Part shown: positions 1 through 62,753 of the stretch, piece after piece | Position numbering within the stretch: the first letter of the stretch is position 1 | Layout: every line of letters begins with the position of its first letter | From: an uncultured Erysipelotrichaceae bacterium | GTDB lineage: Bacteria; Bacillota_I; Bacilli_A; RF39; UBA660 | Direction of reading: 5' to 3' | NCBI GenBank assembly: GCA_948442015.1 | Contig: CAOJRP010000006.1 | Coordinates: 1 to 62,753 of the forward strand | DNA: 62,753 nt | Position numbers and translations under genes: made by a program | The notes under the pieces: generated by a model | What the model was told of the DNA's origin: nothing | Seen by the model: only the letters and a program-made list of their open reading frames with translations | Database searches by the model: none

Positions 1-354
1 TGTGATTTCTGTATTTGTTTTTGTTGTATAACTTATTTCATTTGCTTTGGACCATCTTACTTTAGCGTTTATAAATGTAACTTCTATATTTCTTTAATAT
101 AATACATAACTATTTCCATTAACAAACTTAACATTATTCCAAATACTTCATTATAAATATAATTATTTTTTTTCTTAATTTTTGCATATTTACTACCCTT
201 TACTAAATCTTAATATATTACGATATAATTATAATCTTAATATTTTACGATGTCAAGAGCAGTATAAATTTTTTATTATTAAAAATACTAAAAATAAATA
301 TATTTTTTTAATATAATCTATCGTAACTTATTATGATTTAGATAGCTTTTAAGT
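1..354. other. Non-coding left edge with repeated TACGAT boxes
   Basis: I see no start-bearing gene here. On the minus strand a short frame stays open from about 105 to the left edge but has no ATG, GTG or TTG, so it cannot be called. A 16-bp direct repeat with one mismatch (CTTAATATWTTACGAT) lies at 209-224 and 236-251. An inverted copy of its TTACGAT core is at 320-326. With the ATACGAT inside the palindrome at 362-374, this makes four TACGAT boxes in about 165 bases, all just upstream of the small Xre-type gene. Confidence 0.5.
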
Positions 355-374
355 CGTATAATGATACGATATCA
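355..374 (+). promoter_or_regulatory. Promoter -10 box overlapped by palindrome, putative autoregulatory operator
   Basis: TATAAT at 357-362 would start transcription near 369, giving an almost leaderless message for the gene beginning at 381. The -10 box is overlapped by TGATA-CGA-TATCA (362-374) and by CGTAT/ATACG arms (355-359, 364-368). This is the layout expected of an operator for the adjacent Xre-type protein. The -35 region is weak. Confidence 0.45.
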
Positions 375-380
375 TTGGTG

Positions 381-617
381 ATGCGTATGAAAATAAATGC
401 TAAAGATTATAAACCTAATGAAATAATAAAATTTTTAAGGCAATATACTAATTTAACCCAAAAAGAATTTGCAAAGAAAGCTAAATTAAGTAAAAGCTCA
501 ATTGAAAAATACGAATACGGGATGGTTAATTATACTTTTGAAACTTTAATGCAAATAGCTGAACTTAATGACTTAGAAATAATTATCCAATCAAAAAAGA
601 AGAATAAGCATGATTAG
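381..617 (+). CDS. Small Xre-family helix-turn-helix protein
   Basis: This is a 78-79 residue single-domain HTH_3/Xre DNA-binding protein. The helix-turn-helix reads around LTQKEFAKKAKLSKSSIEKYE (about residues 26-46), followed by a second helical stretch (FETLMQIAELNDLEI) and a lysine-rich tail. TTG 375, GTG 378, ATG 381 and ATG 387 are all in frame with no Shine-Dalgarno; I chose 381. It stands alone and divergent from the ribosomal operon, and may regulate itself through the palindrome over its promoter. It could be the antitoxin-like half of a lost pair, or a free regulator. No target is visible beyond the TACGAT boxes. Confidence 0.7.
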   Translation: MRMKINAKDYKPNEIIKFLRQYTNLTQKEFAKKAKLSKSSIEKYEYGMVNYTFETLMQIAELNDLEIIIQSKKKNKHD

Positions 618-635
618 AATAACTTATTCTTTTTA
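616..635 (+). terminator. Rho-independent terminator of the Xre gene
   Basis: The stem AGAAT (616-620) / ATTCT (626-630) with a 5-nt loop is followed by TTTT. It overlaps the stop codon of the regulator. The stem is short, so the call is moderate. Confidence 0.5.
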
Positions 636-658
636 TATAATATAGCAAAATCATTTAA

Positions 659-682
659 CAAAAAAAGAACTTATACAAGTTC
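659..682 (-). terminator. Terminator ending the ribosomal operon
   Basis: On the minus strand GAACTT-GTAT-AAGTTC is followed by seven T. The hairpin contains the last codons and stop of rplQ and marks the 3' end of the S10-spc-alpha transcript. Confidence 0.8.
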
Positions 683-1012
683 CAATTTTACAGTTAGAGC
701 ATCGTCTCCAACTCTTTCTTTTAATTTAATAATTCTAGTATATCCACCATTTCTTGTTTCATACTTTTTAGCTAATTCATTAAACACTTTGCTAACTACT
801 TCTTTATCATTATGTAAGAAAGCTAGTGCTTTTCTTCTTGAAACTAGTGAACCATCTTTACCATAAGTAATCATTTTATCAACGAATTTACGTACTTCTT
901 TAGCTCTTGCTTCAGTAGTTACAACATATTCATTCATAATTACAGTTTTAGTTAAAGAAGCTAGAATACTTCTTCTTTGACGAGACTCTCTGTTTAATTT
1001 TCTATATGCCAT
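671..1012 (-). CDS. rplQ: 50S ribosomal protein L17
   Basis: Ribosomal protein L17 of the large subunit, 113 residues, the usual bacterial length. The family opening MAYRKLNRESRQRRSILASL and the central segment VTTEARAKEVRKFVDKMITYGK are intact. An SD (AGGAGG) sits just upstream of the ATG. It is the last gene of the ribosomal operon, directly after rpoA, the standard order in Firmicutes, and its stop lies inside the operon terminator. Confidence 0.97.
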   Translation of the reverse strand: MAYRKLNRESRQRRSILASLTKTVIMNEYVVTTEARAKEVRKFVDKMITYGKDGSLVSRRKALAFLHNDKEVVSKVFNELAKKYETRNGGYTRIIKLKERVGDDALTVKLELV

Positions 1013-1029
1013 AAAATATTTCCTCCTAC

Positions 1030-1977
1030 TTAACTACGGAACTCTAGTCCCATTTCTGATACTTTGTCTAAAACTTCTTTTAATGACTTCTTACCTAAGT
1101 TACGAATTTTCGTAACTTCCACTTCTCTTTTATTAATTAAATCTTGTACTGTATGAATTCCAGCTCTCTTCAAACAGTTATAAGCTCTAACTGAGAACTC
1201 AATTTCTTCAATTGGAGTTTCAAGAGTTTTAGTTATAGTATCTACTTTCTTTTCAGCCATTAATCCTGTTACATCACTAATAGAATTTAAATCAGTAATA
1301 ATTTCAAAATGTTCTATTAAGATTCTACCTGATAAAGCCATAGCTTCTTCAGGAGTAATTGAACCATTTGTATAAACATTCATAATTAATCTATCAAAAT
1401 TCTCATTTTGACCAACACGAGCATTTTCTACTTCGAAACCTACTCTTTCAATAGGTGAATATAATGAATCAATAGCGATAGTTCCAATTACATTGTCTCC
1501 AAGTAATTTTTGATTAGCTTTGGCATCAACATAGCCACGACCATTGGAAACAGTCATTTCCATATCAATTTTTCCGCCCTTAACTAAGTTACAAATAACT
1601 AAGTCTTTATTGATAATTTCAATATCAGCAGGTGCATCAATCATTCCAGCAGTAACTGGGCCTTCTTCTTTAGCACTAAGTCTAATAACTGCTGTTTCAT
1701 CACTACCATGATTTCTTAAAACAACACTCTTAAGGTTTAAGACAATAGTTGTAACATCTTCTCTTATGTTATCAATCTTTTGGAATTCATGGTCAACACC
1801 TTCAATTTTTACAGATGTAATAGCCGTACCTGGCATATTTTGTAACATTACTCTTCTTAAAGCATTACCAATTGTCGTACCAAAACCTCTTTCAAGTGGT
1901 TCTAAAACAAATTTTCCGTAATGATTATTTTCACTACTTTCTACAATTTTAAAATCTGGTTTTTCAAATCTTAACAT
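1030..1977 (-). CDS. rpoA: RNA polymerase alpha subunit
   Basis: DNA-directed RNA polymerase subunit alpha, 315 residues, full length. The N-terminal dimerisation/assembly domain contains EPLERGFGTTIGNALRR (about 27-43). The C-terminal domain has the helix-hairpin-helix region IRNLGKKSLKEV (about 291-302) that contacts UP elements and activators, joined by a linker near residue 235. It lies between rpsK and rplQ, so RNA polymerase supply is tied to ribosomal protein expression as in Bacillus. Confidence 0.98.
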   Translation of the reverse strand: MLRFEKPDFKIVESSENNHYGKFVLEPLERGFGTTIGNALRRVMLQNMPGTAITSVKIEGVDHEFQKIDNIREDVTTIVLNLKSVVLRNHGSDETAVIRLSAKEEGPVTAGMIDAPADIEIINKDLVICNLVKGGKIDMEMTVSNGRGYVDAKANQKLLGDNVIGTIAIDSLYSPIERVGFEVENARVGQNENFDRLIMNVYTNGSITPEEAMALSGRILIEHFEIITDLNSISDVTGLMAEKKVDTITKTLETPIEEIEFSVRAYNCLKRAGIHTVQDLINKREVEVTKIRNLGKKSLKEVLDKVSEMGLEFRS

Positions 1978-1995
1978 ATTCTAATCCCTCTTCCA

Positions 1996-2379
1996 TTAAT
2001 TTCTTGGTCGTTTTGGTGGACGACATCCGTTATGTGGAACTGGTGTTACATCATTAATAGCTGTTATCTCAAGTCCTGCTGTTTGTAATGAACGAATTGC
2101 ATTTTCTCGTCCAGACCCTAAACCTTTTACAAATACTTCTACTTTTTTTACTCCACAGTCAGCGGCAGCCTTGGCAGCAGCTTCAGCACTCATTCCAGCA
2201 GCATATGGAGTTTTCTTTTTACTTCCCTTGTAGCCGATTGTACCAGCTGATGCCCAACTAATTACATTACCATCTTTATCAGTTATCGATACAACAGTGT
2301 TATTATAAGTAGAATGTATATGTGCTTGTGCTTCAGGGATATTTTTCTTAACTTTTCTTTTTCTTCTATTATAAGCCAT
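1996..2379 (-). CDS. rpsK: 30S ribosomal protein S11
   Basis: Small-subunit platform protein S11, 127 residues. The conserved stretches are [34 protein letters not shown] and the C-terminal [18 protein letters not shown] signature. The start has a good SD (AGGAGG) and follows rpsM with a 18-base gap. Length and sequence are typical. Confidence 0.97.
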
Positions 2380-2397
2380 AATCTAACCTCCTATTTA

Positions 2398-2772
2398 TTA
2401 TTTACCGACTTTTTTCTTATTAGCAACTACTTTACCCTTACCTTTTCTAGTACGAGCATTTCTTGAAGTTCTTTGTCCATGAACTGGAAGACCTTTTTTA
2501 TGTCTAGTTCCTTGATAAGAATTTATTTCCATCTTACCTTTAATGTTCATTTGAACTTCTCTACGTAAGTCACCTTCAACTAAGCATTTATCTACTTCAG
2601 TTCTTAAAGCTGTAACTTCATCGTTAGTTAAGTCTTTTACTTTCTTACTTTTTTCTACCCCAGCAGACTCACATATCGTAGCAGCTAGACTTCTACCTAT
2701 ACCATAAATAGCAGTTAATCCAATTACAATATGTTTTTCATTTGGTAATTCAATATTCTTAATACGTGCCAT
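2398..2772 (-). CDS. rpsM: 30S ribosomal protein S13
   Basis: S13 of the small-subunit head, 124 residues, contacting 16S rRNA helices and the P-site tRNA. The opening [19 protein letters not shown] and the basic C-terminus [16 protein letters not shown] are diagnostic. It has an AGGAGG SD and sits between rpmJ and rpsK in the standard alpha-operon order. Confidence 0.97.
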
Positions 2773-2784
2773 AATTTCCTCCTA

Positions 2785-2898
2785 TTAACCTTGAGTTTGT
2801 TTGTGTTTTGGGTTTTCACAAATAACCATTACTTTACCTTTTCTTTTAATTATTTTGCATTTCGCACAGATTTTTTTCACTGATGGTCTTACTTTCAT
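2785..2898 (-). CDS. rpmJ: 50S ribosomal protein L36 (zinc type)
   Basis: This is a 37-residue protein, exactly the size of L36. It begins [20 protein letters not shown]. The zinc ligands are visible: Cys-X2-Cys at residues 11 and 14, Cys27 and His32, so this is the zinc-binding C+ form. It lies between infA and rpsM as in Firmicutes, with a GGAGG SD about 8 bases before the ATG. Confidence 0.95.
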
Positions 2899-2911
2899 AA
2901 TTTACCTCCAT

Positions 2912-3130
2912 TTATCTATTATTCCATATAATACGCCCACGTTTTAAATCGTAAGGTGACAACTCTATTGTTACTTTGTCGCCTGGTAAGATACGAATTG
3001 TATTTACTCGCATTTTACCAGAAACGTAGGCTTCAACAATATGTCCATTGGGTAATTCCGCAATGAATTTGTAACCTTTTAATACTTCAATTATTTTTGC
3101 TTCAACTTCAATTTTTTGTTCTTTAGCCAT
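2912..3130 (-). CDS. infA: Translation initiation factor IF-1
   Basis: IF-1, 72 residues, a single OB-fold that occupies the ribosomal A site during initiation. [17 protein letters not shown] and the [20 protein letters not shown] segment are diagnostic. Its SD (GGAG) lies inside the end of adk and its start overlaps the adk stop by 8 bases, suggesting translational coupling. The map gene that usually sits between adk and infA is absent. Confidence 0.96.
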
Positions 3131-3791
3131 TTAATCTATCTCCTGTTAAAATTTGTTCTATAGTCTCAAATACTTCTTTAGTACTTTTATTTGAATCGAC
3201 AATTTTTAGGATTCCCTTTTCTTTATAATACTCTAATAAAGGAGAAGTTTCCTTTAAATAAGTATTAAATCTTATCTTAAACGTTTCTTCATTATCATCT
3301 TGTCTTTTTGTTAATTCTATATTACAGTCATCACAAGTAAACTCATTTTTTGGCATTAGTTCTTCGATACTACTATGATAACCTCTGCCACACTTACTAC
3401 ATGTTAGTCTGCCTAGTGCTCTTTTAGTTGCTGTCGTCTCATCTAAATCTAGATATATCGCCACAACTTCATCTTTACTAATATTTAACTCTTCAAAAAT
3501 AGTATTTAAGATTTCTGCTTGGCTATAAACTCTAGGATACCCATCTAAGATAAAATTACCTTTAATAGTAGCAAGTTTATTTTTAAGCATCTTTGTAACT
3601 ATCTCATCAGGAACTAAATTGCCTTTATCTATTAAAGCTTTAATCTCTTTACCTAAATCAGTACCTTTTTTGATTTCTTCTCTTAAAAGGTCCCCTGTTG
3701 AGATATGAGTATAGTTATATTTAGATACAAGTCGCTCACTTTGAGTTCCCTTGCCAGCAGCAGGGGGAGCAATAAAGATAATATTTTGCAT
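3123..3791 (-). CDS. adk: Adenylate kinase (zinc-binding lid)
   Basis: Adenylate kinase interconverts ATP + AMP and 2 ADP in the cytosol. It is 222 residues long. The P-loop reads [12 protein letters not shown] (about 8-19), the AMP site includes STGDLLREE, and the DGYPR motif is near residue 84. The lid carries a Cys4 zinc knuckle (CSKCG ... CDDC, about 133-155), typical of Gram-positive enzymes. It overlaps secY by one base and infA by eight, in the usual secY-adk-infA order. Confidence 0.97.
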
Positions 3792-5053
3792 TATTTCTTA
3801 ATTCCCCTTCTGTGACTACGGCTTACTAAACTACTTTCAATTTGTTTGTATGTTTCAATAGCAACACCAACAACGATTAATAGTCCAGTTCCTCCTAATG
3901 ATACAGAGTTAGGTAATCCAGAAATTCTTGAGAATACTATTGGAAGTCCGGCAATTATCATTAAGAAGATTGTTCCTACAATTGTTAATTTTCCTAAAGT
4001 ATTACTTATATATTTGTTGGTAGCTTCCCCCGGCCTTACACCTGGGATATAAGCTCCACTTTTATTTAAATTCTTACTCATTTCTTCAGGATTCATTTGT
4101 AAATATGTATAGAAATATCCAAAGAAGAATATTAAAGCCATATAAAGGATTAATCCTGTATTGGTAGTATTAAATGATAAGTACTTTTCTGCAAAAGCCA
4201 TTGCTTTTTCATTCCCAATAAAATTAATTATTGTTGTTGGGATTGTTAAAATAGATGATGCAAATATTACAGGTATAACCCCAGCAGAGTTTAATTTAAT
4301 TGGCAAGAAGTTTTGATTTGTACTACTTGCAGAATGAGTACGATTAGCATACTGAATAGGAATTCTTCGCTCAGCTAGTTGTACCCATATAATTCCTATA
4401 ATAACAGCTAAGTAAACAATAACGAAACCACCAAACATAACACTTCCTACTACTTTTGTAAAAGTTTCACCTAAAACTAAGTCATTGAAAGCTGTTATAA
4501 ATGTTGTTGGCATTGATTGTAATATACCAGCCATTATTATTAGGGATAATCCATTACCAATACCATATTTAGTAATTTGGTCCCCAATCCATAGTAAGAA
4601 TGCAGTTCCAGCAGTTATTACTAAAGATGTTTTTAAAAGGGTCATTGCATCATGACTTCCCATATAAGCATACGAGAAGACATAAGCTTGAATAAAAGCA
4701 AAAATGATTCCTAAATATCTAGTTATTTTATTAATTTTTTGTCTACCTGTATATCCTTGTTCTTTTAACTCTTTAAAATATGGAATGATATCCATTTGTA
4801 ATAATTGAGTTATGATTTGAGCTGTGATATAAGGTGTTACACCTAAGGCAAAAATTGAGAAATATTTTAGTCCTCCACCACTCATTAAGTTGTAGATTTC
4901 TAAAAATCCTAATTCTTCATAAACAATAGAAGCCCAAGGAACAGTTATATTCGTTCCAAAGCTAAATATTGCTAAGCAGAATAGTGTAAAATAAATTCTT
5001 TTCCTTAAGTCTTTATTAGTCGGAGACATTAGTTGTTTTATTTTAGAAAACAT
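3791..5053 (-). CDS. secY: Protein translocase subunit SecY
   Basis: The pore subunit of the Sec translocon in the cytoplasmic membrane, 420 residues with about ten hydrophobic segments. GVTPYITAQIITQLLQ in TM2 (plug region), the cytosolic loop AERRIPIQYANR and the C-terminal loop GAYIPGVRPGEATNKYI are conserved SecY signatures. It follows rplO directly and overlaps adk by one base. Confidence 0.98.
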   Translation of the reverse strand: MFSKIKQLMSPTNKDLRKRIYFTLFCLAIFSFGTNITVPWASIVYEELGFLEIYNLMSGGGLKYFSIFALGVTPYITAQIITQLLQMDIIPYFKELKEQGYTGRQKINKITRYLGIIFAFIQAYVFSYAYMGSHDAMTLLKTSLVITAGTAFLLWIGDQITKYGIGNGLSLIIMAGILQSMPTTFITAFNDLVLGETFTKVVGSVMFGGFVIVYLAVIIGIIWVQLAERRIPIQYANRTHSASSTNQNFLPIKLNSAGVIPVIFASSILTIPTTIINFIGNEKAMAFAEKYLSFNTTNTGLILYMALIFFFGYFYTYLQMNPEEMSKNLNKSGAYIPGVRPGEATNKYISNTLGKLTIVGTIFLMIIAGLPIVFSRISGLPNSVSLGGTGLLIVVGVAIETYKQIESSLVSRSHRRGIKK

Positions 5054-5497
5054 CTAAATCACCTCTGTCTTGCCGCCAGCTCTTTCAATTTTTGTTACAG
5101 CGGTACTTGAGAAACGAGTTGCTTTTACAGTTAGCTTTCTTTCAAGTTCACCATTACCTAGGACTTTGATACCATTAAGTTGCTTTTTAACAATTCCTCT
5201 TTCTTTCAATACTTCTGGAGTAACTACATCTCCATCTTGAAAGTATTTATTCAAATCACTTAAATTAATAGTTGCATATTTTGTTTCAAAACGAGCATTG
5301 TTAAATCCTCTTTTAGGGATTCTTCTATATAATGGTGATTGTCCACCTTGGAACCAAGGTTTGATACTAACACCACTACGAGATTTTTGTCCGTTTTCAC
5401 CACGAGTAGATGTTTTACCCATGCCTGAACCTGGGCCACGTCCTACTCTTTTTCTTACTTTCGCTTCGGGTGAACGTGCTAATTCGTTTAATTTCAT
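5054..5497 (-). CDS. rplO: 50S ribosomal protein L15
   Basis: L15, 147 residues, with the glycine/arginine-rich N-terminus RVGRGPGSGMGKTSTRG and the IPKRGF signature. The ATG at 5497 (MKLNELARSPEAK) is preferred because it matches the family N-terminus and has a GAGGAG SD; a longer frame runs upstream into rpsE. It follows rpsE with one base between them, so rpmD (L30), usually found in this gap, is missing. Confidence 0.96.
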   Translation of the reverse strand: MKLNELARSPEAKVRKRVGRGPGSGMGKTSTRGENGQKSRSGVSIKPWFQGGQSPLYRRIPKRGFNNARFETKYATINLSDLNKYFQDGDVVTPEVLKERGIVKKQLNGIKVLGNGELERKLTVKATRFSSTAVTKIERAGGKTEVI

Positions 5498-5498
5498 C

Positions 5499-6002
5499 TT
5501 ATAACTCCTCAACTTTCTTACCACGAAGTGCAGCAACTTTCGCTGGTGTTTTTTGCATTTTTAAAGCTTCTAAAGTAGCTTTTGCAACATTGATTTTTGT
5601 ATTTGCTCCAAGTGATTTGGAAACGATATCTTTAACTCCGGCAAGTTCTAGAACAGCTCTTGCTGCACCTCCAGCAATAATTCCTGTACCTTCTTTAGCA
5701 GGTTTTATTAAAACTGAAGCACGACCAACTTTACCAGTAGCTTCATGCGGAATTGTTCTTCCATCGATTAAGGCAACTTTTGTTACATTTTTATTAGCTG
5801 CTTGAATAGCTTTTTTAATAGCTTCTGGTACTTCATTTGATTTACCAGTACCAATACCAACTAATCCTTTTCTATTTCCAACGACAACAGTAGCCGAAAA
5901 TCTAAAGTGACGACCACCTTTTGTTACTTTTGTAACACGACCAATTGATACAACTGTTTCTTCAAGCAGATTCTTTTTAGAGTCCATATCTTGTTTTGGC
6001 AT
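5499..6002 (-). CDS. rpsE: 30S ribosomal protein S5
   Basis: S5, 167 residues, a small-subunit protein at the mRNA entry and decoding region. The S5 RNA-binding fold is seen in [24 protein letters not shown], and the C-terminal fold in [24 protein letters not shown] strong AGGAGG SD precedes the ATG. It lies between rplR and rplO. Confidence 0.97.
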
Positions 6003-6016
6003 ATTTTTACCTCCTT

Positions 6017-6373
6017 TTAGAATTCTAGTCCATTTTCGCGTGCAGCTTCAGCTAAAGCTTTAACACGACCATGGTAAAGGTATCCACCTCTATCAAAAAC
6101 GACAGTTTTTATTTTTTTATTTTTAGCTTTCTCAGCAATATCTTTTCCTACAAGGCTTGCACCTTCGATATTACTTCCATTTTTTATTTTTAGTTCTACT
6201 GATGAAGAGCTTACTAAGGTAGTACCATTAGTATCATCAATGATTTGAGCAAAAATTTCATTATTAGACCTAAAAACATTTAATCTTGGACATTCTTTTG
6301 TTCCGCTTATTTTAGCACGAACTCTGTCATGTCTTCTTTTACGTACAACATTTCTTGATTCTTTTTTTATCAT
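6017..6373 (-). CDS. rplR: 50S ribosomal protein L18
   Basis: L18, 118 residues, a 5S rRNA-binding protein of the central protuberance. The [20 protein letters not shown] segment and [28 protein letters not shown] end are diagnostic. It has standard length and its standard place between rplF and rpsE. Confidence 0.97.
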
Positions 6374-6393
6374 AATTTCGACTCCTTACCTTA

Positions 6394-6930
6394 TTAAGCT
6401 GCTTTCTTACCTTCTTTACGACGTACATATTCATCTTTATAACGAATACCTTTACCTTTATATGGTTCTGGTTCTCTTATTTTACGAATATTCGCCGCAA
6501 GTTCAGATACTCTTTGCTTACTACTTCCTGAAATAGTAATCTCCGTATTACTTACTTGTTCTACCTTCATGTCAGATGGAACAACTACTTCAATTGGGTG
6601 AGAATAACCCGCATTAACAGAAATTTTATTTCCTGCAACGTTGAAACGATATCCTACACCAACTGCTTCTAAGCTTTTACTATACCCTTCCGTTACACCA
6701 ATCAACATATTGTTAATTAAAGCATTAGTAGTTCCATGTAATTGTTTAGCTTGTTTTGTTTCATTTTTTCTGTTAGTAATTATTTTTCCTTCAACTTCTT
6801 TAACTTCGATTAATGAATTATAACTTTCTTGTAATTCCGCTTTAGGTCCTTTTACTTTAACTAAGTTATCAGTTATTTCAACAGTAACTCCACTAGGTAT
6901 TACAAGCTCTCTTTTTCCTATTCTACTCAT
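6394..6930 (-). CDS. rplF: 50S ribosomal protein L6
   Basis: L6, 178 residues, with two similar beta-alpha domains near the factor-binding site. MSRIGKRELVIPSGVTVEI and the C-terminal signature EPEPYKGKGIRYKDE are conserved. Normal length and order after rpsH. The SD before the ATG is weak (AAGGAAAATTA). Confidence 0.97.
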   Translation of the reverse strand: MSRIGKRELVIPSGVTVEITDNLVKVKGPKAELQESYNSLIEVKEVEGKIITNRKNETKQAKQLHGTTNALINNMLIGVTEGYSKSLEAVGVGYRFNVAGNKISVNAGYSHPIEVVVPSDMKVEQVSNTEITISGSSKQRVSELAANIRKIREPEPYKGKGIRYKDEYVRRKEGKKAA

Positions 6931-6942
6931 AGTTAATTTTCC

Positions 6943-7338
6943 TTACCAAATATAGGCAAGTACTTCTCCTCCTAGACTAGCCTCACGGGCTTCTTTGTCA
7001 GTCATTAATCCTTTTGAAGTTGAAATAATTGCAATTCCTAGTCCATTTAGAACACGAGGAATTTCATTACTTTTAGCATAAACACGTAATCCTGATTTAC
7101 TAATTCTTTTAAGTCCAGTGATTACTCTTTCTTTCTTCTCGCCATATTTTAGAGTTATAGTTAATTTATCTCCTTTAATATCTTTATCGTACTGAAAGTC
7201 AGTGATAAATCCTTCTCTTTTAAGAATTTCAGCAATTCCTAAAGTCATTTTTGACCCTAAAACAACAACTGTTTCATATTTCATTTGATTTGCATTACGA
7301 ATTCTTGTAAGCATATCAGCAATTCTATCATTTACCAT
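6943..7338 (-). CDS. rpsH: 30S ribosomal protein S8
   Basis: S8, 131 residues, a 16S rRNA central-domain binder. In many bacteria it also represses the spc operon, but no such site was identified here. [17 protein letters not shown] at the N-terminus and [20 protein letters not shown] near the C-terminus are diagnostic. It has an AGGAGG SD and lies between rpsN and rplF. Confidence 0.97.
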
Positions 7339-7356
7339 AATTAAATTCCTCCTTTC

Positions 7357-7542
7357 CTACCAACTAGATTTCTTTACGCCAGGTATTTTACCTTCATTTG
7401 CTAATTCTCTAAAGCAAATACGGCATAGTTTATATTTGCGAAGTACGCCATGAGGACGTCCACATCTTTCGCAACGAGTATAAGCTCTAGATTTGAATTT
7501 TGGAGCTCTTTTTGATTTTACAATCATACTTGTTTTTGCCAT
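7357..7542 (-). CDS. rpsN: 30S ribosomal protein S14, zinc type (S14Z)
   Basis: S14 of 61 residues, the short zinc form. The Cys-X2-Cys-X12-Cys-X2-Cys ligands are visible (CERCGRPH ... CRICF). The start [15 protein letters not shown] at 7542 has a GAGGAG SD; the longer upstream frame overlaps rplE and lacks family similarity. It is in the usual position between rplE and rpsH. A zinc-independent duplicate is not present in this window. Confidence 0.96.
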
Positions 7543-7561
7543 AAATATTTTCCTCCTCTTT

Positions 7562-8101
7562 CTACTTTCTAAAAGGCATACCAAATGCACTTAATAGTTT
7601 TAATGCTTCTTCGTTAGTTTTAGCAGTTGTAACAAATATGATATCCATACCTCTTACTTTTGCTACATCATCATAGTTAATTTCTGAGAAAATTAGTTGT
7701 TCTTTAATTCCTAAAGTATAATTTCCTTTACCATCAAATGCTGTTTTAGATATTCCTCTAAAATCTCTTACACGAGGTAGGGCAATTTTAACTAATTTTT
7801 CCATGAAGTTATACATATTTTCACCACGAAGTGTTACTTTAACACCAATTGGTTGTCCTTCTCTTATTTTGAAACCAGCTATAGATTTACGAGCTTTTGT
7901 TACAACTGGTTTTTGCATTGCGATTAACTCAAGATCATGAGCTGCTGCTTCAATCCACTTTGAATCTTGTGAACCTTCTCCTACACCCATGTTAATAACT
8001 ATTTTTTCTAATTTTGGCACTTGCATTCTTGATGTATAGTTAAATTCTTTTGTTAACTCAGCAACTATTTTGTCATTATATAATTCTTTAAAATTACTCA
8101 T
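7562..8101 (-). CDS. rplE: 50S ribosomal protein L5
   Basis: L5, 179 residues, which binds 5S rRNA and contacts the P-site t[40 protein letters not shown] and the C-terminal [22 protein letters not shown] segments match the family. Length is typical and it follows rplX. Confidence 0.97.
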
Positions 8102-8109
8102 ATCATCAC

Positions 8110-8427
8110 CTATTTGCTAGCTTTCTTTTTAGTTTCTTTTTTAGCAGTAGTTTTCTTTTCAGTTTTTACAACTTTTTCTTCTTTTACTTCTTTTTTAGGT
8201 TTTGTAGTTTTTTCTATTTTTTTAACATTTGAAACATGGATAGGAGCTTCCATATCTAGAATTCCACCTGTTTCAGTAGTTCTTCCGGGTTTAATGTGCT
8301 TTTTAACAATGTTAATGCCTTCGACAATAACTTTGTCTTTTGTTTTAAGAGTTTTGATTACTTTTCCCTCTTTGCCCTTATCTTTACCAGCAATTATTTT
8401 AACATTATCTCCAACTTTAATTTTCAT
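8110..8427 (-). CDS. rplX: 50S ribosomal protein L24 with lysine-rich tail
   Basis: L24, 105 residues from the ATG at 8427 ([28 protein letters not shown]); the upstream extension lacks similarity. The KOW fold is normal to EAPIHVSNV (about residues 60-68). After that the usual C-terminal segment, which in Bacillus continues as a conserved TRVGYKVEDGKKVR-type strand, is replaced by about 35 residues made almost only of K, E, T, V and A. Total length is therefore normal, but the end is low-complexity. L24 starts 50S assembly. Confidence 0.94.
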
Positions 8428-8440
8428 ATAATTGGCCTCC

Positions 8441-8809
8441 TTATAATACTTCTGGTGCAAGAGATACAATCTTCATGAAGTCTTTATCTCTTAACTCACG
8501 AGCAACTGGTCCTAAAACTCTTGTTCCTACTGGACTCTTATCATCTTTGATTAAGACACAAGCATTGTCATCAAATTTGATATATGAGCCATCTGCACGT
8601 CGTACACCTTGAACTGTTCTTACTATAACAGCTTTAACTACTTTACCTTTTTTAATATTACTATTTGGAATAGCTTTTTTTACTGTTCCTACTACTATAT
8701 CTCCGATATTTCCATATCTTACTTTAGAGCCACCCATTACCCTAATTACAAGGATTTCTCTAGCTCCAGAGTTGTCAGCAACTTTAAGTCTTGATTCTTG
8801 CATTAACAT
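8441..8809 (-). CDS. rplN: 50S ribosomal protein L14
   Basis: L14, 122 residues, at the subunit interface. [23 protein letters not shown] and the C-terminal [23 protein letters not shown] are diagnostic. The first ATG is favoured because the GGAGG SD, which overlaps the rpsQ stop, sits about 8 bases away; a second in-frame ATG two codons later is too far. Confidence 0.97.
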
Positions 8810-8821
8810 AATAAGTACCTC

Positions 8822-9082
8822 CTATAGGATAACAGCTTCAATAAGTACTTCAACTAGTTCATATCTTTTAGTTTTAGATAATGGTCTAGTTGCTACTATT
8901 TTAACTGTATCTCCTTCTTTAGCTTTGTTTTGTTCATCATGAGCTACATATTTCTTTGAGTATTTAACTCTTTTTCCATATAGTGGATGCTTTTTATAAG
9001 TTTCAACTAAAACAGTAATAGTTTTATCGCATTTAGCACTAACAACTTTACCAATTAATTCTTGTCTTTTAGTTTCTGCCAT
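8822..9082 (-). CDS. rpsQ: 30S ribosomal protein S17
   Basis: S17, 86 residues, an OB-fold protein that binds 16S helix 11. [33 protein letters not shown] is the family signature. Its ATG overlaps the rpmC stop (TAATG), so the two are probably translationally coupled. Confidence 0.97.
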
Positions 9083-9294
9083 TATTTTTCGCCTCCAATT
9101 TTTCTTTCACTTAGAATAGTTTTCATTCTAGCGATATCTTTCTTAAGCTCGTGAATCCTGTTAGGTTTTTCTAAAGTTCCTGTTGATTGTTTTAATCTTA
9201 GACTAAACAATTCTTCTTTAGATTCTTTGATTTTTGTTTCTAATTCTTCATCTGTAAGTTTTCTTAAATCAGCCAACTTTTCATTAACCTTCAT
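9082..9294 (-). CDS. rpmC: 50S ribosomal protein L29
   Basis: L29, 70 residues from the ATG at 9294 ([19 protein letters not shown]); a GTG 12 bases upstream is also in frame, but the ATG is better spaced from the GGGTGG SD. L29 lies at the peptide exit tunnel mouth. [27 protein letters not shown] is typical. The start overlaps the rplP end. Confidence 0.95.
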
Positions 9295-9718
9295 TTGATT
9301 CACCACCCTTTACTTCTCTTTTAACAAATTTTGTTTTAATAGGTAGTTTATGACTAGCAAGTCTTAGGGCTTCTCTTGCAATTTCTTCAGAAACGCCCCC
9401 AACTTCAAACATGATTTTACCAGTTTTTACTACTGCTACCCATTCTTCTACGTTACCTTTTCCTGTACCTTGTCTTTGTTCTAAAGGTTTTTTAGTACGA
9501 GCCATGTGTGGGAAAATATTTATCCATACTTTTCCACCACGTTTCATATAACGAGTCATTGCTATACGAGCAGCTTCTATTTGACGAGCACTTATCCATG
9601 CTCCTTCTTTAGCTTGTAAACCATATTCACCAAATTGTAATTCTAGATTACCTCTTGCGTGTCCGTCATATGAGATACGATGTGGTTTACGATATTTAGT
9701 TCTCTTTGGAATTAACAT
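9284..9718 (-). CDS. rplP: 50S ribosomal protein L16
   Basis: L16, 144 residues, near the A site and essential for tRNA accommodation. The start [14 protein letters not shown] at 9718 fits the family and has a GGAG SD; the longer open frame runs into rps[25 protein letters not shown] and [18 protein letters not shown] are diagnostic. It overlaps the end of rpsC by 23 bases. Confidence 0.96.
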
Positions 9719-10373
9719 CTTTTGTAACTCCTTTCCTTGCCTTAGTAGGAAGGATTTCTCCTTTGTAAATCCATACTTTGACACCAATCTTACCATAAGT
9801 TGTATTAGCTTCACTTATAGCATAATCGATATTAGCTCTTAAAGTATGTAGAGGAACTGTACCTTCAGTATAACCTTCAGTTCTTGCCATTTCAGCTCCA
9901 GCTAAACGACCTGAAACTGAAGTTTTAATTCCTTTAGCTCCTGCTTTCATTGTATTTCTAATTGCACGTTTTTGAGCACTTCTAAATGGAGCTCTGGCTT
10001 CGATTTGTGAAGCTATTTGGTCAGCAACTAGTTGGGCATTTAAATCAGGATTTTTAACTTCAACTATTGATACATAGATATCTTCGTCTACTAACTTTTT
10101 TAAGGCTTTCTTTAATTTTTCAATATCTTCTCCACCTTTACCGATGATAATACCTGGTTTAGCAGAGTTGATTTTAACTTCTGTTCTTTTTGGGTTTCTT
10201 TCAATAATAACTGATGCAACAGCAGCATCTTTTAATTCACGAGCGATATATTCACGGATTTTAACATCTTTGTTTAATAAATCACCGAAATCTTTTTTAG
10301 ATGCAAACCATTTAGAATCCCAGTCTTTATTTACTCCGATTCTTAGGCCGATTGGATTAACTTTTTGTCCCAT
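9696..10373 (-). CDS. rpsC: 30S ribosomal protein S3
   Basis: S3, 225 residues from [20 protein letters not shown] (ATG 10373, AGGAGG SD). It has the KH domain motif [14 protein letters not shown] and the S3 C-terminal domain ([24 protein letters not shown]). S3 lines the mRNA entry tunnel. The upstream in-frame start inside rplV is less likely. Confidence 0.97.
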
Positions 10374-10374
10374 A

Positions 10375-10719
10375 TTATTTAGCCTCCTTATCATCACTTA
10401 CTTTAATAGTAATATGACTTGTTCTTTTATCTCTTCTATCAACTTTTGTTCTACTTCCAAATTTGATTCTCTTTAGAACTTGTCCTGGATTAATATAGCA
10501 AGAAGAGATAAATAGTTCAGATTCATTAGCACCATTATTATTAACAGCATTAGCGATAGCAGATTTTAATACTTTTTCGATTAATCTACTTGCTTTAGTA
10601 TTTGTGTTTTTTAAGATAGCTTCGGCAGTAGCTACATCTTTTCCTCTTATAAGGTCAAGTGTCATTCTTGCTTTTCTTGGAGCTATCATTGCACCTTTAT
10701 GTATTGCATATGCTTCCAT
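10375..10719 (-). CDS. rplV: 50S ribosomal protein L22
   Basis: L22, 114 residues, with a long hairpin lining the exit tunnel. [31 protein letters not shown] and the C-terminal [20 protein letters not shown] match the family. It lies between rpsS and rpsC. Confidence 0.97.
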
Positions 10720-10733
10720 TACTTATTTCCCTC

Positions 10734-10997
10734 CTACTTTTGTCCAGCATGTCCGCCGAATTTACGAGTCATCGCAAATTCTCCAAGCTTATGTCCAACC
10801 ATATCTTCAGTAACATAAACAGGAATAAATTCTTTACCATTATGTACTGCAAATGTATGTCCGATGAAATCAGGATAGATAGTTGAACGACGAGACCAAG
10901 TCTTGATAACTTCTTTTTTATTGTTTTTATTTAATTCTTGAACCTTACTAAGTAATCTATCGAATACATAAGGTCCTTTTTTCAAACTTCTTGCCAT
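10734..10997 (-). CDS. rpsS: 30S ribosomal protein S19
   Basis: S19, 87 residues, slightly shorter than the 92 common in Bacillus because the C-terminal tail after [11 protein letters not shown] is trimmed. [42 protein letters not shown] and [14 protein letters not shown] are diagnostic. It has a strong AGGAGG SD. Confidence 0.97.
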
Positions 10998-11009
10998 CTT
11001 TCTTTCCTC

Positions 11010-11843
11010 CTATTTCTTTTTCTTACGGCTAACAATTAGCTTACTAGACGCTTTCTTATTATTACGAGTTTTATATCCAAGTGCTGGTTTACCCCAAGGA
11101 GTAACTGGCCCTTTACGTCCGATAGGTGCACGACCTTCACCACCACCATGTGGATGGTCATTAGGGTTCATAACAGAACCACGATTTGTAGGACGAATTC
11201 CCATATGTCTTTTTCTTCCAGCTTTTCCTAAGTTTACTAGTTCATAGTCTTCATTTCCAACTACTCCGATAGTTGCCATACATGTTCCTAAAACTTTTCT
11301 TGTTTCACCAGATTGAAGTCTTAGCATAACATATTTGCCTTCTCTTCCTAGTATTTGAGCACTAGTTCCTGCACTACGACAAATTTCTGCTCCTTTACCA
11401 GGTTTTAGTTCGATACAATGAACTACTGTACCAACAGGAATATTTTCTAAAGGTAGGGCATTACCTACTTTGATATCGGCATTAACACCATTTTCAATAA
11501 TACTTCCTACTTCAATATCTTTTGGAGCAATAATATATCTTTTTTCTCCATCTTTATAAACTATTAAACAAATATTAGCATTTCTATTTGGGTCATATTC
11601 AACTGATGCAACACGACCAGGAACACCAATTTTGTTTCTTTTAAAATCAATCATTCTGTATTTTTGTTTAGCTCCACCACCAATGTGTTGAACCGTCATT
11701 CTACCTTGATTGTTTCTTCCACCTGTTTTGTTTTTTGAAACAAGTAGAGATTTTTCTGGAGTAGAAGTTGTAAGTTCTGTGTTAGCTAAAGTACTCATAC
11801 CACGACGACCATTAGTCGTTGGTTTATATTTCTTTATTGGCAT
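11010..11843 (-). CDS. rplB: 50S ribosomal protein L2
   Basis: L2, 277 residues, near the peptidyl transferase centre. [37 protein letters not shown] and the catalytic-region signature GVVMNP-type stretch [20 protein letters not shown] are present. ATG 11843 fits the family and SD spacing better than the in-frame GTG at 11852. Note that the Asp-Pro in YDPN uses GAC-CCA in an otherwise GAT-rich gene, one sign of GATC avoidance in this chromosome. Confidence 0.97.
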
Positions 11844-11857
11844 TTTTTCCACTCCTT

Positions 11858-12133
11858 CTAAAATTCGATTTTGTCACCGTCTTTAACAGTAACAATTGCT
11901 TTCTTATAAGTTTTTGTCATTCCAGTATATCTTCCAACTCTTTTTTTCTTTGCTTTAGTATTTAATGTATTTACTTTCGTAACAGTTACTTTAAATGCTG
12001 CTTCAATAGCTTTTTTGATTTGAATTTTATTAGCACTTTTTGCTACTTTGAATGTATATACATTATTTTCAGAAACAGTTGCTGATTTTTCAGTAATTAC
12101 TGGAGCGATAATAATATCAGTATAATCTTTCAT
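11858..12133 (-). CDS. rplW: 50S ribosomal protein L23
   Basis: L23, 91 residues, at the tunnel exit, where it docks trigger factor and [41 protein letters not shown] is the family signature. Its ATG overlaps the stop of rplD by one base. Confidence 0.97.
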
Positions 12134-12756
12134 TATTTAAGTGCCTCCTCAATCACAGATAGAGCAGCTTCTTCTACTACTAGAATATCGCTATTTACTA
12201 TATCTAAGCAGTTGATTTCATCTGCCATGATAGAATATGCATATCCTAAGTTTCTAGTAGCCATATATAAGTTTTCATTATCATCTTTGGTAACAAATAA
12301 TACTTTGCCATCAAGATTTAATGTCTTTAATATTTCTTTAACTTCTTTTGTTTTTAAAGTCTTTAGTGTAACATTATCAATTACAACTAATTCTTTATCA
12401 GTATATTTATGAGTTAAAGCTGATTTTAAAGCTAGTACTCTTTCTTTTTTATTCATTTTGAATGTGTAGTCTCTTGGAGTTACACCACCTGAGATTCCAC
12501 CACCACGCCATTGTGTAGCTCTTGTTGAACCTTGACGTGCACGACCTGTTCCTTTTTGCTTCCAAGGTTTTCTGCCACCACCAGATACTTCAGAACGAGT
12601 CTTTGTTTTAGCAGTTCCTTGTCTTAAAGCAGCAAGTTGTAAGTCGATTGCTTTTTTTAGAACAATATCGTTTACTTCGATTTTCCAAACACTATCAGCA
12701 AGTGTTATGTCTTTTAATTGTTCACCTTTAGTATTTATTAATTTAATCTTTGCCAT
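12133..12756 (-). CDS. rplD: 50S ribosomal protein L4
   Basis: L4, 207 residues. Its long loop ([21 protein letters not shown]) reaches the exit tunnel constriction. In enterobacteria L4 also represses the S10 operon; whether the leader at 13939-14078 is a target here cannot be told. It sits between rplC and rplW in standard order. Confidence 0.97.
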
Positions 12757-12780
12757 CTTTGATTCACCTTCCTAGCGTCT

Positions 12781-13611
12781 TTAAGCGCTTTCTCCTTGGT
12801 TATCATTTTCTGTAGTTTCTTCTTTAGCTTCTTCTGTTTCAGTAGTTTCAACGACTTCTTCTTTTGTTTCTTCAACTACTTCTTCAGTAACTTCTTCAGT
12901 ATTTTCAGTTTCAGTAGCAACTTCTTCTACTACTTCATCAACTACAGTTTCAGAAGCATAAGACATTAATTCTTTTGGAGTATTAGCTTTATCTTTTTTA
13001 ACAGCTGATTTGATTAAAACTAAAGCTCCTTTTGCTCCTGGAATATTTCCACTTACTAAAATATAATTTTCAGTAGTGTTTACTTCGATAATTTCAAGAT
13101 TTTGAATAGTTGTTGTGACATTACCCATATGTCCAGGTAATTTCTTACCAGGCATAACACGCATTGGTCGCATTGTTCCCATTGAACCTGGTCTTCTATG
13201 ATATCTTGAGCCATGTCCTGATGGTCCGCTTTTTTGACCATGTCTTTTGATAACACCTTGAAATCCTTTTCCTTTATTTGTTCCAGTGACATCAACATAT
13301 TCACCTGCTGTAAATATATCAACACCCACAGTATCTCCTAAATTATAAGTTCCTTCAAAGTTTCTAATTTCTTTTAAGAAGCGCTTAGGAGTTGTACCAG
13401 CTTTTTTAGCATGACCGATACTAGCTTTACTAGCATTTTTTTCTTTTTTGTCAACAGTCGCTAGTTGGATAGCACTATAGCCATCTGTTTCTTCTGTTCT
13501 TATTTGTGTAACAATGTTGGGACTTACAGATACTACTGTAACTGGAATTAATTTTCCATCTTTTGTAAACACCTGAGTCATTCCAACTTTGCGTCCTAAG
13601 ATTCCTTTCAT
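12781..13611 (-). CDS. rplC: 50S ribosomal protein L3 with acidic C-terminal tail
   Basis: L3, 276 residues against about 209 in Bacillus. The ribosomal part is normal: [46 protein letters not shown] and [16 protein letters not shown]. From about residue 217 an extra tail of some 60 residues follows, built of E, T and V with almost no basic residues and ending in NDNQGESA. The tail is in the same uninterrupted frame, so it is part of the protein. Its role is unknown. Confidence 0.95.
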
Positions 13612-13632
13612 TTTCTTACCTCCAATTATTTA

Positions 13633-13938
13633 TTATTTAATTTTGATATCAACACCACTTGGTAAATCCAAACGAGTTAATGCATCAACAGTTTCTTTAC
13701 TAGGATTTGTAATAACAATTAGTCTTTTATGAGTTCTCATTTCAAATTGTTCTCTTGAATCCTTGTATTTGTGAACAGCTCTTAGTACTGTAACTTTCTC
13801 AACTTCTGTTGGAAGTGGTACTGGTCCAGAAACTTCGCCACCTGTTCTTTTGATAGTTTCGACAATCTTAGCACATGCTTGGTCTAAAACACGATGGTCA
13901 TATGCTTTAAGATTGATACGAACTTTGTTACTTGACAT
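13633..13938 (-). CDS. rpsJ: 30S ribosomal protein S10
   Basis: S10, 101 residues from [20 protein letters not shown] (ATG 13938, AGGAGG SD); the frame continues upstream without similarity. The signatures are [36 protein letters not shown]. It is the first gene of the operon. In several bacteria S10 (NusE) also acts in transcription antitermination. Confidence 0.97.
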
Positions 13939-14114
13939 TAACAATGTCCTCCTTTCGCCTATATCTAGTATAGACTCGCTCCGTAATGAATTACCTGATT
14001 TAGGAAAAGTATTTAACAACATCTCCTAGTGTATCAGCAACCTCACACATCTATGCAGTCATACAAGATTAATGTTACCATTAAATTATATGAAATGCAA
14101 GCATTTTTTTGCAG
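13939..14114 (-). promoter_or_regulatory. Promoter and ~140-nt leader of the S10 operon
   Basis: On the minus strand TATAAT lies at 14085-14090 with CTGCAA as a weak -35 box 18 bases away, placing the start near 14078. The leader of about 140 nt contains GTGT...ACAC arms around GAGGTTGCTGAT and a TATA-CTAGA-TATA inverted repeat close to the rpsJ SD. Such a long leader leaves room for regulation, but I cannot identify a known r-protein target. Confidence 0.55.
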
Positions 14115-14137
14115 TTTTTGACAATTTTTTTGAGAAT

Positions 14138-14165
14138 GAAAAAAGTACTCAAATTTAAGTACTTA
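14138..14165 (-). terminator. Terminator downstream of the coiled-coil membrane protein gene
   Basis: On the minus strand AAGTACT (14157-14163) pairs with AGTACTT (14143-14149), loop TAAATTTG-like, followed by TTTTTT. It separates the upstream gene from the S10 promoter. Confidence 0.8.
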
Positions 14166-14169
14166 ATCC

Positions 14170-14811
14170 TTATTTTTTATTTATACTTATAGTTAAACTT
14201 TGATTGTTGTCATATTCATTAATTATCTCTTCAAAAGTACTATCCCAAATTTCTTTTTGAATTTGTTCTAAAGTTTTATCGTAATTATTATCTTCACTTA
14301 CAACAATTTCTTTCAGTAAAGTTTCTTTATTATGTTTATTATTTTCTATTTTTTGTAATTTTTCGTTTTCTATTGCAATAACTTGGGTTAATTTCGCAAC
14401 CATTTTTTCAATATATTGCAATGCTAAATCTGTATTTTTTAAATCTTCATCTAAATTATCAGGAAAACTTATTTTATCACCTTTATTAAAAATCTTAGCC
14501 TTTATTGCAAAAGCAATTAACAAATTAGCAATAAATGTAAAAACTGTAAGATTTCCCATAATCAATAAAGTAATTACACTTGTAGCCATCATAATTAACA
14601 TTGTTATTATTTTTTCTTTTTTCATTTCTTTTAGTTGTTCTTTTTGACTTTCTAATGCTTGAATTTGAGTTGTTAATTCTCTTTCTGCTATTTGAAAATT
14701 ATTTAAATCTTTAGAAAGTTTCGAAATAATAAACTTTTGGAGTTTTAATTGGTTCTTTATTATAAAATACTTAGAAATTAAATTATTATTAGAAGAATTG
14801 TTATTTTTCAT
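14170..14811 (-). CDS. Coiled-coil membrane protein of unknown function
   Basis: I do not recognise this protein (about 213 residues from the ATG at 14811, which has a GGTGAT SD; a TTG lies further upstream). Residues about 25-65 form a charged coiled coil rich in Q, L, E and K. Two closely spaced hydrophobic segments follow (about 70-105, IITMLIMMATSVITLLIMG and FTFIANLLIAFAI), then a second coiled coil. This suggests a hairpin membrane anchor with both coils in the cytoplasm. It has its own terminator and is divergent from the broken radical SAM gene. Confidence 0.6.
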   Translation of the reverse strand: MKNNNSSNNNLISKYFIIKNQLKLQKFIISKLSKDLNNFQIAERELTTQIQALESQKEQLKEMKKEKIITMLIMMATSVITLLIMGNLTVFTFIANLLIAFAIKAKIFNKGDKISFPDNLDEDLKNTDLALQYIEKMVAKLTQVIAIENEKLQKIENNKHNKETLLKEIVVSEDNNYDKTLEQIQKEIWDSTFEEIINEYDNNQSLTISINKK

Positions 14812-14937
14812 AATATCACCACTCAATTGCTTTTACATCCTACAATCTTTTCTATCACTTGTCAATGAATTTCAAATGTAACAAAGCGTATACTAAATAT
14901 ATTATATGTGTTAAAATATTTGAAACGAGAAAGAAAT

Positions 14938-15748
14938 ATGAGTTTTTATATAGGAAATAATAGAGCTATGATTTCATTAGGGCCACTTAATAAATTACAA
15001 TATTGTCCTTTTAAATGTAAATTTTGTTATGTTAATAATGGTTTTAATAGTTATAATGCTCTAACTGATGAAGAAATACTAGACTTTTTAATGAAAAGTA
15101 GGCAATATTATGAAATTGTATATATAAGTGGTGATACAGATAGTTTTGCTCCTCCTAGAACACAAAGAGCAATTAAACTTTTAGAAAAAATATTAATTAA
15201 TATAGATGTTGATGTTTTATTTACTACTAGAACAATTTTTAATAACAAAGATTTGACGAAACTAAAAGAAATTAATGAAAAATTTAAACAAAAAAATAGA
15301 AATTTATATGCCTGTATTTCTATTTCTCGATTAATACTTACTCCCAAATTGAATCAAAAAACACGCCTTCCCCATTAGAAAGAATTGTGTGTATTAAAAA
15401 TCTATATGAAAATGGAATTGAAACGATTTTAGCTATGCGACCTTTTCTTCCAATTATAGAACTTAAAGAATATAAAGAACTTATCGATTGTTGTAAAGAT
15501 TATATAAAAGTAGTTCTAGGAGAAGGTTGATATACTACCAAAGAAATGCTTAAAAATATATGTAAAGATAAATAATTAACAAAAATGATTTTAAAAGTCA
15601 TAAAATGGATTTTGATAACAACGATATAAAATGGTTGTATTATGAACCTAAAAGTACTATTAAAGAAATAGATGAATATTGTCAAAAATTAAGTATTGCT
15701 TTCTTTATGAGAAGTAAACCTGCAATAGATTACTTGAATAATAAATAA
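14938..15748 (+). pseudogene. Frameshifted radical SAM protein gene
   Basis: The first part (from ATG 14938) is intact for about 130 residues and contains the 4Fe-4S motif CPFKCKFCY plus ISGDTDSFAPP, typical of radical SAM proteins. The frame is lost near 15345: downstream similarity continues in another frame as SPLERIVCIKNLYENGIETILAMRPF, then meets a TGA after VVLGEG. A further shift near 15585 is needed to reach WLYYEPKSTIKEIDEYC and the final stop. At least two frameshifts and one in-frame stop mark it as a decaying gene, barring sequencing error. Confidence 0.75.
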
Positions 15749-15758
15749 CTTTAGCAAA

Positions 15759-15781
15759 CAAAAAAGTGATTTTACTCACCT
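15759..15781 (-). terminator. Terminator of the lgt-trxB operon
   Basis: On the minus strand AGGTGA-GTAAAA-TCACTT is followed by TTTT. It overlaps the last codons of trxB. Confidence 0.65.
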
Positions 15782-16674
15782 TCAATATATTTACTAGCAT
15801 TTATAGCAGCAATAGCGCCTTCTCCACAAGATGTAATAATTTGATAAATATCTTTTTTAACAATATCTCCTACTGCAAAAATACCTTTAATATTGGTTTC
15901 ATTATTACAATCTACTAAAATATAGCCATTTTCATCTAAAATATTTAAAGTATTAACAAATGAAGTCATTGGAACAAATCCAATATAAGTAAATAAACAA
16001 GCTATATCTATTTTATTTTTATCATTGATAGTTATACTTTTTATTCTGTCATTTTCTTTATCTATTGCCGTTATATTACTATTATAAATAATTTCAATGT
16101 TATTCTTTTTATCTAAACACTTAACAAGTTTATCATCTGCTCTTAAGGCATCTCTTCGATGAATAATATATACTTTTTCACAAATATTACTTAAATAAAT
16201 TGCTTCACTTATAGCACTATTGCCGCCTCCTACAACAGCCACAACTTTATCTTTATACAAAGCACCATCACAAATAGCACAAGTACTTATACCTTTACCA
16301 TACAACTCTTTTTCATTTTCAAGCCCTAGTTTTTTAGGACTTCTTCCAGTTGCAATAATCACTGTTTTTGTATAGTAATATTCATCATCCGAAATTATAA
16401 CTTTTTTTAAATCATTTTCGATAATTATTCTTTCAACAGTTTTTGTTTTATAGTCAACTTCTAAACTCTTTAATTGCTCAAACATTTTGAAAGCTAAATC
16501 AGAGCCACTAATATTTGTTTCTCCAGGAAAGTTATCCACATTATCAATATAGTTTAAAAGACCCCCTGGCATACTTTTTTCAAGACATAAAACGTTTAAA
16601 CCACTTCTTTTTGCATAAATTGCCGCTGTTATTCCAGCAGGTCCCATACCAACAATTATCAAATCGTATTTCAT
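15772..16674 (-). CDS. trxB: Thioredoxin reductase
   Basis: NADPH-dependent FAD enzyme that reduces thioredoxin in the cytosol, 300 residues. It has the FAD dinucleotide motif GMGPAGITAAIYA near the N-terminus, the redox pair CAICDG (about 134-139), the NADPH motif GGGNSAISEA and the C-terminal FAD-binding GIFAVGDI. ATG 16674 is preferred (AAGGTGG SD); in-frame GTG 16683 overlaps lgt. It follows lgt by two bases, so the pair forms one operon. A ferredoxin reductase-like paralogue is possible, but the CxxC supports TrxB. Confidence 0.93.
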   Translation of the reverse strand: MKYDLIIVGMGPAGITAAIYAKRSGLNVLCLEKSMPGGLLNYIDNVDNFPGETNISGSDLAFKMFEQLKSLEVDYKTKTVERIIIENDLKKVIISDDEYYYTKTVIIATGRSPKKLGLENEKELYGKGISTCAICDGALYKDKVVAVVGGGNSAISEAIYLSNICEKVYIIHRRDALRADDKLVKCLDKKNNIEIIYNSNITAIDKENDRIKSITINDKNKIDIACLFTYIGFVPMTSFVNTLNILDENGYILVDCNNETNIKGIFAVGDIVKKDIYQIITSCGEGAIAAINASKYIEGE

Positions 16675-16676
16675 GA

Positions 16677-17492
16677 TTACCACCTTATCCCTTTATCATC
16701 TACTTCATTATATAAATCCTCAAAATGTCCTTTTCTCGTTTGACTTAATATCAAAGCAAGACCAATAAAAATTAAAATAACAGAAATAACTTGAGCCACT
16801 TTAAAACCACCAAACATTAAAGAATCTGTTCTACTAATTTCTATGAAAAATCTTCCGACACTATACCATATTAAATAAACACCTGTTATTTGTCCCGTTT
16901 TAATATATTTGAATTTTCTAATAATTATAAGAACTATAAAGCCGAGTAAACACCATAATGATTCATAAAAAAATGTTGGTTGATAATAAATACCATCTAT
17001 TTGCATTCCATTTATAACAAAATTAGGTAAAATCCATATTTCTTTTAAGGAAGCTAAGTTAGTTGCAACACCATGAGCTTCCCCATTAAAGAAGTTACCC
17101 CATCTTCCAATAGCTTGCCCAAGAATTAAAGAGACAACAATAATATCTGTCATTTTAAGTATACGTACTCCGTATCTTTTACAATAAATATATACAGTAA
17201 TAAAACCTGCAATTATTCCACCATGTATTGCAAGTCCACCTTCCCAAACTTTAAAAATCGATAATATATCATTTTGATAACTAGAAAAATTAAATATAAC
17301 ATAATAAGCCCGAGCTCCAATAAGGGAAAATATTATTGTCCAAAAAGCTAAATTGAAAACAAAATCATTAGGAAGGCTAAATTTTAGTGCTTCTCTTTGG
17401 GCTAGTTTAATACCAATTATAATGGCTAATAATATTAAAACAGAATACCATCTTATCTCAAAATTTCCTATATTAAATAAAACTGGGTTCAT
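16677..17492 (-). CDS. lgt: Prolipoprotein diacylglyceryl transferase
   Basis: Lgt transfers diacylglycerol to the lipobox cysteine of prelipoproteins in the membrane. It is 271 residues with about seven membrane segments. The signature GRWGNFFNGEAHG (about 130-142) and the family motif GGLAIHGGIIAG are intact. It fits the presence of at least one lipoprotein (30100-30627). It is operonic with trxB. Confidence 0.95.
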   Translation of the reverse strand: MNPVLFNIGNFEIRWYSVLILLAIIIGIKLAQREALKFSLPNDFVFNLAFWTIIFSLIGARAYYVIFNFSSYQNDILSIFKVWEGGLAIHGGIIAGFITVYIYCKRYGVRILKMTDIIVVSLILGQAIGRWGNFFNGEAHGVATNLASLKEIWILPNFVINGMQIDGIYYQPTFFYESLWCLLGFIVLIIIRKFKYIKTGQITGVYLIWYSVGRFFIEISRTDSLMFGGFKVAQVISVILIFIGLALILSQTRKGHFEDLYNEVDDKGIRW

Positions 17493-17761
17493 AATATCTC
17501 CTCATATTTCTATGTTTTAAGTTTATCATTTTTCAAGTTAATTGGAAAGAAATTCTTTTAAAAATCTTTATATTACAATTTTTTTTATAAATATTATAAG
17601 GCACAATGTTTTAAAAAATAGCAAATTTTTAATCATGAATTTATGACAATTTATTTTCAAAACTCATAAAAATAACATTTGATACACAATTTGCTTAATT
17701 AAATATTAGATTCCAAGAAAAATTTATAGTTGTACTAAGATACACGTCATATTCACTTAAC
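17493..17761. other. AT-rich intergenic region between uvrA and lgt
   Basis: No gene is visible. It must hold the promoter for lgt-trxB: TTGAAA with a poor -10 about 17 bases on lies near 17540-17515 on the minus strand, but this is weak. Nothing else structured was seen apart from the uvrA terminator at its left-hand neighbour. Confidence 0.4.
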
Positions 17762-17795
17762 AAAAAAGTTTGCATTTTTCCTCGCAAACTTTTTT
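17762..17795 (-). terminator. Strong terminator of uvrA
   Basis: AAAAAAGTTTGC (17762-17773) pairs with GCAAACTTTTTT (17784-17795), a 12-bp perfect stem with a 10-nt loop and T-run. It is symmetric and could work in both directions; it directly follows the uvrA stop. Confidence 0.9.
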
Positions 17796-17796
17796 A

Positions 17797-20604
17797 TTAT
17801 TTCAATATCTTTTTTAAAAATTGCCCTGTATATGACTCTTTTACTTTACAAATTTCTTCTGGAGTGCCTTTTGCTATAATAGTACCGCCATCATTTCCGC
17901 CTTCAGGTCCCAAATCAATGATATAATCCGCAACTTTGATAACATCTAGATTATGTTCTATAACAATTACGGTATCACCATTATCAACAATTCTTTGTAA
18001 AATTATTAACAATTTTTTTATATCATCAGAGTGTAATCCAGTTGTAGGTTCATCTAAGATAAAAACACTTTTCCCTGTAGCTTTCTTTTGTAATTCTTTT
18101 GCGAGTTTTACTCGTCCTGCCTCTCCACCTGAAAGTGTTGGGGCACTCTGTCCAAGTTCAATATAAGAAAGTCCTACATCTTGCATAACTTGTAATTTAT
18201 TTCTTACTTTTGGAATGCTATCAAAAAATTCTAAAGCTTCTTGTACTCGCATTTTTAAAACGTCATAAATGCTTTTATCTTTAAATTTAACATCTAAAGT
18301 CTCTTTATTATATCTTGTTCCATGACATACTTCACAAGGAACATAAACGTCAGGTAAGAAATTCATTTCAATTTTCTTAACTCCATCCCCAAAACAAGCT
18401 TCACATCTACCACCTTTTACGTTAAAAGAAAATCTATTTTTACCATAACCGCGCATTTTGGATTCTTTCATATTAGCAAAAACATCACGAATATCATCAA
18501 ACACTCCAACATAAGTAGCAGGATTACTTCTTGGAGTTCGACCTATTGGGTCTTGAGTAATATGAACTATTTTATCAATATTATCCATTCCTTTAATTTC
18601 TTTACAATCTCCCACAATAGTTTTTGATTTATAAACTTTTTTAGTTAAAGCATTATATAAAATATCATTGACTAAAGTCGATTTACCACTTCCTGATACT
18701 CCTGTGACACAAGTAAAAACTCCTAATGGAAATTTTACAGAAATATTTTTTAAATTATGTTCTTTAGCTCCTTTAATTTCTAAAAATTTACCATTCCCTT
18801 TTCTTCTTTTCTTAGGAACATCAATTTTTTCAACTCCAGTTAAATATCTTCCTGTTAAAGAATTTTTATTTGCCATAACTTCTTTTGGTGTTCCACAAGC
18901 TATTAGTCTTCCGCCTTCTGTTCCAGCACCTGGTCCAATATCGACTAAGAAATCGGCCGCTAGCATCGTATCAGTATCATGTTCAACAACAATTAAAGTA
19001 TTACCTAAATCACGCATTTCTTTCATTGAAGTAATTAACTTTTCATTATCTCTTTGATGTAGTCCAATACTTGGTTCATCTAAAACATATAAAACACCAC
19101 TTAATTTACTTCCTATTTGCGTAGCAAGTCTTATTCTTTGAGCTTCGCCACCAGATAAAGTTCCTGCACTACGTTCTAATGTAATGTACCCAAGACCAAC
19201 ATTATTCAAAAACTCTAATCGATTACATATTTCTTTAACTAAAAGTTCACTAATTTGTTTATGTTCTTCACTTAATTTTAAATTTTTCATAAACTTATAT
19301 AATTCAGCAATACTTAAAGATGTCATATCATAAATATTTTTCTTATTAATATAAACATTTAAAACATCTTTTTTAAGTCTTGTTCCATGACATAAAGGAC
19401 ACTCAGTCTCAACCATAAAAGTTTCTATCCATTCTCTAATCCATCCCGAATTAGTTTCTAATTGTCTTCTTTCTAAGTTGTTTATAACACCTTCATAATA
19501 ATCTTTCTTTGTTCTAAAATTACCATTTTTAGAGTAATATTTAAATTCCATAATATCGGGAGAACCATAAAGAATAATATCCATTTTTTCTTTAGAAATA
19601 TTCTTTATTGGTGTATCTAAATCAATATCATAATAACTAGCCACAGTTTCAACTTCGGTAAAAGTCGTATTTTGGTCTTCTTTTAAAACAACAATTCCTC
19701 CATCTCGAATACTTTTATTTTTGTCAGGAATTAATAATTCCTCATTAATTTTCATTTTCATTCCTAACCCATTACATTCAGGACATGCCCCAAATGGGGA
19801 GTTAAAAGAAAACATTCTTGTTTCAAGTTTTGGAATCGAATAATTACAATGGACACAAGCATAGTTTTCACTCATTAAAAGTTCTTCGCCACCAATTATG
19901 TTAAATAAAACCATACCATCAGCTAACTTTGTACTAGTTTCAATAGCTTCAAATATTCTAGTTCTTGCTTCACTTTTAACAACTATTCTATCAACTATTA
20001 CTTCTATTGTATCTTTTTTATTTTTTTCTAATTTTATATCATCTGATAAATCATAGACTTTGCCATTCACTCTTACTCTTGCATAACCTTTAACTCTTAA
20101 ATCATCTAGAATAGCTACATGACTACCTTTTTCCGAACGAACTACTGGAGCCATGATTTCTATTTTTGTACCACTTTCAAAGTCTAATATTTTATTAGTC
20201 ATTTCTTCAATACTTTGACTTTTAATTGGTTCGTGATGATTAGGACAATAAGGAACACCAATTCTCGCATACAAAAGTCTTAAATAATCATAAATTTCGG
20301 TAATTGTACCAACTGTACTTCGAGGATTATTATTAGTACTTTTTTGGTCAATACTAATACTTGGACTCAAACCTTCTATTGAATCCACATCTGGTTTACT
20401 AGTCCCTCCTAGAAATTGTCTTGCATAAGCCGATAAACTCTCAACATATCTTCGTTGTCCTTCGGCATAAATCGTATCAAAAGCTAAACTACTTTTTCCA
20501 CTTCCTGATACTCCTGTCATAACAACTAAAGAATTTTTAGGTATTTCAATATCAATATTCTTTAAATTATTTTCTCTTGCCCCTTTAATAATTATTTTAT
20601 CCAT
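17797..20604 (-). CDS. uvrA: Excinuclease ABC subunit A
   Basis: Damage-sensing ATPase of nucleotide excision repair, 935 residues, full length. It has two ABC modules with Walker A motifs GVSGSGKSSLA (about 31) and GVSGSGKSTLV (about 630), signatures LSGGEAQRIRLATQ and LSGGEAGRVKLAKEL, and two zinc modules (CVHCNYS...CPECNG and CEACFGDG...CEVCHG). Its start overlaps the stop of the upstream radical SAM gene by one base. uvrB is not in this window. Confidence 0.98.
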   Translation of the reverse strand: MDKIIIKGARENNLKNIDIEIPKNSLVVMTGVSGSGKSSLAFDTIYAEGQRRYVESLSAYARQFLGGTSKPDVDSIEGLSPSISIDQKSTNNNPRSTVGTITEIYDYLRLLYARIGVPYCPNHHEPIKSQSIEEMTNKILDFESGTKIEIMAPVVRSEKGSHVAILDDLRVKGYARVRVNGKVYDLSDDIKLEKNKKDTIEVIVDRIVVKSEARTRIFEAIETSTKLADGMVLFNIIGGEELLMSENYACVHCNYSIPKLETRMFSFNSPFGACPECNGLGMKMKINEELLIPDKNKSIRDGGIVVLKEDQNTTFTEVETVASYYDIDLDTPIKNISKEKMDIILYGSPDIMEFKYYSKNGNFRTKKDYYEGVINNLERRQLETNSGWIREWIETFMVETECPLCHGTRLKKDVLNVYINKKNIYDMTSLSIAELYKFMKNLKLSEEHKQISELLVKEICNRLEFLNNVGLGYITLERSAGTLSGGEAQRIRLATQIGSKLSGVLYVLDEPSIGLHQRDNEKLITSMKEMRDLGNTLIVVEHDTDTMLAADFLVDIGPGAGTEGGRLIACGTPKEVMANKNSLTGRYLTGVEKIDVPKKRRKGNGKFLEIKGAKEHNLKNISVKFPLGVFTCVTGVSGSGKSTLVNDILYNALTKKVYKSKTIVGDCKEIKGMDNIDKIVHITQDPIGRTPRSNPATYVGVFDDIRDVFANMKESKMRGYGKNRFSFNVKGGRCEACFGDGVKKIEMNFLPDVYVPCEVCHGTRYNKETLDVKFKDKSIYDVLKMRVQEALEFFDSIPKVRNKLQVMQDVGLSYIELGQSAPTLSGGEAGRVKLAKELQKKATGKSVFILDEPTTGLHSDDIKKLLIILQRIVDNGDTVIVIEHNLDVIKVADYIIDLGPEGGNDGGTIIAKGTPEEICKVKESYTGQFLKKILK

Positions 20605-21401
20605 TACCTCTCACCTCGATAGAATGTACATTTTTTACATAATTCATGTACTTTTTTATTTTTTAAGAAACCTTCATTTATAGTTTTAAATAAATTGCTA
20701 TTTATTATATCATTTAATTCATTTTTGTAAATATTTCCTAAGTTAATTTGCCCATTATTATCTAGACAACAAGGAACTACGGTCCCATCAACTAAGATTC
20801 CAATATGACTTCTAGTTCCCATACAAGTTCCTATTTCATTATTTTCTTTACTAATACTAGGCCAAGTGAATGTTTCATCAAAATCTAAATAAGTATTAGT
20901 TTTAAGTTTAATATGTTCATTTTTAATACTTACTTTATAATAACTCTCTAACTTGTTAATAACTTCTTCTTTATCCCCAAAGTTTATCCATAAACGATAA
21001 TTAATGTAAGAACCTTTTATAACTAATTTATCACAAACACAAAATATATCATCTAAATAGTCATCTAAACTTTTTCCGTATTTTTGATTAAAGCTATGTA
21101 ATGATATATTAACCTGCCTTATATTAGTATTATTCGCAATATTTTTAATTAAATAACCATTAGTTGTAATATTTATATAAAAATCACAACTAGCAATATC
21201 AATTAGTTCATTTATATCTTTATGTAATAATGGTTCTCCCATAATATGAAAATATAAATAATTAGTATAACCTTTTAATTTCTTTAGTAATTTCTTAAAT
21301 CTGGGAATAGTTATATATTCTTTTTTCCGATTATTTCTTGGGCAAAAAGAACAAGTCAAATTACAATCATTAGTTATTTCCACATAAATTTTTTTAAACA
21401 T
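20604..21401 (-). CDS. Radical SAM protein with SPASM-like C-terminus
   Basis: 265 residues from ATG 21401 (AGGTGG SD). CNLTCSFCPRN near residue 12 is the radical SAM 4Fe-4S motif; FHIMGEPLLHKDI and ITTNGYLI are further core-fold landmarks. The C-terminal part has CMGTRSHIGILVDGTVVPCC and a closing CKKC, the layout of a SPASM auxiliary cluster domain. Such enzymes modify peptides or act as maturases; no peptide substrate gene was found next to it. It is cotranscribed with uvrA, sharing one base. Confidence 0.85.
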   Translation of the reverse strand: MFKKIYVEITNDCNLTCSFCPRNNRKKEYITIPRFKKLLKKLKGYTNYLYFHIMGEPLLHKDINELIDIASCDFYINITTNGYLIKNIANNTNIRQVNISLHSFNQKYGKSLDDYLDDIFCVCDKLVIKGSYINYRLWINFGDKEEVINKLESYYKVSIKNEHIKLKTNTYLDFDETFTWPSISKENNEIGTCMGTRSHIGILVDGTVVPCCLDNNGQINLGNIYKNELNDIINSNLFKTINEGFLKNKKVHELCKKCTFYRGER

Positions 21402-21467
21402 AACTTCCACCTGTTTAATTATAATATAAAATATTTGTTCGTGTCAATTGCTTTTAAAAAAAGATAT

Positions 21468-22451
21468 TTAGTCATTTTTAAATATCAATTTTATTGTATC
21501 TTTGACATATTCTTCAACTAATTTACTCTTTTCAATTATTAAAAGCAAATTTATTATAAGAGAACGATATTCCTCGTAAATATTTTTAGGGTATTCCATT
21601 ATAGTTTTATAAGTATTCTTATAATCATCACTATCAGCCATACCAGAATTTAAATACTTAATAACTTCTTCGAATTGATAATTTATAAGTAATTGATATA
21701 ATTCCCAACTTGATAAATGTCTAGGCATTTTTCTTTGTTCTTCAGCTATATCATCTAGTGTCATACCTTTAATATCTTTGATATATTTATCCATTAATTC
21801 AATAACACCACTAAAATTATCTGTATCAGTTGTTCGATACATAAAATTATTATAAATATCTTCTTTTCTACCACTAGGTTTTAAACCAACCATAGGTATA
21901 CTATCTTGAAAAGATTTATAAGCACTCTCATTTAAAGAGTCATCAATGATAGCACACCAACCTACATTTAACGGAGACGCTAAATAATGGTCAGTAAAAG
22001 TTTTTATTTTATCAGAATTATAAAAAAATCCCATAGGAGTAACTTTATCAAAATTATAACTATACTCACCACCACGAATAAATGAAGGTCCAAAACCAAT
22101 ATTATCATTGAAATATTTATTTAAAATATCAAAAACCATTTTAATATGAGTAGAGGTATTACTATGGGTAGAAATACATATATAAGCAGATTCATTTTCA
22201 TTACCAAACTGCTTTCTTAGTAAATCAACTTGCTTCATAAATATTTCTGCTTCTTTATCTGTTATTTTATCACATGTTCCATCTAAATCTAACATTATGG
22301 CAATGGAACGAGGAATACTAGTTTTTTTCCTACTTTTTAAAATACTATTAATTGGAGAAATATCTTCTTCCTTATTTTCTAAATATTTACGCTTTTGATT
22401 TTCATAAAATCTTTTCTTTCGAAATTCAGAATCCCAACTATCTTTTTTCAT
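21468..22451 (-). CDS. Unknown protein with HAD-like DLDGT motif
   Basis: 327 residues. The only recognisable element is IAIMLDLDGTCDKITD near residue 50, which resembles the HAD phosphatase DxDG(T/V) nucleophile motif, and a later IIDDSLNESAYKSF that could supply the acidic motif. A charged N-terminal segment (KKRFYENQKRKYLENKEED) precedes it. The C-terminal third is helical and unfamiliar. The likely role is a phosphatase or an HAD-fold protein, but the substrate is unknown. Confidence 0.55.
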   Translation of the reverse strand: MKKDSWDSEFRKKRFYENQKRKYLENKEEDISPINSILKSRKKTSIPRSIAIMLDLDGTCDKITDKEAEIFMKQVDLLRKQFGNENESAYICISTHSNTSTHIKMVFDILNKYFNDNIGFGPSFIRGGEYSYNFDKVTPMGFFYNSDKIKTFTDHYLASPLNVGWCAIIDDSLNESAYKSFQDSIPMVGLKPSGRKEDIYNNFMYRTTDTDNFSGVIELMDKYIKDIKGMTLDDIAEEQRKMPRHLSSWELYQLLINYQFEEVIKYLNSGMADSDDYKNTYKTIMEYPKNIYEEYRSLIINLLLIIEKSKLVEEYVKDTIKLIFKND

Positions 22452-22494
22452 TTCAAAACCTCCATAAAAATTATATAATATGTAATATATTTGT

Positions 22495-23016
22495 TCAATA
22501 ATTTTTAGTATCTTTATTTATAAGGCTTAAAATAAACTGTCTTGTTTCTTTTTCGGCATTTTGACGAATAAGTTCTCTACTATCTTCAACAAAACTATTC
22601 GGTACCTTTTCAGTAAGCTCTTCAAAATTCTCATTAATTCCTTGCTCAATTTTTTTATATGCTGCAATACAATCATTTTCATCTTCAAATAATTGAATGA
22701 GTTCTTCTTTATTTAAACCTTTTTTAAATCTAATTCCATAATATTTTTTTACTTCCAATATTAAACCACTATTACCTAAATCAAAGAAAAATTTATCTTT
22801 AATAAATCTATCATCTAAATCTAAAATTTCTTTTAATGAATGAGTAGATTCAGAAAAATAACTTTTCTCTATTATTTCATAATATCCCTTTTTTTCACTA
22901 TCTAGATTAAAATAATCTTCTCTACTTTCCATATAAATAAATCCAAGTTCTTCTAATTCTTCCTTTGTATAAAAAACATTTTTAAATTTATATATTTCAA
23001 ACTTTTCTATTAACAC
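22495..23016 (-). CDS. Hypothetical acidic protein
   Basis: 173 residues, soluble and rich in E, F, K and Y, with no motif I recognise. LNKEELIQLFEDENDCIAAYKKI looks helical. It has an upstream GGAGG-like SD and lies 43 bases upstream of the DLDGT protein, so the two are probably cotranscribed. Confidence 0.5.
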   Translation of the reverse strand: MLIEKFEIYKFKNVFYTKEELEELGFIYMESREDYFNLDSEKKGYYEIIEKSYFSESTHSLKEILDLDDRFIKDKFFFDLGNSGLILEVKKYYGIRFKKGLNKEELIQLFEDENDCIAAYKKIEQGINENFEELTEKVPNSFVEDSRELIRQNAEKETRQFILSLINKDTKNY

Positions 23017-23082
23017 TTTATTCCTCCAATCAAATATTTGTTAATTATTATATAATGATAACATTTATCTTTTCAAGGAAAA

Positions 23083-23110
23083 TAAAAAACCAATACAATT
23101 TAGTATCGGC
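23083..23110 (-). terminator. Terminator of the ftsE-ftsX-pcsB operon
   Basis: On the minus strand CCGATAC-TAAATT-GTATTGG (one G-U pair) is followed by TTTTTT. It lies about 45 bases past the last stop. Confidence 0.85.
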
Positions 23111-23153
23111 CTTTGTAAAGTTTGTTTTTACATTTCAAAAATATATATCTTCA

Positions 23154-24353
23154 TTAATATCTAGACGACCAAGAAAATCCTTTTGTATTTTTAATGCCTG
23201 TTACTTTTTGGTCCCCAGTAGGAGTTGATTTACTTTGGAAAGTACTATACCCATTATAGCCATTAGTTCCTGACCCTAAATAAAGTCCAAAAGCTATTGT
23301 ATAATGTAGGTGAGTTCCTGTTGTACATTTATCATAATACCAAGTCGATGAATCTCCTCCAACGGTACCAATTTGCGTTGCTGCTGTTACTGTTTGTCCA
23401 ACTTTAACATAAATATCGTGCATATGCGCATATTCAGAAGTATATGCAACTCCATTTACATAATGATGGATATGAACTATATTACCACCACAACGATTAT
23501 GAGTACTAACACTTGCAACAATACCAGGAGCAGCAGCAAACATAGCTGTTCCAGGTGTATTTCCACCTATATCCATACCATAATGACCATTATGTCCATA
23601 AGCTTGTGTTATTCTTCCTTTAGCTAAGGGTTTTACAAATTTAGAAGCATTTACAATCTTACTATAATAACAATAATCGATTGAATCATCATCACGACAT
23701 CCAGCATCTTCATAAGTTTTAATAAGCTCTTTTTGAGCTTTAATTTGTTCATCATAATCTAATCCCACGCTTGCTAATGAATTTATATAAGCCTGTAATT
23801 CTTCAATTTTCTTTTCATATTGTGTAATAGAATTTTCTAACTGAATATTTTGATTATTTAAGTCAATTTGAAGTTGCTTATTATCGGCAATTAGTTGCTC
23901 TAAGCGATGAATCTCACTATCTTGATAGCTAGAAAGTTGCTCAATAATTGCTGCTCTTTCTAGAAAATCAGACATCGTTGTAGATTGAACAATAAACTCT
24001 AAATAAACTTTATCTTCATCAATACTTTGCATATAACTAAAAACATCATGTAATTCTTCTGTTGTCTTAACAATTAATGCTTCACTTTCAACAATCTTTT
24101 GCTTTGATTCTTCAACACTTTTCTCATTAGCATCAATTGTATTATTAGCTTCATTAATAGCATTTCTTTTATAATCTATCTCATTTGCAGCTTGGTTAGA
24201 AAGCCTTTTATTCTCTCTTTGTTGACTTTGTAAAGCATTCAACTCATTTTTATAATCTCGTAAAGTCTTACTATCAGCTTTAACATAAAGAGGTGCAACA
24301 AGATTAAATAATAAACAAAAACATAAAGTATATCTTCCTAATCTTTTCATCAT
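23154..24353 (-). CDS. pcsB: Secreted murein hydrolase (PcsB/EnvC-type, M23 domain)
   Basis: 399 residues with a signal peptide (MKRLGRYTLCFCLLFNLVAPLYVKA-type). Long coiled coils follow (about 30-210). The C-terminal M23 LytM peptidase domain has the zinc motif HYGMDIGG and HLHY, with all ligands present, so it is probably catalytically active. Together with FtsEX next door this is the wall-hydrolase complex in which ATP hydrolysis by FtsE, through FtsX, switches on the hydrolase at division. Its ATG overlaps the ftsX stop (ATGA). Streptococcal PcsB uses a CHAP domain; this one uses M23 as in EnvC and CwlO-associated systems. Confidence 0.85.
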   Translation of the reverse strand: MMKRLGRYTLCFCLLFNLVAPLYVKADSKTLRDYKNELNALQSQQRENKRLSNQAANEIDYKRNAINEANNTIDANEKSVEESKQKIVESEALIVKTTEELHDVFSYMQSIDEDKVYLEFIVQSTTMSDFLERAAIIEQLSSYQDSEIHRLEQLIADNKQLQIDLNNQNIQLENSITQYEKKIEELQAYINSLASVGLDYDEQIKAQKELIKTYEDAGCRDDDSIDYCYYSKIVNASKFVKPLAKGRITQAYGHNGHYGMDIGGNTPGTAMFAAAPGIVASVSTHNRCGGNIVHIHHYVNGVAYTSEYAHMHDIYVKVGQTVTAATQIGTVGGDSSTWYYDKCTTGTHLHYTIAFGLYLGSGTNGYNGYSTFQSKSTPTGDQKVTGIKNTKGFSWSSRY

Positions 24354-25255
24354 ATTTTCAAATACCTCCTTACAGAGCGATAACTACCTAACATACCAAC
24401 TGTAACACCTATAGCTAATAATAATAGTGAACCATATAAAACAAAAGGTAAAGGAGAAACTAATTTTATTATATTAGAAACAAAGAAACCATTTAAATTG
24501 TCATAGGCTAAAATATAACCATATATAGTAGCGGCTATTGGAATAATTGAACCAGCTATTCCTAAAAATAAACCTTCAAAGACAAATGGTAATCTAATAA
24601 CTGTATTACTTACTCCAACAAGTCGCATTATGTCTATTTCATTCTTACGAGCAAAAATTGTTAACTTAATTGTGTTACAAATTAAGAATACTGTTACAAT
24701 AATTAAAGCGCCGATAATAACAATAGAAGCTTTTTTAATAACATCAAATATAGGTACTAATTTTGTTACTGTATCTTCTCCATAATTAACAAGTTCAATA
24801 TTTTCAATCCCTCTAATTTGCTCTGCAGTATCTTTCATATCTCTTATATCTTTAACGGGAACAATAAATTCTGATTTCAAGGGATTTGTTTCAGAAGTCC
24901 ATGTCTCCATAATACTTTTTAAATCACTACTCTTTTGCATTGTTTCTATTCTAACTTGTTCCTTACTTTTATAGACAATATTTTCTCCTACAACATTTCC
25001 AATCTTGCTAATCTCATCTTTCGCAATCTTATCTTGTTCCTCTGTCGTTCCTTTTTGCATTAAAACTAATATTGTCAATTCTTCTTCTAACCCTTTAGTA
25101 AAATTATTGACATTAACTGTTAATATTACCGCAATTGATACTAAAATCAAAGTAATTGTTGTACATACAATAGATGCTAAACTTAAACTTAAATTTCGAA
25201 AAACACTTTTAAAGGCATGATTTATATTTCTACTTAGAATCCTGAACAACTTCAT
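24350..25255 (-). CDS. ftsX: Cell division ABC transporter-like permease FtsX
   Basis: 301 residues with four membrane segments: one after the N-terminal amphipathic part (LASIVCTTITLILVSIAVIL), then a roughly 120-residue extracellular loop, then three at the C-terminus. This is FtsX topology. The extracellular loop would contact the coiled coil of the adjacent PcsB/EnvC-like protein. The start overlaps ftsE by 26 bases with a weak SD, suggesting coupled translation. Confidence 0.93.
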   Translation of the reverse strand: MKLFRILSRNINHAFKSVFRNLSLSLASIVCTTITLILVSIAVILTVNVNNFTKGLEEELTILVLMQKGTTEEQDKIAKDEISKIGNVVGENIVYKSKEQVRIETMQKSSDLKSIMETWTSETNPLKSEFIVPVKDIRDMKDTAEQIRGIENIELVNYGEDTVTKLVPIFDVIKKASIVIIGALIIVTVFLICNTIKLTIFARKNEIDIMRLVGVSNTVIRLPFVFEGLFLGIAGSIIPIAATIYGYILAYDNLNGFFVSNIIKLVSPLPFVLYGSLLLLAIGVTVGMLGSYRSVRRYLKI

Positions 25256-25943
25256 CTACAACATACTTTCCTTTCTTTTCATCATGAGTTAAAACTCCAT
25301 TTTCGATTGTTATAACTCTTTTCTTCATTGTATTAACAATTTCTCTATCATGAGTAGCCATTATTATTGTAGCTCCCATATTTTTATTTATTGAATCAAT
25401 TACTTTCATTACTTCTTTACTTGTCGCTGGGTCTAAATTTCCAGTTGGTTCATCGCAAATAAGTAATTTAGGTTCATCAACTATAGCTCTTGCAATACAT
25501 ACTCTTTGTTGTTCCCCTCCTGATAATTGATTAGGAAAACTTCTTATTTTTTCTTTTAATCCAACTCGTTCTAAAGCAAGAAGTACTTTTGGTTTAATAT
25601 CTTTCGATTTAATTCCTTGATTCTCTAAGCCAAAAGCAACATTTTCATAGACTGTTAATTTAGGAAGTAATTTAAAATCCTGAAAAACAATCCCTAACTT
25701 TTTTCGTAGTTTATAAACATTTCCATTTCTTAATTTAGAAACATTTATTCCACCAACAAAAACTTGTCCCTTTGTTGGTTTTTCCTCACGATATAGTAAC
25801 TTAATTAAAGTTGATTTCCCACTACCTGTTGTACCAATTACAAAGACAAATTCCCCTTTATCTATTTTTAAAGTCAAATCTGCTAAAGCTGTTACTCCAT
25901 TTTTATATATTTTATAGCAATGTTCAATATCAATGAACTTCAT
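25230..25943 (-). CDS. ftsE: Cell division ATP-binding protein FtsE
   Basis: 237-residue ABC ATPase. Walker A GTTGSGKSTLIKLLYR (about 36), Q-loop VFQDFKLLP, signature LSGGEQQR and Walker B LLICDEPTGNLDP are all present. It is first in the ftsE-ftsX-pcsB operon. The Asp-Pro in NLDP uses GAC-CCA, avoiding GATC. Confidence 0.95.
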   Translation of the reverse strand: MKFIDIEHCYKIYKNGVTALADLTLKIDKGEFVFVIGTTGSGKSTLIKLLYREEKPTKGQVFVGGINVSKLRNGNVYKLRKKLGIVFQDFKLLPKLTVYENVAFGLENQGIKSKDIKPKVLLALERVGLKEKIRSFPNQLSGGEQQRVCIARAIVDEPKLLICDEPTGNLDPATSKEVMKVIDSINKNMGATIIMATHDREIVNTMKKRVITIENGVLTHDEKKGKYVVDEVVQDSK

Positions 25944-25972
25944 TTTACCACCTACTATAAAGTAATTATACC

Positions 25973-26011
25973 AAAAAAAAGAGGCTAAATAAATGGTAAA
26001 TTTGACCTCTT
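25973..26011 (-). terminator. Terminator downstream of the cysteine-containing unknown gene
   Basis: On the minus strand AGAGG pairs with CCTCT, with further imperfect AAAT/ATTT pairing inside, followed by seven or more T. It separates the gene at 26033-27421 from ftsE. Confidence 0.65.
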
Positions 26012-26032
26012 AACATAACATTTATATTTATT

Positions 26033-27421
26033 TTACCCTGCTTTTCTCACCACAAGTTTTGTTGATTGACTTTCTATCTTAGGACAAGTAACATTGCAAG
26101 CATATTTTCTTTGAATCATTTCCACAAATTCTTTAGAGTTCATTCCAAAATTAGAATAATATTCATTTAATAATGTTTCATAATCTAAATTGCTATTAGA
26201 TTCAATTATATATTTTTCTTGAGTTAATACTTCTATTTCCTCTATACTTGAATTCTTTATACTGTCCAATTCTTCTTCTAATTTTTTATTACCTTTTTCA
26301 ATATCTTCATAAGTTGTCCAACTAAAATATCTACAATAAACACAGTTTTTATAATCCCTATCATAAGAGTGTTTTATTCCTTCAGTTGTTTTCCAGGTTC
26401 CTAAAGAATTATCATTTAAGGATTTTCTTAAAGAATCCATATCTAATGCTTTATAATAATCAAAATGAAGATAATTTCCATAACCAAATCTCGGTTCAGT
26501 AGCAGCATAACACTTATCTAGAAATAAAATCTCATTGCTAAAATTATTACTATAATTATTTTTTAGTTTATTTAAAACACTAGTATATCTTTTCCCTAAA
26601 TAAGAAAGTTCATCAATATTTAATTGAATTTCTTTCTTTAATGCTTGCATTTCTCTATAATCTTTTACAAATTTTTTATTTTTATTTAAAGCTAAAAATT
26701 CTTTGAACTTTTCTAAGTATTCTGCATTATTAAAATCTTTTGGATATTTAAAATTCTTTGAATAAAACATAAATCCTTCAGTAAGAACTTGTCCTTCAAA
26801 TACCGAAACTAATTCCGAAGCGATAGTAAAAGGGTCACATTCATCATTTATAGAATAGTTATATCCATGTTTAAGCAGATAATTATAATAATTTTTATAT
26901 TCTTCTTCAAAATTATCAGTTTTTGTTTTTATTATAACTTCAAGTCCTAATTCTTTATTTTCTTCTATGTATTCATCTAATTTATCTTTTGTAGCAAAAG
27001 AAATTATCTTTTCTCTATGAAATAAATTCACAAGATTTAACCCATTAATTAAATAAATATCATAATCATTATGTTTTAATTGCTCTCTAAAAGCTTTATC
27101 TCTATCATCTTTAGAATAGTACTCACGATTTACCAAATATTGTTTTAATTTAGGATAATTTTGATAATCTGGATAATGTTCAAATAAAATGTCTTTTAAT
27201 TTCTTTAATATTTTATTTAAAACATTAGTAACTTCATTTAGTTTTATCGCAACATTGTTTGCACTATTAGCATCAATTATATTCTGGAAATCAAGCGATT
27301 GCAATTCTTCAATTATGTATTTTAGACTATCAATTTCAATCGTACTTTTGTTATATTTTACATAAAAATTTTCTAATAACTCTCTCAAACTATTTAAATT
27401 ATCTATTACTTTTTCTTGCAT
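26033..27421 (-). CDS. Unknown coiled-coil protein with two CxxC-type motifs
   Basis: 462 residues, unrecognised. The N-terminal half is helical and leucine/asparagine rich with predicted coiled coils. Two late cysteine pairs, CVYCRYF (about 375) and CNVTCP (about 443), could bind a metal or form disulfides. The final segment is basic. It is a single gene with its own terminator, flanked by ftsE and yitT, and has no signal peptide. Confidence 0.5.
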   Translation of the reverse strand: MQEKVIDNLNSLRELLENFYVKYNKSTIEIDSLKYIIEELQSLDFQNIIDANSANNVAIKLNEVTNVLNKILKKLKDILFEHYPDYQNYPKLKQYLVNREYYSKDDRDKAFREQLKHNDYDIYLINGLNLVNLFHREKIISFATKDKLDEYIEENKELGLEVIIKTKTDNFEEEYKNYYNYLLKHGYNYSINDECDPFTIASELVSVFEGQVLTEGFMFYSKNFKYPKDFNNAEYLEKFKEFLALNKNKKFVKDYREMQALKKEIQLNIDELSYLGKRYTSVLNKLKNNYSNNFSNEILFLDKCYAATEPRFGYGNYLHFDYYKALDMDSLRKSLNDNSLGTWKTTEGIKHSYDRDYKNCVYCRYFSWTTYEDIEKGNKKLEEELDSIKNSSIEEIEVLTQEKYIIESNSNLDYETLLNEYYSNFGMNSKEFVEMIQRKYACNVTCPKIESQSTKLVVRKAG

Positions 27422-27467
27422 ATAAAATCCCCCATAAATAAAATTAAAAATATTATACTACATAAAT

Positions 27468-28376
27468 TTATTTTTCAAGAGTATTAAATTCTAATAAGTT
27501 ATCTCTTTTAACACCGCCTTTTACTTCGTAACAATCACTTATAACAAAGAAAGCATCCTTATCAATTTCTAAAACAGATTCTTTAAATAGAAAATAATCT
27601 CTTGTTGGAACAACACACATTAACATTTTTCTCTTTGTTTTAGAATATCCTCCCTCTGTTGTTAAAATTGTATATCCAGCATTTATTTCATTAATTATAA
27701 AATCAGCTACTTCTTTCTCTTTTTTTGTATAAATAAAAAACATTTTACTATCTGATATGCCAATTAAAATTTTATCCACTAAGATGGTATTTATAACAAT
27801 AATAATTATAGCATAAAGCATTTTTGGAATACCAAATATTATTCCAGCTATTCCTACAATAATACCATTGACAAATAATGAAGCTTTACCTGTTGGAATA
27901 TGAAAGTATTTATTAACTATTTGCATAATAATATCTGCTCCACCTGTCGTATATCCCATTTTATAAATAATCCCTGTCGTGAAGCCATATATTAAACCAC
28001 TTACTAGGATAGTTAATAAAAAATTTTCAAAATTAGTATGAGGGATTAAATAGGTTGCTAAAGGTAGTGTAAGCTCAACAAACAAGGGATATAACAAAGA
28101 TCCAATAATAGTTCTTCTTGTCTGAACACGCCCTAAAGTTATATAACTAATAATTATTAAAGCTATATTAAAAACTAAAATTATCAAAGAAATAGAAACA
28201 TTAAATAAATGGTTAAGAATAATAGCAAGTCCACTAGTACCTCCAATAACTAAATTATTATGCACTAAAAAAACATTATAATTTAGAGCAAGTAAAAAGA
28301 TAGCTAAAGATGAAATTAAAAGTCTTAACCAAAAATTCTTTTTTGTTACTATTTTAATAATATCTTTATAATCCAT
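27468..28376 (-). CDS. yitT: YitT family membrane protein
   Basis: 302 residues from ATG 28376 (TAGGTGA SD). Five to six membrane segments (DUF161/YitT_membrane) including GGTSGLAIILNHLF and MGYTTGGADIIMQIVNKYF are followed by the cytoplasmic DUF2179 domain (ILTTEGGYSKTKRKMLMCVV). The family is widespread in Firmicutes; its transport substrate is not established. Confidence 0.9.
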   Translation of the reverse strand: MDYKDIIKIVTKKNFWLRLLISSLAIFLLALNYNVFLVHNNLVIGGTSGLAIILNHLFNVSISLIILVFNIALIIISYITLGRVQTRRTIIGSLLYPLFVELTLPLATYLIPHTNFENFLLTILVSGLIYGFTTGIIYKMGYTTGGADIIMQIVNKYFHIPTGKASLFVNGIIVGIAGIIFGIPKMLYAIIIIVINTILVDKILIGISDSKMFFIYTKKEKEVADFIINEINAGYTILTTEGGYSKTKRKMLMCVVPTRDYFLFKESVLEIDKDAFFVISDCYEVKGGVKRDNLLEFNTLEK

Positions 28377-28444
28377 GTTATTCACCTATTATTAGTATAC
28401 TATATTTTTTAAAACTCGCATATAGTTAATTGAGGTGAAAATTA

Positions 28445-28801
28445 ATGAACGGAAGTTATTATCCTAATCCAACTTTTCCTAATGCAACAAATGATACTAG
28501 TTTTGAAGATAACTATTATCAAAATAAAGCCGAAAGCATGCCAATGGAACAAAGTTATATCGAAAATATCTTAAGACTTAATAAAGGAAAAAAAGTTACT
28601 GCATATGTAAGTTTTCCTGACTCAAATGACTGGCGAGATAGTAGATTTACAGGGATTATCGAGGAAGCAGGAAGAGACCATTTAATTATTAGTGACCCAA
28701 CTACAGGACACTGGAACTTAATTCTAATGATTTATCTAAACTTTATTGACTTTGATGAAAAAATCAATTACAGTCATGCTTATTCTGAAAAAACGTTTTA
28801 G
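28445..28801 (+). CDS. gerQ: GerQ-like spore coat protein
   Basis: 118 residues. The C-terminal two thirds match the GerQ family: MPMEQSYIENILRLNKGKK, VSFPDSNDWRDSRFTG and IIEEAGRDHLIISDPTTG. In Bacillus, GerQ is an inner-coat protein crosslinked by transglutaminase Tgl and needed for germination. The N-terminal part is Asn/Tyr-rich and variable. A GAGGTG SD precedes the ATG. Here it stands alone, with no spore genes nearby; it suggests a spore-forming lineage or a relic. Confidence 0.85.
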   Translation: MNGSYYPNPTFPNATNDTSFEDNYYQNKAESMPMEQSYIENILRLNKGKKVTAYVSFPDSNDWRDSRFTGIIEEAGRDHLIISDPTTGHWNLILMIYLNFIDFDEKINYSHAYSEKTF

Positions 28802-28826
28802 TAATAGAGACTAAAACGCTTTTTTT
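28788..28826. terminator. Shared bidirectional terminator inside two convergent gene ends
   Basis: AAAAAACGTTTTAGT (28788-28802) pairs with ACTAAAACG (28810-28818), a 9-bp perfect stem with A-run and T-run flanks. It contains the stop codons of both gerQ (+) and the MBL-fold gene (-), so one hairpin serves both transcripts. Confidence 0.9.
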
Positions 28827-29295
28827 CTTCTTCTAATGTAGTTTTTGGACCATGTCCAGGATATAAGACTATGTCATCATCATACAAAGATATTTTTTTA
28901 AGACTTTCTAACATATCACTATCACTTCCACCTAAATCAGTTCTACCAATACTATGATAGAAAATAAAATCGCCACAAAACATTATCTTTTCCTTTTTAA
29001 AATAGTAAGTTACGGAGTCAGCAGTATGACCTTTAGTTTCTATTACTTCATAAGAGAAATTACTACCTTTATATTCATTTTCTTTAACATTGTAATATGT
29101 ACATATTTCTTCTAATGCTCCAATGTGGTCAAAATGGGAATGCGTGAGTAAACACCCTACTACTTTTTTAGCTCCAACTTCTTTAATTATTTTTTTAGCT
29201 TCAGCTCCAGGGTCAATAATTAATACTTCGTTATTTTTTTCAAGTATGTAACAATTAGTCTGTAAATCTCCTACAACAATAGTTTTAATTTCCAT
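28798..29295 (-). CDS. MBL-fold metallohydrolase (glyoxalase II-like)
   Basis: 165 residues from ATG 29295 (AAGGTG SD). The metallo-beta-lactamase motif THSHFDHIGALEEI, the second ligand region GHTADSVTYYF and the FCGDFIF / YPGHGPKTT elements resemble the small YcbL/glyoxalase II-like hydrolases. The likely substrate is a thioester such as S-lactoylglutathione or a related thiol adduct; this is inferred from the family. Confidence 0.85.
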   Translation of the reverse strand: MEIKTIVVGDLQTNCYILEKNNEVLIIDPGAEAKKIIKEVGAKKVVGCLLTHSHFDHIGALEEICTYYNVKENEYKGSNFSYEVIETKGHTADSVTYYFKKEKIMFCGDFIFYHSIGRTDLGGSDSDMLESLKKISLYDDDIVLYPGHGPKTTLEEEKKRFSLYY

Positions 29296-29466
29296 AATAA
29301 TCACCTTTTTTACATTGTATTATAATAAACTTTAAAAGTAAACTAATTATGCTATTTGCACAATGAAAATCGAAATTCATCTAAAGTATGCTATTATTCT
29401 AAATTTAAATTATTACATTTAAAACCGTAAAATAAATTCTAGTTAATTTACTAATTAACTAGTTAC

Positions 29467-29486
29467 GTGCTATAATAATTTTAGAA
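29467..29486 (+). promoter_or_regulatory. Extended -10 promoter of the LemA gene (twin copy 1)
   Basis: The 19-20 base block GTGCTATAATAATTTTAGAA includes TG-C-TATAAT, an extended -10 box. The identical block recurs at 30067-30086 before the next gene. Confidence 0.75.
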
Positions 29487-29500
29487 TTGAGGTTTTAATT

Positions 29501-30046
29501 ATGATAATAATCTATACTCTTTTAATTTTAATAATATTTATTTGTGGCTTAGCAATTGGATATGTACTTTTATACAATCAACTACAACACTATACTACTA
29601 AGGTCGATCAAGCTGAATCTATTATTGATGATACATTAAGAAAACGTTATGACTTAGCAATAAATGCAGCTAATATTATTGAAAAAAGTATTAAAGATAA
29701 AAAGAAGATCTTCAAAGATTTAAGAAGTTTTAAAGATGTAGCTATTACTAATTTTGATTTTGATAGAAAATTAAATGAAAATGTTGAATTAATTAAACAA
29801 GTACGCTTTGATTATGATGAACTTAAAGATATTAAAGAACTTAAAACTATTATTAATGATTTAAAAAGTACTTCCGAAAAATTAGAAGCTGCTAAATCTT
29901 TTTATAATAAATATACTAATAAATTAAATGACTTAATAAGGAAATTTCCGATTAATATTATTGCTAAAATGCATAACATCGAAATTCGTCTTTTCTTTGA
30001 TGGTAAAGATATGCATGATGATATATTAGATGACTTTAAATTATAG
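29501..30046 (+). CDS. LemA family membrane protein
   Basis: 181 residues. A single N-terminal membrane segment (YTLLILIIFICGLAIGYVLL) is followed by a helical coiled region. The LemA landmarks are the YNQLQ start of the domain, IDDTLRKRYDLAINAANII in place of the usual IDVQLKRRYDLIPNLV, and the F-P-x-N-I-I-A end. LemA proteins sit in the membrane; function is unclear. It has its own extended -10 promoter, a copy of the next gene's. Confidence 0.75.
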   Translation: MIIIYTLLILIIFICGLAIGYVLLYNQLQHYTTKVDQAESIIDDTLRKRYDLAINAANIIEKSIKDKKKIFKDLRSFKDVAITNFDFDRKLNENVELIKQVRFDYDELKDIKELKTIINDLKSTSEKLEAAKSFYNKYTNKLNDLIRKFPINIIAKMHNIEIRLFFDGKDMHDDILDDFKL

Positions 30047-30066
30047 TCTTAATTAACTATTTTTTT

Positions 30067-30086
30067 GTGCTATAATAATTTTAGAA
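30067..30086 (+). promoter_or_regulatory. Extended -10 promoter of the lipoprotein gene (twin copy 2)
   Basis: GTGCTATAATAATTTTAGAA, identical to 29467-29486, here about 30 bases before the ATG of the lipoprotein. Both genes are thus likely expressed in the same way. Confidence 0.75.
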
Positions 30087-30099
30087 AGGATGAGTTTTT

Positions 30100-30627
30100 A
30101 TGAGAAAAAGAGTTTTAGGTTTATTATTAGTAAGTTGTCTTTTGTTAACAACTGGTTGTGGCGATAAGGAAAATAAAGAAACTAAAAAAGATGAAAAACA
30201 AGAAAATACAATCAAAACAATAAGTTGTGTAAATGAACTTGAAAAATCAGAGATTGAAAAAGATGAAAATGGAAACTCAATTATGGGAATTCAAGGGCAA
30301 AAAACAGAATACAAATATGATACTAAGAAAAATGAACTAACTGAAGTAACTGCTTCCATATATGTTAAATTTGAAAATGCTTCGGAAGACTATATTTCAA
30401 AACAAGCAGAAGAATCTAAAGTTGCTTGTGACGCTTTTAAAGATGATGATACAGTAAAAAACTGTGAAATCAAAAAAGATGGCGATAAAGTAGAAGTTTA
30501 TATGGTAGCTGATATTGATAATATTTTAGATGGTGAAGACATTTCTAAAACAGCAACATTTGAAGATATTGAAAAATATGTCAAAGAAGAATCTAAAGAA
30601 GATGGCTTGACTTGTACAGTAAATTAA
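30100..30627 (+). CDS. Lipoprotein of unknown function
   Basis: 175 residues with a lipoprotein signal peptide: basic MRKR, a hydrophobic core and the lipobox LTTGC at about residues 16-20, the substrate for Lgt at 16677. A charged linker (DKENKETKKDEKQEN) leads to a domain with two further cysteine pairs (CVNELE, CDAFK, NCEIKK, LTCTVN). It is loosely reminiscent of the YehR/DUF1307 lipoproteins but I am not sure. It ends at a clear terminator. Confidence 0.75.
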   Translation: MRKRVLGLLLVSCLLLTTGCGDKENKETKKDEKQENTIKTISCVNELEKSEIEKDENGNSIMGIQGQKTEYKYDTKKNELTEVTASIYVKFENASEDYISKQAEESKVACDAFKDDDTVKNCEIKKDGDKVEVYMVADIDNILDGEDISKTATFEDIEKYVKEESKEDGLTCTVN

Positions 30628-30633
30628 TTAAAT

Positions 30634-30656
30634 CCTACAGCAATGTAGGACTTTTT
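30634..30656 (+). terminator. Terminator of the lipoprotein gene
   Basis: CCTACA-GCAA-TGTAGG, a 6-bp stem capped by a GNRA tetraloop, followed by ACTTTTT. Confidence 0.85.
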
Positions 30657-30759
30657 AATAAAATAAAAATCTTTGTTTTGTTCACTTAACTATTATTATT
30701 TTTTCTCAAAAATCAAATACTAAAATAAAAATATTCTCCAATATGAGAATTAAATTGTG

Positions 30760-31425
30760 TTATTTAGTTAAATTCCAATCAATTGGTTCTATATCTCTAC
30801 TTTCTAGAAAAGCATTTGTTTTAGAAAAAGGTCTACTTCCAAAGAAACCATAACTTGCTGAAAATGGAGAAGGGTGTGCTGATTCTATCACATAGTGAAT
30901 AGGGTTAGTTATATACTTCTTTTTTTCTTTAGCAAATTTACCCCATAGTATGAAGACTACAGGTTCCTCTTTTAAGTTAATTTCTTTAATAATATAGTCA
31001 GTAAGACGCTCCCAGCCTAAATCTTTATGGGAAGCTGGTTTATCTTTTTCGACGGTTAATACAGCATTTAAAAGAAGTACTCCTTGTTCTGCCCATTTAG
31101 TCAAATTACCACTATTTGGTGCTTGTATTCCTAAATCATCATTTAATTCTTTATATATGTTTTTTAAAGATGGTGGTATTTTAATTCCATCTTGTACAGA
31201 AAAAGAAAGTCCATGGGCTTCCCCCACTCCATGATATGGATCTTGACCTACAATAACCACTTTTACTTTACTATAAGGAGTTAGTTTTAAAGCATTAAAA
31301 ACATAATTTTTAGGAGGAAATATAGTTTTAATCTTATATTCATTATTAACAATATTCAAAAACTTTTTAAATCCTTCACTTTCCCAAATAAGTTTTAATA
31401 TGTTATCCCAATCATTACCTATCAT
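30760..31425 (-). CDS. ung: Uracil-DNA glycosylase
   Basis: Family 1 UDG, 221 residues, removes uracil from DNA to start base excision repair. The catalytic GQDPYHG (about 65-71), the uracil-specificity region VLLLNAVLTVEKDKPASH and the leucine loop HPSPFSASYGFFG are intact. ATG 31425 (GAGGTAG SD region) is preferred over an upstream ATG that would overlap the aldo/keto reductase gene. Confidence 0.96.
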   Translation of the reverse strand: MIGNDWDNILKLIWESEGFKKFLNIVNNEYKIKTIFPPKNYVFNALKLTPYSKVKVVIVGQDPYHGVGEAHGLSFSVQDGIKIPPSLKNIYKELNDDLGIQAPNSGNLTKWAEQGVLLLNAVLTVEKDKPASHKDLGWERLTDYIIKEINLKEEPVVFILWGKFAKEKKKYITNPIHYVIESAHPSPFSASYGFFGSRPFSKTNAFLESRDIEPIDWNLTK

Positions 31426-31438
31426 AATACCACTACCT

Positions 31439-32320
31439 CTATACATATTTTCCATCAATAATTTTATTTTTTAACATTTGTTTATTATAAATGTCTATTC
31501 CTTCAAGACACTCTTCAATATTTATTATATCTTCTTCAGATAATTCTATATTTAAAGCATTAATTAATTCATCTAAATGAGTTTCTTTAGTGCAACCAGT
31601 TAAACAAATAATATCTTTATTCTTATTTAAAGCCCATGCATAACACAAAACTGGCAGAGTTATATTTCTACTTTTAGCAAATTCTTTTAATTTATCTAAA
31701 ATATTTTTAGGGACTAACTCTTCTAACTTACCACTAGCATTTAAACCATAGACAATGACTTGGATTCCTAATTCCTTAGCTACTTTTAACATCTCATCTT
31801 CAATACCTCTATTAATTAAAGAATATCGCATTTCAATATAATCAATATGGTGAATATTGTTAGCAATCTTTAATACTTCAGGACTTATTTCAGATAAAGA
31901 AATATATTTTATATAACCTTCTTCTTTTAACTTAACTAACTCATTCATTAAATCCTCAATATTTGCATTCTCATCAATTCTAGCTGGTTCAAAGATATCA
32001 ACATAATCTAAGCCTAGTCTTGTTAAAGAATATTTTAAATGAGCTCTAATATTTCTTATATCCGAATCTACTCCATAATATTTTCCATTTAAATCAGGTA
32101 ATGCTCCATATTTTAAAGAAATAACATATTCATCTCTTGGAATATCTTTTAAAGCTTCTCTAAGAACTAATTCTGTAGCTCCAGCATTATAGAATTCACC
32201 TGTATTAATCATTTTTATTCCACTTTTTAATGCCTTATGAATTGTTTTAATCGACTCTTCTTGATTATCAAAATTCATTCGCATTGTTCCTAGACCAAGT
32301 CTTTCAATACTTTTACTCAT
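31439..32320 (-). CDS. Aldo/keto reductase
   Basis: 293 residues, TIM-barrel NAD(P)H-dependent oxidoreductase fold. GLGTMRMNFDNQEESIKTIHKAL opens the barrel. The Tyr of GEFYNAG and the Lys of ISLKYG are present. The usual catalytic Asp is Asn (INTGE) and the usual His position reads PAR (DIFEPARID), as in the pyridoxal-reductase-like subfamily, so activity may differ from classic AKRs. It sits 13 bases upstream of ung. Confidence 0.85.
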   Translation of the reverse strand: MSKSIERLGLGTMRMNFDNQEESIKTIHKALKSGIKMINTGEFYNAGATELVLREALKDIPRDEYVISLKYGALPDLNGKYYGVDSDIRNIRAHLKYSLTRLGLDYVDIFEPARIDENANIEDLMNELVKLKEEGYIKYISLSEISPEVLKIANNIHHIDYIEMRYSLINRGIEDEMLKVAKELGIQVIVYGLNASGKLEELVPKNILDKLKEFAKSRNITLPVLCYAWALNKNKDIICLTGCTKETHLDELINALNIELSEEDIINIEECLEGIDIYNKQMLKNKIIDGKYV

Positions 32321-32424
32321 TTTTAATACCTCTTACTATAAATTATAAACTATAGTTAAGTTTTAAACAAGAAAAGAATAAATAGCATCATAGAAGTTTT
32401 TTAAATTATATTTAATAAAATTGA

Positions 32425-32472
32425 ATCACACTTTTGCAAACGTTTTAAATATATTTATCACACTTTTGTAAA
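32425..32472. repeat. Two 16-bp direct repeats, candidate operator pair
   Basis: ATCACACTTTTGYAAA occurs at 32425-32440 and 32457-32472 with one difference, 32 bases apart, i.e. about three helical turns. It lies between rlmH and the aldo/keto reductase gene, in the expected upstream region of the latter. No known box matches convincingly. Confidence 0.5.
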
Positions 32473-32477
32473 AATAA

Positions 32478-32915
32478 TCATTTATGATATGTTTCATTAT
32501 TAATAATTTTAAAAGAACGATATATTTGTTCTAGCAATATTCCTCGAAATAGACCATGAGGAAAAGTTAGGTTAGAAAAAGATAAACGATAATTAGCTAA
32601 TGCTTTAATATCATCATGTAATCCTAAAGAACTACCTATAATAAAAGTAATCGTTCCATAAGAATTAAAAGTAGTATCTTGCTTTTTAGCAAGTTCTATA
32701 CTAGACAGACTTACTCCCTCAATTTCTAAAGTAATAACATAATCATTACTTCCAATATGTTTTTTTATACTATCTCTTTCTTTATCTAAAGTACTTTCAT
32801 CTTTTACTTCTATTATTTCTAATTTATGATATTTACTTATTCTTTTACTATAGTCATCAATTAAATCATTTAAATATTTTTCTTTTATTTTCCCAACACA
32901 AATAATCTTAATCAT
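32478..32915 (-). CDS. rlmH: 23S rRNA pseudouridine-1915 N3-methyltransferase
   Basis: RlmH, a SPOUT-class SAM methyltransferase acting on the 70S ribosome, 145 residues (about 159 in most Firmicutes; the shortening is in the middle). MIKIICVGKIKEKYLN, FIIGSSLGLHDDIKA and the C-terminal GLFRGILLEQIYRSFKIINNETYHK (cut here: GILLEQIYRSFKI, NNETYHK) are diagnostic, including the knot and final Tyr-His. It overlaps walJ by four bases. Confidence 0.95.
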   Translation of the reverse strand: MIKIICVGKIKEKYLNDLIDDYSKRISKYHKLEIIEVKDESTLDKERDSIKKHIGSNDYVITLEIEGVSLSSIELAKKQDTTFNSYGTITFIIGSSLGLHDDIKALANYRLSFSNLTFPHGLFRGILLEQIYRSFKIINNETYHK

Positions 32916-33679
32916 AACACAATAATCTCACTTTTCTCATCTTGTCTAGCACAAGTAATATTCTTAAACTTAACTCCGTATTCTAAAAAGACACTATTAA
33001 TTGTTTCCAAAGCTAATTCTTCCCTATTATTCTTTTTGCTTAAATGCGTTAAGATAATTTTCTTAGTATTGCCTCCAACTAACTTAGCCAAGTAAATAGA
33101 AGCATCTTTATTCGATAAATGCCCACTAGCCCCAACTATTCGTTTCTTTAGCCATTCGGGATAAGCTCCATTCATAAGTAGTTCAACATCGTGATTGCTT
33201 TCAAATAAGTAAACATCTAAATTACTAAGAATACGAAAATATCTTTGATTCAAATATCCTGTATCCGTAATATATGCCACACTTTTACCACCACTAGTAA
33301 AGACAAAACTTCTAGAGTCACTGGCATCATGACTAGTTTTGATTACATTAATTTTTAATCCATCTAAATAAATATCATCATCATAAACTATTATATTTCC
33401 ATAATCTCTTAAAACAGGCAATTCATCTAACATCTTTTTAGTTACTAAAATAGTAGCATCATATTTATGAGTAAAGGTCTTTAAAGCTTTAACGTGGTCA
33501 TCATGAACATGGCTAATAAGGACATAATCAATCTCCATTATATTAACATCTATTTCTTCTAATTTATTTTTAATATATTTAACAGTTGTTCCTAAATCAA
33601 CTAATATTTTATGCCTATCTGTTTCAATATAAGTACAATTTCCTTCTGATCCACTAGCTAAAACACAAACTTTCATCAT
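32912..33679 (-). CDS. walJ: WalJ/YycJ-type MBL-fold hydrolase
   Basis: 256 residues. The start MMKVCVLASGSEGNCTYIE and the metal motif SHVHDDHVKALK plus ILTHLSKKNN match the YycJ family, a metallo-beta-lactamase-fold nuclease-like protein linked to the WalKR cell wall system in Bacillus. walKR itself is not in this window. The ATG overlaps the stop of the upstream M23 gene (ATGA). Confidence 0.85.
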   Translation of the reverse strand: MMKVCVLASGSEGNCTYIETDRHKILVDLGTTVKYIKNKLEEIDVNIMEIDYVLISHVHDDHVKALKTFTHKYDATILVTKKMLDELPVLRDYGNIIVYDDDIYLDGLKINVIKTSHDASDSRSFVFTSGGKSVAYITDTGYLNQRYFRILSNLDVYLFESNHDVELLMNGAYPEWLKKRIVGASGHLSNKDASIYLAKLVGGNTKKIILTHLSKKNNREELALETINSVFLEYGVKFKNITCARQDEKSEIIVL

Positions 33680-35178
33680 TTTAAATTCCATAACCTTTTT
33701 GGGTCGATTGGACGTCCACCATTATAAGGAACACCAACATAAACTGCTAAATGAAGATGAACTCCTGTAGCATAGCCAGAATCTCCCATTGTGCCTATTC
33801 TTTGTCTTGACGTTACAATATCGCCAACTTTAACCTCAATAGAATTTAAATGGGCATAGGCAGAATAATAACCATTAGAATGCTTTATAACAATGCAATT
33901 TCCAGAGTTTCTACCCATCATTCCACCACGACCTGCATCGATTACTTCTCCGTCACCTATAGCATAAATAGGAGACCCTCTTCCTGTTCCTGAAATATCT
34001 AAACCTTCATGTAAAGTTCCCCAACGATATCCAAATGGACTAGTTAAAACATAAGGCGAATTTGTTGGCCATGCCCATGAACCAGTTACAGGGATATAAG
34101 TACCCCAATTTGAATTAACTTTTCTACCTATAGTTACAATTTCTTTTTGCATAGGTCTTATTTCAATACTCTTAGCTTTATCAATAATAGCTTGAGAATT
34201 TTCTTCACCATTTTTTACTTGAATTTGTTTTGTAATACGAGTTATGCCATTAATACCTTCTTGGTCAACATGGCGATAACCATTACTTTTAGAATAATCA
34301 TATTTTGTTTCTGTTTCATAAGGCATTTCTTGGTCTTCAACTACTTCGGACTCATATATTAATGATACTTCTGGCGAAGGTATTTCAATTGTCACATTTT
34401 GTCCTACTGCTAACATCGCATCAGCACTTTTAATACTAGGATTAGCAATCAAAAATTCTTGTACATTTAACTTGGCATCATAAGCAATACTCTCAATTGT
34501 ATCACCTTTTTTTACTTTATAATCTTTAACTTCTGATTCATTGCCATATAAAAGATAATGAGTTAAATCATCCACATTTGTATAAATTTTCTCTAAAACA
34601 CTAATATAAGATTCTTTAATTGTAATTGTTTCATCAAAATACATATTATTAATAATAGAACCAACATCGACTATTTCTGGTTGAGTTCCATCTAAATAAT
34701 TTTGATATTGAGTTGCATCAACAAATGTTGTAATAAAATTTTTAATAGCACTTTCAAAAATAGTTCTATCTAAAACATAAATATATTTAGGAGCAACATT
34801 TTCTTCTTTACTTTTGATAGTTATTGTATATCCTTTTATCGTAAAGTTCTTTGCTTCTTTGATTTGGTTATAAACATTATCAACCGTTGTTGTAAGAGCA
34901 TTATATGTTGTATATTCCTCAATTTTAAATCCATTAGGGGGATAAACTTGATTAACGTTATAATTATTCTTTATTTCAATTTGTTCTTCGTTTATTAAGT
35001 CATATAGTTCTTCTCTATTGTCAATAAGTCCAACCTTTTCCCCATCAAGATATATTTGATAAACAGTATCAGGTTTTTCGTATTTAAAGTCACCAAAAAA
35101 CATTAATGCTGTTATTATTGAAAGAACTACTGTAATGATAATACTGGTTCTATATACTTTCAAAGTTTCTTTAGTCAT
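33676..35178 (-). CDS. Membrane-anchored M23 peptidase with LysM and G5 domains
   Basis: 500 residues: N-terminal membrane anchor (about 11-30), a roughly 190-residue extracellular region, a LysM peptidoglycan-binding domain (YKVKKGDTIESIAYDA...VGQNVTIEIP, about 230-275), a G5-like domain (about 285-350) and a C-terminal M23 endopeptidase with HEGLDISG and HLHLAV zinc ligands intact. It is a wall-remodelling enzyme. It sits between dnaB and walJ, in a cluster that resembles the yycI-walJ neighbourhood. Confidence 0.9.
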   Translation of the reverse strand: MTKETLKVYRTSIIITVVLSIITALMFFGDFKYEKPDTVYQIYLDGEKVGLIDNREELYDLINEEQIEIKNNYNVNQVYPPNGFKIEEYTTYNALTTTVDNVYNQIKEAKNFTIKGYTITIKSKEENVAPKYIYVLDRTIFESAIKNFITTFVDATQYQNYLDGTQPEIVDVGSIINNMYFDETITIKESYISVLEKIYTNVDDLTHYLLYGNESEVKDYKVKKGDTIESIAYDAKLNVQEFLIANPSIKSADAMLAVGQNVTIEIPSPEVSLIYESEVVEDQEMPYETETKYDYSKSNGYRHVDQEGINGITRITKQIQVKNGEENSQAIIDKAKSIEIRPMQKEIVTIGRKVNSNWGTYIPVTGSWAWPTNSPYVLTSPFGYRWGTLHEGLDISGTGRGSPIYAIGDGEVIDAGRGGMMGRNSGNCIVIKHSNGYYSAYAHLNSIEVKVGDIVTSRQRIGTMGDSGYATGVHLHLAVYVGVPYNGGRPIDPKRLWNLK

Positions 35179-35180
35179 AA

Positions 35181-36539
35181 TTATTCCTCTTCATCCTTGT
35201 CTGCATCTGTTTCTAAGAAATTTCTAAAATTACTCATATTAAGTTCAAATAGTAATTTAAACTTCCCAGTTGAACCTTTACGATGCTTAGCTATAATTAT
35301 ATCACATGGAACATTTTTTTCTTTATTTATTTCTTCTTTTGGTTTCATATAATCTTTTCGATTAATAAATAATACCATATCTGCATCTTGTTCTATTGAG
35401 CCAGATTCTCTTAAGTCAGCAAGCATTGGTTGATTGCTTTCTCTTCTCTCGGCATTTCTTGATAATTGAGCAAGAGCTATAACAGGTACTTTTAATTCCA
35501 TTGCCATTGTTTTTAAAGACCTTGATATTTCGGATACCTCTTGTTGTCTTGATTCTGGTCTTCTGCCACCTGATGTAACAAGCTGTAAGTAGTCGATAAC
35601 AACTAGTCCTAAGCCTTCTTTACTACTAGCAAGACGACGACATTTAGCTCTAATTTCGGATGCTGTAATACTGGCATTGTCTTCAATATAAATATTTGTT
35701 TCAGCTAGTTGGCTAATCGCTTCATTATATCTTTTCCAATCGTTATGTTCTAGCATTCCCGTTTGTAATTTAAAGGAGTCAATTTGACCTACAGCACTAA
35801 TCATTCTATTAGCAAGTTGTTCTGCCGGCATTTCTAAGTTAAATACCGCTACAGCTTTCTTAGTTTTAAAAGCAGCATTAGTAGCAATATTAAGAGCAAA
35901 AGCTGTTTTCCCCATACCAGGTCTTGCAGCAATGATTATTAATTCACCTTCATGCAATCCTGCTGTCACGTTATCTAACTTCGTAAATCCTGTTGTTAAA
36001 CCAGTAACAGCATTTCTATTTTGTGATAAAAACTCTAAATGTTCTTGAGCGTTTTTTAATACTTCTTTAATCGATACAAATTCGCTTGTTTGACGACTTC
36101 TGACAACATTTAAAATATTTTTTTCAGCATTATCCAAAAGAGCTGTCACGTTCTCATCATCTTCATAAGCATCAGTAACAATAGAGGTTGCAGTATCAAT
36201 TAAGTGTCTAACAGTTGCTTTTTCTTTAACTATTTTTATGTAATAATCCAAGTTAGCTGTTGTAGCTACTGAGTCGATTACTTCGGAAATGTATTCTAAT
36301 CCTCCAACCGCACTTAAATTTTTTTTCTTATCTAATTCTTCTTTAACAGTTGTGATATCAATAGGAGTTTTTTCTTCATACATTGTTTTAATTGCACTAA
36401 ATAATTTTTTATTTTGAGGTTCATAAAACATATCCTCAGTTAATTCTTCACATATCTTAGATAAAGCTTCTTGATTTAAAAAACTTACACCTAAAACACT
36501 CATTTCCGCTTCCTTATTTTGAGGCATCTGTCTTGCCAT
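35181..36539 (-). CDS. dnaB: Replicative DNA helicase DnaB
   Basis: 452 residues from MARQMPQNKEAEMSVLG (ATG 36539, GAGGTGAT SD). The N-terminal collar domain precedes a RecA-like ATPase with Walker A AARPGMGKTAFALNIA and Walker B VVIDYLQLV, then DNA-binding loops (AQLSRNAERR). Hexameric 5'-3' helicase at the replication fork (called DnaC in Bacillus). It follows rplI by four bases, a common arrangement. Confidence 0.97.
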   Translation of the reverse strand: MARQMPQNKEAEMSVLGVSFLNQEALSKICEELTEDMFYEPQNKKLFSAIKTMYEEKTPIDITTVKEELDKKKNLSAVGGLEYISEVIDSVATTANLDYYIKIVKEKATVRHLIDTATSIVTDAYEDDENVTALLDNAEKNILNVVRSRQTSEFVSIKEVLKNAQEHLEFLSQNRNAVTGLTTGFTKLDNVTAGLHEGELIIIAARPGMGKTAFALNIATNAAFKTKKAVAVFNLEMPAEQLANRMISAVGQIDSFKLQTGMLEHNDWKRYNEAISQLAETNIYIEDNASITASEIRAKCRRLASSKEGLGLVVIDYLQLVTSGGRRPESRQQEVSEISRSLKTMAMELKVPVIALAQLSRNAERRESNQPMLADLRESGSIEQDADMVLFINRKDYMKPKEEINKEKNVPCDIIIAKHRKGSTGKFKLLFELNMSNFRNFLETDADKDEEE

Positions 36540-36543
36540 AATA

Positions 36544-36987
36544 TCACCTCGCTTTAACACTAACTTTTATTTCGGCATTTACTTTTTTATGTAATTCTAT
36601 TTTTACATTATGAACTCCTAAAGAATCAATCGGTATTTCTAACATTATTTTCTTTTTATCAATGTTATATCCTTTATTTTTTAATTCATCACATATTTGT
36701 TTTGAAGAAACATTACCAAAAATTCTGCCATCATTACCTGTTTTAACAAAAAATTCTAAAGTAACTTGTTCCAATTTTTCTTTTAATTCTTCACAAGATT
36801 TAATTAAAGCATCTTCATCTTGTTTTCTTTGTTCTAATTGTTTATTAAGTTGTTTTTTGTTTCCTTCGTTAGCAGGAAGAGCAAGTCCATTTTTTATTAA
36901 AAAATTATTTGCATAACCTTCACTAACTTCTATTATTTCATCTTTTTTACCTTGTTTTTTTACATCTTGTAATAGAATTACTTTCAT
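36544..36987 (-). CDS. rplI: 50S ribosomal protein L9
   Basis: L9, 147 residues: N-terminal rRNA-binding domain with MKVILLQDVKKQGKKDEIIEV and GYANNFLIKNGLA, a long central helix, and a C-terminal domain (GRIFGNVSSKQICDEL). It is paired with dnaB. AGGAGTG SD upstream. Confidence 0.97.
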   Translation of the reverse strand: MKVILLQDVKKQGKKDEIIEVSEGYANNFLIKNGLALPANEGNKKQLNKQLEQRKQDEDALIKSCEELKEKLEQVTLEFFVKTGNDGRIFGNVSSKQICDELKNKGYNIDKKKIMLEIPIDSLGVHNVKIELHKKVNAEIKVSVKAR

Positions 36988-37057
36988 CTAATCACTCCTT
37001 AATAAATTGTTCTTGAATATTATATCAAATTATATAGAAAAAGGGAAATAGTTATCA

Positions 37058-37085
37058 TAAAAAATTTCCTTATTTTAAGGAAATT
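37058..37085 (-). terminator. Terminator facing the rplI promoter region
   Basis: AATTTCCTT-ATTTT-AAGGAAATT (37063-37085), followed on the minus strand by TTTTTAT. It would stop minus-strand transcripts coming through the peptide locus from the YugP-like gene. Confidence 0.7.
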
Positions 37086-37131
37086 ATTGATATATCATAA
37101 TTATCTAAAAATTTTTAAATTTTACTAATTT

Positions 37132-37196
37132 TTAAATTATTGTCTAAATATTTGAACAATAATTTAATTTTTGCTAAGCAATAACAAGATTATTGC
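37132..37196. repeat. Two AT-rich stem-loops upstream of the peptide promoter
   Basis: TTAAATTATTGT (37132-37143) pairs perfectly with ACAATAATTTAA (37156-37167), and GCAATAA (37178-37184) with TTATTGC (37190-37196). Both contain ATTATTGY. They lie 35-100 bases upstream of the toxin-like promoter. Function unknown; a plus-strand terminator is possible for the first (TTTTT follows). Confidence 0.5.
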
Positions 37197-37230
37197 AAGA
37201 ACTTCTTTTCAACAATCTAAAATTAGTGAT

Positions 37231-37259
37231 TTTACAAGTATTTTTATTTGTGCTAAAGT
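37231..37259 (+). promoter_or_regulatory. Promoter of the small peptide mRNA
   Basis: TTTACA (37231-37236), 17-base spacer, TAAAGT (37254-37259) with the extended TG element (TGC just before). Transcription would start near 37266, so the mRNA would begin with the AGACACGAAATAT arm. Confidence 0.7.
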
Positions 37260-37266
37260 ATGACCT

Positions 37267-37488
37267 AGACACGAAATATTGTTTAATGCCTTTATTTTTA
37301 GTGACTTCTTTAGGGGGTATTAAAAATTTGGAGGTGGATGCGTATGAAGCGAATAATTGACAAATTATTTAAAATCATATACATAATTCTATTTATACAA
37401 ATTTACTTGCTATTGCATAAATAAAATAAGCTGATACAGCAATGTATCAGCACCAACCTTTTAAAGGCAACGAACATATTTCGTGTCT
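37267..37488. repeat. 13-bp inverted repeat bracketing the peptide locus
   Basis: AGACACGAAATAT (37267-37279) and its exact complement ATATTTCGTGTCT (37476-37488) lie 222 bases apart end to end. In RNA the very 5' end of the peptide message would pair with its 3' region, the fold-back seen in several type I toxin mRNAs such as hok. It could also be the ends of a tiny mobile element, but no target duplication is visible. Confidence 0.8.
37344..37424 (+). CDS. 26-residue basic/hydrophobic peptide, candidate type I toxin
   Basis: The peptide is MKRIIDKLFKIIYIILFI-QIYLLLHK (18 + 8 residues): a basic N-terminal face (KR, K, K) and an almost continuous hydrophobic stretch of Ile, Leu, Tyr and Phe able to span or sit in a membrane. 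GGAGG at 37330-37334 is nine bases before ATG 37344, the best SD in its neighbourhood; an ATG two codons earlier is too close. A 78-nt leader, 5'-3' complementarity and a convergent antisense RNA fit type I toxins such as TisB, ShoB, Ibs and BsrG in architecture, though I see no sequence similarity. Location between rplI and the YugP-like gene is intergenic. Confidence 0.65.
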   Translation: MKRIIDKLFKIIYIILFIQIYLLLHK

Positions 37489-37491
37489 TTA
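37416..37491 (-). ncRNA. Candidate antisense antitoxin RNA
   Basis: On the minus strand TTGAAA (37522-37527), 17 bases, TATTAT (37499-37504) with a TG extension predicts a start near 37491. The RNA would run about 75 nt and end at the perfect hairpin GCTGATACA-TTGC-TGTATCAGC (37430-37451) followed by TTATTTTATTT. It is fully complementary to the 3' untranslated part of the peptide message, up to its stop codon. Its first bases repeat the first bases of the peptide message. Confidence 0.6.
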
Positions 37492-37533
37492 TATTTAGAT
37501 AATAACATAGTTTTTAATGTATTTCAAATAAAT

Positions 37534-38205
37534 TTAATCTCGGTCATTATTGCCAAATATTAAAACAAGTCTTAATATCTGTAAAGCACTAGCCAAAACA
37601 CCTGCTACGTAAGTCATCGCTGCACTAGTTAATATTTTTTTACAACCAATATGTTCTGATGGAACAACAATATTTTCTTCTTCTAGTATTTTAAGAGCTC
37701 TTTTACTAGCATCAAACTCAACTGGCAAAGTAATAAGTTGAAAAATAAGTCCTAACCCAGTTAAAGCAATACCAACATAAACTAAATCTAATGCTTGCAT
37801 AACAATACCAATTAAGATAATTATATATGATAAACTTGTCCCTAAATTAACTATTGGATAAATAAGGCTTCTTAAACGGAGCATAAAATAATTTTCTTTA
37901 TCTTGAATAGCATGTCCACACTCATGAACTGCAATAGCTGCTGCAGCTATCGTTTCTCCATGAAATACTTCGCTAGATAGTCTAACTACTTTCCTTGATG
38001 GGTCATAGTGGTCCGTTAAGTTTCCTTTTACTTCAACAACATAGATATTTGATAAACCATGCTTATCAAGGATTTCTCTTGCTACTTCTTGCCCACTCAT
38101 TTTCTTTTCTAAAGGTTGTTTTTTATAATTACTATAATTAATACTAATAAAAATTTGGGCAACCCCAGGTATTAAAAGTATTAAAATTATAAGAATCAAA
38201 TCCAC
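37534..38205 (-). CDS. YugP-like membrane zinc metallopeptidase
   Basis: About 223 residues. HECGHAIQ (about residue 95) is an HExxH zinc motif in a Zn_peptidase_2 (YugP) domain; hydrophobic segments at the N-terminus and after the active site anchor it in the membrane. GTG 38205 is eight bases from the AGGAG SD and is preferred; ATG 38211 is only two bases from it. The family's substrates are unknown. Confidence 0.85.
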   Translation of the reverse strand: MDLILIILILLIPGVAQIFISINYSNYKKQPLEKKMSGQEVAREILDKHGLSNIYVVEVKGNLTDHYDPSRKVVRLSSEVFHGETIAAAAIAVHECGHAIQDKENYFMLRLRSLIYPIVNLGTSLSYIIILIGIVMQALDLVYVGIALTGLGLIFQLITLPVEFDASKRALKILEEENIVVPSEHIGCKKILTSAAMTYVAGVLASALQILRLVLIFGNNDRD

Positions 38206-38259
38206 TTTCATCACTCCTACTAATAAATATAACACGTTATTGTGAAGATTATGTTAAAT

Positions 38260-39570
38260 TTATAAAATATTTTTTTCTACTAGTTCTTCTCTTATTTTGT
38301 CAGCACTTGCAAAATCTTTAATTTCTTTATAAGACAACCATTTATTATATAATTCTTTATCATCACTCAATAATTCTTTCAAATCATACTTCAATCCTAA
38401 AATAGTATTAATTAGATTAATTTTATCATAGGAAATAGTTATATCTTCCTTATTTCTTAAAGCACTATTTAAATCTTTTACTAATTCCATTAAATAACTA
38501 AGCAAATTTGGAGTATTAAAGTCTTCATCCATTATCTCATTAATTCGTTCATCTATCTTTATTTTACCAACTTCTAAATTTCCTAATTGAATTTGCAAAT
38601 TAGCTTGTTTCAATACATCATTTATTTTTTTATCAACGATATTCGCCTCATTAAATAATTCATCTGTAAAATTAAGCGGTAGGCGATAATGTGTTTTAAA
38701 TAAAGCAATCTTAATTACATTAGCTTTATGAAGTTTAATAAAATCTTTGGCTAAAATAAAATTATTTAAGCTCTTACTCATCTTTTCGCCATCAACATTA
38801 ATATGGCCATTATGCATCCAATAATTAGCTAAAGTGTTATTATTTAAAGCGATACTTTGAGCAATTTCATTTTCATGATGCGGAAACTTTAAATCAACTC
38901 CTCCTCCATGAATATCGATTTTTTCACCAAATAAAGAATTAATCATTACAACACATTCTGTGTGCCAACCAGGTATCCCTAAACCCCAAGGTGATTCAAA
39001 TTGTTCTCCCTCCGTTGTCTTACGCCATAAAGCAAAATCTAAAGGACTTTCTTTTTTCTCATCAACTTCAACTCTAATTCCACTTTTTAGTTCATTAATA
39101 TCTTGATTAGATAAAATACCATAATCTTTTATCTTTTCAACCCTGAAATAAACATCACCATCTTTTTCATATGCCATATCTTTTTCAATTAACTTACTAA
39201 TAAAGATATATATATCTTCCATATGTTCTATTACACGAGGACGGTAATTAATTTTTGAACAATTATAACTTTCTAAATCACTTAAATAAGCTTTAATAAA
39301 TTTATCAGCTACATCACGCTCTGTTATTCCAAGTTCTTTAGCAGCTGCAATAATCTTGGGATTAACATCAGTAAAATTAGAGGCATACAAAACATCATAT
39401 CCTAAATACTTAAAATAATTGTAAACCATATCAAAAGTAATGACAGGACGCATGTTACCAATATGAACATAGTTATAGACTGTTGGTCCACAGACATACA
39501 TTTTGACTTTGCCTTTTTCTATAGGAATAAATTCCTCTAACAATCCCGTCAAAGTATTATATATTTTCAT
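38260..39570 (-). CDS. cysS: Cysteinyl-tRNA synthetase
   Basis: Class I aminoacyl-tRNA synthetase, 436 residues, a little shorter than Bacillus (466) because the C-terminal domain is trimmed. CGPTVYNYVHIGNMRP contains the zinc Cys28 and HIGH-type motif; later zinc ligands appear in GWHTECVVM and FPHHENE; KMSKSLNNF is the KMSKS loop. It follows gltX by seven bases, the common Firmicutes gltX-cysS pair (cysE absent). Confidence 0.96.
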   Translation of the reverse strand: MKIYNTLTGLLEEFIPIEKGKVKMYVCGPTVYNYVHIGNMRPVITFDMVYNYFKYLGYDVLYASNFTDVNPKIIAAAKELGITERDVADKFIKAYLSDLESYNCSKINYRPRVIEHMEDIYIFISKLIEKDMAYEKDGDVYFRVEKIKDYGILSNQDINELKSGIRVEVDEKKESPLDFALWRKTTEGEQFESPWGLGIPGWHTECVVMINSLFGEKIDIHGGGVDLKFPHHENEIAQSIALNNNTLANYWMHNGHINVDGEKMSKSLNNFILAKDFIKLHKANVIKIALFKTHYRLPLNFTDELFNEANIVDKKINDVLKQANLQIQLGNLEVGKIKIDERINEIMDEDFNTPNLLSYLMELVKDLNSALRNKEDITISYDKINLINTILGLKYDLKELLSDDKELYNKWLSYKEIKDFASADKIREELVEKNIL

Positions 39571-39577
39571 TAAATCA

Positions 39578-41005
39578 CTAACTTTCTAAATATTTAATAA
39601 CTTCCTCTTTACCCATTAAATATACTTCATCAGGTAACTCTGGTCCATGCATTTGACCACTTATCTTTATTCTAATTGGCATATAAAGAAGTTTTCCTTT
39701 CACATTTGCTTTCTCTTTCGTATTTTCAATAGCTAAAGCAATATTCTCTGTATTCCACTTTTCAATACTTTTTAACTCATCGCAGAATACTTTTATCGTA
39801 TTTGGTACAGTTTCTTCATTATCCATAAACTCTTTACATTCACCAGTAATTTCAAAACCATCTTGGAAGAATAAACTAGTAACCTCTCCAATCTCTTTTC
39901 CATAGCTTATATGACTCTTATAAACCCTTAAGAGATGATTAATCCATTCTTCACTTTTACTACTTAAATCATATGCAGAAACAAGGAAAGGTTTAACCCA
40001 TTTTACAAAGTCATCATCAGGCATATTTTTAATATATTGCTGATTAACCCATCTAAGTTTCTTAACATCATATTGACTTGATGATTTACTTAATCTTTTT
40101 TCATCAAAATTACTTATAAGTTCATCCATAGTAAAAATCTCTTGATTAGTTGCTGGACTCCAACCAAGTAAACACAAATAATTAACTATTGCTAGAGGAA
40201 GATACCCTTCATCATATAAATCCATAAATGAAGCATCACCATTTCTTTTAGATAATTTATTACCATCTTCTCCCATTACCATTGCAACATGAATATAAGT
40301 AGGTATTTCCCAACCAAAATCATCATAAACAAGATTGTATTTTGCCGTTTGGTCAAGGTATTCATGCCCTCTAATAACATGAGTAATACCCATTAAATGG
40401 TCATCAACAATATTTGCAAAATTATATGTTGGATATCCATCACTTTTAAGTAATATTTGATCTTCTAAAACACTATTATCTATTTTAATTGTTCCATGAA
40501 TTAAATCATGAACTTCTGTTACTCCCTCTTTAGGCATTTTTTGTCTAATAACATAAGGAATATTTTGAGCCATTTTTTCGGCAACTTCTTCTTTTGTTAA
40601 TCTACTACATCTACCATCATATAAAAATGCAGTCTTTTTTTGTTCCGCAACACTTCTTTGATGATTTAGTTCTTCTTCTGTACAAAAACAATAATATGCT
40701 TTTCCCATTTCTACTAGTTTTTCGGCATATTCCTTATAAATCTCTTTTCGCTCACTTTGAATATAAGGTCCAACTTCCCCAGGATTATTCGGCCCCTCAT
40801 CAATATCAAAATGACATAATTCTAAAGTTTTATAGATAAAATCAATAGCACCTTCTACTTTTCTTTCTTGGTCCGTATCTTCTATTCTTAAAATAAATTC
40901 TCCACCATTTTTCTTAGCAACCAAATATTCAAATATTGCTGTTCTTAAATTTCCTATATGCATAAATCCTGTTGGACTTGGTGCAAATCTTGTTCTTACT
41001 TTCAT
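39578..41005 (-). CDS. gltX: Glutamyl-tRNA synthetase
   Basis: 475 residues from MKVRTRFAPSPTG (ATG 41005, GGGAG SD; GTG 41014 also in frame). HIGH-type motif GFMHIGNLRTA, DTDQERK, and the KLSKR form of the KMSKS loop (GNKLSKRNGD). It is probably the non-discriminating form that also charges tRNA-Gln, as in most Firmicutes, but that cannot be shown from this sequence. Confidence 0.96.
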   Translation of the reverse strand: MKVRTRFAPSPTGFMHIGNLRTAIFEYLVAKKNGGEFILRIEDTDQERKVEGAIDFIYKTLELCHFDIDEGPNNPGEVGPYIQSERKEIYKEYAEKLVEMGKAYYCFCTEEELNHQRSVAEQKKTAFLYDGRCSRLTKEEVAEKMAQNIPYVIRQKMPKEGVTEVHDLIHGTIKIDNSVLEDQILLKSDGYPTYNFANIVDDHLMGITHVIRGHEYLDQTAKYNLVYDDFGWEIPTYIHVAMVMGEDGNKLSKRNGDASFMDLYDEGYLPLAIVNYLCLLGWSPATNQEIFTMDELISNFDEKRLSKSSSQYDVKKLRWVNQQYIKNMPDDDFVKWVKPFLVSAYDLSSKSEEWINHLLRVYKSHISYGKEIGEVTSLFFQDGFEITGECKEFMDNEETVPNTIKVFCDELKSIEKWNTENIALAIENTKEKANVKGKLLYMPIRIKISGQMHGPELPDEVYLMGKEEVIKYLES

Positions 41006-41076
41006 ATATAACACTCCCTTGTTTTCACTTATTTTACCATATTTTATGGAAAAAAACTTAAGAAATTATACGATAA

Positions 41077-41111
41077 TAAAAAAACGATTCCATTAATTCT
41101 GATTATCGTTT
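41077..41111 (-). terminator. Terminator of the 41343/41110 gene pair
   Basis: On the minus strand AAACGAT pairs with ATCGTTT around a 16-nt loop, followed by TTTT. It contains the stop codon of the gene at 41110. Confidence 0.7.
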
Positions 41112-41346
41112 ATTTTCCCTCATCTTCTTTAATATTTTTATCAAATTCCACAAGTAGTTGTCCCAACAATTCTGTATCATTAACTACTTTAATTTCATCG
41201 TTTACTAATTCTCCAATAACAATATTTTTATAGTCAAGAATATCAGCAAGATATATATAATTTTTTCCATTAAGAGTAGCAGAGCTAACTTTAACATATT
41301 TTTTATTATTATCAAGAGTAATAACTAAATCTTTTTCTTTATTCAT
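41110..41346 (-). CDS. Small hypothetical protein (DUF1292-like?)
   Basis: 78 residues, beta-rich pattern DLVITLDNNKKYVKVSSATLNGKNYIYLADI with an acidic end. It resembles small proteins of the DUF1292 kind in pattern only, so the family is uncertain. Its start overlaps the preceding gene by four bases. Confidence 0.55.
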   Translation of the reverse strand: MNKEKDLVITLDNNKKYVKVSSATLNGKNYIYLADILDYKNIVIGELVNDEIKVVNDTELLGQLLVEFDKNIKEDEGK

Positions 41347-41759
41347 CTTGAAAGTCCTCCTAAATTATTTTCTTTCTCATCTTCTAAATCATCTATTAAA
41401 GTTTCTCTATATGCATCTTGCCCCATTTTCTTCATTCTGTTAACAACTTCATTTACTCCATTCTTTTCTTTTAAATTTTCAATACTTTTGTTATATAAAA
41501 CACGCATTTTATCTATTGAAGTAGCTACACTTGCAAATGTCACTCCAGCTATAACAGCTCCAAATATCAAAAATATATAACTTCTTTCTGCAAATATTTC
41601 TATTCCTGTAGTTGTTACTAAACCTACAGCTGTAGCAATAGCAGCTTTGATTCTTTCTCTATTAAACATGGCAGTATCTTTAACTAGTTGTTGCATTTCA
41701 TCATCTAACTCATATATTTCGCTAATTTTTGTTATCTTATATGTTTCTTCATTATTCAT
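41343..41759 (-). CDS. Hypothetical membrane protein
   Basis: 138 residues from ATG 41759 (GAGGAGTG SD). Two hydrophobic segments around residues 40-80 (AAIATAVGLVTTTGIEIFA, FLIFGAVIAGVTFASVA) lie between charged helical ends. It forms an operon with the 78-residue protein. Function unknown. Confidence 0.6.
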   Translation of the reverse strand: MNNEETYKITKISEIYELDDEMQQLVKDTAMFNRERIKAAIATAVGLVTTTGIEIFAERSYIFLIFGAVIAGVTFASVATSIDKMRVLYNKSIENLKEKNGVNEVVNRMKKMGQDAYRETLIDDLEDEKENNLGGLSR

Positions 41760-41860
41760 AACTATCACTCCTCATGCCTATTATTTTACCATATAATAAG
41801 TAAAATGGCTTTAATTTTTCATTTGTTTACTATATAATATTCTTAGATGGAGGTTTTAAA

Positions 41861-42442
41861 ATGGTAAACTTAGAAGAAAAATTTATTTTATTAGAAATTA
41901 GTGGAGAACATGGAGATATTGAAACATATAAAAATATTTTACTTGATGCAAATGCTTTAAATATTAAGAGAATATTATTTGCGTGTATTTGGGATGAACA
42001 AGAAGAAAAAGGAGAAGAACTTTTAAAAAAAGTACAAGAAATGTGTAGAACTCTTTACATAGAGCCTTTCCCATCAATTTTAGGAAGTAAAGAAATGATG
42101 TTTAAAAGTGCAATGGTTGGTACTGCAAGTTTTATAATAGAGGATATAGTTATTCCTAGTTTAAGTAATATGGTTTCCTTAGAAGATTATAAAAACAATA
42201 AAACTTTAGCAAGTCATGCTGAAACATATATGGGTAAATTTATGGAAAAGTTAGAAAATGGAGAATTAACACGAAAAGAAGAACCAACTAACAATCCAGT
42301 TAAACTAGATGAGAGTTTTATTGAAGAAAAAGTAGCAGATTTTAATGAAATGCTAAATTCTCCTTTTGGAGAGCTTATAAAACAAGCTACTAATAATACT
42401 GATAAAAGCTTATCACTTACACCTAAAGATAAAGAAGAATAG
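41861..42442 (+). CDS. Hypothetical protein, first of a two-gene operon
   Basis: 193 residues, soluble, no recognised domain. A mixed alpha/beta start (EEKFILLEISGEHGDIETYKNIL) and a charged, proline-containing tail. TATAAT and GGAGG lie just upstream. The next gene follows by eight bases on the same strand, so the two are probably cotranscribed. Confidence 0.6.
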   Translation: MVNLEEKFILLEISGEHGDIETYKNILLDANALNIKRILFACIWDEQEEKGEELLKKVQEMCRTLYIEPFPSILGSKEMMFKSAMVGTASFIIEDIVIPSLSNMVSLEDYKNNKTLASHAETYMGKFMEKLENGELTRKEEPTNNPVKLDESFIEEKVADFNEMLNSPFGELIKQATNNTDKSLSLTPKDKEE

Positions 42443-42449
42443 TATTTAA

Positions 42450-42935
42450 GTGATAACATTGAAAAAAGAAATTTTATATACAGCATTTAAAGGAAAAACT
42501 AATTCTTCAAAAGTATTGTTAGATAATATAAATAGTCAAGACAAACTATATCTAACTAATAGTTTTGTTACGAGTGTTACGGAGTTAGAACAAAAATTAA
42601 AAAAGAAACATTACGATTTAATTATTTCTTTTGAACAAGCATTTTTAGACTTAGATACAATTCAAATAGAAACAATAGCACAAATAGATGATAACGTTCT
42701 TAAAACAAATTATGATTATTTAAAACTAAAAAAAGATTTAGAAAAAGAATACAAAGTTGCCATATCAAAAACAGCAAGCAATTATCTATGCAACAACATT
42801 TATTATCATGGTTTAAGAATAATAAAAGAAAACAATTACAAAACAAATATTATTTTTATTCATATACCTAAACTTGAAAATATAAGCAATATTATATCTT
42901 TAGCAAATATTTTTAATAATCTAAATCTAAAATAA
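42450..42935 (+). CDS. Hypothetical protein, second of a two-gene operon
   Basis: 161 residues from GTG 42450 (TTG 42459 is an alternative). It is lysine- and asparagine-rich with an alpha/beta pattern (KVLLDNINSQDKLYLTNSF ... NIIFIHIPKLENI). No recognised family. Convergent with the ClpC-like gene. Confidence 0.5.
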   Translation: MITLKKEILYTAFKGKTNSSKVLLDNINSQDKLYLTNSFVTSVTELEQKLKKKHYDLIISFEQAFLDLDTIQIETIAQIDDNVLKTNYDYLKLKKDLEKEYKVAISKTASNYLCNNIYYHGLRIIKENNYKTNIIFIHIPKLENISNIISLANIFNNLNLK

Positions 42936-42952
42936 AAAGCACATTATTGTGC
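42934..42952 (-). terminator. Terminator of the ClpC-like gene
   Basis: On the minus strand GCACA-ATAA-TGTGC followed by TTTTT; it contains the TAA stop codon of the gene. Confidence 0.8.
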
Positions 42953-44947
42953 CAATACAACTAATTCTCTCAATTCTTTATTAATACTTTTGATAACACC
43001 TTTATAACCATTTAATTTATAATTTGAAGAAGCGGCAATACTTTCGTAATTTAAGGAAGTATTGTTTTCTTTATTATATCTATCTATATATGTATTAACA
43101 TCTTCTTTTGTAACAGCATTAAAGTTAATTACTTCATCAACAATTATGTCCTCACTTTCTTTAATATTTTCTGAAAAACCAATAGAGTTTTTCGTTGTTT
43201 CGTTAAAAATAACAATCGTATTATTAAAACATATTTTCTCACTATTATAATCTAGACATTCTCCATCACTAATAATTGTGTTAAATAACTCTTTAACTTT
43301 AGGTGATGCCATATTATAATTATTTATTTCTAAGATACTACAAGGTTCATTTTTTACTTCTTGAAAAACATATTTAGTTCGATAAGTTCCACCAACTAGT
43401 TTTTCAATAGATTCATCGTAACTATAGTCTTCTAAATTAATTACTATTTTATTTCTTTTTAAAGTTTTACTAATTTCTTCAATAATCATCGATTTCCCAA
43501 CACCACTACCACCAACAAATTGTAAACTTAAGACCTCATTATCTTTAAATAATTTATATCTAATATTAGAAATTATTCTACTTATTGCTTCTTTTTGATT
43601 AATTACTTTTTCTTGTAATCTATTATTTAGTTTTGTTACTAATTCTTCTTTTGGCGTTTTAATATCAGCATTAATAATATTAGAAATTACTGCTAAGATA
43701 TCTTCTTTTGTAATAGAGATTTGTCTCTCTTCTTGTCCATTTTCTAGTTCTTTCAAAGCTCCCTCATAGTCATCTTTTAAAATATACTCTTTCTTTTTTT
43801 CATTTCTTTCATTACATTTCTTAATATAATTACAATTACTATTGACTTTAGCACATACTAAATCTAGCACTTCTAAAGACTTATCAGGATTATATCTATT
43901 ATGAATATAACGATTAGAATAGTCCATAATATCTTTAATATTTTCATCTGTTATTACTAAATCATGAAATACTTCATATTTATTCTTTACTTTCTCTAAA
44001 ATATCTTTTGTTGCTTCATAATCTGTTTCCTTAATTGTAATTAAATCAAATCTTCGATTTAATGCTTTATCTTTTAAAATCGTATTATTATACTCAGCTA
44101 TCGTTGTAGCACCAATAATTTTGATATCCCCTCTTGCTAAATATGGCTTTAAGATATCGGCAGCATTTATAGCTCCATCAGCACCTCCTGCATTAACTAA
44201 AGTATGAATTTCATCGATAAAAAGAATTATTTTATTATTTATTAAAGAATCAATCAAATTATGAAGTTTTTCTTCAAATTCTCCACGGTATTTAGTCCCT
44301 GCAACTAGAGAACCCATTTCAATACTAATAATTTTATAACCAATTAGTTTATCTGGAACTTCTTTCTTCTTTAGTCTTCTTGCTAGTTCAGTAACTATTG
44401 CTGTTTTACCTACTCCAGCATTACCTATAAGTAAGGGATTACATTTATCTTTTTTTAGCAGTGAACTTATTATTGATTCTATTTCCTTTTCCCTTCCTAT
44501 TAAAATACTATCGCTATCAAGTTCTTTACCTAAAGAAAGTGACCCAGTAGAGTTCTTAACTAAGTCATTATATAGAGCATCTAAATCGACTCCCATGTTT
44601 AATAAAACTCTAATAGCTATTCCATCACTTTCTTCGATTAAAGCAATTATTAAATGTTTAGAACTCACTTCTTCATTTTTATTACTAGCTACATCGTTTG
44701 CATTTTCAATAATTCTTTTAAAAAGAGGGGTATGTAAAACATAAGGAGTATCCTTCTTACAGTTACCAACTATTTTCACTAAGTTTTTAGAAAAACTATT
44801 ATAAGTAATACTGTATCTATTAAGTGTTGCTACTACTTCATCATCACTTGCTAAAATTGAAAGTAATAAATGCTCACTTCCAACGTAAGGATGTCTTAAT
44901 TTCTTCATTTCATACTCGGCATTTTTTAATATTTCATTATATTCCAT
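42944..44947 (-). CDS. clpC: ClpC-like AAA+ ATPase with degenerate second domain
   Basis: 667 residues, against about 810 for ClpC. The Clp N-domain (about 1-140) and D1 are normal: Walker A GNAGVGKTAIV, Walker B IILFIDEIHTLV, GAT sensor, and a short ClpC-type middle domain (about 380-415). D2 keeps Walker A (GGSGVGKSMII) but the usual LLDEIEKAH Walker B reads ILEINNYNMAS, lacking the catalytic DE pair, and the GYVGY pore loop and a ClpP-binding loop are not seen. It may be a chaperone or regulator rather than a ClpP partner. ctsR and mcsAB are absent. Confidence 0.8.
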   Translation of the reverse strand: MEYNEILKNAEYEMKKLRHPYVGSEHLLLSILASDDEVVATLNRYSITYNSFSKNLVKIVGNCKKDTPYVLHTPLFKRIIENANDVASNKNEEVSSKHLIIALIEESDGIAIRVLLNMGVDLDALYNDLVKNSTGSLSLGKELDSDSILIGREKEIESIISSLLKKDKCNPLLIGNAGVGKTAIVTELARRLKKKEVPDKLIGYKIISIEMGSLVAGTKYRGEFEEKLHNLIDSLINNKIILFIDEIHTLVNAGGADGAINAADILKPYLARGDIKIIGATTIAEYNNTILKDKALNRRFDLITIKETDYEATKDILEKVKNKYEVFHDLVITDENIKDIMDYSNRYIHNRYNPDKSLEVLDLVCAKVNSNCNYIKKCNERNEKKKEYILKDDYEGALKELENGQEERQISITKEDILAVISNIINADIKTPKEELVTKLNNRLQEKVINQKEAISRIISNIRYKLFKDNEVLSLQFVGGSGVGKSMIIEEISKTLKRNKIVINLEDYSYDESIEKLVGGTYRTKYVFQEVKNEPCSILEINNYNMASPKVKELFNTIISDGECLDYNSEKICFNNTIVIFNETTKNSIGFSENIKESEDIIVDEVINFNAVTKEDVNTYIDRYNKENNTSLNYESIAASSNYKLNGYKGVIKSINKELRELVVLAQ

Positions 44948-45005
44948 AAATAAAATCTCCTCTATTAATATTATGAAGGAGATTTAAAATATTTAATCAA
45001 ACTTA

Positions 45006-46259
45006 TTATAAATTTTTTATAAATGTACTAAGAGATTCCCCTTTAACCACTCTTATTCTTGGTAATAAGTAAGGATCCATGCCTTTTTTGGCTTTTCCAA
45101 ATACTGTTGTAAGTCCCACTTTAAAACCAGCTTCTTTTGTAATTGCTAATACTTGTTCATTAACATGTCCAAAAGGATAAGCTAATACGTCACTATTTCC
45201 AACTATAGATATACTTGTCTGTAAGTCCTTTAAACCATCATTATGATTTATACAAGTGAATTTACCATATCCATCGCAAGTAAGCCAGTGCATATCATGT
45301 GTGTGAGATCCAAAATTAATATAAGGAGAAGAATAGTTCTTAAAATACATTCCTGTCTCCCACCTCGTCATTAAAAAGCAAGTAGCGGGTACACCATATT
45401 TGTTTAAAATAGGTACAGCATATAAAGGAACAGATTTATGCCAATCATCAATTGTTATAACAACACTTTTCTCTGGTAATGTCTTTTTCCCATCAATAAA
45501 AGCTCTAACTTCATCCCATGTAGGAAAATAATAGTTATTATCTTTTAAATATTTAATTTGTTCTTCAAATAATTTGATTTCTAAGTAATTGTTATCTTTG
45601 GCTACTTCGCCATTTTCTTCACTATAGAAAAAATGATACATTAATATTGGAATACCTCTTCCTGTTCCATTAGTTACTGCACTAATAACTTTCTTTTTAA
45701 CATTGATTATTCTTTCAGTATTTACTTCATTTCCAGATGAGTCTTTTACTTTATAAATAATCTTATATTGTCCTTTCGTCTTGTAATCAACTTCATCAAT
45801 CACTTCAACATTATCTGTTATATCCCCATCATAATTATCAATTGCCGTATATCCTTCTTCTTTATAAGCAGCTTTCTTTGTATCAGTAAAGTAAATAGTG
45901 TATTCTTTTTTTCCTTTTAAAGTAATCTCTGGAGAAATATTATCAACTACTTTAACAATTCTTTTTTCTTCATTAGTATGTTTTAAATATTTAGTATTAA
46001 AACTATAATTTATTTCGTAAGTACCAACTTTACTAGAATCTACTTCTCCTCTAATTTTAATATCTTTAGAATAATCTTTATTTAAAATAGTTAGTTTTGC
46101 TCCTTCTTCATTATAGTTTTCATTTAAAGGGATAATTATTTCCTGTTCTCCATTAATAGCTAATACTGGTTTTACACATAAATAAATATATAAACTAGGT
46201 ATTATCAATATTAATAAAAAAGTAATTACTATAATTAAAATAACTTTTCTCTTTCTCAT
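45006..46259 (-). CDS. Membrane-anchored polysaccharide deacetylase with Ig-like domains
   Basis: 417 residues from ATG 46259 (GGTGAG SD). N-terminal anchor (ILIIVITFLLILIIPSLYIYL), two bacterial Ig-like (DUF5011-type) domains (about 40-205; DNYDGDITDNVEVI), then a NodB deacetylase domain with TIDDW (usual TFDDG) and SHTHDMH metal-binding motifs and AYPFGHVN. It probably removes acetyl groups from a surface polymer or peptidoglycan. It is the last chromosomal gene before the integrated element. Confidence 0.88.
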   Translation of the reverse strand: MRKRKVILIIVITFLLILIIPSLYIYLCVKPVLAINGEQEIIIPLNENYNEEGAKLTILNKDYSKDIKIRGEVDSSKVGTYEINYSFNTKYLKHTNEEKRIVKVVDNISPEITLKGKKEYTIYFTDTKKAAYKEEGYTAIDNYDGDITDNVEVIDEVDYKTKGQYKIIYKVKDSSGNEVNTERIINVKKKVISAVTNGTGRGIPILMYHFFYSEENGEVAKDNNYLEIKLFEEQIKYLKDNNYYFPTWDEVRAFIDGKKTLPEKSVVITIDDWHKSVPLYAVPILNKYGVPATCFLMTRWETGMYFKNYSSPYINFGSHTHDMHWLTCDGYGKFTCINHNDGLKDLQTSISIVGNSDVLAYPFGHVNEQVLAITKEAGFKVGLTTVFGKAKKGMDPYLLPRIRVVKGESLSTFIKNL

Positions 46260-46308
46260 ATTTCTCACCATTTATATAGTAACACAAAATAAACCTTTTT
46301 TAATATAG

Positions 46309-46324
46309 TTATGTTATAATATTT
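46309..46324. repeat. Putative attL, 16-bp direct repeat
   Basis: TTATGTTATAATATTT, identical to 58152-58167. It is the left boundary of the element, about 50 bases outside the integrase stop. It contains TGTTATAAT, an extended -10 box. Confidence 0.65.
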
Positions 46325-46336
46325 CAAATTTTGAAG

Positions 46337-46361
46337 AAAACCTTTATAAACAAAGGGTTTT
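46337..46361 (-). terminator. Likely terminator of the integrase gene
   Basis: On the minus strand AAAACCC...GGTTTT with an interior loop, ending TTTTC. The stem is imperfect (one bulged base). Confidence 0.45.
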
Positions 46362-46370
46362 AAAAACAGT

Positions 46371-46391
46371 TTGTTACTAACTTGTTATTAG
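46371..46391. other. Int arm-type doublet site, left
   Basis: TTGTTACTAAC TTGTTATTAG, two copies of an 11-bp unit. Related doublets occur at 51979-52000 (inverted) and 58040-58061. It overlaps the end of the integrase gene. Confidence 0.5.
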
Positions 46392-47393
46392 TTCAATTGC
46401 ATATTTTAGTTCTTCAAGTGTTTTATGTGTATAAACTCTTTCACCAACTTCTTTGGATTTGTGACCCATTAACATATCAATACATTTCTTATTTGCACCT
46501 GCTGAATCCAATCTACTTCTGAATGTATGTCTGCATTCATGTGGTGTATGATCCATTTTAAATTTTTCCATTAAATCATCCCATATTTTATAATATAGAT
46601 AACTTGATAACTTTTTCCCATCTAGTTCAAATAAATAAACTTGTCCAGATTCCACCCTAGATTTGATTATATTGAAGATTTTGGAATGAATAGGTATAAT
46701 CCTATTCTTACCAGCATTTGTCTTTGTACCACCTTGTATTGTGCCTTGTTCAAGGTCTATATCTGTAATTTTAATATTTAAAAGTTCACTAATTCTAAAA
46801 CCCGTGTATATGAATACTAATATTGAATCAACCCATTCTTCTTTTTCATGTTCCCACAATATCTTAATTTCTTCTTCAGTGAATGGGATTTTAGTTGTTT
46901 CAGGAATACTTTCAGCAGTAGTTAATTGTGCATAAGACTTATTTATAACATCTAGTTCTAAAGCAAATTTATCTAAATGACCAAATAAATTTTTAATTGC
47001 CCATTGTGTTGAATAACCACAACCACAATTATCAATACAATCTTGCATGTGAAATGATTTTAAATCCTTATACTTCATATCATGATATTTTTTAGTGTGT
47101 TTAAATGCTGAAGTTAGTGAACCTCTAGTTGATTTATTTAATTTTAATAATTTCTTTTCTTGAAATAATTTCCATAATTCTTTTAATGTAACCTTAACTG
47201 CATCTACATCATAAGGATCATTATTATATAATGCTAACATAATATTTCCTTCTTCTCTTGTAGGTGCATATCCAATTGTTAAATAAATAGGGTGACCTTT
47301 TTCATTCCATCCAGTGGTTTTTCTTACTGCAAATGGATTTCTTCTGTTTCCTGATAATTTAACAACTGATCCATAACCATTTGGATTTTTCAT
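46377..47393 (-). CDS. int: Tyrosine recombinase (integrase)
   Basis: 338 residues from MKNPNGYGSVVKLSGNRRNP (ATG 47393, AAAGGA SD), a typical start for Tn916-like/phage integrases with an N-terminal AP2-like arm-binding domain. The SAM-like core-binding domain is in the middle. Catalytic residues are visible: Arg in TGFRISELL, His-x-x-Arg in HECRHTFRSRL, His in LMGHKS and Tyr in ERVYTHK. It is transcribed towards the left end. The longer upstream frame lacks family similarity. Confidence 0.93.
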   Translation of the reverse strand: MKNPNGYGSVVKLSGNRRNPFAVRKTTGWNEKGHPIYLTIGYAPTREEGNIMLALYNNDPYDVDAVKVTLKELWKLFQEKKLLKLNKSTRGSLTSAFKHTKKYHDMKYKDLKSFHMQDCIDNCGCGYSTQWAIKNLFGHLDKFALELDVINKSYAQLTTAESIPETTKIPFTEEEIKILWEHEKEEWVDSILVFIYTGFRISELLNIKITDIDLEQGTIQGGTKTNAGKNRIIPIHSKIFNIIKSRVESGQVYLFELDGKKLSSYLYYKIWDDLMEKFKMDHTPHECRHTFRSRLDSAGANKKCIDMLMGHKSKEVGERVYTHKTLEELKYAIELITS

Positions 47394-47432
47394 TTTATCA
47401 AATTCCTTTCTAATTTTTTTTACATATGACAT

Positions 47433-47461
47433 TTGACTAAATCCCAAGAAAATGATAAAAT
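47433..47461 (+). promoter_or_regulatory. Strong plus-strand promoter upstream of the integrase
   Basis: TTGACT (47433-47438), 17 bases, TAAAAT (47456-47461) with TGA extension. ATTTGAC (47432-47438) and GTCAAAT (47468-47474) form a perfect inverted repeat around it, a possible operator. No protein gene follows on this strand. Confidence 0.65.
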
Positions 47462-47467
47462 GATATT

Positions 47468-47560
47468 GTCAAATATGGGAATTAGAATGACTTTCTTTTC
47501 ATTATTTGATTAAATTTAGACTTTGTTCCTTGTGCTGTCACACAGGGAACTATTTTTTAT
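47468..47560 (+). ncRNA. Candidate ~90-nt small RNA of the element
   Basis: It starts from the promoter at 47433-47461 and ends at a 10-bp hairpin (47525-47534 with 47541-47550, loop CTGTCA) followed by TATTTTTT. It lies divergent to int and converges on the 3' end of the repressor gene, overlapping its stop. No convincing ORF with an SD is inside. The hairpin lacks a T-run on the minus strand, so it is not the terminator of the repressor. Confidence 0.55.
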
Positions 47561-47994
47561 TTTGTGTTTTGAGAATCATCATTTGGTGATTCTTTTTTGT
47601 ATTTTGGAATTAAAGTAAGATCATCAACAACTTCAATTGCTTTTTGCTTTCCTTTTGAATTTAATTCATCAAAAGATTCAAGTATGTTTACATAATCAGA
47701 ACCAAAAGTATTTTGAATTTGTTCAATAGTGTTTACCTTTTCTTGAAGTTTTTCTTTTATTGAACTTTCTTCCCAACCTTTTAATGTATTGTCATTAACA
47801 CCAGAATTTAACCAAAGTTCAGATACATTGAATGTCTTACTTATAAGTTTAATATTTCTAATAGATAGGTTTCTTGTTCCATTCTCTATATTAGATATTC
47901 CTGATTTTTTTAATCCAATTTTTTCACCAAATTCTTCTTGTGTTAAACCTAATGACAATCTTAATTCTTTAACCCTATTACCAATATCACTCAT
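47557..47994 (-). CDS. CI-like phage repressor (Xre HTH)
   Basis: 145 residues from ATG 47994 (AGGAGG SD). The HTH is in the N-terminal half (LGLTQEEFGEKIGLKKSGISN, here in part: LTQEEFGEKIGLKKSGIS), followed by KTFNVSELWLNSG, typical of phage repressors. The C-terminal part is a charged helical region (about 80-130) with no peptidase motif, so autocleavage is unlikely. Divergent from the Cro-like gene across an operator region. Confidence 0.85.
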   Translation of the reverse strand: MSDIGNRVKELRLSLGLTQEEFGEKIGLKKSGISNIENGTRNLSIRNIKLISKTFNVSELWLNSGVNDNTLKGWEESSIKEKLQEKVNTIEQIQNTFGSDYVNILESFDELNSKGKQKAIEVVDDLTLIPKYKKESPNDDSQNTK

Positions 47995-48005
47995 CAAAAT
48001 CCTCC

Positions 48006-48125
48006 TTCTATAATTGGTACAAGTACATTATATATCAAAAAATTATGTTTGTAAACATTATTTACCCAAAAGTTTTCAAAAGTTCACAAAAGTTATTGAC
48101 AAGTACACAAAAGATATATTATAAT
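48006..48125. promoter_or_regulatory. Divergent CI/Cro promoter-operator region
   Basis: Rightward promoter: TTGACA (48096-48101), 18 bases, TATAAT (48120-48125). Leftward promoter: TTTACA, 17 bases, TATAAT on the minus strand near 48030-48060. Three tandem 10-bp units CAAAAGTTNN run at 48067-48096 up to the rightward -35 box. ACAAGTACA occurs in both promoters' start regions. Confidence 0.75.
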
Positions 48126-48159
48126 GTATTCATACAGAACAAGAAAGAAGGTGAAAAAT

Positions 48160-48366
48160 ATGAAAATTGATAAAGAAAAATTACAATTAGCAATAGCAAA
48201 AAAATGTTATACAATTAATGATTTAGCAGAAAAAGCAGAAATTTCAAGAAATAGTATTAATGCTTATATGTCAGGAAGAAAAAATCCTAAACCAATGACA
48301 GTTGGAAAAATAGCAAGGGTTCTTGAAGTAAAAGTGGAAGATATAGTTAAAACGGAAAACAATTAG
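48160..48366 (+). CDS. Cro-like Xre HTH regulator
   Basis: 68 residues from ATG 48160 (AAGGTGA SD). The entire protein is one HTH_3 domain: CYTINDLAEKAEISRNSINAYMSGRKNPKP, then KIARVLEVKVEDIV. First gene of the rightward transcript, likely acting against the CI-like repressor. Confidence 0.85.
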   Translation: MKIDKEKLQLAIAKKCYTINDLAEKAEISRNSINAYMSGRKNPKPMTVGKIARVLEVKVEDIVKTENN

Positions 48367-48403
48367 TCTAAATTTATTCAAAGTGAAAGGAAATGATAGA
48401 AAA

Positions 48404-48817
48404 ATGAATAAAAAAATTGCAAGTGGAATTTATAAAGTTAATGTTGTAAAAATGGAATTGAAAGGATCTAAAAATGATGATCCAATGGTTTCAATTTGGT
48501 TTAAGGTTGTACCACAAGGTAAATATACCAATAAATTAATATTTATGAACCAGGTGATTACAGAAGGTTATCAGATTCATATTGTAAATGAATTATTAAG
48601 AAGTTTAACTGAAAATTTAACTGATGTAGATATAGAATTTATTAATTATCCCCAATATTCAAAACTATTAGATGATGTTGTTAAAAAGATAAGAAATAAA
48701 TTTATTTACTTACTAGATTATAGGCAAAATACTAAAGGATATAAATTATTTAAAATTGTAAAAACATTTGATGTTAAAGAAAAAGGAAGCAACCTGAATG
48801 TTAAAATTACAAAATAA
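48404..48817 (+). CDS. DUF669 phage protein
   Basis: 137 residues from ATG 48404 (AAAGGA SD). The pattern GIYKVNVVKMELKGSKNDDPMVSIWF, FMNQVITEGYQIHIVNELLRSL fits DUF669, found in phage replication modules and thought to bind single-stranded DNA. It lies directly before the primase. Asp-Pro here is GAT-CCA, giving GATC, unlike chromosomal genes. Confidence 0.75.
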   Translation: MNKKIASGIYKVNVVKMELKGSKNDDPMVSIWFKVVPQGKYTNKLIFMNQVITEGYQIHIVNELLRSLTENLTDVDIEFINYPQYSKLLDDVVKKIRNKFIYLLDYRQNTKGYKLFKIVKTFDVKEKGSNLNVKITK

Positions 48818-48844
48818 AAATATAAAAAGGAAGGTGGTGATATA

Positions 48845-50836
48845 ATGGATGAATTTTTTAAAGGATATGTAAAAACTAAAGATAAAAAGTGCATGGAAAA
48901 GTTCAAAAATAGAAATGATTTTAAATCTTATGAAGAAGTAAAAGACTTACCTGAATTTGCAGGAATTCTTGCAGACAATACTATTTTAGTTGATATTGAT
49001 GATAGTGAACAAGCAGAACTTATGATGAACATTGTTGAAGATTTTCAACTTAATTGTAGAGTTTATCAAACAACTAGAGGGAAACATTTTCTATTCAGAA
49101 ATACAAACATTGAAAAATGTTATACCCATTGCAATTTAGCATGTGGAATAACTGCTGATATTAAAGTTGGATGTAAAAATTCATATGAAATTCTTAAATT
49201 TGATAATAAAGAAAGATTTATTGAATGGGATATTGAAGAAGGCATGGAATATCAATCTATTCCTAAATGGATGACACCAGTAAAAAATAGTACAGATTTT
49301 CAAAATATGGAAAATGGTGATGGAAGAAATCAAGCATTATTTAATTATATCCTAACCTTACAATCAAGTGATTTTTCAATAGAGGAAGCAAGAGAAACTA
49401 TAAAAATCATTAATAATTATGTTTTGAAAGAACCATTATCAGATGATGAATTGGATGTAATATTAAGAGATGATTCATTTAAGAAACCTATTTTTTACAA
49501 GGGAAATTCATTCTTATTTGATAAATTTGCTTTATTTTTAAAGAATAATCATCATATCAAAAGGATTAATAATCAATTACATTTATTTAAAGATGGAATA
49601 TACATTACTGGTCAACAAGAAATTGAATCAGCAATGATCGAGCATATACCACAATTAAATAGAGCAAAAAGAACAGAAGTAATGTCATATTTAGATATTT
49701 TGATTAGAGAAAATACACCAGTTACACCAGCAAAATTTATTGCTTTTAGGAATGGGATTTTAAACATTGATACAAATGAATTATTACCTTATTCACCTGA
49801 TTTTATTATTACTAATAAAATTGAATGGGATTATAACAAAAATGCTTATTCTGAAGAAGTTGATGAAGTATTAAATAATATTTCTTGTAATGATAAAGAA
49901 ATAAGGGAATTACTTGAAGAAATTGTTGGATCTTGCTTTTACAGATCACAAACACTTGCTGGTGGAAAAGCTATTGTTTTAGTCGGAAATGGTGCAAATG
50001 GTAAATCCACATATCTTAAATTGCTAAAAAAAGTTTTAGGTGATGAAAACACTTCAGCACTTGATTTAAGAAAGTTAGATGATAAATTTTCTACTGTTAT
50101 GATGTTTGGAAAATTAGCAAACATTGGGGATGATATAAATGATAAAATTATTTGTGATATGTCCTTTTTTAAAAAGGTTGTAACTGGGGAAACTGTTCCA
50201 GCACAACAGAAAGGTCAACCCCAATTTGATTTTGCCCCATATTGTAAATTAATATTTAGTGCAAATAATATTCCTAGAATGGGTAATGGTATGGATTCAT
50301 TTGCAATTCGTAGAAGATTAGTCATTGTTCCATTTAATGCTAAATTTACAAAAGGCAACGAAAATTATAACTTAAATATTGTTTCTTCATTATCTACACA
50401 ATCAAGTATGGAATATTTAATTAAATTAGGGGTTGAAGGATTAAAGAGGATATTACAAAATAATGATTATACTACTTCAGATAAGGTTCAATCTGAAATG
50501 AAAGATTATCAAATGGCAAATGATCCTATTTTTGCTTTTATAATCGAAGAACAAGAAAAAATAAGTGTTGATGGTGCAAAAGTCTTTGAGAATGAATTTC
50601 AAAAGGATGTAAAAGCAAGATATGAAGTCTTTTGTATAAATAATGGTTTTAATAATGACAAAATTCCAGATAATATGTTTACAAAAAAATTAAAACTATA
50701 TATACCTACTTTAGAAACAACAAGACCTAGGGTAAATATAGAAACTAAAAATGCTGAAGGAAGACTTCAAAATAAAAGTATTAGAAAAACACAATATGTT
50801 TATATGGACACAATAAACAAAAATAGGACAAGTTAG
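48845..50836 (+). CDS. D5/P4-type primase-helicase
   Basis: 663 residues. The N-terminal half has a primase/polymerase-like segment with ILVDIDDSEQAELMM and QTTRGKHFLFRN, then a D5_N region (about 260-340, GILNIDTNELLPYSPDF). The superfamily 3-type helicase follows: Walker A LVGNGANGKSTYLKLL (about 378) and LIFSANNIPRMGNG (about 475). The C-terminal wing is helical. It is the replication initiator of many satellites and probably acts on the iteron region immediately downstream. Confidence 0.9.
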   Translation: MDEFFKGYVKTKDKKCMEKFKNRNDFKSYEEVKDLPEFAGILADNTILVDIDDSEQAELMMNIVEDFQLNCRVYQTTRGKHFLFRNTNIEKCYTHCNLACGITADIKVGCKNSYEILKFDNKERFIEWDIEEGMEYQSIPKWMTPVKNSTDFQNMENGDGRNQALFNYILTLQSSDFSIEEARETIKIINNYVLKEPLSDDELDVILRDDSFKKPIFYKGNSFLFDKFALFLKNNHHIKRINNQLHLFKDGIYITGQQEIESAMIEHIPQLNRAKRTEVMSYLDILIRENTPVTPAKFIAFRNGILNIDTNELLPYSPDFIITNKIEWDYNKNAYSEEVDEVLNNISCNDKEIRELLEEIVGSCFYRSQTLAGGKAIVLVGNGANGKSTYLKLLKKVLGDENTSALDLRKLDDKFSTVMMFGKLANIGDDINDKIICDMSFFKKVVTGETVPAQQKGQPQFDFAPYCKLIFSANNIPRMGNGMDSFAIRRRLVIVPFNAKFTKGNENYNLNIVSSLSTQSSMEYLIKLGVEGLKRILQNNDYTTSDKVQSEMKDYQMANDPIFAFIIEEQEKISVDGAKVFENEFQKDVKARYEVFCINNGFNNDKIPDNMFTKKLKLYIPTLETTRPRVNIETKNAEGRLQNKSIRKTQYVYMDTINKNRTS

Positions 50837-50863
50837 GTACAAGCATAAATTATTAACTTGTCC
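50824..50863. repeat. 11-bp inverted repeat at the primase stop
   Basis: AGGACAAGTTA (50824-50834) and TAACTTGTCCT (50853-50863) are perfectly complementary around an 18-nt spacer, followed by TGATTTTTA. It may be the primase terminator and also shares the GGACAAGT unit of the origin-like region. Confidence 0.7.
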
Positions 50864-50901
50864 TTGATTTTTACAAATAAATAAAAGGATTTTTAAGATT
50901 A

Positions 50902-51033
50902 TGGACAGGTGGACAAGTTAAATTCAATTTATTTATAAAATATAATACACTAAAAAAAAAGTATTAATAAATTTTTTTATATACAGAAAAAAAAGAATAT
51001 AAATTAACTTGTCTTCTTGTCCAACATGTCCAT
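50902..51033. other. Putative replication origin: iterons flanking an AT tract
   Basis: On the left TGGACAGG and TGGACAAGTTAA (50902-50922) are tandem copies of a GGACANGT unit. An 82-base stretch with only about seven G/C follows. On the right TTAACTTGTC, TTCTTGTCC and ACATGTCC (51004-51033) are three inverted copies. GGACAAGTTAA and TTAACTTGTC form a 10-bp inverted repeat across the AT tract. This is the layout of satellite/SaPI-type origins, right next to the primase-helicase gene. Confidence 0.6.
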
Positions 51034-51064
51034 TTATCTTTTATGAAAGGAAGATGAAAATTAT

Positions 51065-51349
51065 ATGAAAACTAGAAATTTTAATGAACTGAAAGATTGT
51101 ATACCTAAAGAAGTATATGATCATATAAAAAATAATTATGCAGGTGATGCTTTTTACATATCTACTAAAGATTATGAATTTTCATCACCTACAGAAAAAA
51201 TAAAATACATTCAAAAATTGTATTTTGGTGGTAAATCGGTGAAATATATAGCAAATGAACTTGGAATGTCTGAAGATCGAGTTAATCATCTTAAAAATGC
51301 TAAATTAAAAAAAGATAATGCTAATAAAGTTGAACCTGAAAAAACCTGA
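51065..51349 (+). CDS. Small HTH-like protein
   Basis: 94 residues. The C-terminal half reads KIKYIQKLYFGGKSVKYIANELGMSEDRVNHLKN, a helix-turn-helix as in Mor or sigma-like regulators; the N-terminal half is unfamiliar. A small terminase subunit is also possible, since these have HTH domains at this position, but no large terminase follows. Its last codons form the first doublet of the repeat array. Confidence 0.6.
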   Translation: MKTRNFNELKDCIPKEVYDHIKNNYAGDAFYISTKDYEFSSPTEKIKYIQKLYFGGKSVKYIANELGMSEDRVNHLKNAKLKKDNANKVEPEKT

Positions 51350-51842
51350 AATTATAATCAGAACTTAACAAAACTTAACATTCAAGAAAAAAAAGTATAT
51401 TTGAAAACCTCACAAAACCTCACATTCACCATAAAAATGCTAACAAATGCTAACCTTTAAACATATATTAAGAACCTTACAAAACCTGACATTCTATTTA
51501 AAAATTATTAATAAAACTTGTTATTTGGATTATTCAATTGTTAAGGTTTAAAGATATATAATGTTGTTATACAAGTAGATAGTAAAATGCTAGGAAATGC
51601 TAGGGTTCAAACTATTGATAAGATTCATAGTGACAAAATTGTTAGTATTCAACAGTATTTACGAACTAGAATACTTACAAATGCAAACATAATAAAATAT
51701 AAAGTGGCAGAGAAAAGTAGAGTTTGTGATGCAATTGAAAACACTAACAAATACTAACATTCGAAACTTATTTGAATGGTTGAATTGATAAGGAATGATA
51801 AGGTTAAAACTTATATAGCAAATGTTGACAAATGTTGACCTT
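51332..51842. repeat. Array of ~10 divergent 23-bp doublets
   Basis: The doublets start at 51332, 51361, 51405, 51436, 51472, 51586, 51669 (weak), 51740, 51783 and 51820. Each is a roughly 8-base unit repeated once at 10-base distance, with a spine like nnnTnACAAAnnnTnACaTTC. Within a doublet the variable bases agree (CTTA/CTTA, CCTC/CCTC, GCTA/GCTA, GATAAGG/GATAAGG, GTTG/GTTG) but they differ between doublets. Spacing is irregular (29-114). There is no protein gene between 51350 and 52077. Confidence 0.85.
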
Positions 51843-51866
51843 TAAATTTATATAAAGGGATTGATT

Positions 51867-51894
51867 TTATGTTATTTTTATAAGAATAACATAA
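51867..51894. repeat. 10-bp perfect inverted repeat after the doublet array
   Basis: TTATGTTATT (51867-51876) pairs with AATAACATAA (51885-51894), 8-nt loop. The first nine bases equal the start of the att repeat (TTATGTTAT). Possible operator or secondary recombination site. Confidence 0.5.
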
Positions 51895-51939
51895 CCTGAA
51901 TTATCGGCTTTAAATATAAGGATTTTATGTTTAATAAAT

Positions 51940-51947
51940 GGTAAAAT
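51940..51947 (+). promoter_or_regulatory. Extended -10 promoter for the structural genes
   Basis: TGGTAAAAT with no good -35 box. The block ATGGTAAAATTATATTGTCAAA closely resembles the -10 region at 47453-47473 (cut for length: ATGATAAAATGATATTGTC), so both promoters may share a regulator that reads ATATTGTCAAA. Confidence 0.5.
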
Positions 51948-51978
51948 TATATTGTCAAAATATATTCGAAAGGTAGGT

Positions 51979-52000
51979 ATTAGTAACAGGTTAGTAACAA
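51979..52000. other. Int arm-type doublet site, middle (inverted)
   Basis: Read on the minus strand: TTGTTACTAAC CTGTTACTAAT. It matches the left and right sites but lies in the centre of the element in opposite orientation. Confidence 0.45.
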
Positions 52001-52006
52001 AAATAC

Positions 52007-52058
52007 AAATATTGTCTAGTATTCCTACACTTTAGAAATATTAGGCAATATTTTTGTT
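52007..52058 (+). terminator. 17-bp stem-loop just before the scaffold gene
   Basis: AAATATTGTCTAGTATT (52007-52023) pairs with AATATTAGGCAATATTT (52037-52053) with only two G-U pairs and a 13-nt loop, followed by TTTTTG. It lies between the promoter at 51940 and the scaffold start at 52078, so it could act as a terminator/attenuator for the late genes. Confidence 0.65.
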
Positions 52059-52077
52059 TGAAAGGATGGTATATATC

Positions 52078-52695
52078 ATGGGTAAGTTGAACAGAGAATT
52101 TTTAAAGGATTTGGGCATAGATGATAAAGATGTTGTTGATGCAATTCTTGATGAACATTCCAAAATAATTGGTGAAGTTAAAAAAGAACTAAATACTGTT
52201 AATGCTAAATTTGAATTTTTGAATCAAAAAAATGATGAATTAACTAGCGAATTAAAAGATAGGGATAATCAACTTAATGATTTAAAAAATTCTACTGAAG
52301 ATGTTGCAGGATTAAAGAAAACTATTGAAGATTTACAAAACACTAATAAGACATGTGATGAAGCACATAAGAATGAAATTAATGATCTTAAAAAATCATT
52401 TGCAATTGAAAATGCTTTAAGAGATGCTAAAGCAAGAAATATTATTTCAGTAAAAGCATTACTTAAATTAGATGAAATTGAATTAAAAGAAGATGGTTCA
52501 TTAAAAGGATTATCTGAACAACTTGAAACTCTTAAAGGTGCTGAAGATAGTAAGTTCTTATTTGATACTGAAACTAGAACCTTAAAAGGGGCAATTCCAG
52601 GGGAAACAGGTATGGATGATCCTAGTACCAAAATTGATTTATCAAAAATGACTTATGATGAAAGAAATGCATATTTTGAAGGTGATTTTGATTGA
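52078..52695 (+). CDS. Phage GP20-type scaffold protein
   Basis: 205 residues from MGKLNREFLKDLGIDDKDVV (GAAAGGATGG SD). A long coiled coil (about 25-110) follows, then the conserved LRDAKARNIISVKALLKLDEI and a C-terminal tail with GETGMDDPS. These are hallmarks of the Phage_GP20 minor structural/scaffold family, which templates capsid assembly. No capsid gene follows, which is unusual. It ends with TGA, overlapping the next start. Confidence 0.85.
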   Translation: MGKLNREFLKDLGIDDKDVVDAILDEHSKIIGEVKKELNTVNAKFEFLNQKNDELTSELKDRDNQLNDLKNSTEDVAGLKKTIEDLQNTNKTCDEAHKNEINDLKKSFAIENALRDAKARNIISVKALLKLDEIELKEDGSLKGLSEQLETLKGAEDSKFLFDTETRTLKGAIPGETGMDDPSTKIDLSKMTYDERNAYFEGDFD

Positions 52696-53153
52696 ACGAG
52701 AAAGAATTACTAAATCAAGTGAAATTAAATAGCAATATAGAGATTATTTATAAAAATTTGTGGGCAGTTAATTTTGATTATTTATCAAATGGTTGGTTAC
52801 AAGGTATTACTATTGATAATTTAGATATTGAAAGTTATTTAACAATAGTTGAATTCGGAATAAATAGTTCTACTACTGTGATCCTAAACAAAGGACATAA
52901 AAATTATGAAAAAATACTATCAGTTTTTAAATTTATTATGAAACTATCTATTAAAGAAATGCAAAACAAAAATACATTTTATAAGTGGTTTAGATGCAAT
53001 TTTAAAAACTATAAAAAATATTCAAATGTTCAAATTGATTCTTTACTAAAAAAGCATGATATATCAAAAGTAAAGGAATTTTATAATCAATCATGTCTTT
53101 TAGAAATTCAAAGAAGAAGGGATGAAAAAATCAGAAAAAAGAAAGGTAGGTGA
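52692..53153 (+). CDS. Hypothetical protein before the tape-measure gene
   Basis: 153 residues from TTG 52692, supported by AAGGTGA as SD; the start overlaps the scaffold stop by four bases. The end is very basic ([16 protein letters not shown]). The place before the tape-measure gene is where tail assembly chaperones usually sit, but I cannot confirm that by sequence. Confidence 0.6.
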
Positions 53154-53158
53154 TAGTT

Positions 53159-55141
53159 ATGGCAAGTATTACAACTGCAATACATCTAACTGATAATATG
53201 ACACCAGTATTAAGAAATATAACTGGTGCAATGGATTCAACTCTTGATATTTTTGAAAATATGGACAGTGAAATGAATAAATCATTTGATACTTCCAAAA
53301 TAAATTCTGCAAGAATTGCAATTGATCAAGTAAATGCTTCATTAAATTCAATGGAAGATAATCTTAATAAAAACTATCAACAACAAAATAAATTAAATAA
53401 GGAAATTCAAGATGGTAAAAACAAAGTTGATAATATGATGGGTTCTGTTGTTTCTTTAGTTTCTGCATATGCTGGATTTAAAACAATTGGTAAATTAGTC
53501 AATTTATCAGATGAATATACTCAAACAAGAGCAAGATTAAATTTAATGAATGATGGTTTACAAACTACTGATGAATTGCAGCAAAAAATATTTAATTCTG
53601 CACAAAGAGCAAGATCATCTTACCAAACACAAGCAGATATAGTTGCAAAACTTGGACAAAGAGCAGGTGATGCTTTTAAATCCAATAATGAAACAATTGC
53701 ATTTGCTGAAAATTTAAGTAAGTTATTTGTTATTGCTGGTGCAAGTCAACAAGAAATGGCATCAGCATCATTACAATTAACCCAAGCATTAGGTTCAGGT
53801 GTTCTTCGTGGTGAAGAATTAAATGCAGTATTTGAATCAGCACCAAATGTTATTCAAACAATTGCTGATTATTTAGATGTTCCAATTGGTAAAATTCGTG
53901 AAATGGCAAGTGATGGTAAAATTACTGCTGATATAGTAAAGAATGCTCTACTAGGTGCTACAAATGATATTAATAGTCAATTTGATAGTATTCCTATGAC
54001 TTGGTCACAAGTATGGACTGGTGTTATGAATGAATTATATGTGGCAACACAACCTATATTAGAATTAATTAATTTACTAGCACAAAATTGGTCAATTATA
54101 GAACCAATTGTAATTGCTTTAGCAACTGCAATTGGATTATATACGGCTGCATTATTAACCTACAACACAATTGTTGGTATTTCCAACATGCTTACTGCAA
54201 CTAAGGCTGCAATGGATGCTTTGGCAGCAGGCAAAACTTTTATGTGGACTGCTGCACAATATGGTTTTAATGCTGCTTTGTTAGCATGTCCATTAACATG
54301 GATTTTGTTAATTATTATTGCAGTTATTGCTGCAATTTATGCAGTAGTAGCAGCCATAAATAAAGCAAAGGGTACAACAGTTAGTGCTACTGGTGTAATA
54401 TGTGGAAGCATTAATGTAGTTTTACAATTTTTTAAGAATTTAGGATTATTTATTGCAAATGTTGCTTTGGGTATTTGGAATGCTTTGGGTGCTTGTGCAT
54501 CAAATATTGGTATTGCATTTAATAATGTTATCTGTAATATTAAATCGTGGTTTTATGGTTTATTAGAAACAGTTATGGATGTTATTGCTGGAATAGTAAA
54601 AACATTGAATAAATTACCATTTATTGATATTGATGTATCAGGTATTACAAGTAAAGCAGATGAATATGCTGCAAAGAAAGCAGAAGCAGAAAATAATAAA
54701 AAAGATTATGAATCAGTAAGTGAAGCATTTAATAAAGGAATGAATACTTTTGATGCCTTTGAAACTGGATGGGTTTCAGATGCATATAATGCAGGTTACA
54801 AAGTTGGTGAAAATGTTGATTCTGCAATAGGAAATTTCTTTGGTGGTGGGGATATTCCTGATATGGCTAGTGATTTAGGTGATCTTGGAAATTCAGCATC
54901 AAAAATTGCATCAGATACTGGTTCAATTAAGGATTCATTAGATATAACTTCTGAAGAATTAAAATATTTAAGAGATTTAGCAGAAAGAGATGTTGTTAAT
55001 AGATTTACTACTGCTGAAATTCATGTTGATATGGGCGGTATTACAAACAATGTATCAAATAATAATGATCTTGATGGAATTATTAATTATCTTGTTGAAG
55101 GTGTTGAAGTTGCTATGGAAGAAACTGCTGAAGGGGTATAA
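53159..55141 (+). CDS. Phage tail tape-measure protein
   Basis: 660 residues from [20 protein letters not shown] (ATG 53159, GTAGGTGAT SD). The N-terminal coiled coil leads into the TMP core [40 protein letters not shown] and [15 protein letters not shown], with hydrophobic segments (about 315-410) as in siphophage tape measures. It is short for a full siphophage tail and stands without tail tube, baseplate or fibre genes. Confidence 0.88.
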
Positions 55142-55182
55142 ATTTTTACAAAATGATTTGAAATAAGGAAGGATGATGAGAT

Positions 55183-55899
55183 ATGAAAAATAGTTTAGAA
55201 AAAATTTTAAAGGAACATTCAGATTTAACTGATAAAACGAATGAAAAAATTGAAAATGTGATTGAAAGTTATAGAAATAATACTTTTGCACAAAGAATGA
55301 TAAATCATGAATTGGCATCAATGATTAATGAAGAAATTGAAAAAATAGTAGAAGAATATAAGGAAAGTGAACAAAAACTTCAAGTTACCTTTGAAGAAAT
55401 TGTTAATAAGGAAAAAGATAGAATTATCCATATGAATGAAAATACATCTGCAGAATACTCAATTAGAATAAATAATGCATTAAATTTCTTAAAAGCATCA
55501 GATGATACACTTACAGATGATACCGCTCATATAATGTTGGAAGATTTTGAAAAGGATTATAAGACAATGCACCTATTCAAACAAATTATTGAAAATAGTA
55601 ATGGTTTATGCGTTATTAATCCATTAGATCCTACTGATGTTAAATTTCCTAAAACATTTGGAAACTTTAGCAATAAATTAAAGTGTTTCAATATTTTAGA
55701 TGAACTTACTAAAAATTCGAAAGATGCATTAAAATACTTTTTACGAGATAAAAACTTTGTTATAAAAGATGGTGATGCATCAAAAGGAATTGGAAGACTT
55801 ACTTGGGATTTTTCAGTTCCTAGTCCAGGTTATGCTTCAATGACTGGAAATGATGTTATTTTAGAACTTTTACAAAAATATGAAAAAATAGAAATTTAA
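55183..55899 (+). CDS. Hypothetical coiled-coil protein of the element
   Basis: 238 residues. The N-terminal half is a glutamate/lysine-rich coiled coil (about 1-85); the C-terminal half is mixed (GLCVINPLDPTDVKFPKTFG, DGDASKGIGRLTWDFSVPSPG) and not recognised. AAGGATGATGAG lies upstream as SD. Same transcript as the tape-measure gene. Confidence 0.55.
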   Translation: MKNSLEKILKEHSDLTDKTNEKIENVIESYRNNTFAQRMINHELASMINEEIEKIVEEYKESEQKLQVTFEEIVNKEKDRIIHMNENTSAEYSIRINNALNFLKASDDTLTDDTAHIMLEDFEKDYKTMHLFKQIIENSNGLCVINPLDPTDVKFPKTFGNFSNKLKCFNILDELTKNSKDALKYFLRDKNFVIKDGDASKGIGRLTWDFSVPSPGYASMTGNDVILELLQKYEKIEI

Positions 55900-55920
55900 A
55901 GAAGGATTGGTGGATTATTT

Positions 55921-56118
55921 ATGAATGAATTTGAATTACAAGATGAAATTCTTGAAAAATTAAATGAAATGAAAAAACTTGCTGAAGAAATATATCCCTT
56001 AACAAGAAAATATTCTCAAATAATGCTTTATGGTGATTCATCTATTTTTGTTTCATTTGCACCTGATAGCCTTGAAAAGAAACTAATTGATGATGGAATT
56101 ATGACATATAAGAGGTAA
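55921..56118 (+). CDS. Small hypothetical protein of the element
   Basis: 65 residues, acidic, helical start FELQDEILEKLNEMKKLAEEI followed by a beta-like end. GAAGGATTGG is the SD. Unknown; the next gene begins four bases after its stop. Confidence 0.55.
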   Translation: MNEFELQDEILEKLNEMKKLAEEIYPLTRKYSQIMLYGDSSIFVSFAPDSLEKKLIDDGIMTYKR

Positions 56119-56122
56119 TAAC

Positions 56123-56350
56123 ATGGATGACTTTAATTATGAAATAAAAGAAAAATTTGGAACTTTAAGTGAAAAAAGTGATGGAAAATTTACTTTAGAA
56201 TTAAATTTGATTAGTTATAGAGGAAAAGAAGATAAATTTGATTTGAGAAGATGGGATCGATCATGTGACAAGATGTTAAAAGGTCTTGCACTTGATAAAG
56301 AAGAAATAATTGCTTTAAGGGATATATTAAATAACATAAAATTTGATTAG
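56123..56350 (+). CDS. Small hypothetical protein, last of the rightward transcript
   Basis: 75 residues with a beta-rich pattern (GKFTLELNLISYRGKEDKFDLRRW) and helical end. AGAGGTAATAAC precedes the ATG. Unrecognised. It ends the rightward operon at a clear hairpin. Confidence 0.55.
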   Translation: MDDFNYEIKEKFGTLSEKSDGKFTLELNLISYRGKEDKFDLRRWDRSCDKMLKGLALDKEEIIALRDILNNIKFD

Positions 56351-56371
56351 CAGACTTATTATCTGCTTTTC
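56349..56371 (+). terminator. Terminator of the rightward element operon
   Basis: AGCAGA (56349-56354) pairs with TCTGCT (56362-56367) followed by TTT; loop of seven. It faces the terminator of the AbiE operon. Confidence 0.7.
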
Positions 56372-56383
56372 ATTTGCACAAAA

Positions 56384-56405
56384 TTAAAAGACATATTACT
56401 ATGTC
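56384..56405 (-). terminator. Terminator of the AbiE operon
   Basis: On the minus strand GACATA-GTAA-TATGTC followed by TTTTAATTTT; overlaps the stop of the 60-residue third gene. Confidence 0.75.
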
Positions 56406-56586
56406 ATTTATCCAAATTTTTAGGTTTATCCTTATTAAACCATTCATCAATTTTATTATTCTTGATAGCATCTCTAAATTCTTTTACTTCTTTTTTCTCT
56501 TTATTGGTCAACTTTCTTTTCTTACCATTATTTTTAATACCTGGTATTTCGTTGATCCATCTAGGTTTTGAATTACTTTGTTCCAT
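56404..56586 (-). CDS. Third gene of the AbiE operon, small charged protein
   Basis: 60 residues, very rich in Lys, Asn and Glu with one proline/tryptophan-containing segment (PRWINEIPGIKN). It starts three bases after the AbiEii-like stop with its own GAGGT SD, so it is a genuine member of the operon, and it is followed by the terminator. I know of no usual third gene in AbiE systems; function unknown. Confidence 0.65.
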   Translation of the reverse strand: MEQSNSKPRWINEIPGIKNNGKKRKLTNKEKKEVKEFRDAIKNNKIDEWFNKDKPKNLDK

Positions 56587-56589
56587 AAA

Positions 56590-57411
56590 TTATACCTCAA
56601 TAGTTTCAAATGAAGAAAAGTATTCAATTACATTTTTAATAACTTTATTTACAGGTAAATCTAACCAATTTACTTTAGGATCATTAAGCATATTATAATA
56701 TCTTTCTGAATTTAATATTTGCTTCAATCTTATTATAATATCAGTCATATTATTTTCTTTCATAGTAATATCTTTAAAAATTAAAATATCAAAGCAATCT
56801 ACTAATTTTTGTTTATCAATTCCTGCTATATTAATTAAATAGTAAAAATCAAATAAATCTTTGTATCTTGTTGATCTAAAACCTAATTTTAATAAGGATT
56901 TAAGTTTTTCTGTTAGAATCTGTTCTTTTGAATTTATGAGAAGGTTGGCATGTTTGTCAATAATATCAAAACTAAAGCAATATTCATCTTGTTCAATATC
57001 AAATTGTTTGTGGATTCCTATATCAAGTTTAGTATTAATACTATTTCCGTATGTATCTGATAATCTTATATTAACTCTTTTACCATCATAATCTTGATGA
57101 TGTAGTTTCTTGATTGTTCCAATAATAGATATATCAATATTGTCTTTGATATTATTTAATTTATCTATAAAGTTTTTAATTGAATCATCTTCTAAAGAGT
57201 ATTTGATAAAATCCAAATCAAGATCACGAGTTGCTCTACGCTTGTCTTTAGATATATTATGCATAACAACACCACCTTTAATGGTTATATGTTCTCTAAA
57301 ATTACTATTAGATATTTTTAGTAATAAAATGTCCTGACACACTTTGGAACTTGCATCAGCATACTCATATCCTGTTTTGGTGTATTCTTCAATCATACTT
57401 TCAATATTCAT
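56590..57411 (-). CDS. abiEii: AbiEii-like nucleotidyltransferase toxin
   Basis: 273 residues with the AbiEii/DNA polymerase beta-like nucleotidyltransferase motif: ITIKGGVVMHNISKDKRRATRDLDLDFI (about 41-68) holds the G-G and D-x-D catalytic signature. KEQILTEKLKSLLKLG and RSTRYKDLFDFYYL are further family elements. AbiE toxins modify tRNA ends and arrest growth on phage infection. Its start overlaps the antitoxin stop (TAATG), ensuring coupled expression. Confidence 0.88.
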   Translation of the reverse strand: MNIESMIEEYTKTGYEYADASSKVCQDILLLKISNSNFREHITIKGGVVMHNISKDKRRATRDLDLDFIKYSLEDDSIKNFIDKLNNIKDNIDISIIGTIKKLHHQDYDGKRVNIRLSDTYGNSINTKLDIGIHKQFDIEQDEYCFSFDIIDKHANLLINSKEQILTEKLKSLLKLGFRSTRYKDLFDFYYLINIAGIDKQKLVDCFDILIFKDITMKENNMTDIIIRLKQILNSERYYNMLNDPKVNWLDLPVNKVIKNVIEYFSSFETIEV

Positions 57412-57953
57412 TAAAACACCTCTCTTTGCAATGCTTCTGATAGTTTTAAATCGTTTTTAAATAATGATAAATAATTTTCTATTTTTTGCATATCTAAATC
57501 ATCAATAATATCTCTATAATTAGCAATTATCTCTTTGTAATAATCGAATGGCATTTGCTTTCTTTTTCTTATAAGTTCAACAAGTAATCTTTCTTTGTCA
57601 TACATATACACATCTTGATTATTAATTTTAACAATAGTTTTCCCAACATCTAAAATATTTTTATTAGTAAATATTTGTACTATCTTATCATTTTTGATAG
57701 TACGGTATTTGCTAGGTGTAGCAAGATAAACTTTATTTGGTATAACATCAGTTAATTCATAATAATAGAATGCTGAATCCATCGTAATAACTGCATAGGG
57801 GTATTTTTTAGAATAGAGTAATAAAGGATCAACAATCTTTTTGTCTGAATAAATACCATGTTCAAGTTTATATAATTCATTTGTTTTTAATGCTTTTTGA
57901 ATATTGTATCTAGTTCCATATTTTTTAATTAATTCATCATATGAATATAACAT
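57411..57953 (-). CDS. abiEi: AbiEi-like antitoxin/transcriptional repressor
   Basis: 180 residues from ATG 57953 (GAGGTGAG SD). An N-terminal winged helix (ELIKKYGTRYNIQKALKTNELYKLEHGIY) and the AbiEi C-terminal domain (DSAFYYYELTDVIPNKVYLATP, YDKERLLVELIRKRKQ). In the type IV AbiE system it represses its own promoter and neutralises the toxin. A matching inverted repeat lies just upstream. Confidence 0.88.
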   Translation of the reverse strand: MLYSYDELIKKYGTRYNIQKALKTNELYKLEHGIYSDKKIVDPLLLYSKKYPYAVITMDSAFYYYELTDVIPNKVYLATPSKYRTIKNDKIVQIFTNKNILDVGKTIVKINNQDVYMYDKERLLVELIRKRKQMPFDYYKEIIANYRDIIDDLDMQKIENYLSLFKNDLKLSEALQREVF

Positions 57954-57986
57954 AAAACTCACCTCAAAATCATTTTAACATAACGA

Positions 57987-58011
57987 TAGGTAAAAATCAA
58001 TAAGTTACCTA
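57987..58011 (-). promoter_or_regulatory. AbiE promoter with inverted-repeat operator
   Basis: TAGGTAA (57987-57993) and TTACCTA (58005-58011) are perfect arms 11 bases apart. On the minus strand TTGATT, 17 bases, TAAAAT (TGT extension) forms the promoter: one arm lies just upstream of the -35 box and the other inside the spacer. This is the expected autoregulatory site of AbiEi. Confidence 0.75.
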
Positions 58012-58039
58012 ACAAAATGCAAATTAGTAACTAATAAAT

Positions 58040-58061
58040 CTGTTACTATCTTGTTACTAAC
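58040..58061. other. Int arm-type doublet site, right
   Basis: CTGTTACTATC TTGTTACTAAC, the same orientation as the left site and 18 of 21 bases equal to it. It lies about 90 bases inside the right att repeat. An 8-bp hairpin (CTGAACTT/AAGTTCAG, 58080-58102) sits between. Confidence 0.5.
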
Positions 58062-58151
58062 AAACTCTAATTTAATCTACTGAACTTATCTGAAAAGTTC
58101 AGCAATATCTTATATTTCCTTGATTTATAGTATCTATGAAATTGAACTTTT

Positions 58152-58167
58152 TTATGTTATAATATTT
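58152..58167. repeat. Putative attR, 16-bp direct repeat
   Basis: TTATGTTATAATATTT, identical to 46309-46324. Its TGTTATAAT is the only plausible promoter -10 for the gene at 58187, about 25 bases downstream. Integration here would regenerate that promoter. Confidence 0.65.
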
Positions 58168-58186
58168 TTAGTTGGAGGGTTTGGAA

Positions 58187-58879
58187 ATGAGTGAATGTTA
58201 TTCTAAAGCTAGTGACTGTGAAAAATTAGCTATGTATTTAAAGAATAAAATGGGTAGTAGTATTGAGTTTGTTTACAATGTTCATAATCAAATAGTAGAA
58301 GGGAAATATTTTCATTATCATAGAAAGCCATATAATGAGATTGAACGCTTATTTGAAGATGGAATTTATTTCTTTTGTAAGTATTGTGAAAATGATTTTT
58401 TAAAAATTGGTATAAGTGACTCTAATCATCATAAATGTTCTCTAGGTGAACAACTAGCTGCTTTGAGTGCATTTTATGAGGTATTAAGTGAAAAGTTTGG
58501 AGAGCCTTTAGTTTTTTATATTTTAAAAGATGATAATGAACAAAAGATAAATTTACAATGGTCGTTTGTTAATAAGGAAGAAGATATTAAAAACTTTAAA
58601 AATGGTACTTACTTTGATGATAGGAAAATAGAGAGATTAATTATTTTTGGAGAACAAAAAGTTAATGCTATTGGATATCAAATTGGCGAAATAGCAAGAA
58701 AGAATAATGCAAGAATTATTGGACTTCCTTTTGATTTATTTCCTTTAGTAGAAGAAAATATGGAGGATTATGTTAAATATAAAACAGGCAGCCAAATTGG
58801 GGTGCCTGAAGGTTCAAGATTAGATTGTACTCCTGTAGTTTCATATGATAATGATATGACTTTAGAAAAAAGATTTTAA
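58187..58879 (+). CDS. Hypothetical protein whose promoter overlaps attR
   Basis: 230 residues from ATG 58187 (GGAGGG SD; TTG 58172 is an alternative). Unrecognised; contains a Cys/His-containing stretch (YFFCKYCENDFLKIGISDSNHHKC, here noted as CKYC and HHKC) that might bind metal, and a later RIIGLPFDLFPLVEENMEDY segment. GATC is absent, as in other chromosomal genes. Before insertion it was probably divergent to the deacetylase gene. Confidence 0.6.
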   Translation: MSECYSKASDCEKLAMYLKNKMGSSIEFVYNVHNQIVEGKYFHYHRKPYNEIERLFEDGIYFFCKYCENDFLKIGISDSNHHKCSLGEQLAALSAFYEVLSEKFGEPLVFYILKDDNEQKINLQWSFVNKEEDIKNFKNGTYFDDRKIERLIIFGEQKVNAIGYQIGEIARKNNARIIGLPFDLFPLVEENMEDYVKYKTGSQIGVPEGSRLDCTPVVSYDNDMTLEKRF

Positions 58880-58880
58880 A

Positions 58881-59846
58881 TTACTTTTTAATTATTTCTT
58901 TTATAACTTGTGTTTCGACACAAGTTTTTTCTTCCTGAAGTTCTTCACATTTAAGCTTTAAATTTGTAAGTACTTGTAATACTTCTTTTCTTTTTTTCTG
59001 TACATCTTCTAAATCACTTTGATAAAATTCTATATTTCCTGTTTCTAAATTAACCCATTCTACTCCATTAAAAGAAACATAAGGCGAGTAGATATCACTT
59101 ATACAAATCTCAACATCACAATTTGTATCTTTATTAGAAACTATAAGTTTGCTTGAGCATTTTAATTTACTTTTTCTGTCCATATCTACTAAAGATGCAT
59201 CAAAGAAAACTTCTCTACTTGTAATAATAGATTTTTTAATTTCTATTTTATCCGCTTTGATATTTAATAAACCATTTTTCTCATTTGTTGAAATAGTAGA
59301 ATTAACTATGTTTACTTTGTTAGCATTAATATCTATTTTTGAACAATATTTATTTCCAAAATTTTCATTGATAAAATTTAGTTCTTCTACTTTGCTACAA
59401 GAAACAGTCCTAAAAAATACTCCATTACTAATACTACTAGTCCCATCATAATAAAGATTATTCATCAATGTAAGTTTATCTGCACAATGTATTTGGATAT
59501 AAGAATGAGAAAAAACACAATTTTTAAATGTTACATCACAAAAAGAACAAGACAAAATTATGGGAACATCAAAAGTAATACCATCAAAAATATAATTGAC
59601 TCTTTTATCTAATTTAAAATAATCTATTTTTTCTTGAAATATTTTATTGATTCCGTTTAAATCAAAATGATAAAAAGATGGTTTAACCCTTTTATCGAGT
59701 AATTCTTGTCTTACCATAATAGTTATAGTCTCATCAGTTTCTATTACTTCACCAATATTCGTTACTGAACTATACAGAAAATTTTTTCTTTCAAATTCAT
59801 ATAGTAAATTATTTGCCTTTTCTTCAATAAATTTTAATACTTCCAT
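58881..59846 (-). CDS. Putative beta-helix protein with C-terminal coiled coil
   Basis: 321 residues. The middle (about 90-250) shows rungs such as DVTFKNCVFSHSYIQIHC, LTLMNNLYYDGTSSIS and IDINANKVNIVNSTIST, with regularly spaced Asn and beta strands like pectate-lyase/right-handed beta-helix proteins. The end is a coiled coil (VQKKRKEVLQVLTNLKLKC). No signal peptide. Function unknown. Convergent with the preceding gene, two bases apart. Confidence 0.55.
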   Translation of the reverse strand: MEVLKFIEEKANNLLYEFERKNFLYSSVTNIGEVIETDETITIMVRQELLDKRVKPSFYHFDLNGINKIFQEKIDYFKLDKRVNYIFDGITFDVPIILSCSFCDVTFKNCVFSHSYIQIHCADKLTLMNNLYYDGTSSISNGVFFRTVSCSKVEELNFINENFGNKYCSKIDINANKVNIVNSTISTNEKNGLLNIKADKIEIKKSIITSREVFFDASLVDMDRKSKLKCSSKLIVSNKDTNCDVEICISDIYSPYVSFNGVEWVNLETGNIEFYQSDLEDVQKKRKEVLQVLTNLKLKCEELQEEKTCVETQVIKEIIKK

Positions 59847-59942
59847 ATCACAAACTCCTTAAATTATATTAACATATTTTTTTGAAAAATATGTTAATTT
59901 TACTATTTGAGAAAAAATCACTTTAAGGAAATTTTACTTTAC

Positions 59943-59967
59943 AAAAAAAGAAAGCAATAACACTTTC
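59943..59967 (-). terminator. Terminator of the YfcC-family transporter
   Basis: On the minus strand GAAAG-TGTTATTG-CTTTC is followed by seven T; it abuts the stop codon. Confidence 0.75.
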
Positions 59968-61364
59968 TACACATAAGCTGCAATTACTAATAAGATTAAC
60001 ACAATAAATATTAAACCTAATAAAAACTTCCACATATTCTTTAGATAATCTTTATAAGATATATCTAAATAACTTAGGCCAATCATTAAAATAGCACTAG
60101 TTGGTAATAAAAACTGTACAACTCCAAAAATACTATTAATAACTAAAGATATTACGATACCATTTGATGCATATAAAGCAGCAAGGTAATTAGCTATTGT
60201 AAAACTCATAAAGTCTTTATTTGGCATTAACATTGAACCAATAAATATTACTAAAATAATTTTAAATAAGTTAAAGTCAGAACCTACTTCAATTAATTTA
60301 TTTGTAATATATGGTAATATTGGAGACCAATAAGAAATTACAAACAAACAATTAACCATTAAATAGATAAATATTGGCTTAGCCATTTTTTTAGCACCAT
60401 ATACACAAGAGTCTAAAAATTCATCTAATTTTATTCTTTCAATTAAAGAAATTATAAAAGCTCCAAACATTATTATTAAAGAAATTGTATATAAATCCCA
60501 TTCTCCAATGGCTTTTAAACTACCTAATAAATAGCCAAATACAGCATGTTCGCCAATTTTAAATGTTGTAATATTAGTATGTAAATCAGCAAAGAAGTTA
60601 ACATTAAAACTACTTTTCCATGGAATATAGCCTAATATTGCAAAAATTGCTACTATAGAAAGCACTATAATCATTGGCCAAGTACTTTCTTTTTTCTTAA
60701 CTTCTACAAGTTCAAATCTTGGATTAATTACTTCACTTTCCTTTTTAGCTTTTGGTAACATATGAGTAAAGGCCATTAACATTACAAAAGAAATACCTAA
60801 AAATGCAAATTTATAGCCTAATCCATCACTTACTTTTAAACCAAAACTTGACTCTGTATAACCTAAAGCTGAAACTCCATAAGTAATTCCTAAAGTTCCA
60901 ACTAAAATAGCCCCAAACGTAATACATAATCCTTTAATTTTACTAACATTATTTTTAGCTAAAACACTTAATATAAAAGGCACAAATAAAATACATACTA
61001 ATGGTTCAGCTGTAAATGATGCAAGAACTGCTAAAAATAAACCACAACCTACAGAAAATATCGTTTCTTTTCCTTTAATTTTTTTAGCTATTTTATAAAC
61101 TAAGTAGCTATATCTTTTACTTTTTGATAAAACTCCATATAAACAACCTGTTGCTAGTAAAAATGTAACTTGAAGTAACATATAATATGCTGAATAAAAT
61201 AATTCCAAAAAGAAATCAAAAATACTAATACGATATAATCCTACTTCTTGAAATACTGAGCCACTAAAATTACCTGTTGGAATAATCCAAGTTAAAATAG
61301 TTACTACTAGCACAACTAAAAACAAAATCTTAAACAAATCATTCTTCTTAAATAAATTTTTCAT
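59967..61364 (-). CDS. YfcC/DcuC-type membrane transporter
   Basis: 465 residues from MKNLFKKNDLFKILFL (ATG 61364, AGGAGG SD). About eleven membrane segments. TWIIPTGNF after the first segment and SFTAEPLVCILFVPF, plus the glycine-rich later parts, resemble the C4-dicarboxylate/amino-acid YfcC family (arginine/ornithine-like exchange proposed). The substrate cannot be read from sequence. It is preceded by the InlB-repeat protein and its own SD/promoter region. Confidence 0.8.
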   Translation of the reverse strand: MKNLFKKNDLFKILFLVVLVVTILTWIIPTGNFSGSVFQEVGLYRISIFDFFLELFYSAYYMLLQVTFLLATGCLYGVLSKSKRYSYLVYKIAKKIKGKETIFSVGCGLFLAVLASFTAEPLVCILFVPFILSVLAKNNVSKIKGLCITFGAILVGTLGITYGVSALGYTESSFGLKVSDGLGYKFAFLGISFVMLMAFTHMLPKAKKESEVINPRFELVEVKKKESTWPMIIVLSIVAIFAILGYIPWKSSFNVNFFADLHTNITTFKIGEHAVFGYLLGSLKAIGEWDLYTISLIIMFGAFIISLIERIKLDEFLDSCVYGAKKMAKPIFIYLMVNCLFVISYWSPILPYITNKLIEVGSDFNLFKIILVIFIGSMLMPNKDFMSFTIANYLAALYASNGIVISLVINSIFGVVQFLLPTSAILMIGLSYLDISYKDYLKNMWKFLLGLIFIVLILLVIAAYV

Positions 61365-61414
61365 TTTCTTCCTCCTATAATTAATTATATCATGCATCTT
61401 GTCTCCATGCATAG

Positions 61415-61434
61415 AAAAACTGTCTTCAAGACAG
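61415..61434 (-). terminator. Terminator of the InlB-repeat protein
   Basis: On the minus strand CTGTCT-TGA-AGACAG followed by TTTTT. Confidence 0.8.
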
Positions 61435-61435
61435 C

Positions 61436-62617
61436 TTATTCATCATATATTAATTCATTATTATCATTTATATGAAAACTTTTACCATTAAACGATCCAA
61501 TACTTCCTGAACAATTATAACCTTTAGAATGAAGATAATAAACAAAATCCACTGGTTTACTATTTCTCCAATCAATATTTAATACTTCATTTCCACCACA
61601 AAGATCTGTATTCAAAGTTATTTTAACAGTATACGCTATATCGGATTCACCATAAGAGCTCTCGATGATTTCACCAGCAAATCCTCCAGCAGCTGCCCAT
61701 TTATCTAAAATAGAACAAGCTTCTTTATATGTCTTAGCATCCCATACTAAACCTTTTTCTTTTAATTGTTTTTTCAACGTTTCATTATCTTGTTCTTTTT
61801 GTGACATTGGTTTAGTATTAGTTTCTTTATCACTATTTTCTTTATTAGTATCTTCTTTATCAGTACTTGTACTAACTTTTTTCCATCTAGCTTTTAAAGT
61901 AATATCTTTAGTTACATTATTATTAAAATCATACTTTTTATCATTTAAATACCATCCAGTAAAGCTAAATCCTTCTTTTGTTGGTTCTTTAGGCTCAGTT
62001 ACTTTACCATTTTCTTTAACTTTTTCACTATTTATATTTGTCCCACCATCAGTATTAAAACTTATTGTATAGCTCTTTGTATTTTCATTTTCTAAAATTT
62101 TATCTTCATCAATATTCTTTTCATAATTAAAATTAATTTCGACAGTTACACTAGTTTCTTCTTTTATTTTACCTTTAACATCTTCACTTATATGGTCAAT
62201 ATAATTCCAATTAGTATTAAAATCCATATTAGTTATATCAAAATCTTTTTCTTCTGCTGTTTTAGCAAGAAGTACTATGACATCATTTAAGTCTTTGCCC
62301 TTAAAATCTAAATCTTTATAAATACTTTTAGCATCATCATTTAAAAGTTCTGCATCAACAACTTCATTAGTATACTTTTCACAAAGTTCAACTTTACCAT
62401 CATCGTTTTTACATTCATAATAAGAAGATTTAAAAGTTAGTTTTACTAATGGATTTATTTTGATATATAAAACATATTCTCCTTCTTTAGAAACTTTGTT
62501 ATCACTTGCTTCTTCATCTTTTTTACTAAACAAGAAAAAAGCTCCAACTCCTAAAATTATTACTAATACTATTACAAATATTAATATTACTTTTTTATTC
62601 TCTAACATCTTTTTCAT
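61436..62617 (-). CDS. Membrane-anchored protein with InlB-type repeat
   Basis: 393 residues from ATG 62617 (GAAAG SD; GTG 62623 alternative). N-terminal anchor (KKVILIFVIVLVIILGVGAFFLF), an extracellular acidic region (about 35-185), one Listeria-Bacteroides repeat (ISFNTDGGTNINSEKV...FTGWYLNDKKYDFN...DITLKARW, about 190-250), a Ser/Thr/Glu/Lys linker, and a C-terminal domain with paired cysteines (NTDLCGGNEV, GYNCSGS). A surface protein; ligand unknown. Confidence 0.75.
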   Translation of the reverse strand: MKKMLENKKVILIFVIVLVIILGVGAFFLFSKKDEEASDNKVSKEGEYVLYIKINPLVKLTFKSSYYECKNDDGKVELCEKYTNEVVDAELLNDDAKSIYKDLDFKGKDLNDVIVLLAKTAEEKDFDITNMDFNTNWNYIDHISEDVKGKIKEETSVTVEINFNYEKNIDEDKILENENTKSYTISFNTDGGTNINSEKVKENGKVTEPKEPTKEGFSFTGWYLNDKKYDFNNNVTKDITLKARWKKVSTSTDKEDTNKENSDKETNTKPMSQKEQDNETLKKQLKEKGLVWDAKTYKEACSILDKWAAAGGFAGEIIESSYGESDIAYTVKITLNTDLCGGNEVLNIDWRNSKPVDFVYYLHSKGYNCSGSIGSFNGKSFHINDNNELIYDE

Positions 62618-62623
62618 TCTCAC

Positions 62624-62753
62624 ACTTTCTTTCTTATAATTATTATATCACTTTTGATAAATTTTTGTTAAAATGATTTTTTTTATTTAAGGCAATCGCC
62701 CTAGTTTGACAGTTGTTAATTAAAAATCATCACTAAGCGTTGAAAAACTTAGT
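62624..62753. other. Right-edge intergenic region
   Basis: No gene is visible. ACTAAG and CTTAGT at the very end (about 62731-62753) can pair around a ten-base loop, and could be the start of a terminator or structured element continuing outside the window. Confidence 0.35.

What the first reader, a model, noticed from the sequence alone, without database searches (positions are those of the whole stretch)
51332..51842. Array of ~10 doublets, identical within but divergent between
Each 23-bp site is an about 8-base word repeated once at a 10-base (one helical turn) distance. The word changes from doublet to doublet, yet both halves change together. Ordinary iterons share one word; ordinary tandem repeats have regular spacing. 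Here spacing is irregular and only the frame (nnnTnAC-AA-nnnTnAC) is shared. This is what co-varying half-sites or independent local 10-bp duplications would give. I know of no named element of this kind.
Basis: seen in the sequence. Interest (0 to 1): 0.85.

Follow-up and report, generated by a model that had tools for sequence, protein, structure and literature searches.

The report
Satellite array of many phage packaging-site copies
A small phage-parasite island in this bacterium carries ten short DNA tags in a row, each imitating the tag by which a different phage seems to mark its own DNA for packaging, so the parasite could plausibly be packed by many different phages; the same tags also suggest how these phages encode their packaging address inside a gene.

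Summary
The array has 7 perfect 8-11 bp repeats at lag 10 and none at any other lag; half-sites co-vary beyond every one of 100,000 re-pairings.

The explanation lies outside the island. [quoted passage not shown] Across 91 distinct terS sites the halves match 6.4/8, against 4.05 when codons are shuffled synonymously; a silent Leu wobble base tracks a coding base 10 bp away. All ten window doublets read as this signature, on one strand. Five lie 0-1 mismatches from words found in terS genes chosen without reference to the array; one nearly matches a terS of a phage in the same bacterial family.

The host element (about 11.9 kb; integrase, CI/Cro, primase, scaffold, tape measure, AbiE; no terminase) looks like a phage satellite. 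An independent satellite mixes 10-bp and 11-bp doublets, both matching real terS genes.

Best reading: a multi-specific pac array. Half-sites agree because one TerS reads both; doublets differ because each copies a different phage. Binding and packaging are untested.

The parts
51333..51353 (+). doublet 1, AACCTGAA AA AACCTGAA ATT (reads NLKKPEI); overlaps the stop codon of the 94-aa gene
   Evidence: 8/8 halves; 1 mismatch to the terS word of L054
51362..51382 (+). doublet 2, AACTTAAC AA AACTTAAC ATT (NLTKLNI)
   Evidence: 8/8; 1 mismatch to terS of L250/L236/L056; the identical doublet is at the same place in relative L019
51406..51426 (+). doublet 3, AACCTCAC AA AACCTCAC ATT (NLTKPHI)
   Evidence: 8/8; identical over 21 bp to terS of L223 and L065
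51437..51457 (+). doublet 4, ATGCTAAC AA ATGCTAAC CTT (MLTNANL*TYIK)
   Evidence: 8/8; 1 mismatch to terS of L125/L151 (pattern-selected), 3 mismatches to host-family terS G241
51473..51493 (+). doublet 5, AACCTTAC AA AACCTGAC ATT (NLTKPDI)
   Evidence: 7/8; 1 mismatch to terS of L209/L191/L192
51587..51607 (+). doublet 6, ATGCTAGG AA ATGCTAGG GTT (MLGNARVQ)
   Evidence: 8/8; 1 mismatch to terS of G397:C33 (L021), a terS-TerL phage in the same bacterial family
51671..51691 (+). doublet 7 (degenerate), ATACTTAC AA ATGCAAAC ATA (ILTNANIIKY)
   Evidence: 5/8; 4 mismatches to nearest terS word (5 with independent words)
51741..51761 (+). doublet 8, ACACTAAC AA ATACTAAC ATT (TLTNTNI)
   Evidence: 7/8; 3 mismatches to nearest terS word (5 with independent words)
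51785..51805 (+). doublet 9, TTGATAAG GA ATGATAAG GTT (LIRNDKVKTYIA, the full TerS-like 12-codon motif)
   Evidence: 7/8; 3 mismatches to terS of L059/L102
51822..51842 (+). doublet 10, ATGTTGAC AA ATGTTGAC CTT (MLTNVDL*IYIK)
   Evidence: 8/8; 1 mismatch to terS of L131 (pattern-selected), 4 to L050 (independent)
51065..51349 (+). 94-aa HTH protein directly upstream of the array; conserved in L019 (66%) and L448 (29%)
   Evidence: only weak terminase-small-subunit-like HTH hits (Pfam E 0.012-0.02)
50837..51064 (+). probable replication origin: GGACAAGTT/AACTTGTCC-type repeats around an AT-rich core; separate from the array
   Evidence: sequence, conserved in L019; function inferred
48845..50836 (+). 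D5-type primase-helicase
   Evidence: PF19263, PF08706, phrog_864
46377..47447 (-). tyrosine integrase (left end of the element)
   Evidence: PF00589
47557..47997 (-). CI-like repressor
   Evidence: PF01381
48124..48366 (+). Cro-like regulator
   Evidence: PF01381
48383..48817 (+). single-strand DNA-binding protein
   Evidence: phrog_7778 E 8e-37
52054..52695 (+). capsid scaffolding protein
   Evidence: PF06810 E 6.5e-37
52692..53153 (+). conserved protein of this satellite group (homologues in L019 and L448)
53150..55141 (+). tape measure protein
   Evidence: PF20155, phrog_1068; 41% identical to the L105 element's
56590..57962 (-). AbiEii/AbiEi abortive-infection pair (cargo)
   Evidence: PF08843; PADLOC AbiEii and AbiEi
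46309..46324 (+). putative attL core TTATGTTATAATATTT
   Evidence: 16-bp direct repeat with 58152
58152..58167 (+). putative attR core TTATGTTATAATATTT

Best explanation
The array is a set of about ten packaging-recognition (pac) sites on a phage satellite. Each imitates the TerS-recognition doublet that pac-type phages carry inside their own terS gene. In a phage, one TerS ring reads two equal half-sites one helical turn apart, so the halves must agree. Each phage lineage has its own word. The satellite lacks TerS and TerL and carries many words, so TerS of any of several unrelated helper phages could bind, recruit helper TerL and start headful packaging of satellite DNA. Each doublet is kept for a different helper, which explains identity within and divergence between. 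Shown here: the doublets, their co-variation, their location in terS genes, the word matches, absence of a Terminase_2 terS from the host genome held, and recurrence in an independent satellite. Inferred: that TerS binds them, that binding starts packaging, and that several helpers are served.
For: blastn of the second satellite's array (L105) hit inside the terS genes of Brochothrix phage NF5 and Streptococcus phage Javan355. A DNA pattern drawn from the array pulled 65 IMG/VR stretches, nearly all of those read being inside terS at the same codons. In terS genes chosen by protein similarity upstream of the site, or present on primase-linked and other loci, 91 distinct cores give 6.43/8 half-site matches against 4.05 (sd 0.12) for synonymous codon shuffles; 60% against 4.8% have 7 or more; the pair c2.3-c6.1 (mostly a silent Leu wobble against a coding base) matches 76/91 against 33.7 permuted (maximum 48); and lag 10 at this spot is the strongest repeat signal in the stretch scanned. 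With these independent words, window doublets lie at 1, 1, 0, 3, 1, 1, 5, 5, 3 and 4 mismatches, while the rest of the window's + strand never gets below 4. All ten share one strand and codon phase, and several keep the downstream TerS 'YI' codons. L105's element mixes 3 lag-10 and 8 lag-11 doublets; the lag-11 words occur in a second terS subfamily (exact 20-bp match in L063, 1 mismatch in L041) with its own 7-9/9 doublets. No Terminase_2 gene in the window's genome and none in L105's record. Literature: SPP1 pac overlaps the gene-1 DNA-binding-domain codons and has direct repeats (PMC6316719, PMC4737164); P22 pac is 22 bp inside terS (PMC9611059); a 495-bp terS fragment raises plasmid transduction by nearly five orders of magnitude in phage ASZ22RN (PMC12323379).
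Against: No binding or packaging data. Four or five of the ten sites (51437, 51671, 51741, 51785, 51822) are 3-5 mismatches from any independently chosen terS word. The terS of ASZ22RN, whose terS fragment is known to carry pac activity, has only a weak doublet (5/9 at lag 11), and 80alpha has 6/8, so the doublet may be only part of pac. SF6 TerS DNA-binding domains bound pac DNA weakly and without sequence preference in vitro (PMC4737164). Only 7 terS genes were found in 291 host-family genomes, so real helpers are poorly sampled. The words include some selected with a pattern taken from the array; avoid this.
Confidence: 0.72

Rival explanations
1. TerS decoy: the array titrates helper TerS, blocking helper packaging (interference or defence) rather than, or besides, packaging the satellite.
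For: Same site evidence. Satellites are known to attack helper TerS by protein means (Ppi, Rpp; PMC6739421). The element also carries AbiE.
Against: Ten sites per genome seem few for titration unless amplified by replication. All sites share one strand, as directional packaging would want.
Confidence: 0.1
2. Operator array: TerS or the adjacent 94-aa HTH protein binds the doublets to control the late operon (scaffold to tape measure).
For: The array lies between the HTH gene and the late genes in window and L019, and the HTH gene is conserved. The title of a paper cited in PMC6316719 states that SPP1 terminase represses its own synthesis.
Against: One repressor would not need about ten divergent words; L105's array lacks a recognisable HTH94 homologue and carries two spacing classes.
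Confidence: 0.07
3. Evolutionary debris: terS scraps left by recombination with phages, without present function.
For: L448 has terS-like scraps of up to about 24 codons just downstream of its own terS. Some window sites are degenerate.
Against: Each copy is cut down to the doublet, some with stop codons in the flanking codons, halves stay matched at 74/80, doublet 2 is kept identically in L019, and two independent arrays exist. Debris would not preserve just the DNA-level doublet.
Confidence: 0.06
4. Replication iterons read by the D5 primase, or independent 10-bp slippage duplications.
For: Position downstream of the primase gene.
Against: Most primase relatives lack an array. A separate repeat-bearing region sits at 50837-51064. 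Words match terS genes, which slippage does not explain.
Confidence: 0.03

Closest known systems
pac sites of headful phages (SPP1/SF6, P22, 80alpha)
   Same: Short sites in or next to terS, near the DNA-binding-domain codons in SPP1; direct repeats reported in SPP1 pac; read by TerS (PMC6316719, PMC4737164, PMC9611059).
   Different: Here outside any gene, many copies with different words in one element. The co-varying doublet rule across terS genes was not found described in the papers searched.
EcCICFT073 (E. coli PICI) with two cos sites
   Same: Satellite carrying more than one packaging site and relying on helper TerS (PMC6739421).
   Different: cos, two sites, helper TerS modified by Rpp; here pac-like, about ten sites, many words, no Rpp shown.
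SaPI / Gram-positive PICIs
   Same: int, divergent CI/Cro-like regulators, primase and origin, size about 12 kb, defence cargo.
   Different: pac SaPIs encode their own TerS recognising their own pac; this element has no TerS and encodes a scaffold and a tape measure protein.
Replication iterons
   Same: Cluster of short direct repeats next to a primase gene.
   Different: Iterons share one word; the element has a separate origin-like repeat region.

Membership tests
pac site (TerS recognition site of Terminase_2 phages) | sequence found in terS genes at the pac-bearing region | tested here: met
   21-mers at 0-5 mismatches from independent terS words, five at 0-1; terS genes confirmed by PF03592 for representative loci
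pac site (TerS recognition site of Terminase_2 phages) | constraint acts on DNA rather than protein | tested here: met
   synonymous codon shuffle and wobble co-variation
pac site (TerS recognition site of Terminase_2 phages) | bound by TerS | not testable with these tools
   needs EMSA/DAP-seq
pac site (TerS recognition site of Terminase_2 phages) | packaging starts there | not testable with these tools
   needs packaging assays or long-read virion sequencing
phage satellite (PICI-like) | integrase, divergent regulators, primase and origin, about 10-15 kb, flanked by att repeats | tested here: met
   16-bp repeats at 46309 and 58152; origin inferred
phage satellite (PICI-like) | lacks TerL, portal and major capsid protein | tested here: met
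   no such PHROG/Pfam match among the ten main proteins scanned; remaining ORFs small or AbiE
phage satellite (PICI-like) | induced and packaged by a helper phage | not testable with these tools
   needs induction or infection experiments
SaPI (pac type) | own terS and packaging-interference module | tested here: not met
   no Terminase_2 in the window's genome; the relative L019 does have a terS
replication iteron array | one shared word, tied to the replication gene | tested here: not met
   words differ between doublets; most primase relatives lack the array

The most novel reading that the evidence does not exclude
Some satellites keep a library of packaging addresses copied from many phages, updated by capture of terS fragments, so one element can be packaged by many unrelated helpers; and the TerS recognition code of a large phage group can be read off as the co-varying doublet in each terS gene, which would allow helper-satellite pairs to be predicted from sequence.
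Probability: 0.6. Interest if true: 0.92.

Novelty: new variant of a known kind. Interest (0 to 1): 0.86.

Why it matters
[quoted passage not shown] A DNA doublet that co-varies across about 90 distinct terS sites, with a spacing class per TerS subfamily, gives a readable candidate packaging code. An array of many such words on one satellite is a direct, testable case of broad helper range, and bears on the question in PMC6739421 of why some satellites carry more than one packaging site.

Tried and rejected
Chance repeats: rejected by shuffles. Iterons of the element's primase: most primase relatives lack the array and a separate origin-like region exists. Finding relatives through the 94-aa protein or the 153-aa protein in IMG/VR: nothing. 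Lag-11 class as pieces of TerL: a pattern scan gave mostly chance hits and a TerL test was negative; it was then solved through terS of a second subfamily. Protein-level repetition in TerS as the cause of the doublet: lag 10 is not a multiple of 3 and synonymous shuffles remove it. One decayed terS gene: spacing of 29-114 bp and ten separate copies of the same short segment exclude it. SPP1 itself could not be checked (record not in the collection). ASZ22RN terS, experimentally pac-bearing, shows only a weak doublet. A scan of 80 tape-measure relatives found no further large array apart from the L105 element itself; L448 has terS plus a few extra sites.

Full report
OBSERVATION. The stretch 51333-51842 holds ten doublets, N8-NN-N8. 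In 51301-51860, seven perfect repeats of 8-11 bp occur at lag 10 and none at lags 3-9 or 11-30. Shuffling the region with dinucleotides kept gives 0.037 such runs on average and never more than one in 2000. Re-pairing first halves with second halves of other doublets gives 49 matches of 80 on average and never reaches the observed 74 in 100,000 trials.

SETTING. The doublets lie in an element of about 11.9 kb between 16-bp direct repeats at 46309 and 58152: integrase, CI, Cro, single-strand binding protein, D5 primase-helicase, a 94-aa HTH protein, the array, a capsid scaffold protein, a 153-aa protein, a tape measure protein, small proteins, and AbiEii/AbiEi. No terminase, portal or major capsid gene was seen. 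A relative in another genus of the same family (L019) has the same gene order at about 49-86% protein identity, only three doublets, and a terS gene between array and scaffold. Between primase and HTH gene lies a separate conserved AT-rich region with GGACAAGTT-type repeats, probably the replication origin. Most other primase relatives lack any such array.

THE KEY. Among 80 IMG/VR primase relatives one other element (L105) has a similar array, mostly at lag 11, just downstream of its primase region. Searching its array against phage genomes hit the inside of terS genes of Brochothrix phage NF5 and Streptococcus phage Javan355. The matched DNA encodes K-L-L-Q-N-T-T-I-K and contains the doublet TTACTACA-AA-ATACTACA. 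All ten window doublets read in the same phase as this TerS signature, for instance NLTKPHI, MLTNANL, MLGNARV, LIRNDKVKTYI.

TEST ON TERS GENES. terS sites were collected in ways that do not use the doublet: protein similarity of the segment upstream of it, or presence on primase-linked and other loci. In 91 distinct cores the two halves match at 6.43 of 8 positions; synonymous recoding with the genes' own codon usage gives 4.05 (sd 0.12, maximum 4.38). Sixty per cent have at least 7 of 8, against 4.8% expected. The pair c2.3-c6.1 matches in 76 of 91, against 33.7 when permuted (maximum 48); c2.3 is mostly the silent third base of a Leu codon, so DNA-level constraint is the natural explanation. 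Scanning positions and lags around the site, lag 10 at exactly this place is the strongest signal. So many phages carry a co-varying 10-bp doublet inside terS. Named examples: EG-TP1 8/8, Dorea phage DO134P1 7/8, phiOH2 7/8, NF5 7/8, 80alpha 6/8. Two satellite-type TerS genes do not: PT1028 1/8, L019 4/8.

MATCHING WORDS. Against independently chosen terS 21-mers the ten window doublets lie at 1, 1, 0, 3, 1, 1, 5, 5, 3 and 4 mismatches, and the rest of the window's + strand never gets below 4. Doublet 6 differs by one base from terS of a phage in the same bacterial family (G397), a terS followed by TerL. In about 5.8 Mb (both strands) of fetched loci only five sites outside recognisable terS motifs came within two mismatches: two in L105's array, one 20 bp after the terS stop of L199, and one each in L159 and L238 (the window and L019 arrays were left out of that scan).

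SECOND CLASS, SECOND ELEMENT. L105's lag-11 words occur in a second terS subfamily (motif KVLxRY): exact 20-bp identity with L063, one mismatch with L041. L039, L041, L063, L096 and four host-family terS genes have lag-11 doublets of 7-9 of 9; L039, L041 and L063 match PF03592. L105's array mixes both spacing classes, which one TerS could hardly read. Its element (13.6 kb record) has no Terminase_2 or Terminase_3 match and carries a tape measure protein 41% identical to the window's. Two further satellite-like records carry their own terS plus extra doublets just after it: L199/L397 and L448. In L448 one extra copy is a terS-like scrap of about 24 codons, suggesting capture of terS fragments followed by trimming (inference).

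MECHANISM. Known: TerS picks the DNA that headful phages package; SPP1 pac overlaps the DNA-binding-domain codons of its terS gene and has direct repeats (PMC6316719, PMC4737164); P22 pac is 22 bp inside terS (PMC9611059); a terS fragment raises plasmid transduction by nearly five orders in ASZ22RN (PMC12323379). Inferred: the doublet is the core of what a TerS ring reads, two adjacent HTH domains touching equal half-sites one turn apart. The satellite displays words of several phages so that any of those helpers packages it. All ten sites point the same way, as directional packaging would need. Decoy, operator and debris readings remain possible.

LIMITS. Nothing here shows binding or packaging. 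Some words are degenerate. ASZ22RN terS has only a weak doublet (5/9), so the doublet is not the whole of pac in every phage. Paper searches found two packaging sites on one E. coli satellite with the reason left open (PMC6739421), but no multi-word pac array and no co-varying terS doublet; subscription journals are mostly missing from that library, so this is weak evidence of novelty.

Noticed in passing
window 52054-55141; L019; L105/L396; L448: A satellite group that encodes a tape measure protein with a small conserved protein before it, and in window and L019 a scaffold protein too, but no capsid, portal or terminase large subunit seen; it may resize both head and tail of its helper.
   Followed up: partly
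window 50837-51064; L022 about 6420-6720: Probable origin with GGACAAGTT/AACTTGTCC repeats flanking an AT-rich core; the related element L022 has a different repeat (GGTTACACTT) at the same place.
   Followed up: partly
window 46372-46391, 51979-51999, 58041-58061; L019 near 8010 and 2740: TTAGTAACA doublets at lag 11 at both ends of the element and once just before the scaffold gene; the ends suggest integrase arm sites, the middle copy is unexplained.
   Followed up: partly
window 48063-48117: 21-bp tandem repeat TACACAAAAGTTATTCAAAAG between CI and Cro genes, likely operators.
   Followed up: no
window 51065-51349: 94-aa HTH protein with weak terminase-small-subunit-like hits, conserved upstream of the array or terS in L019 and L448; possibly a TerS-adapting protein like Rpp.
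   Followed up: partly
L044 6816, L052 11477, L061 4492: GTTCAAGGTnnGTTCAAGGT doublets (lag 11), not in a terS frame, in three phage-like contigs; possibly another pac-like word.
   Followed up: no
window 56590-57962: AbiEi/AbiEii abortive-infection pair as right-end cargo of the element.
   Followed up: partly
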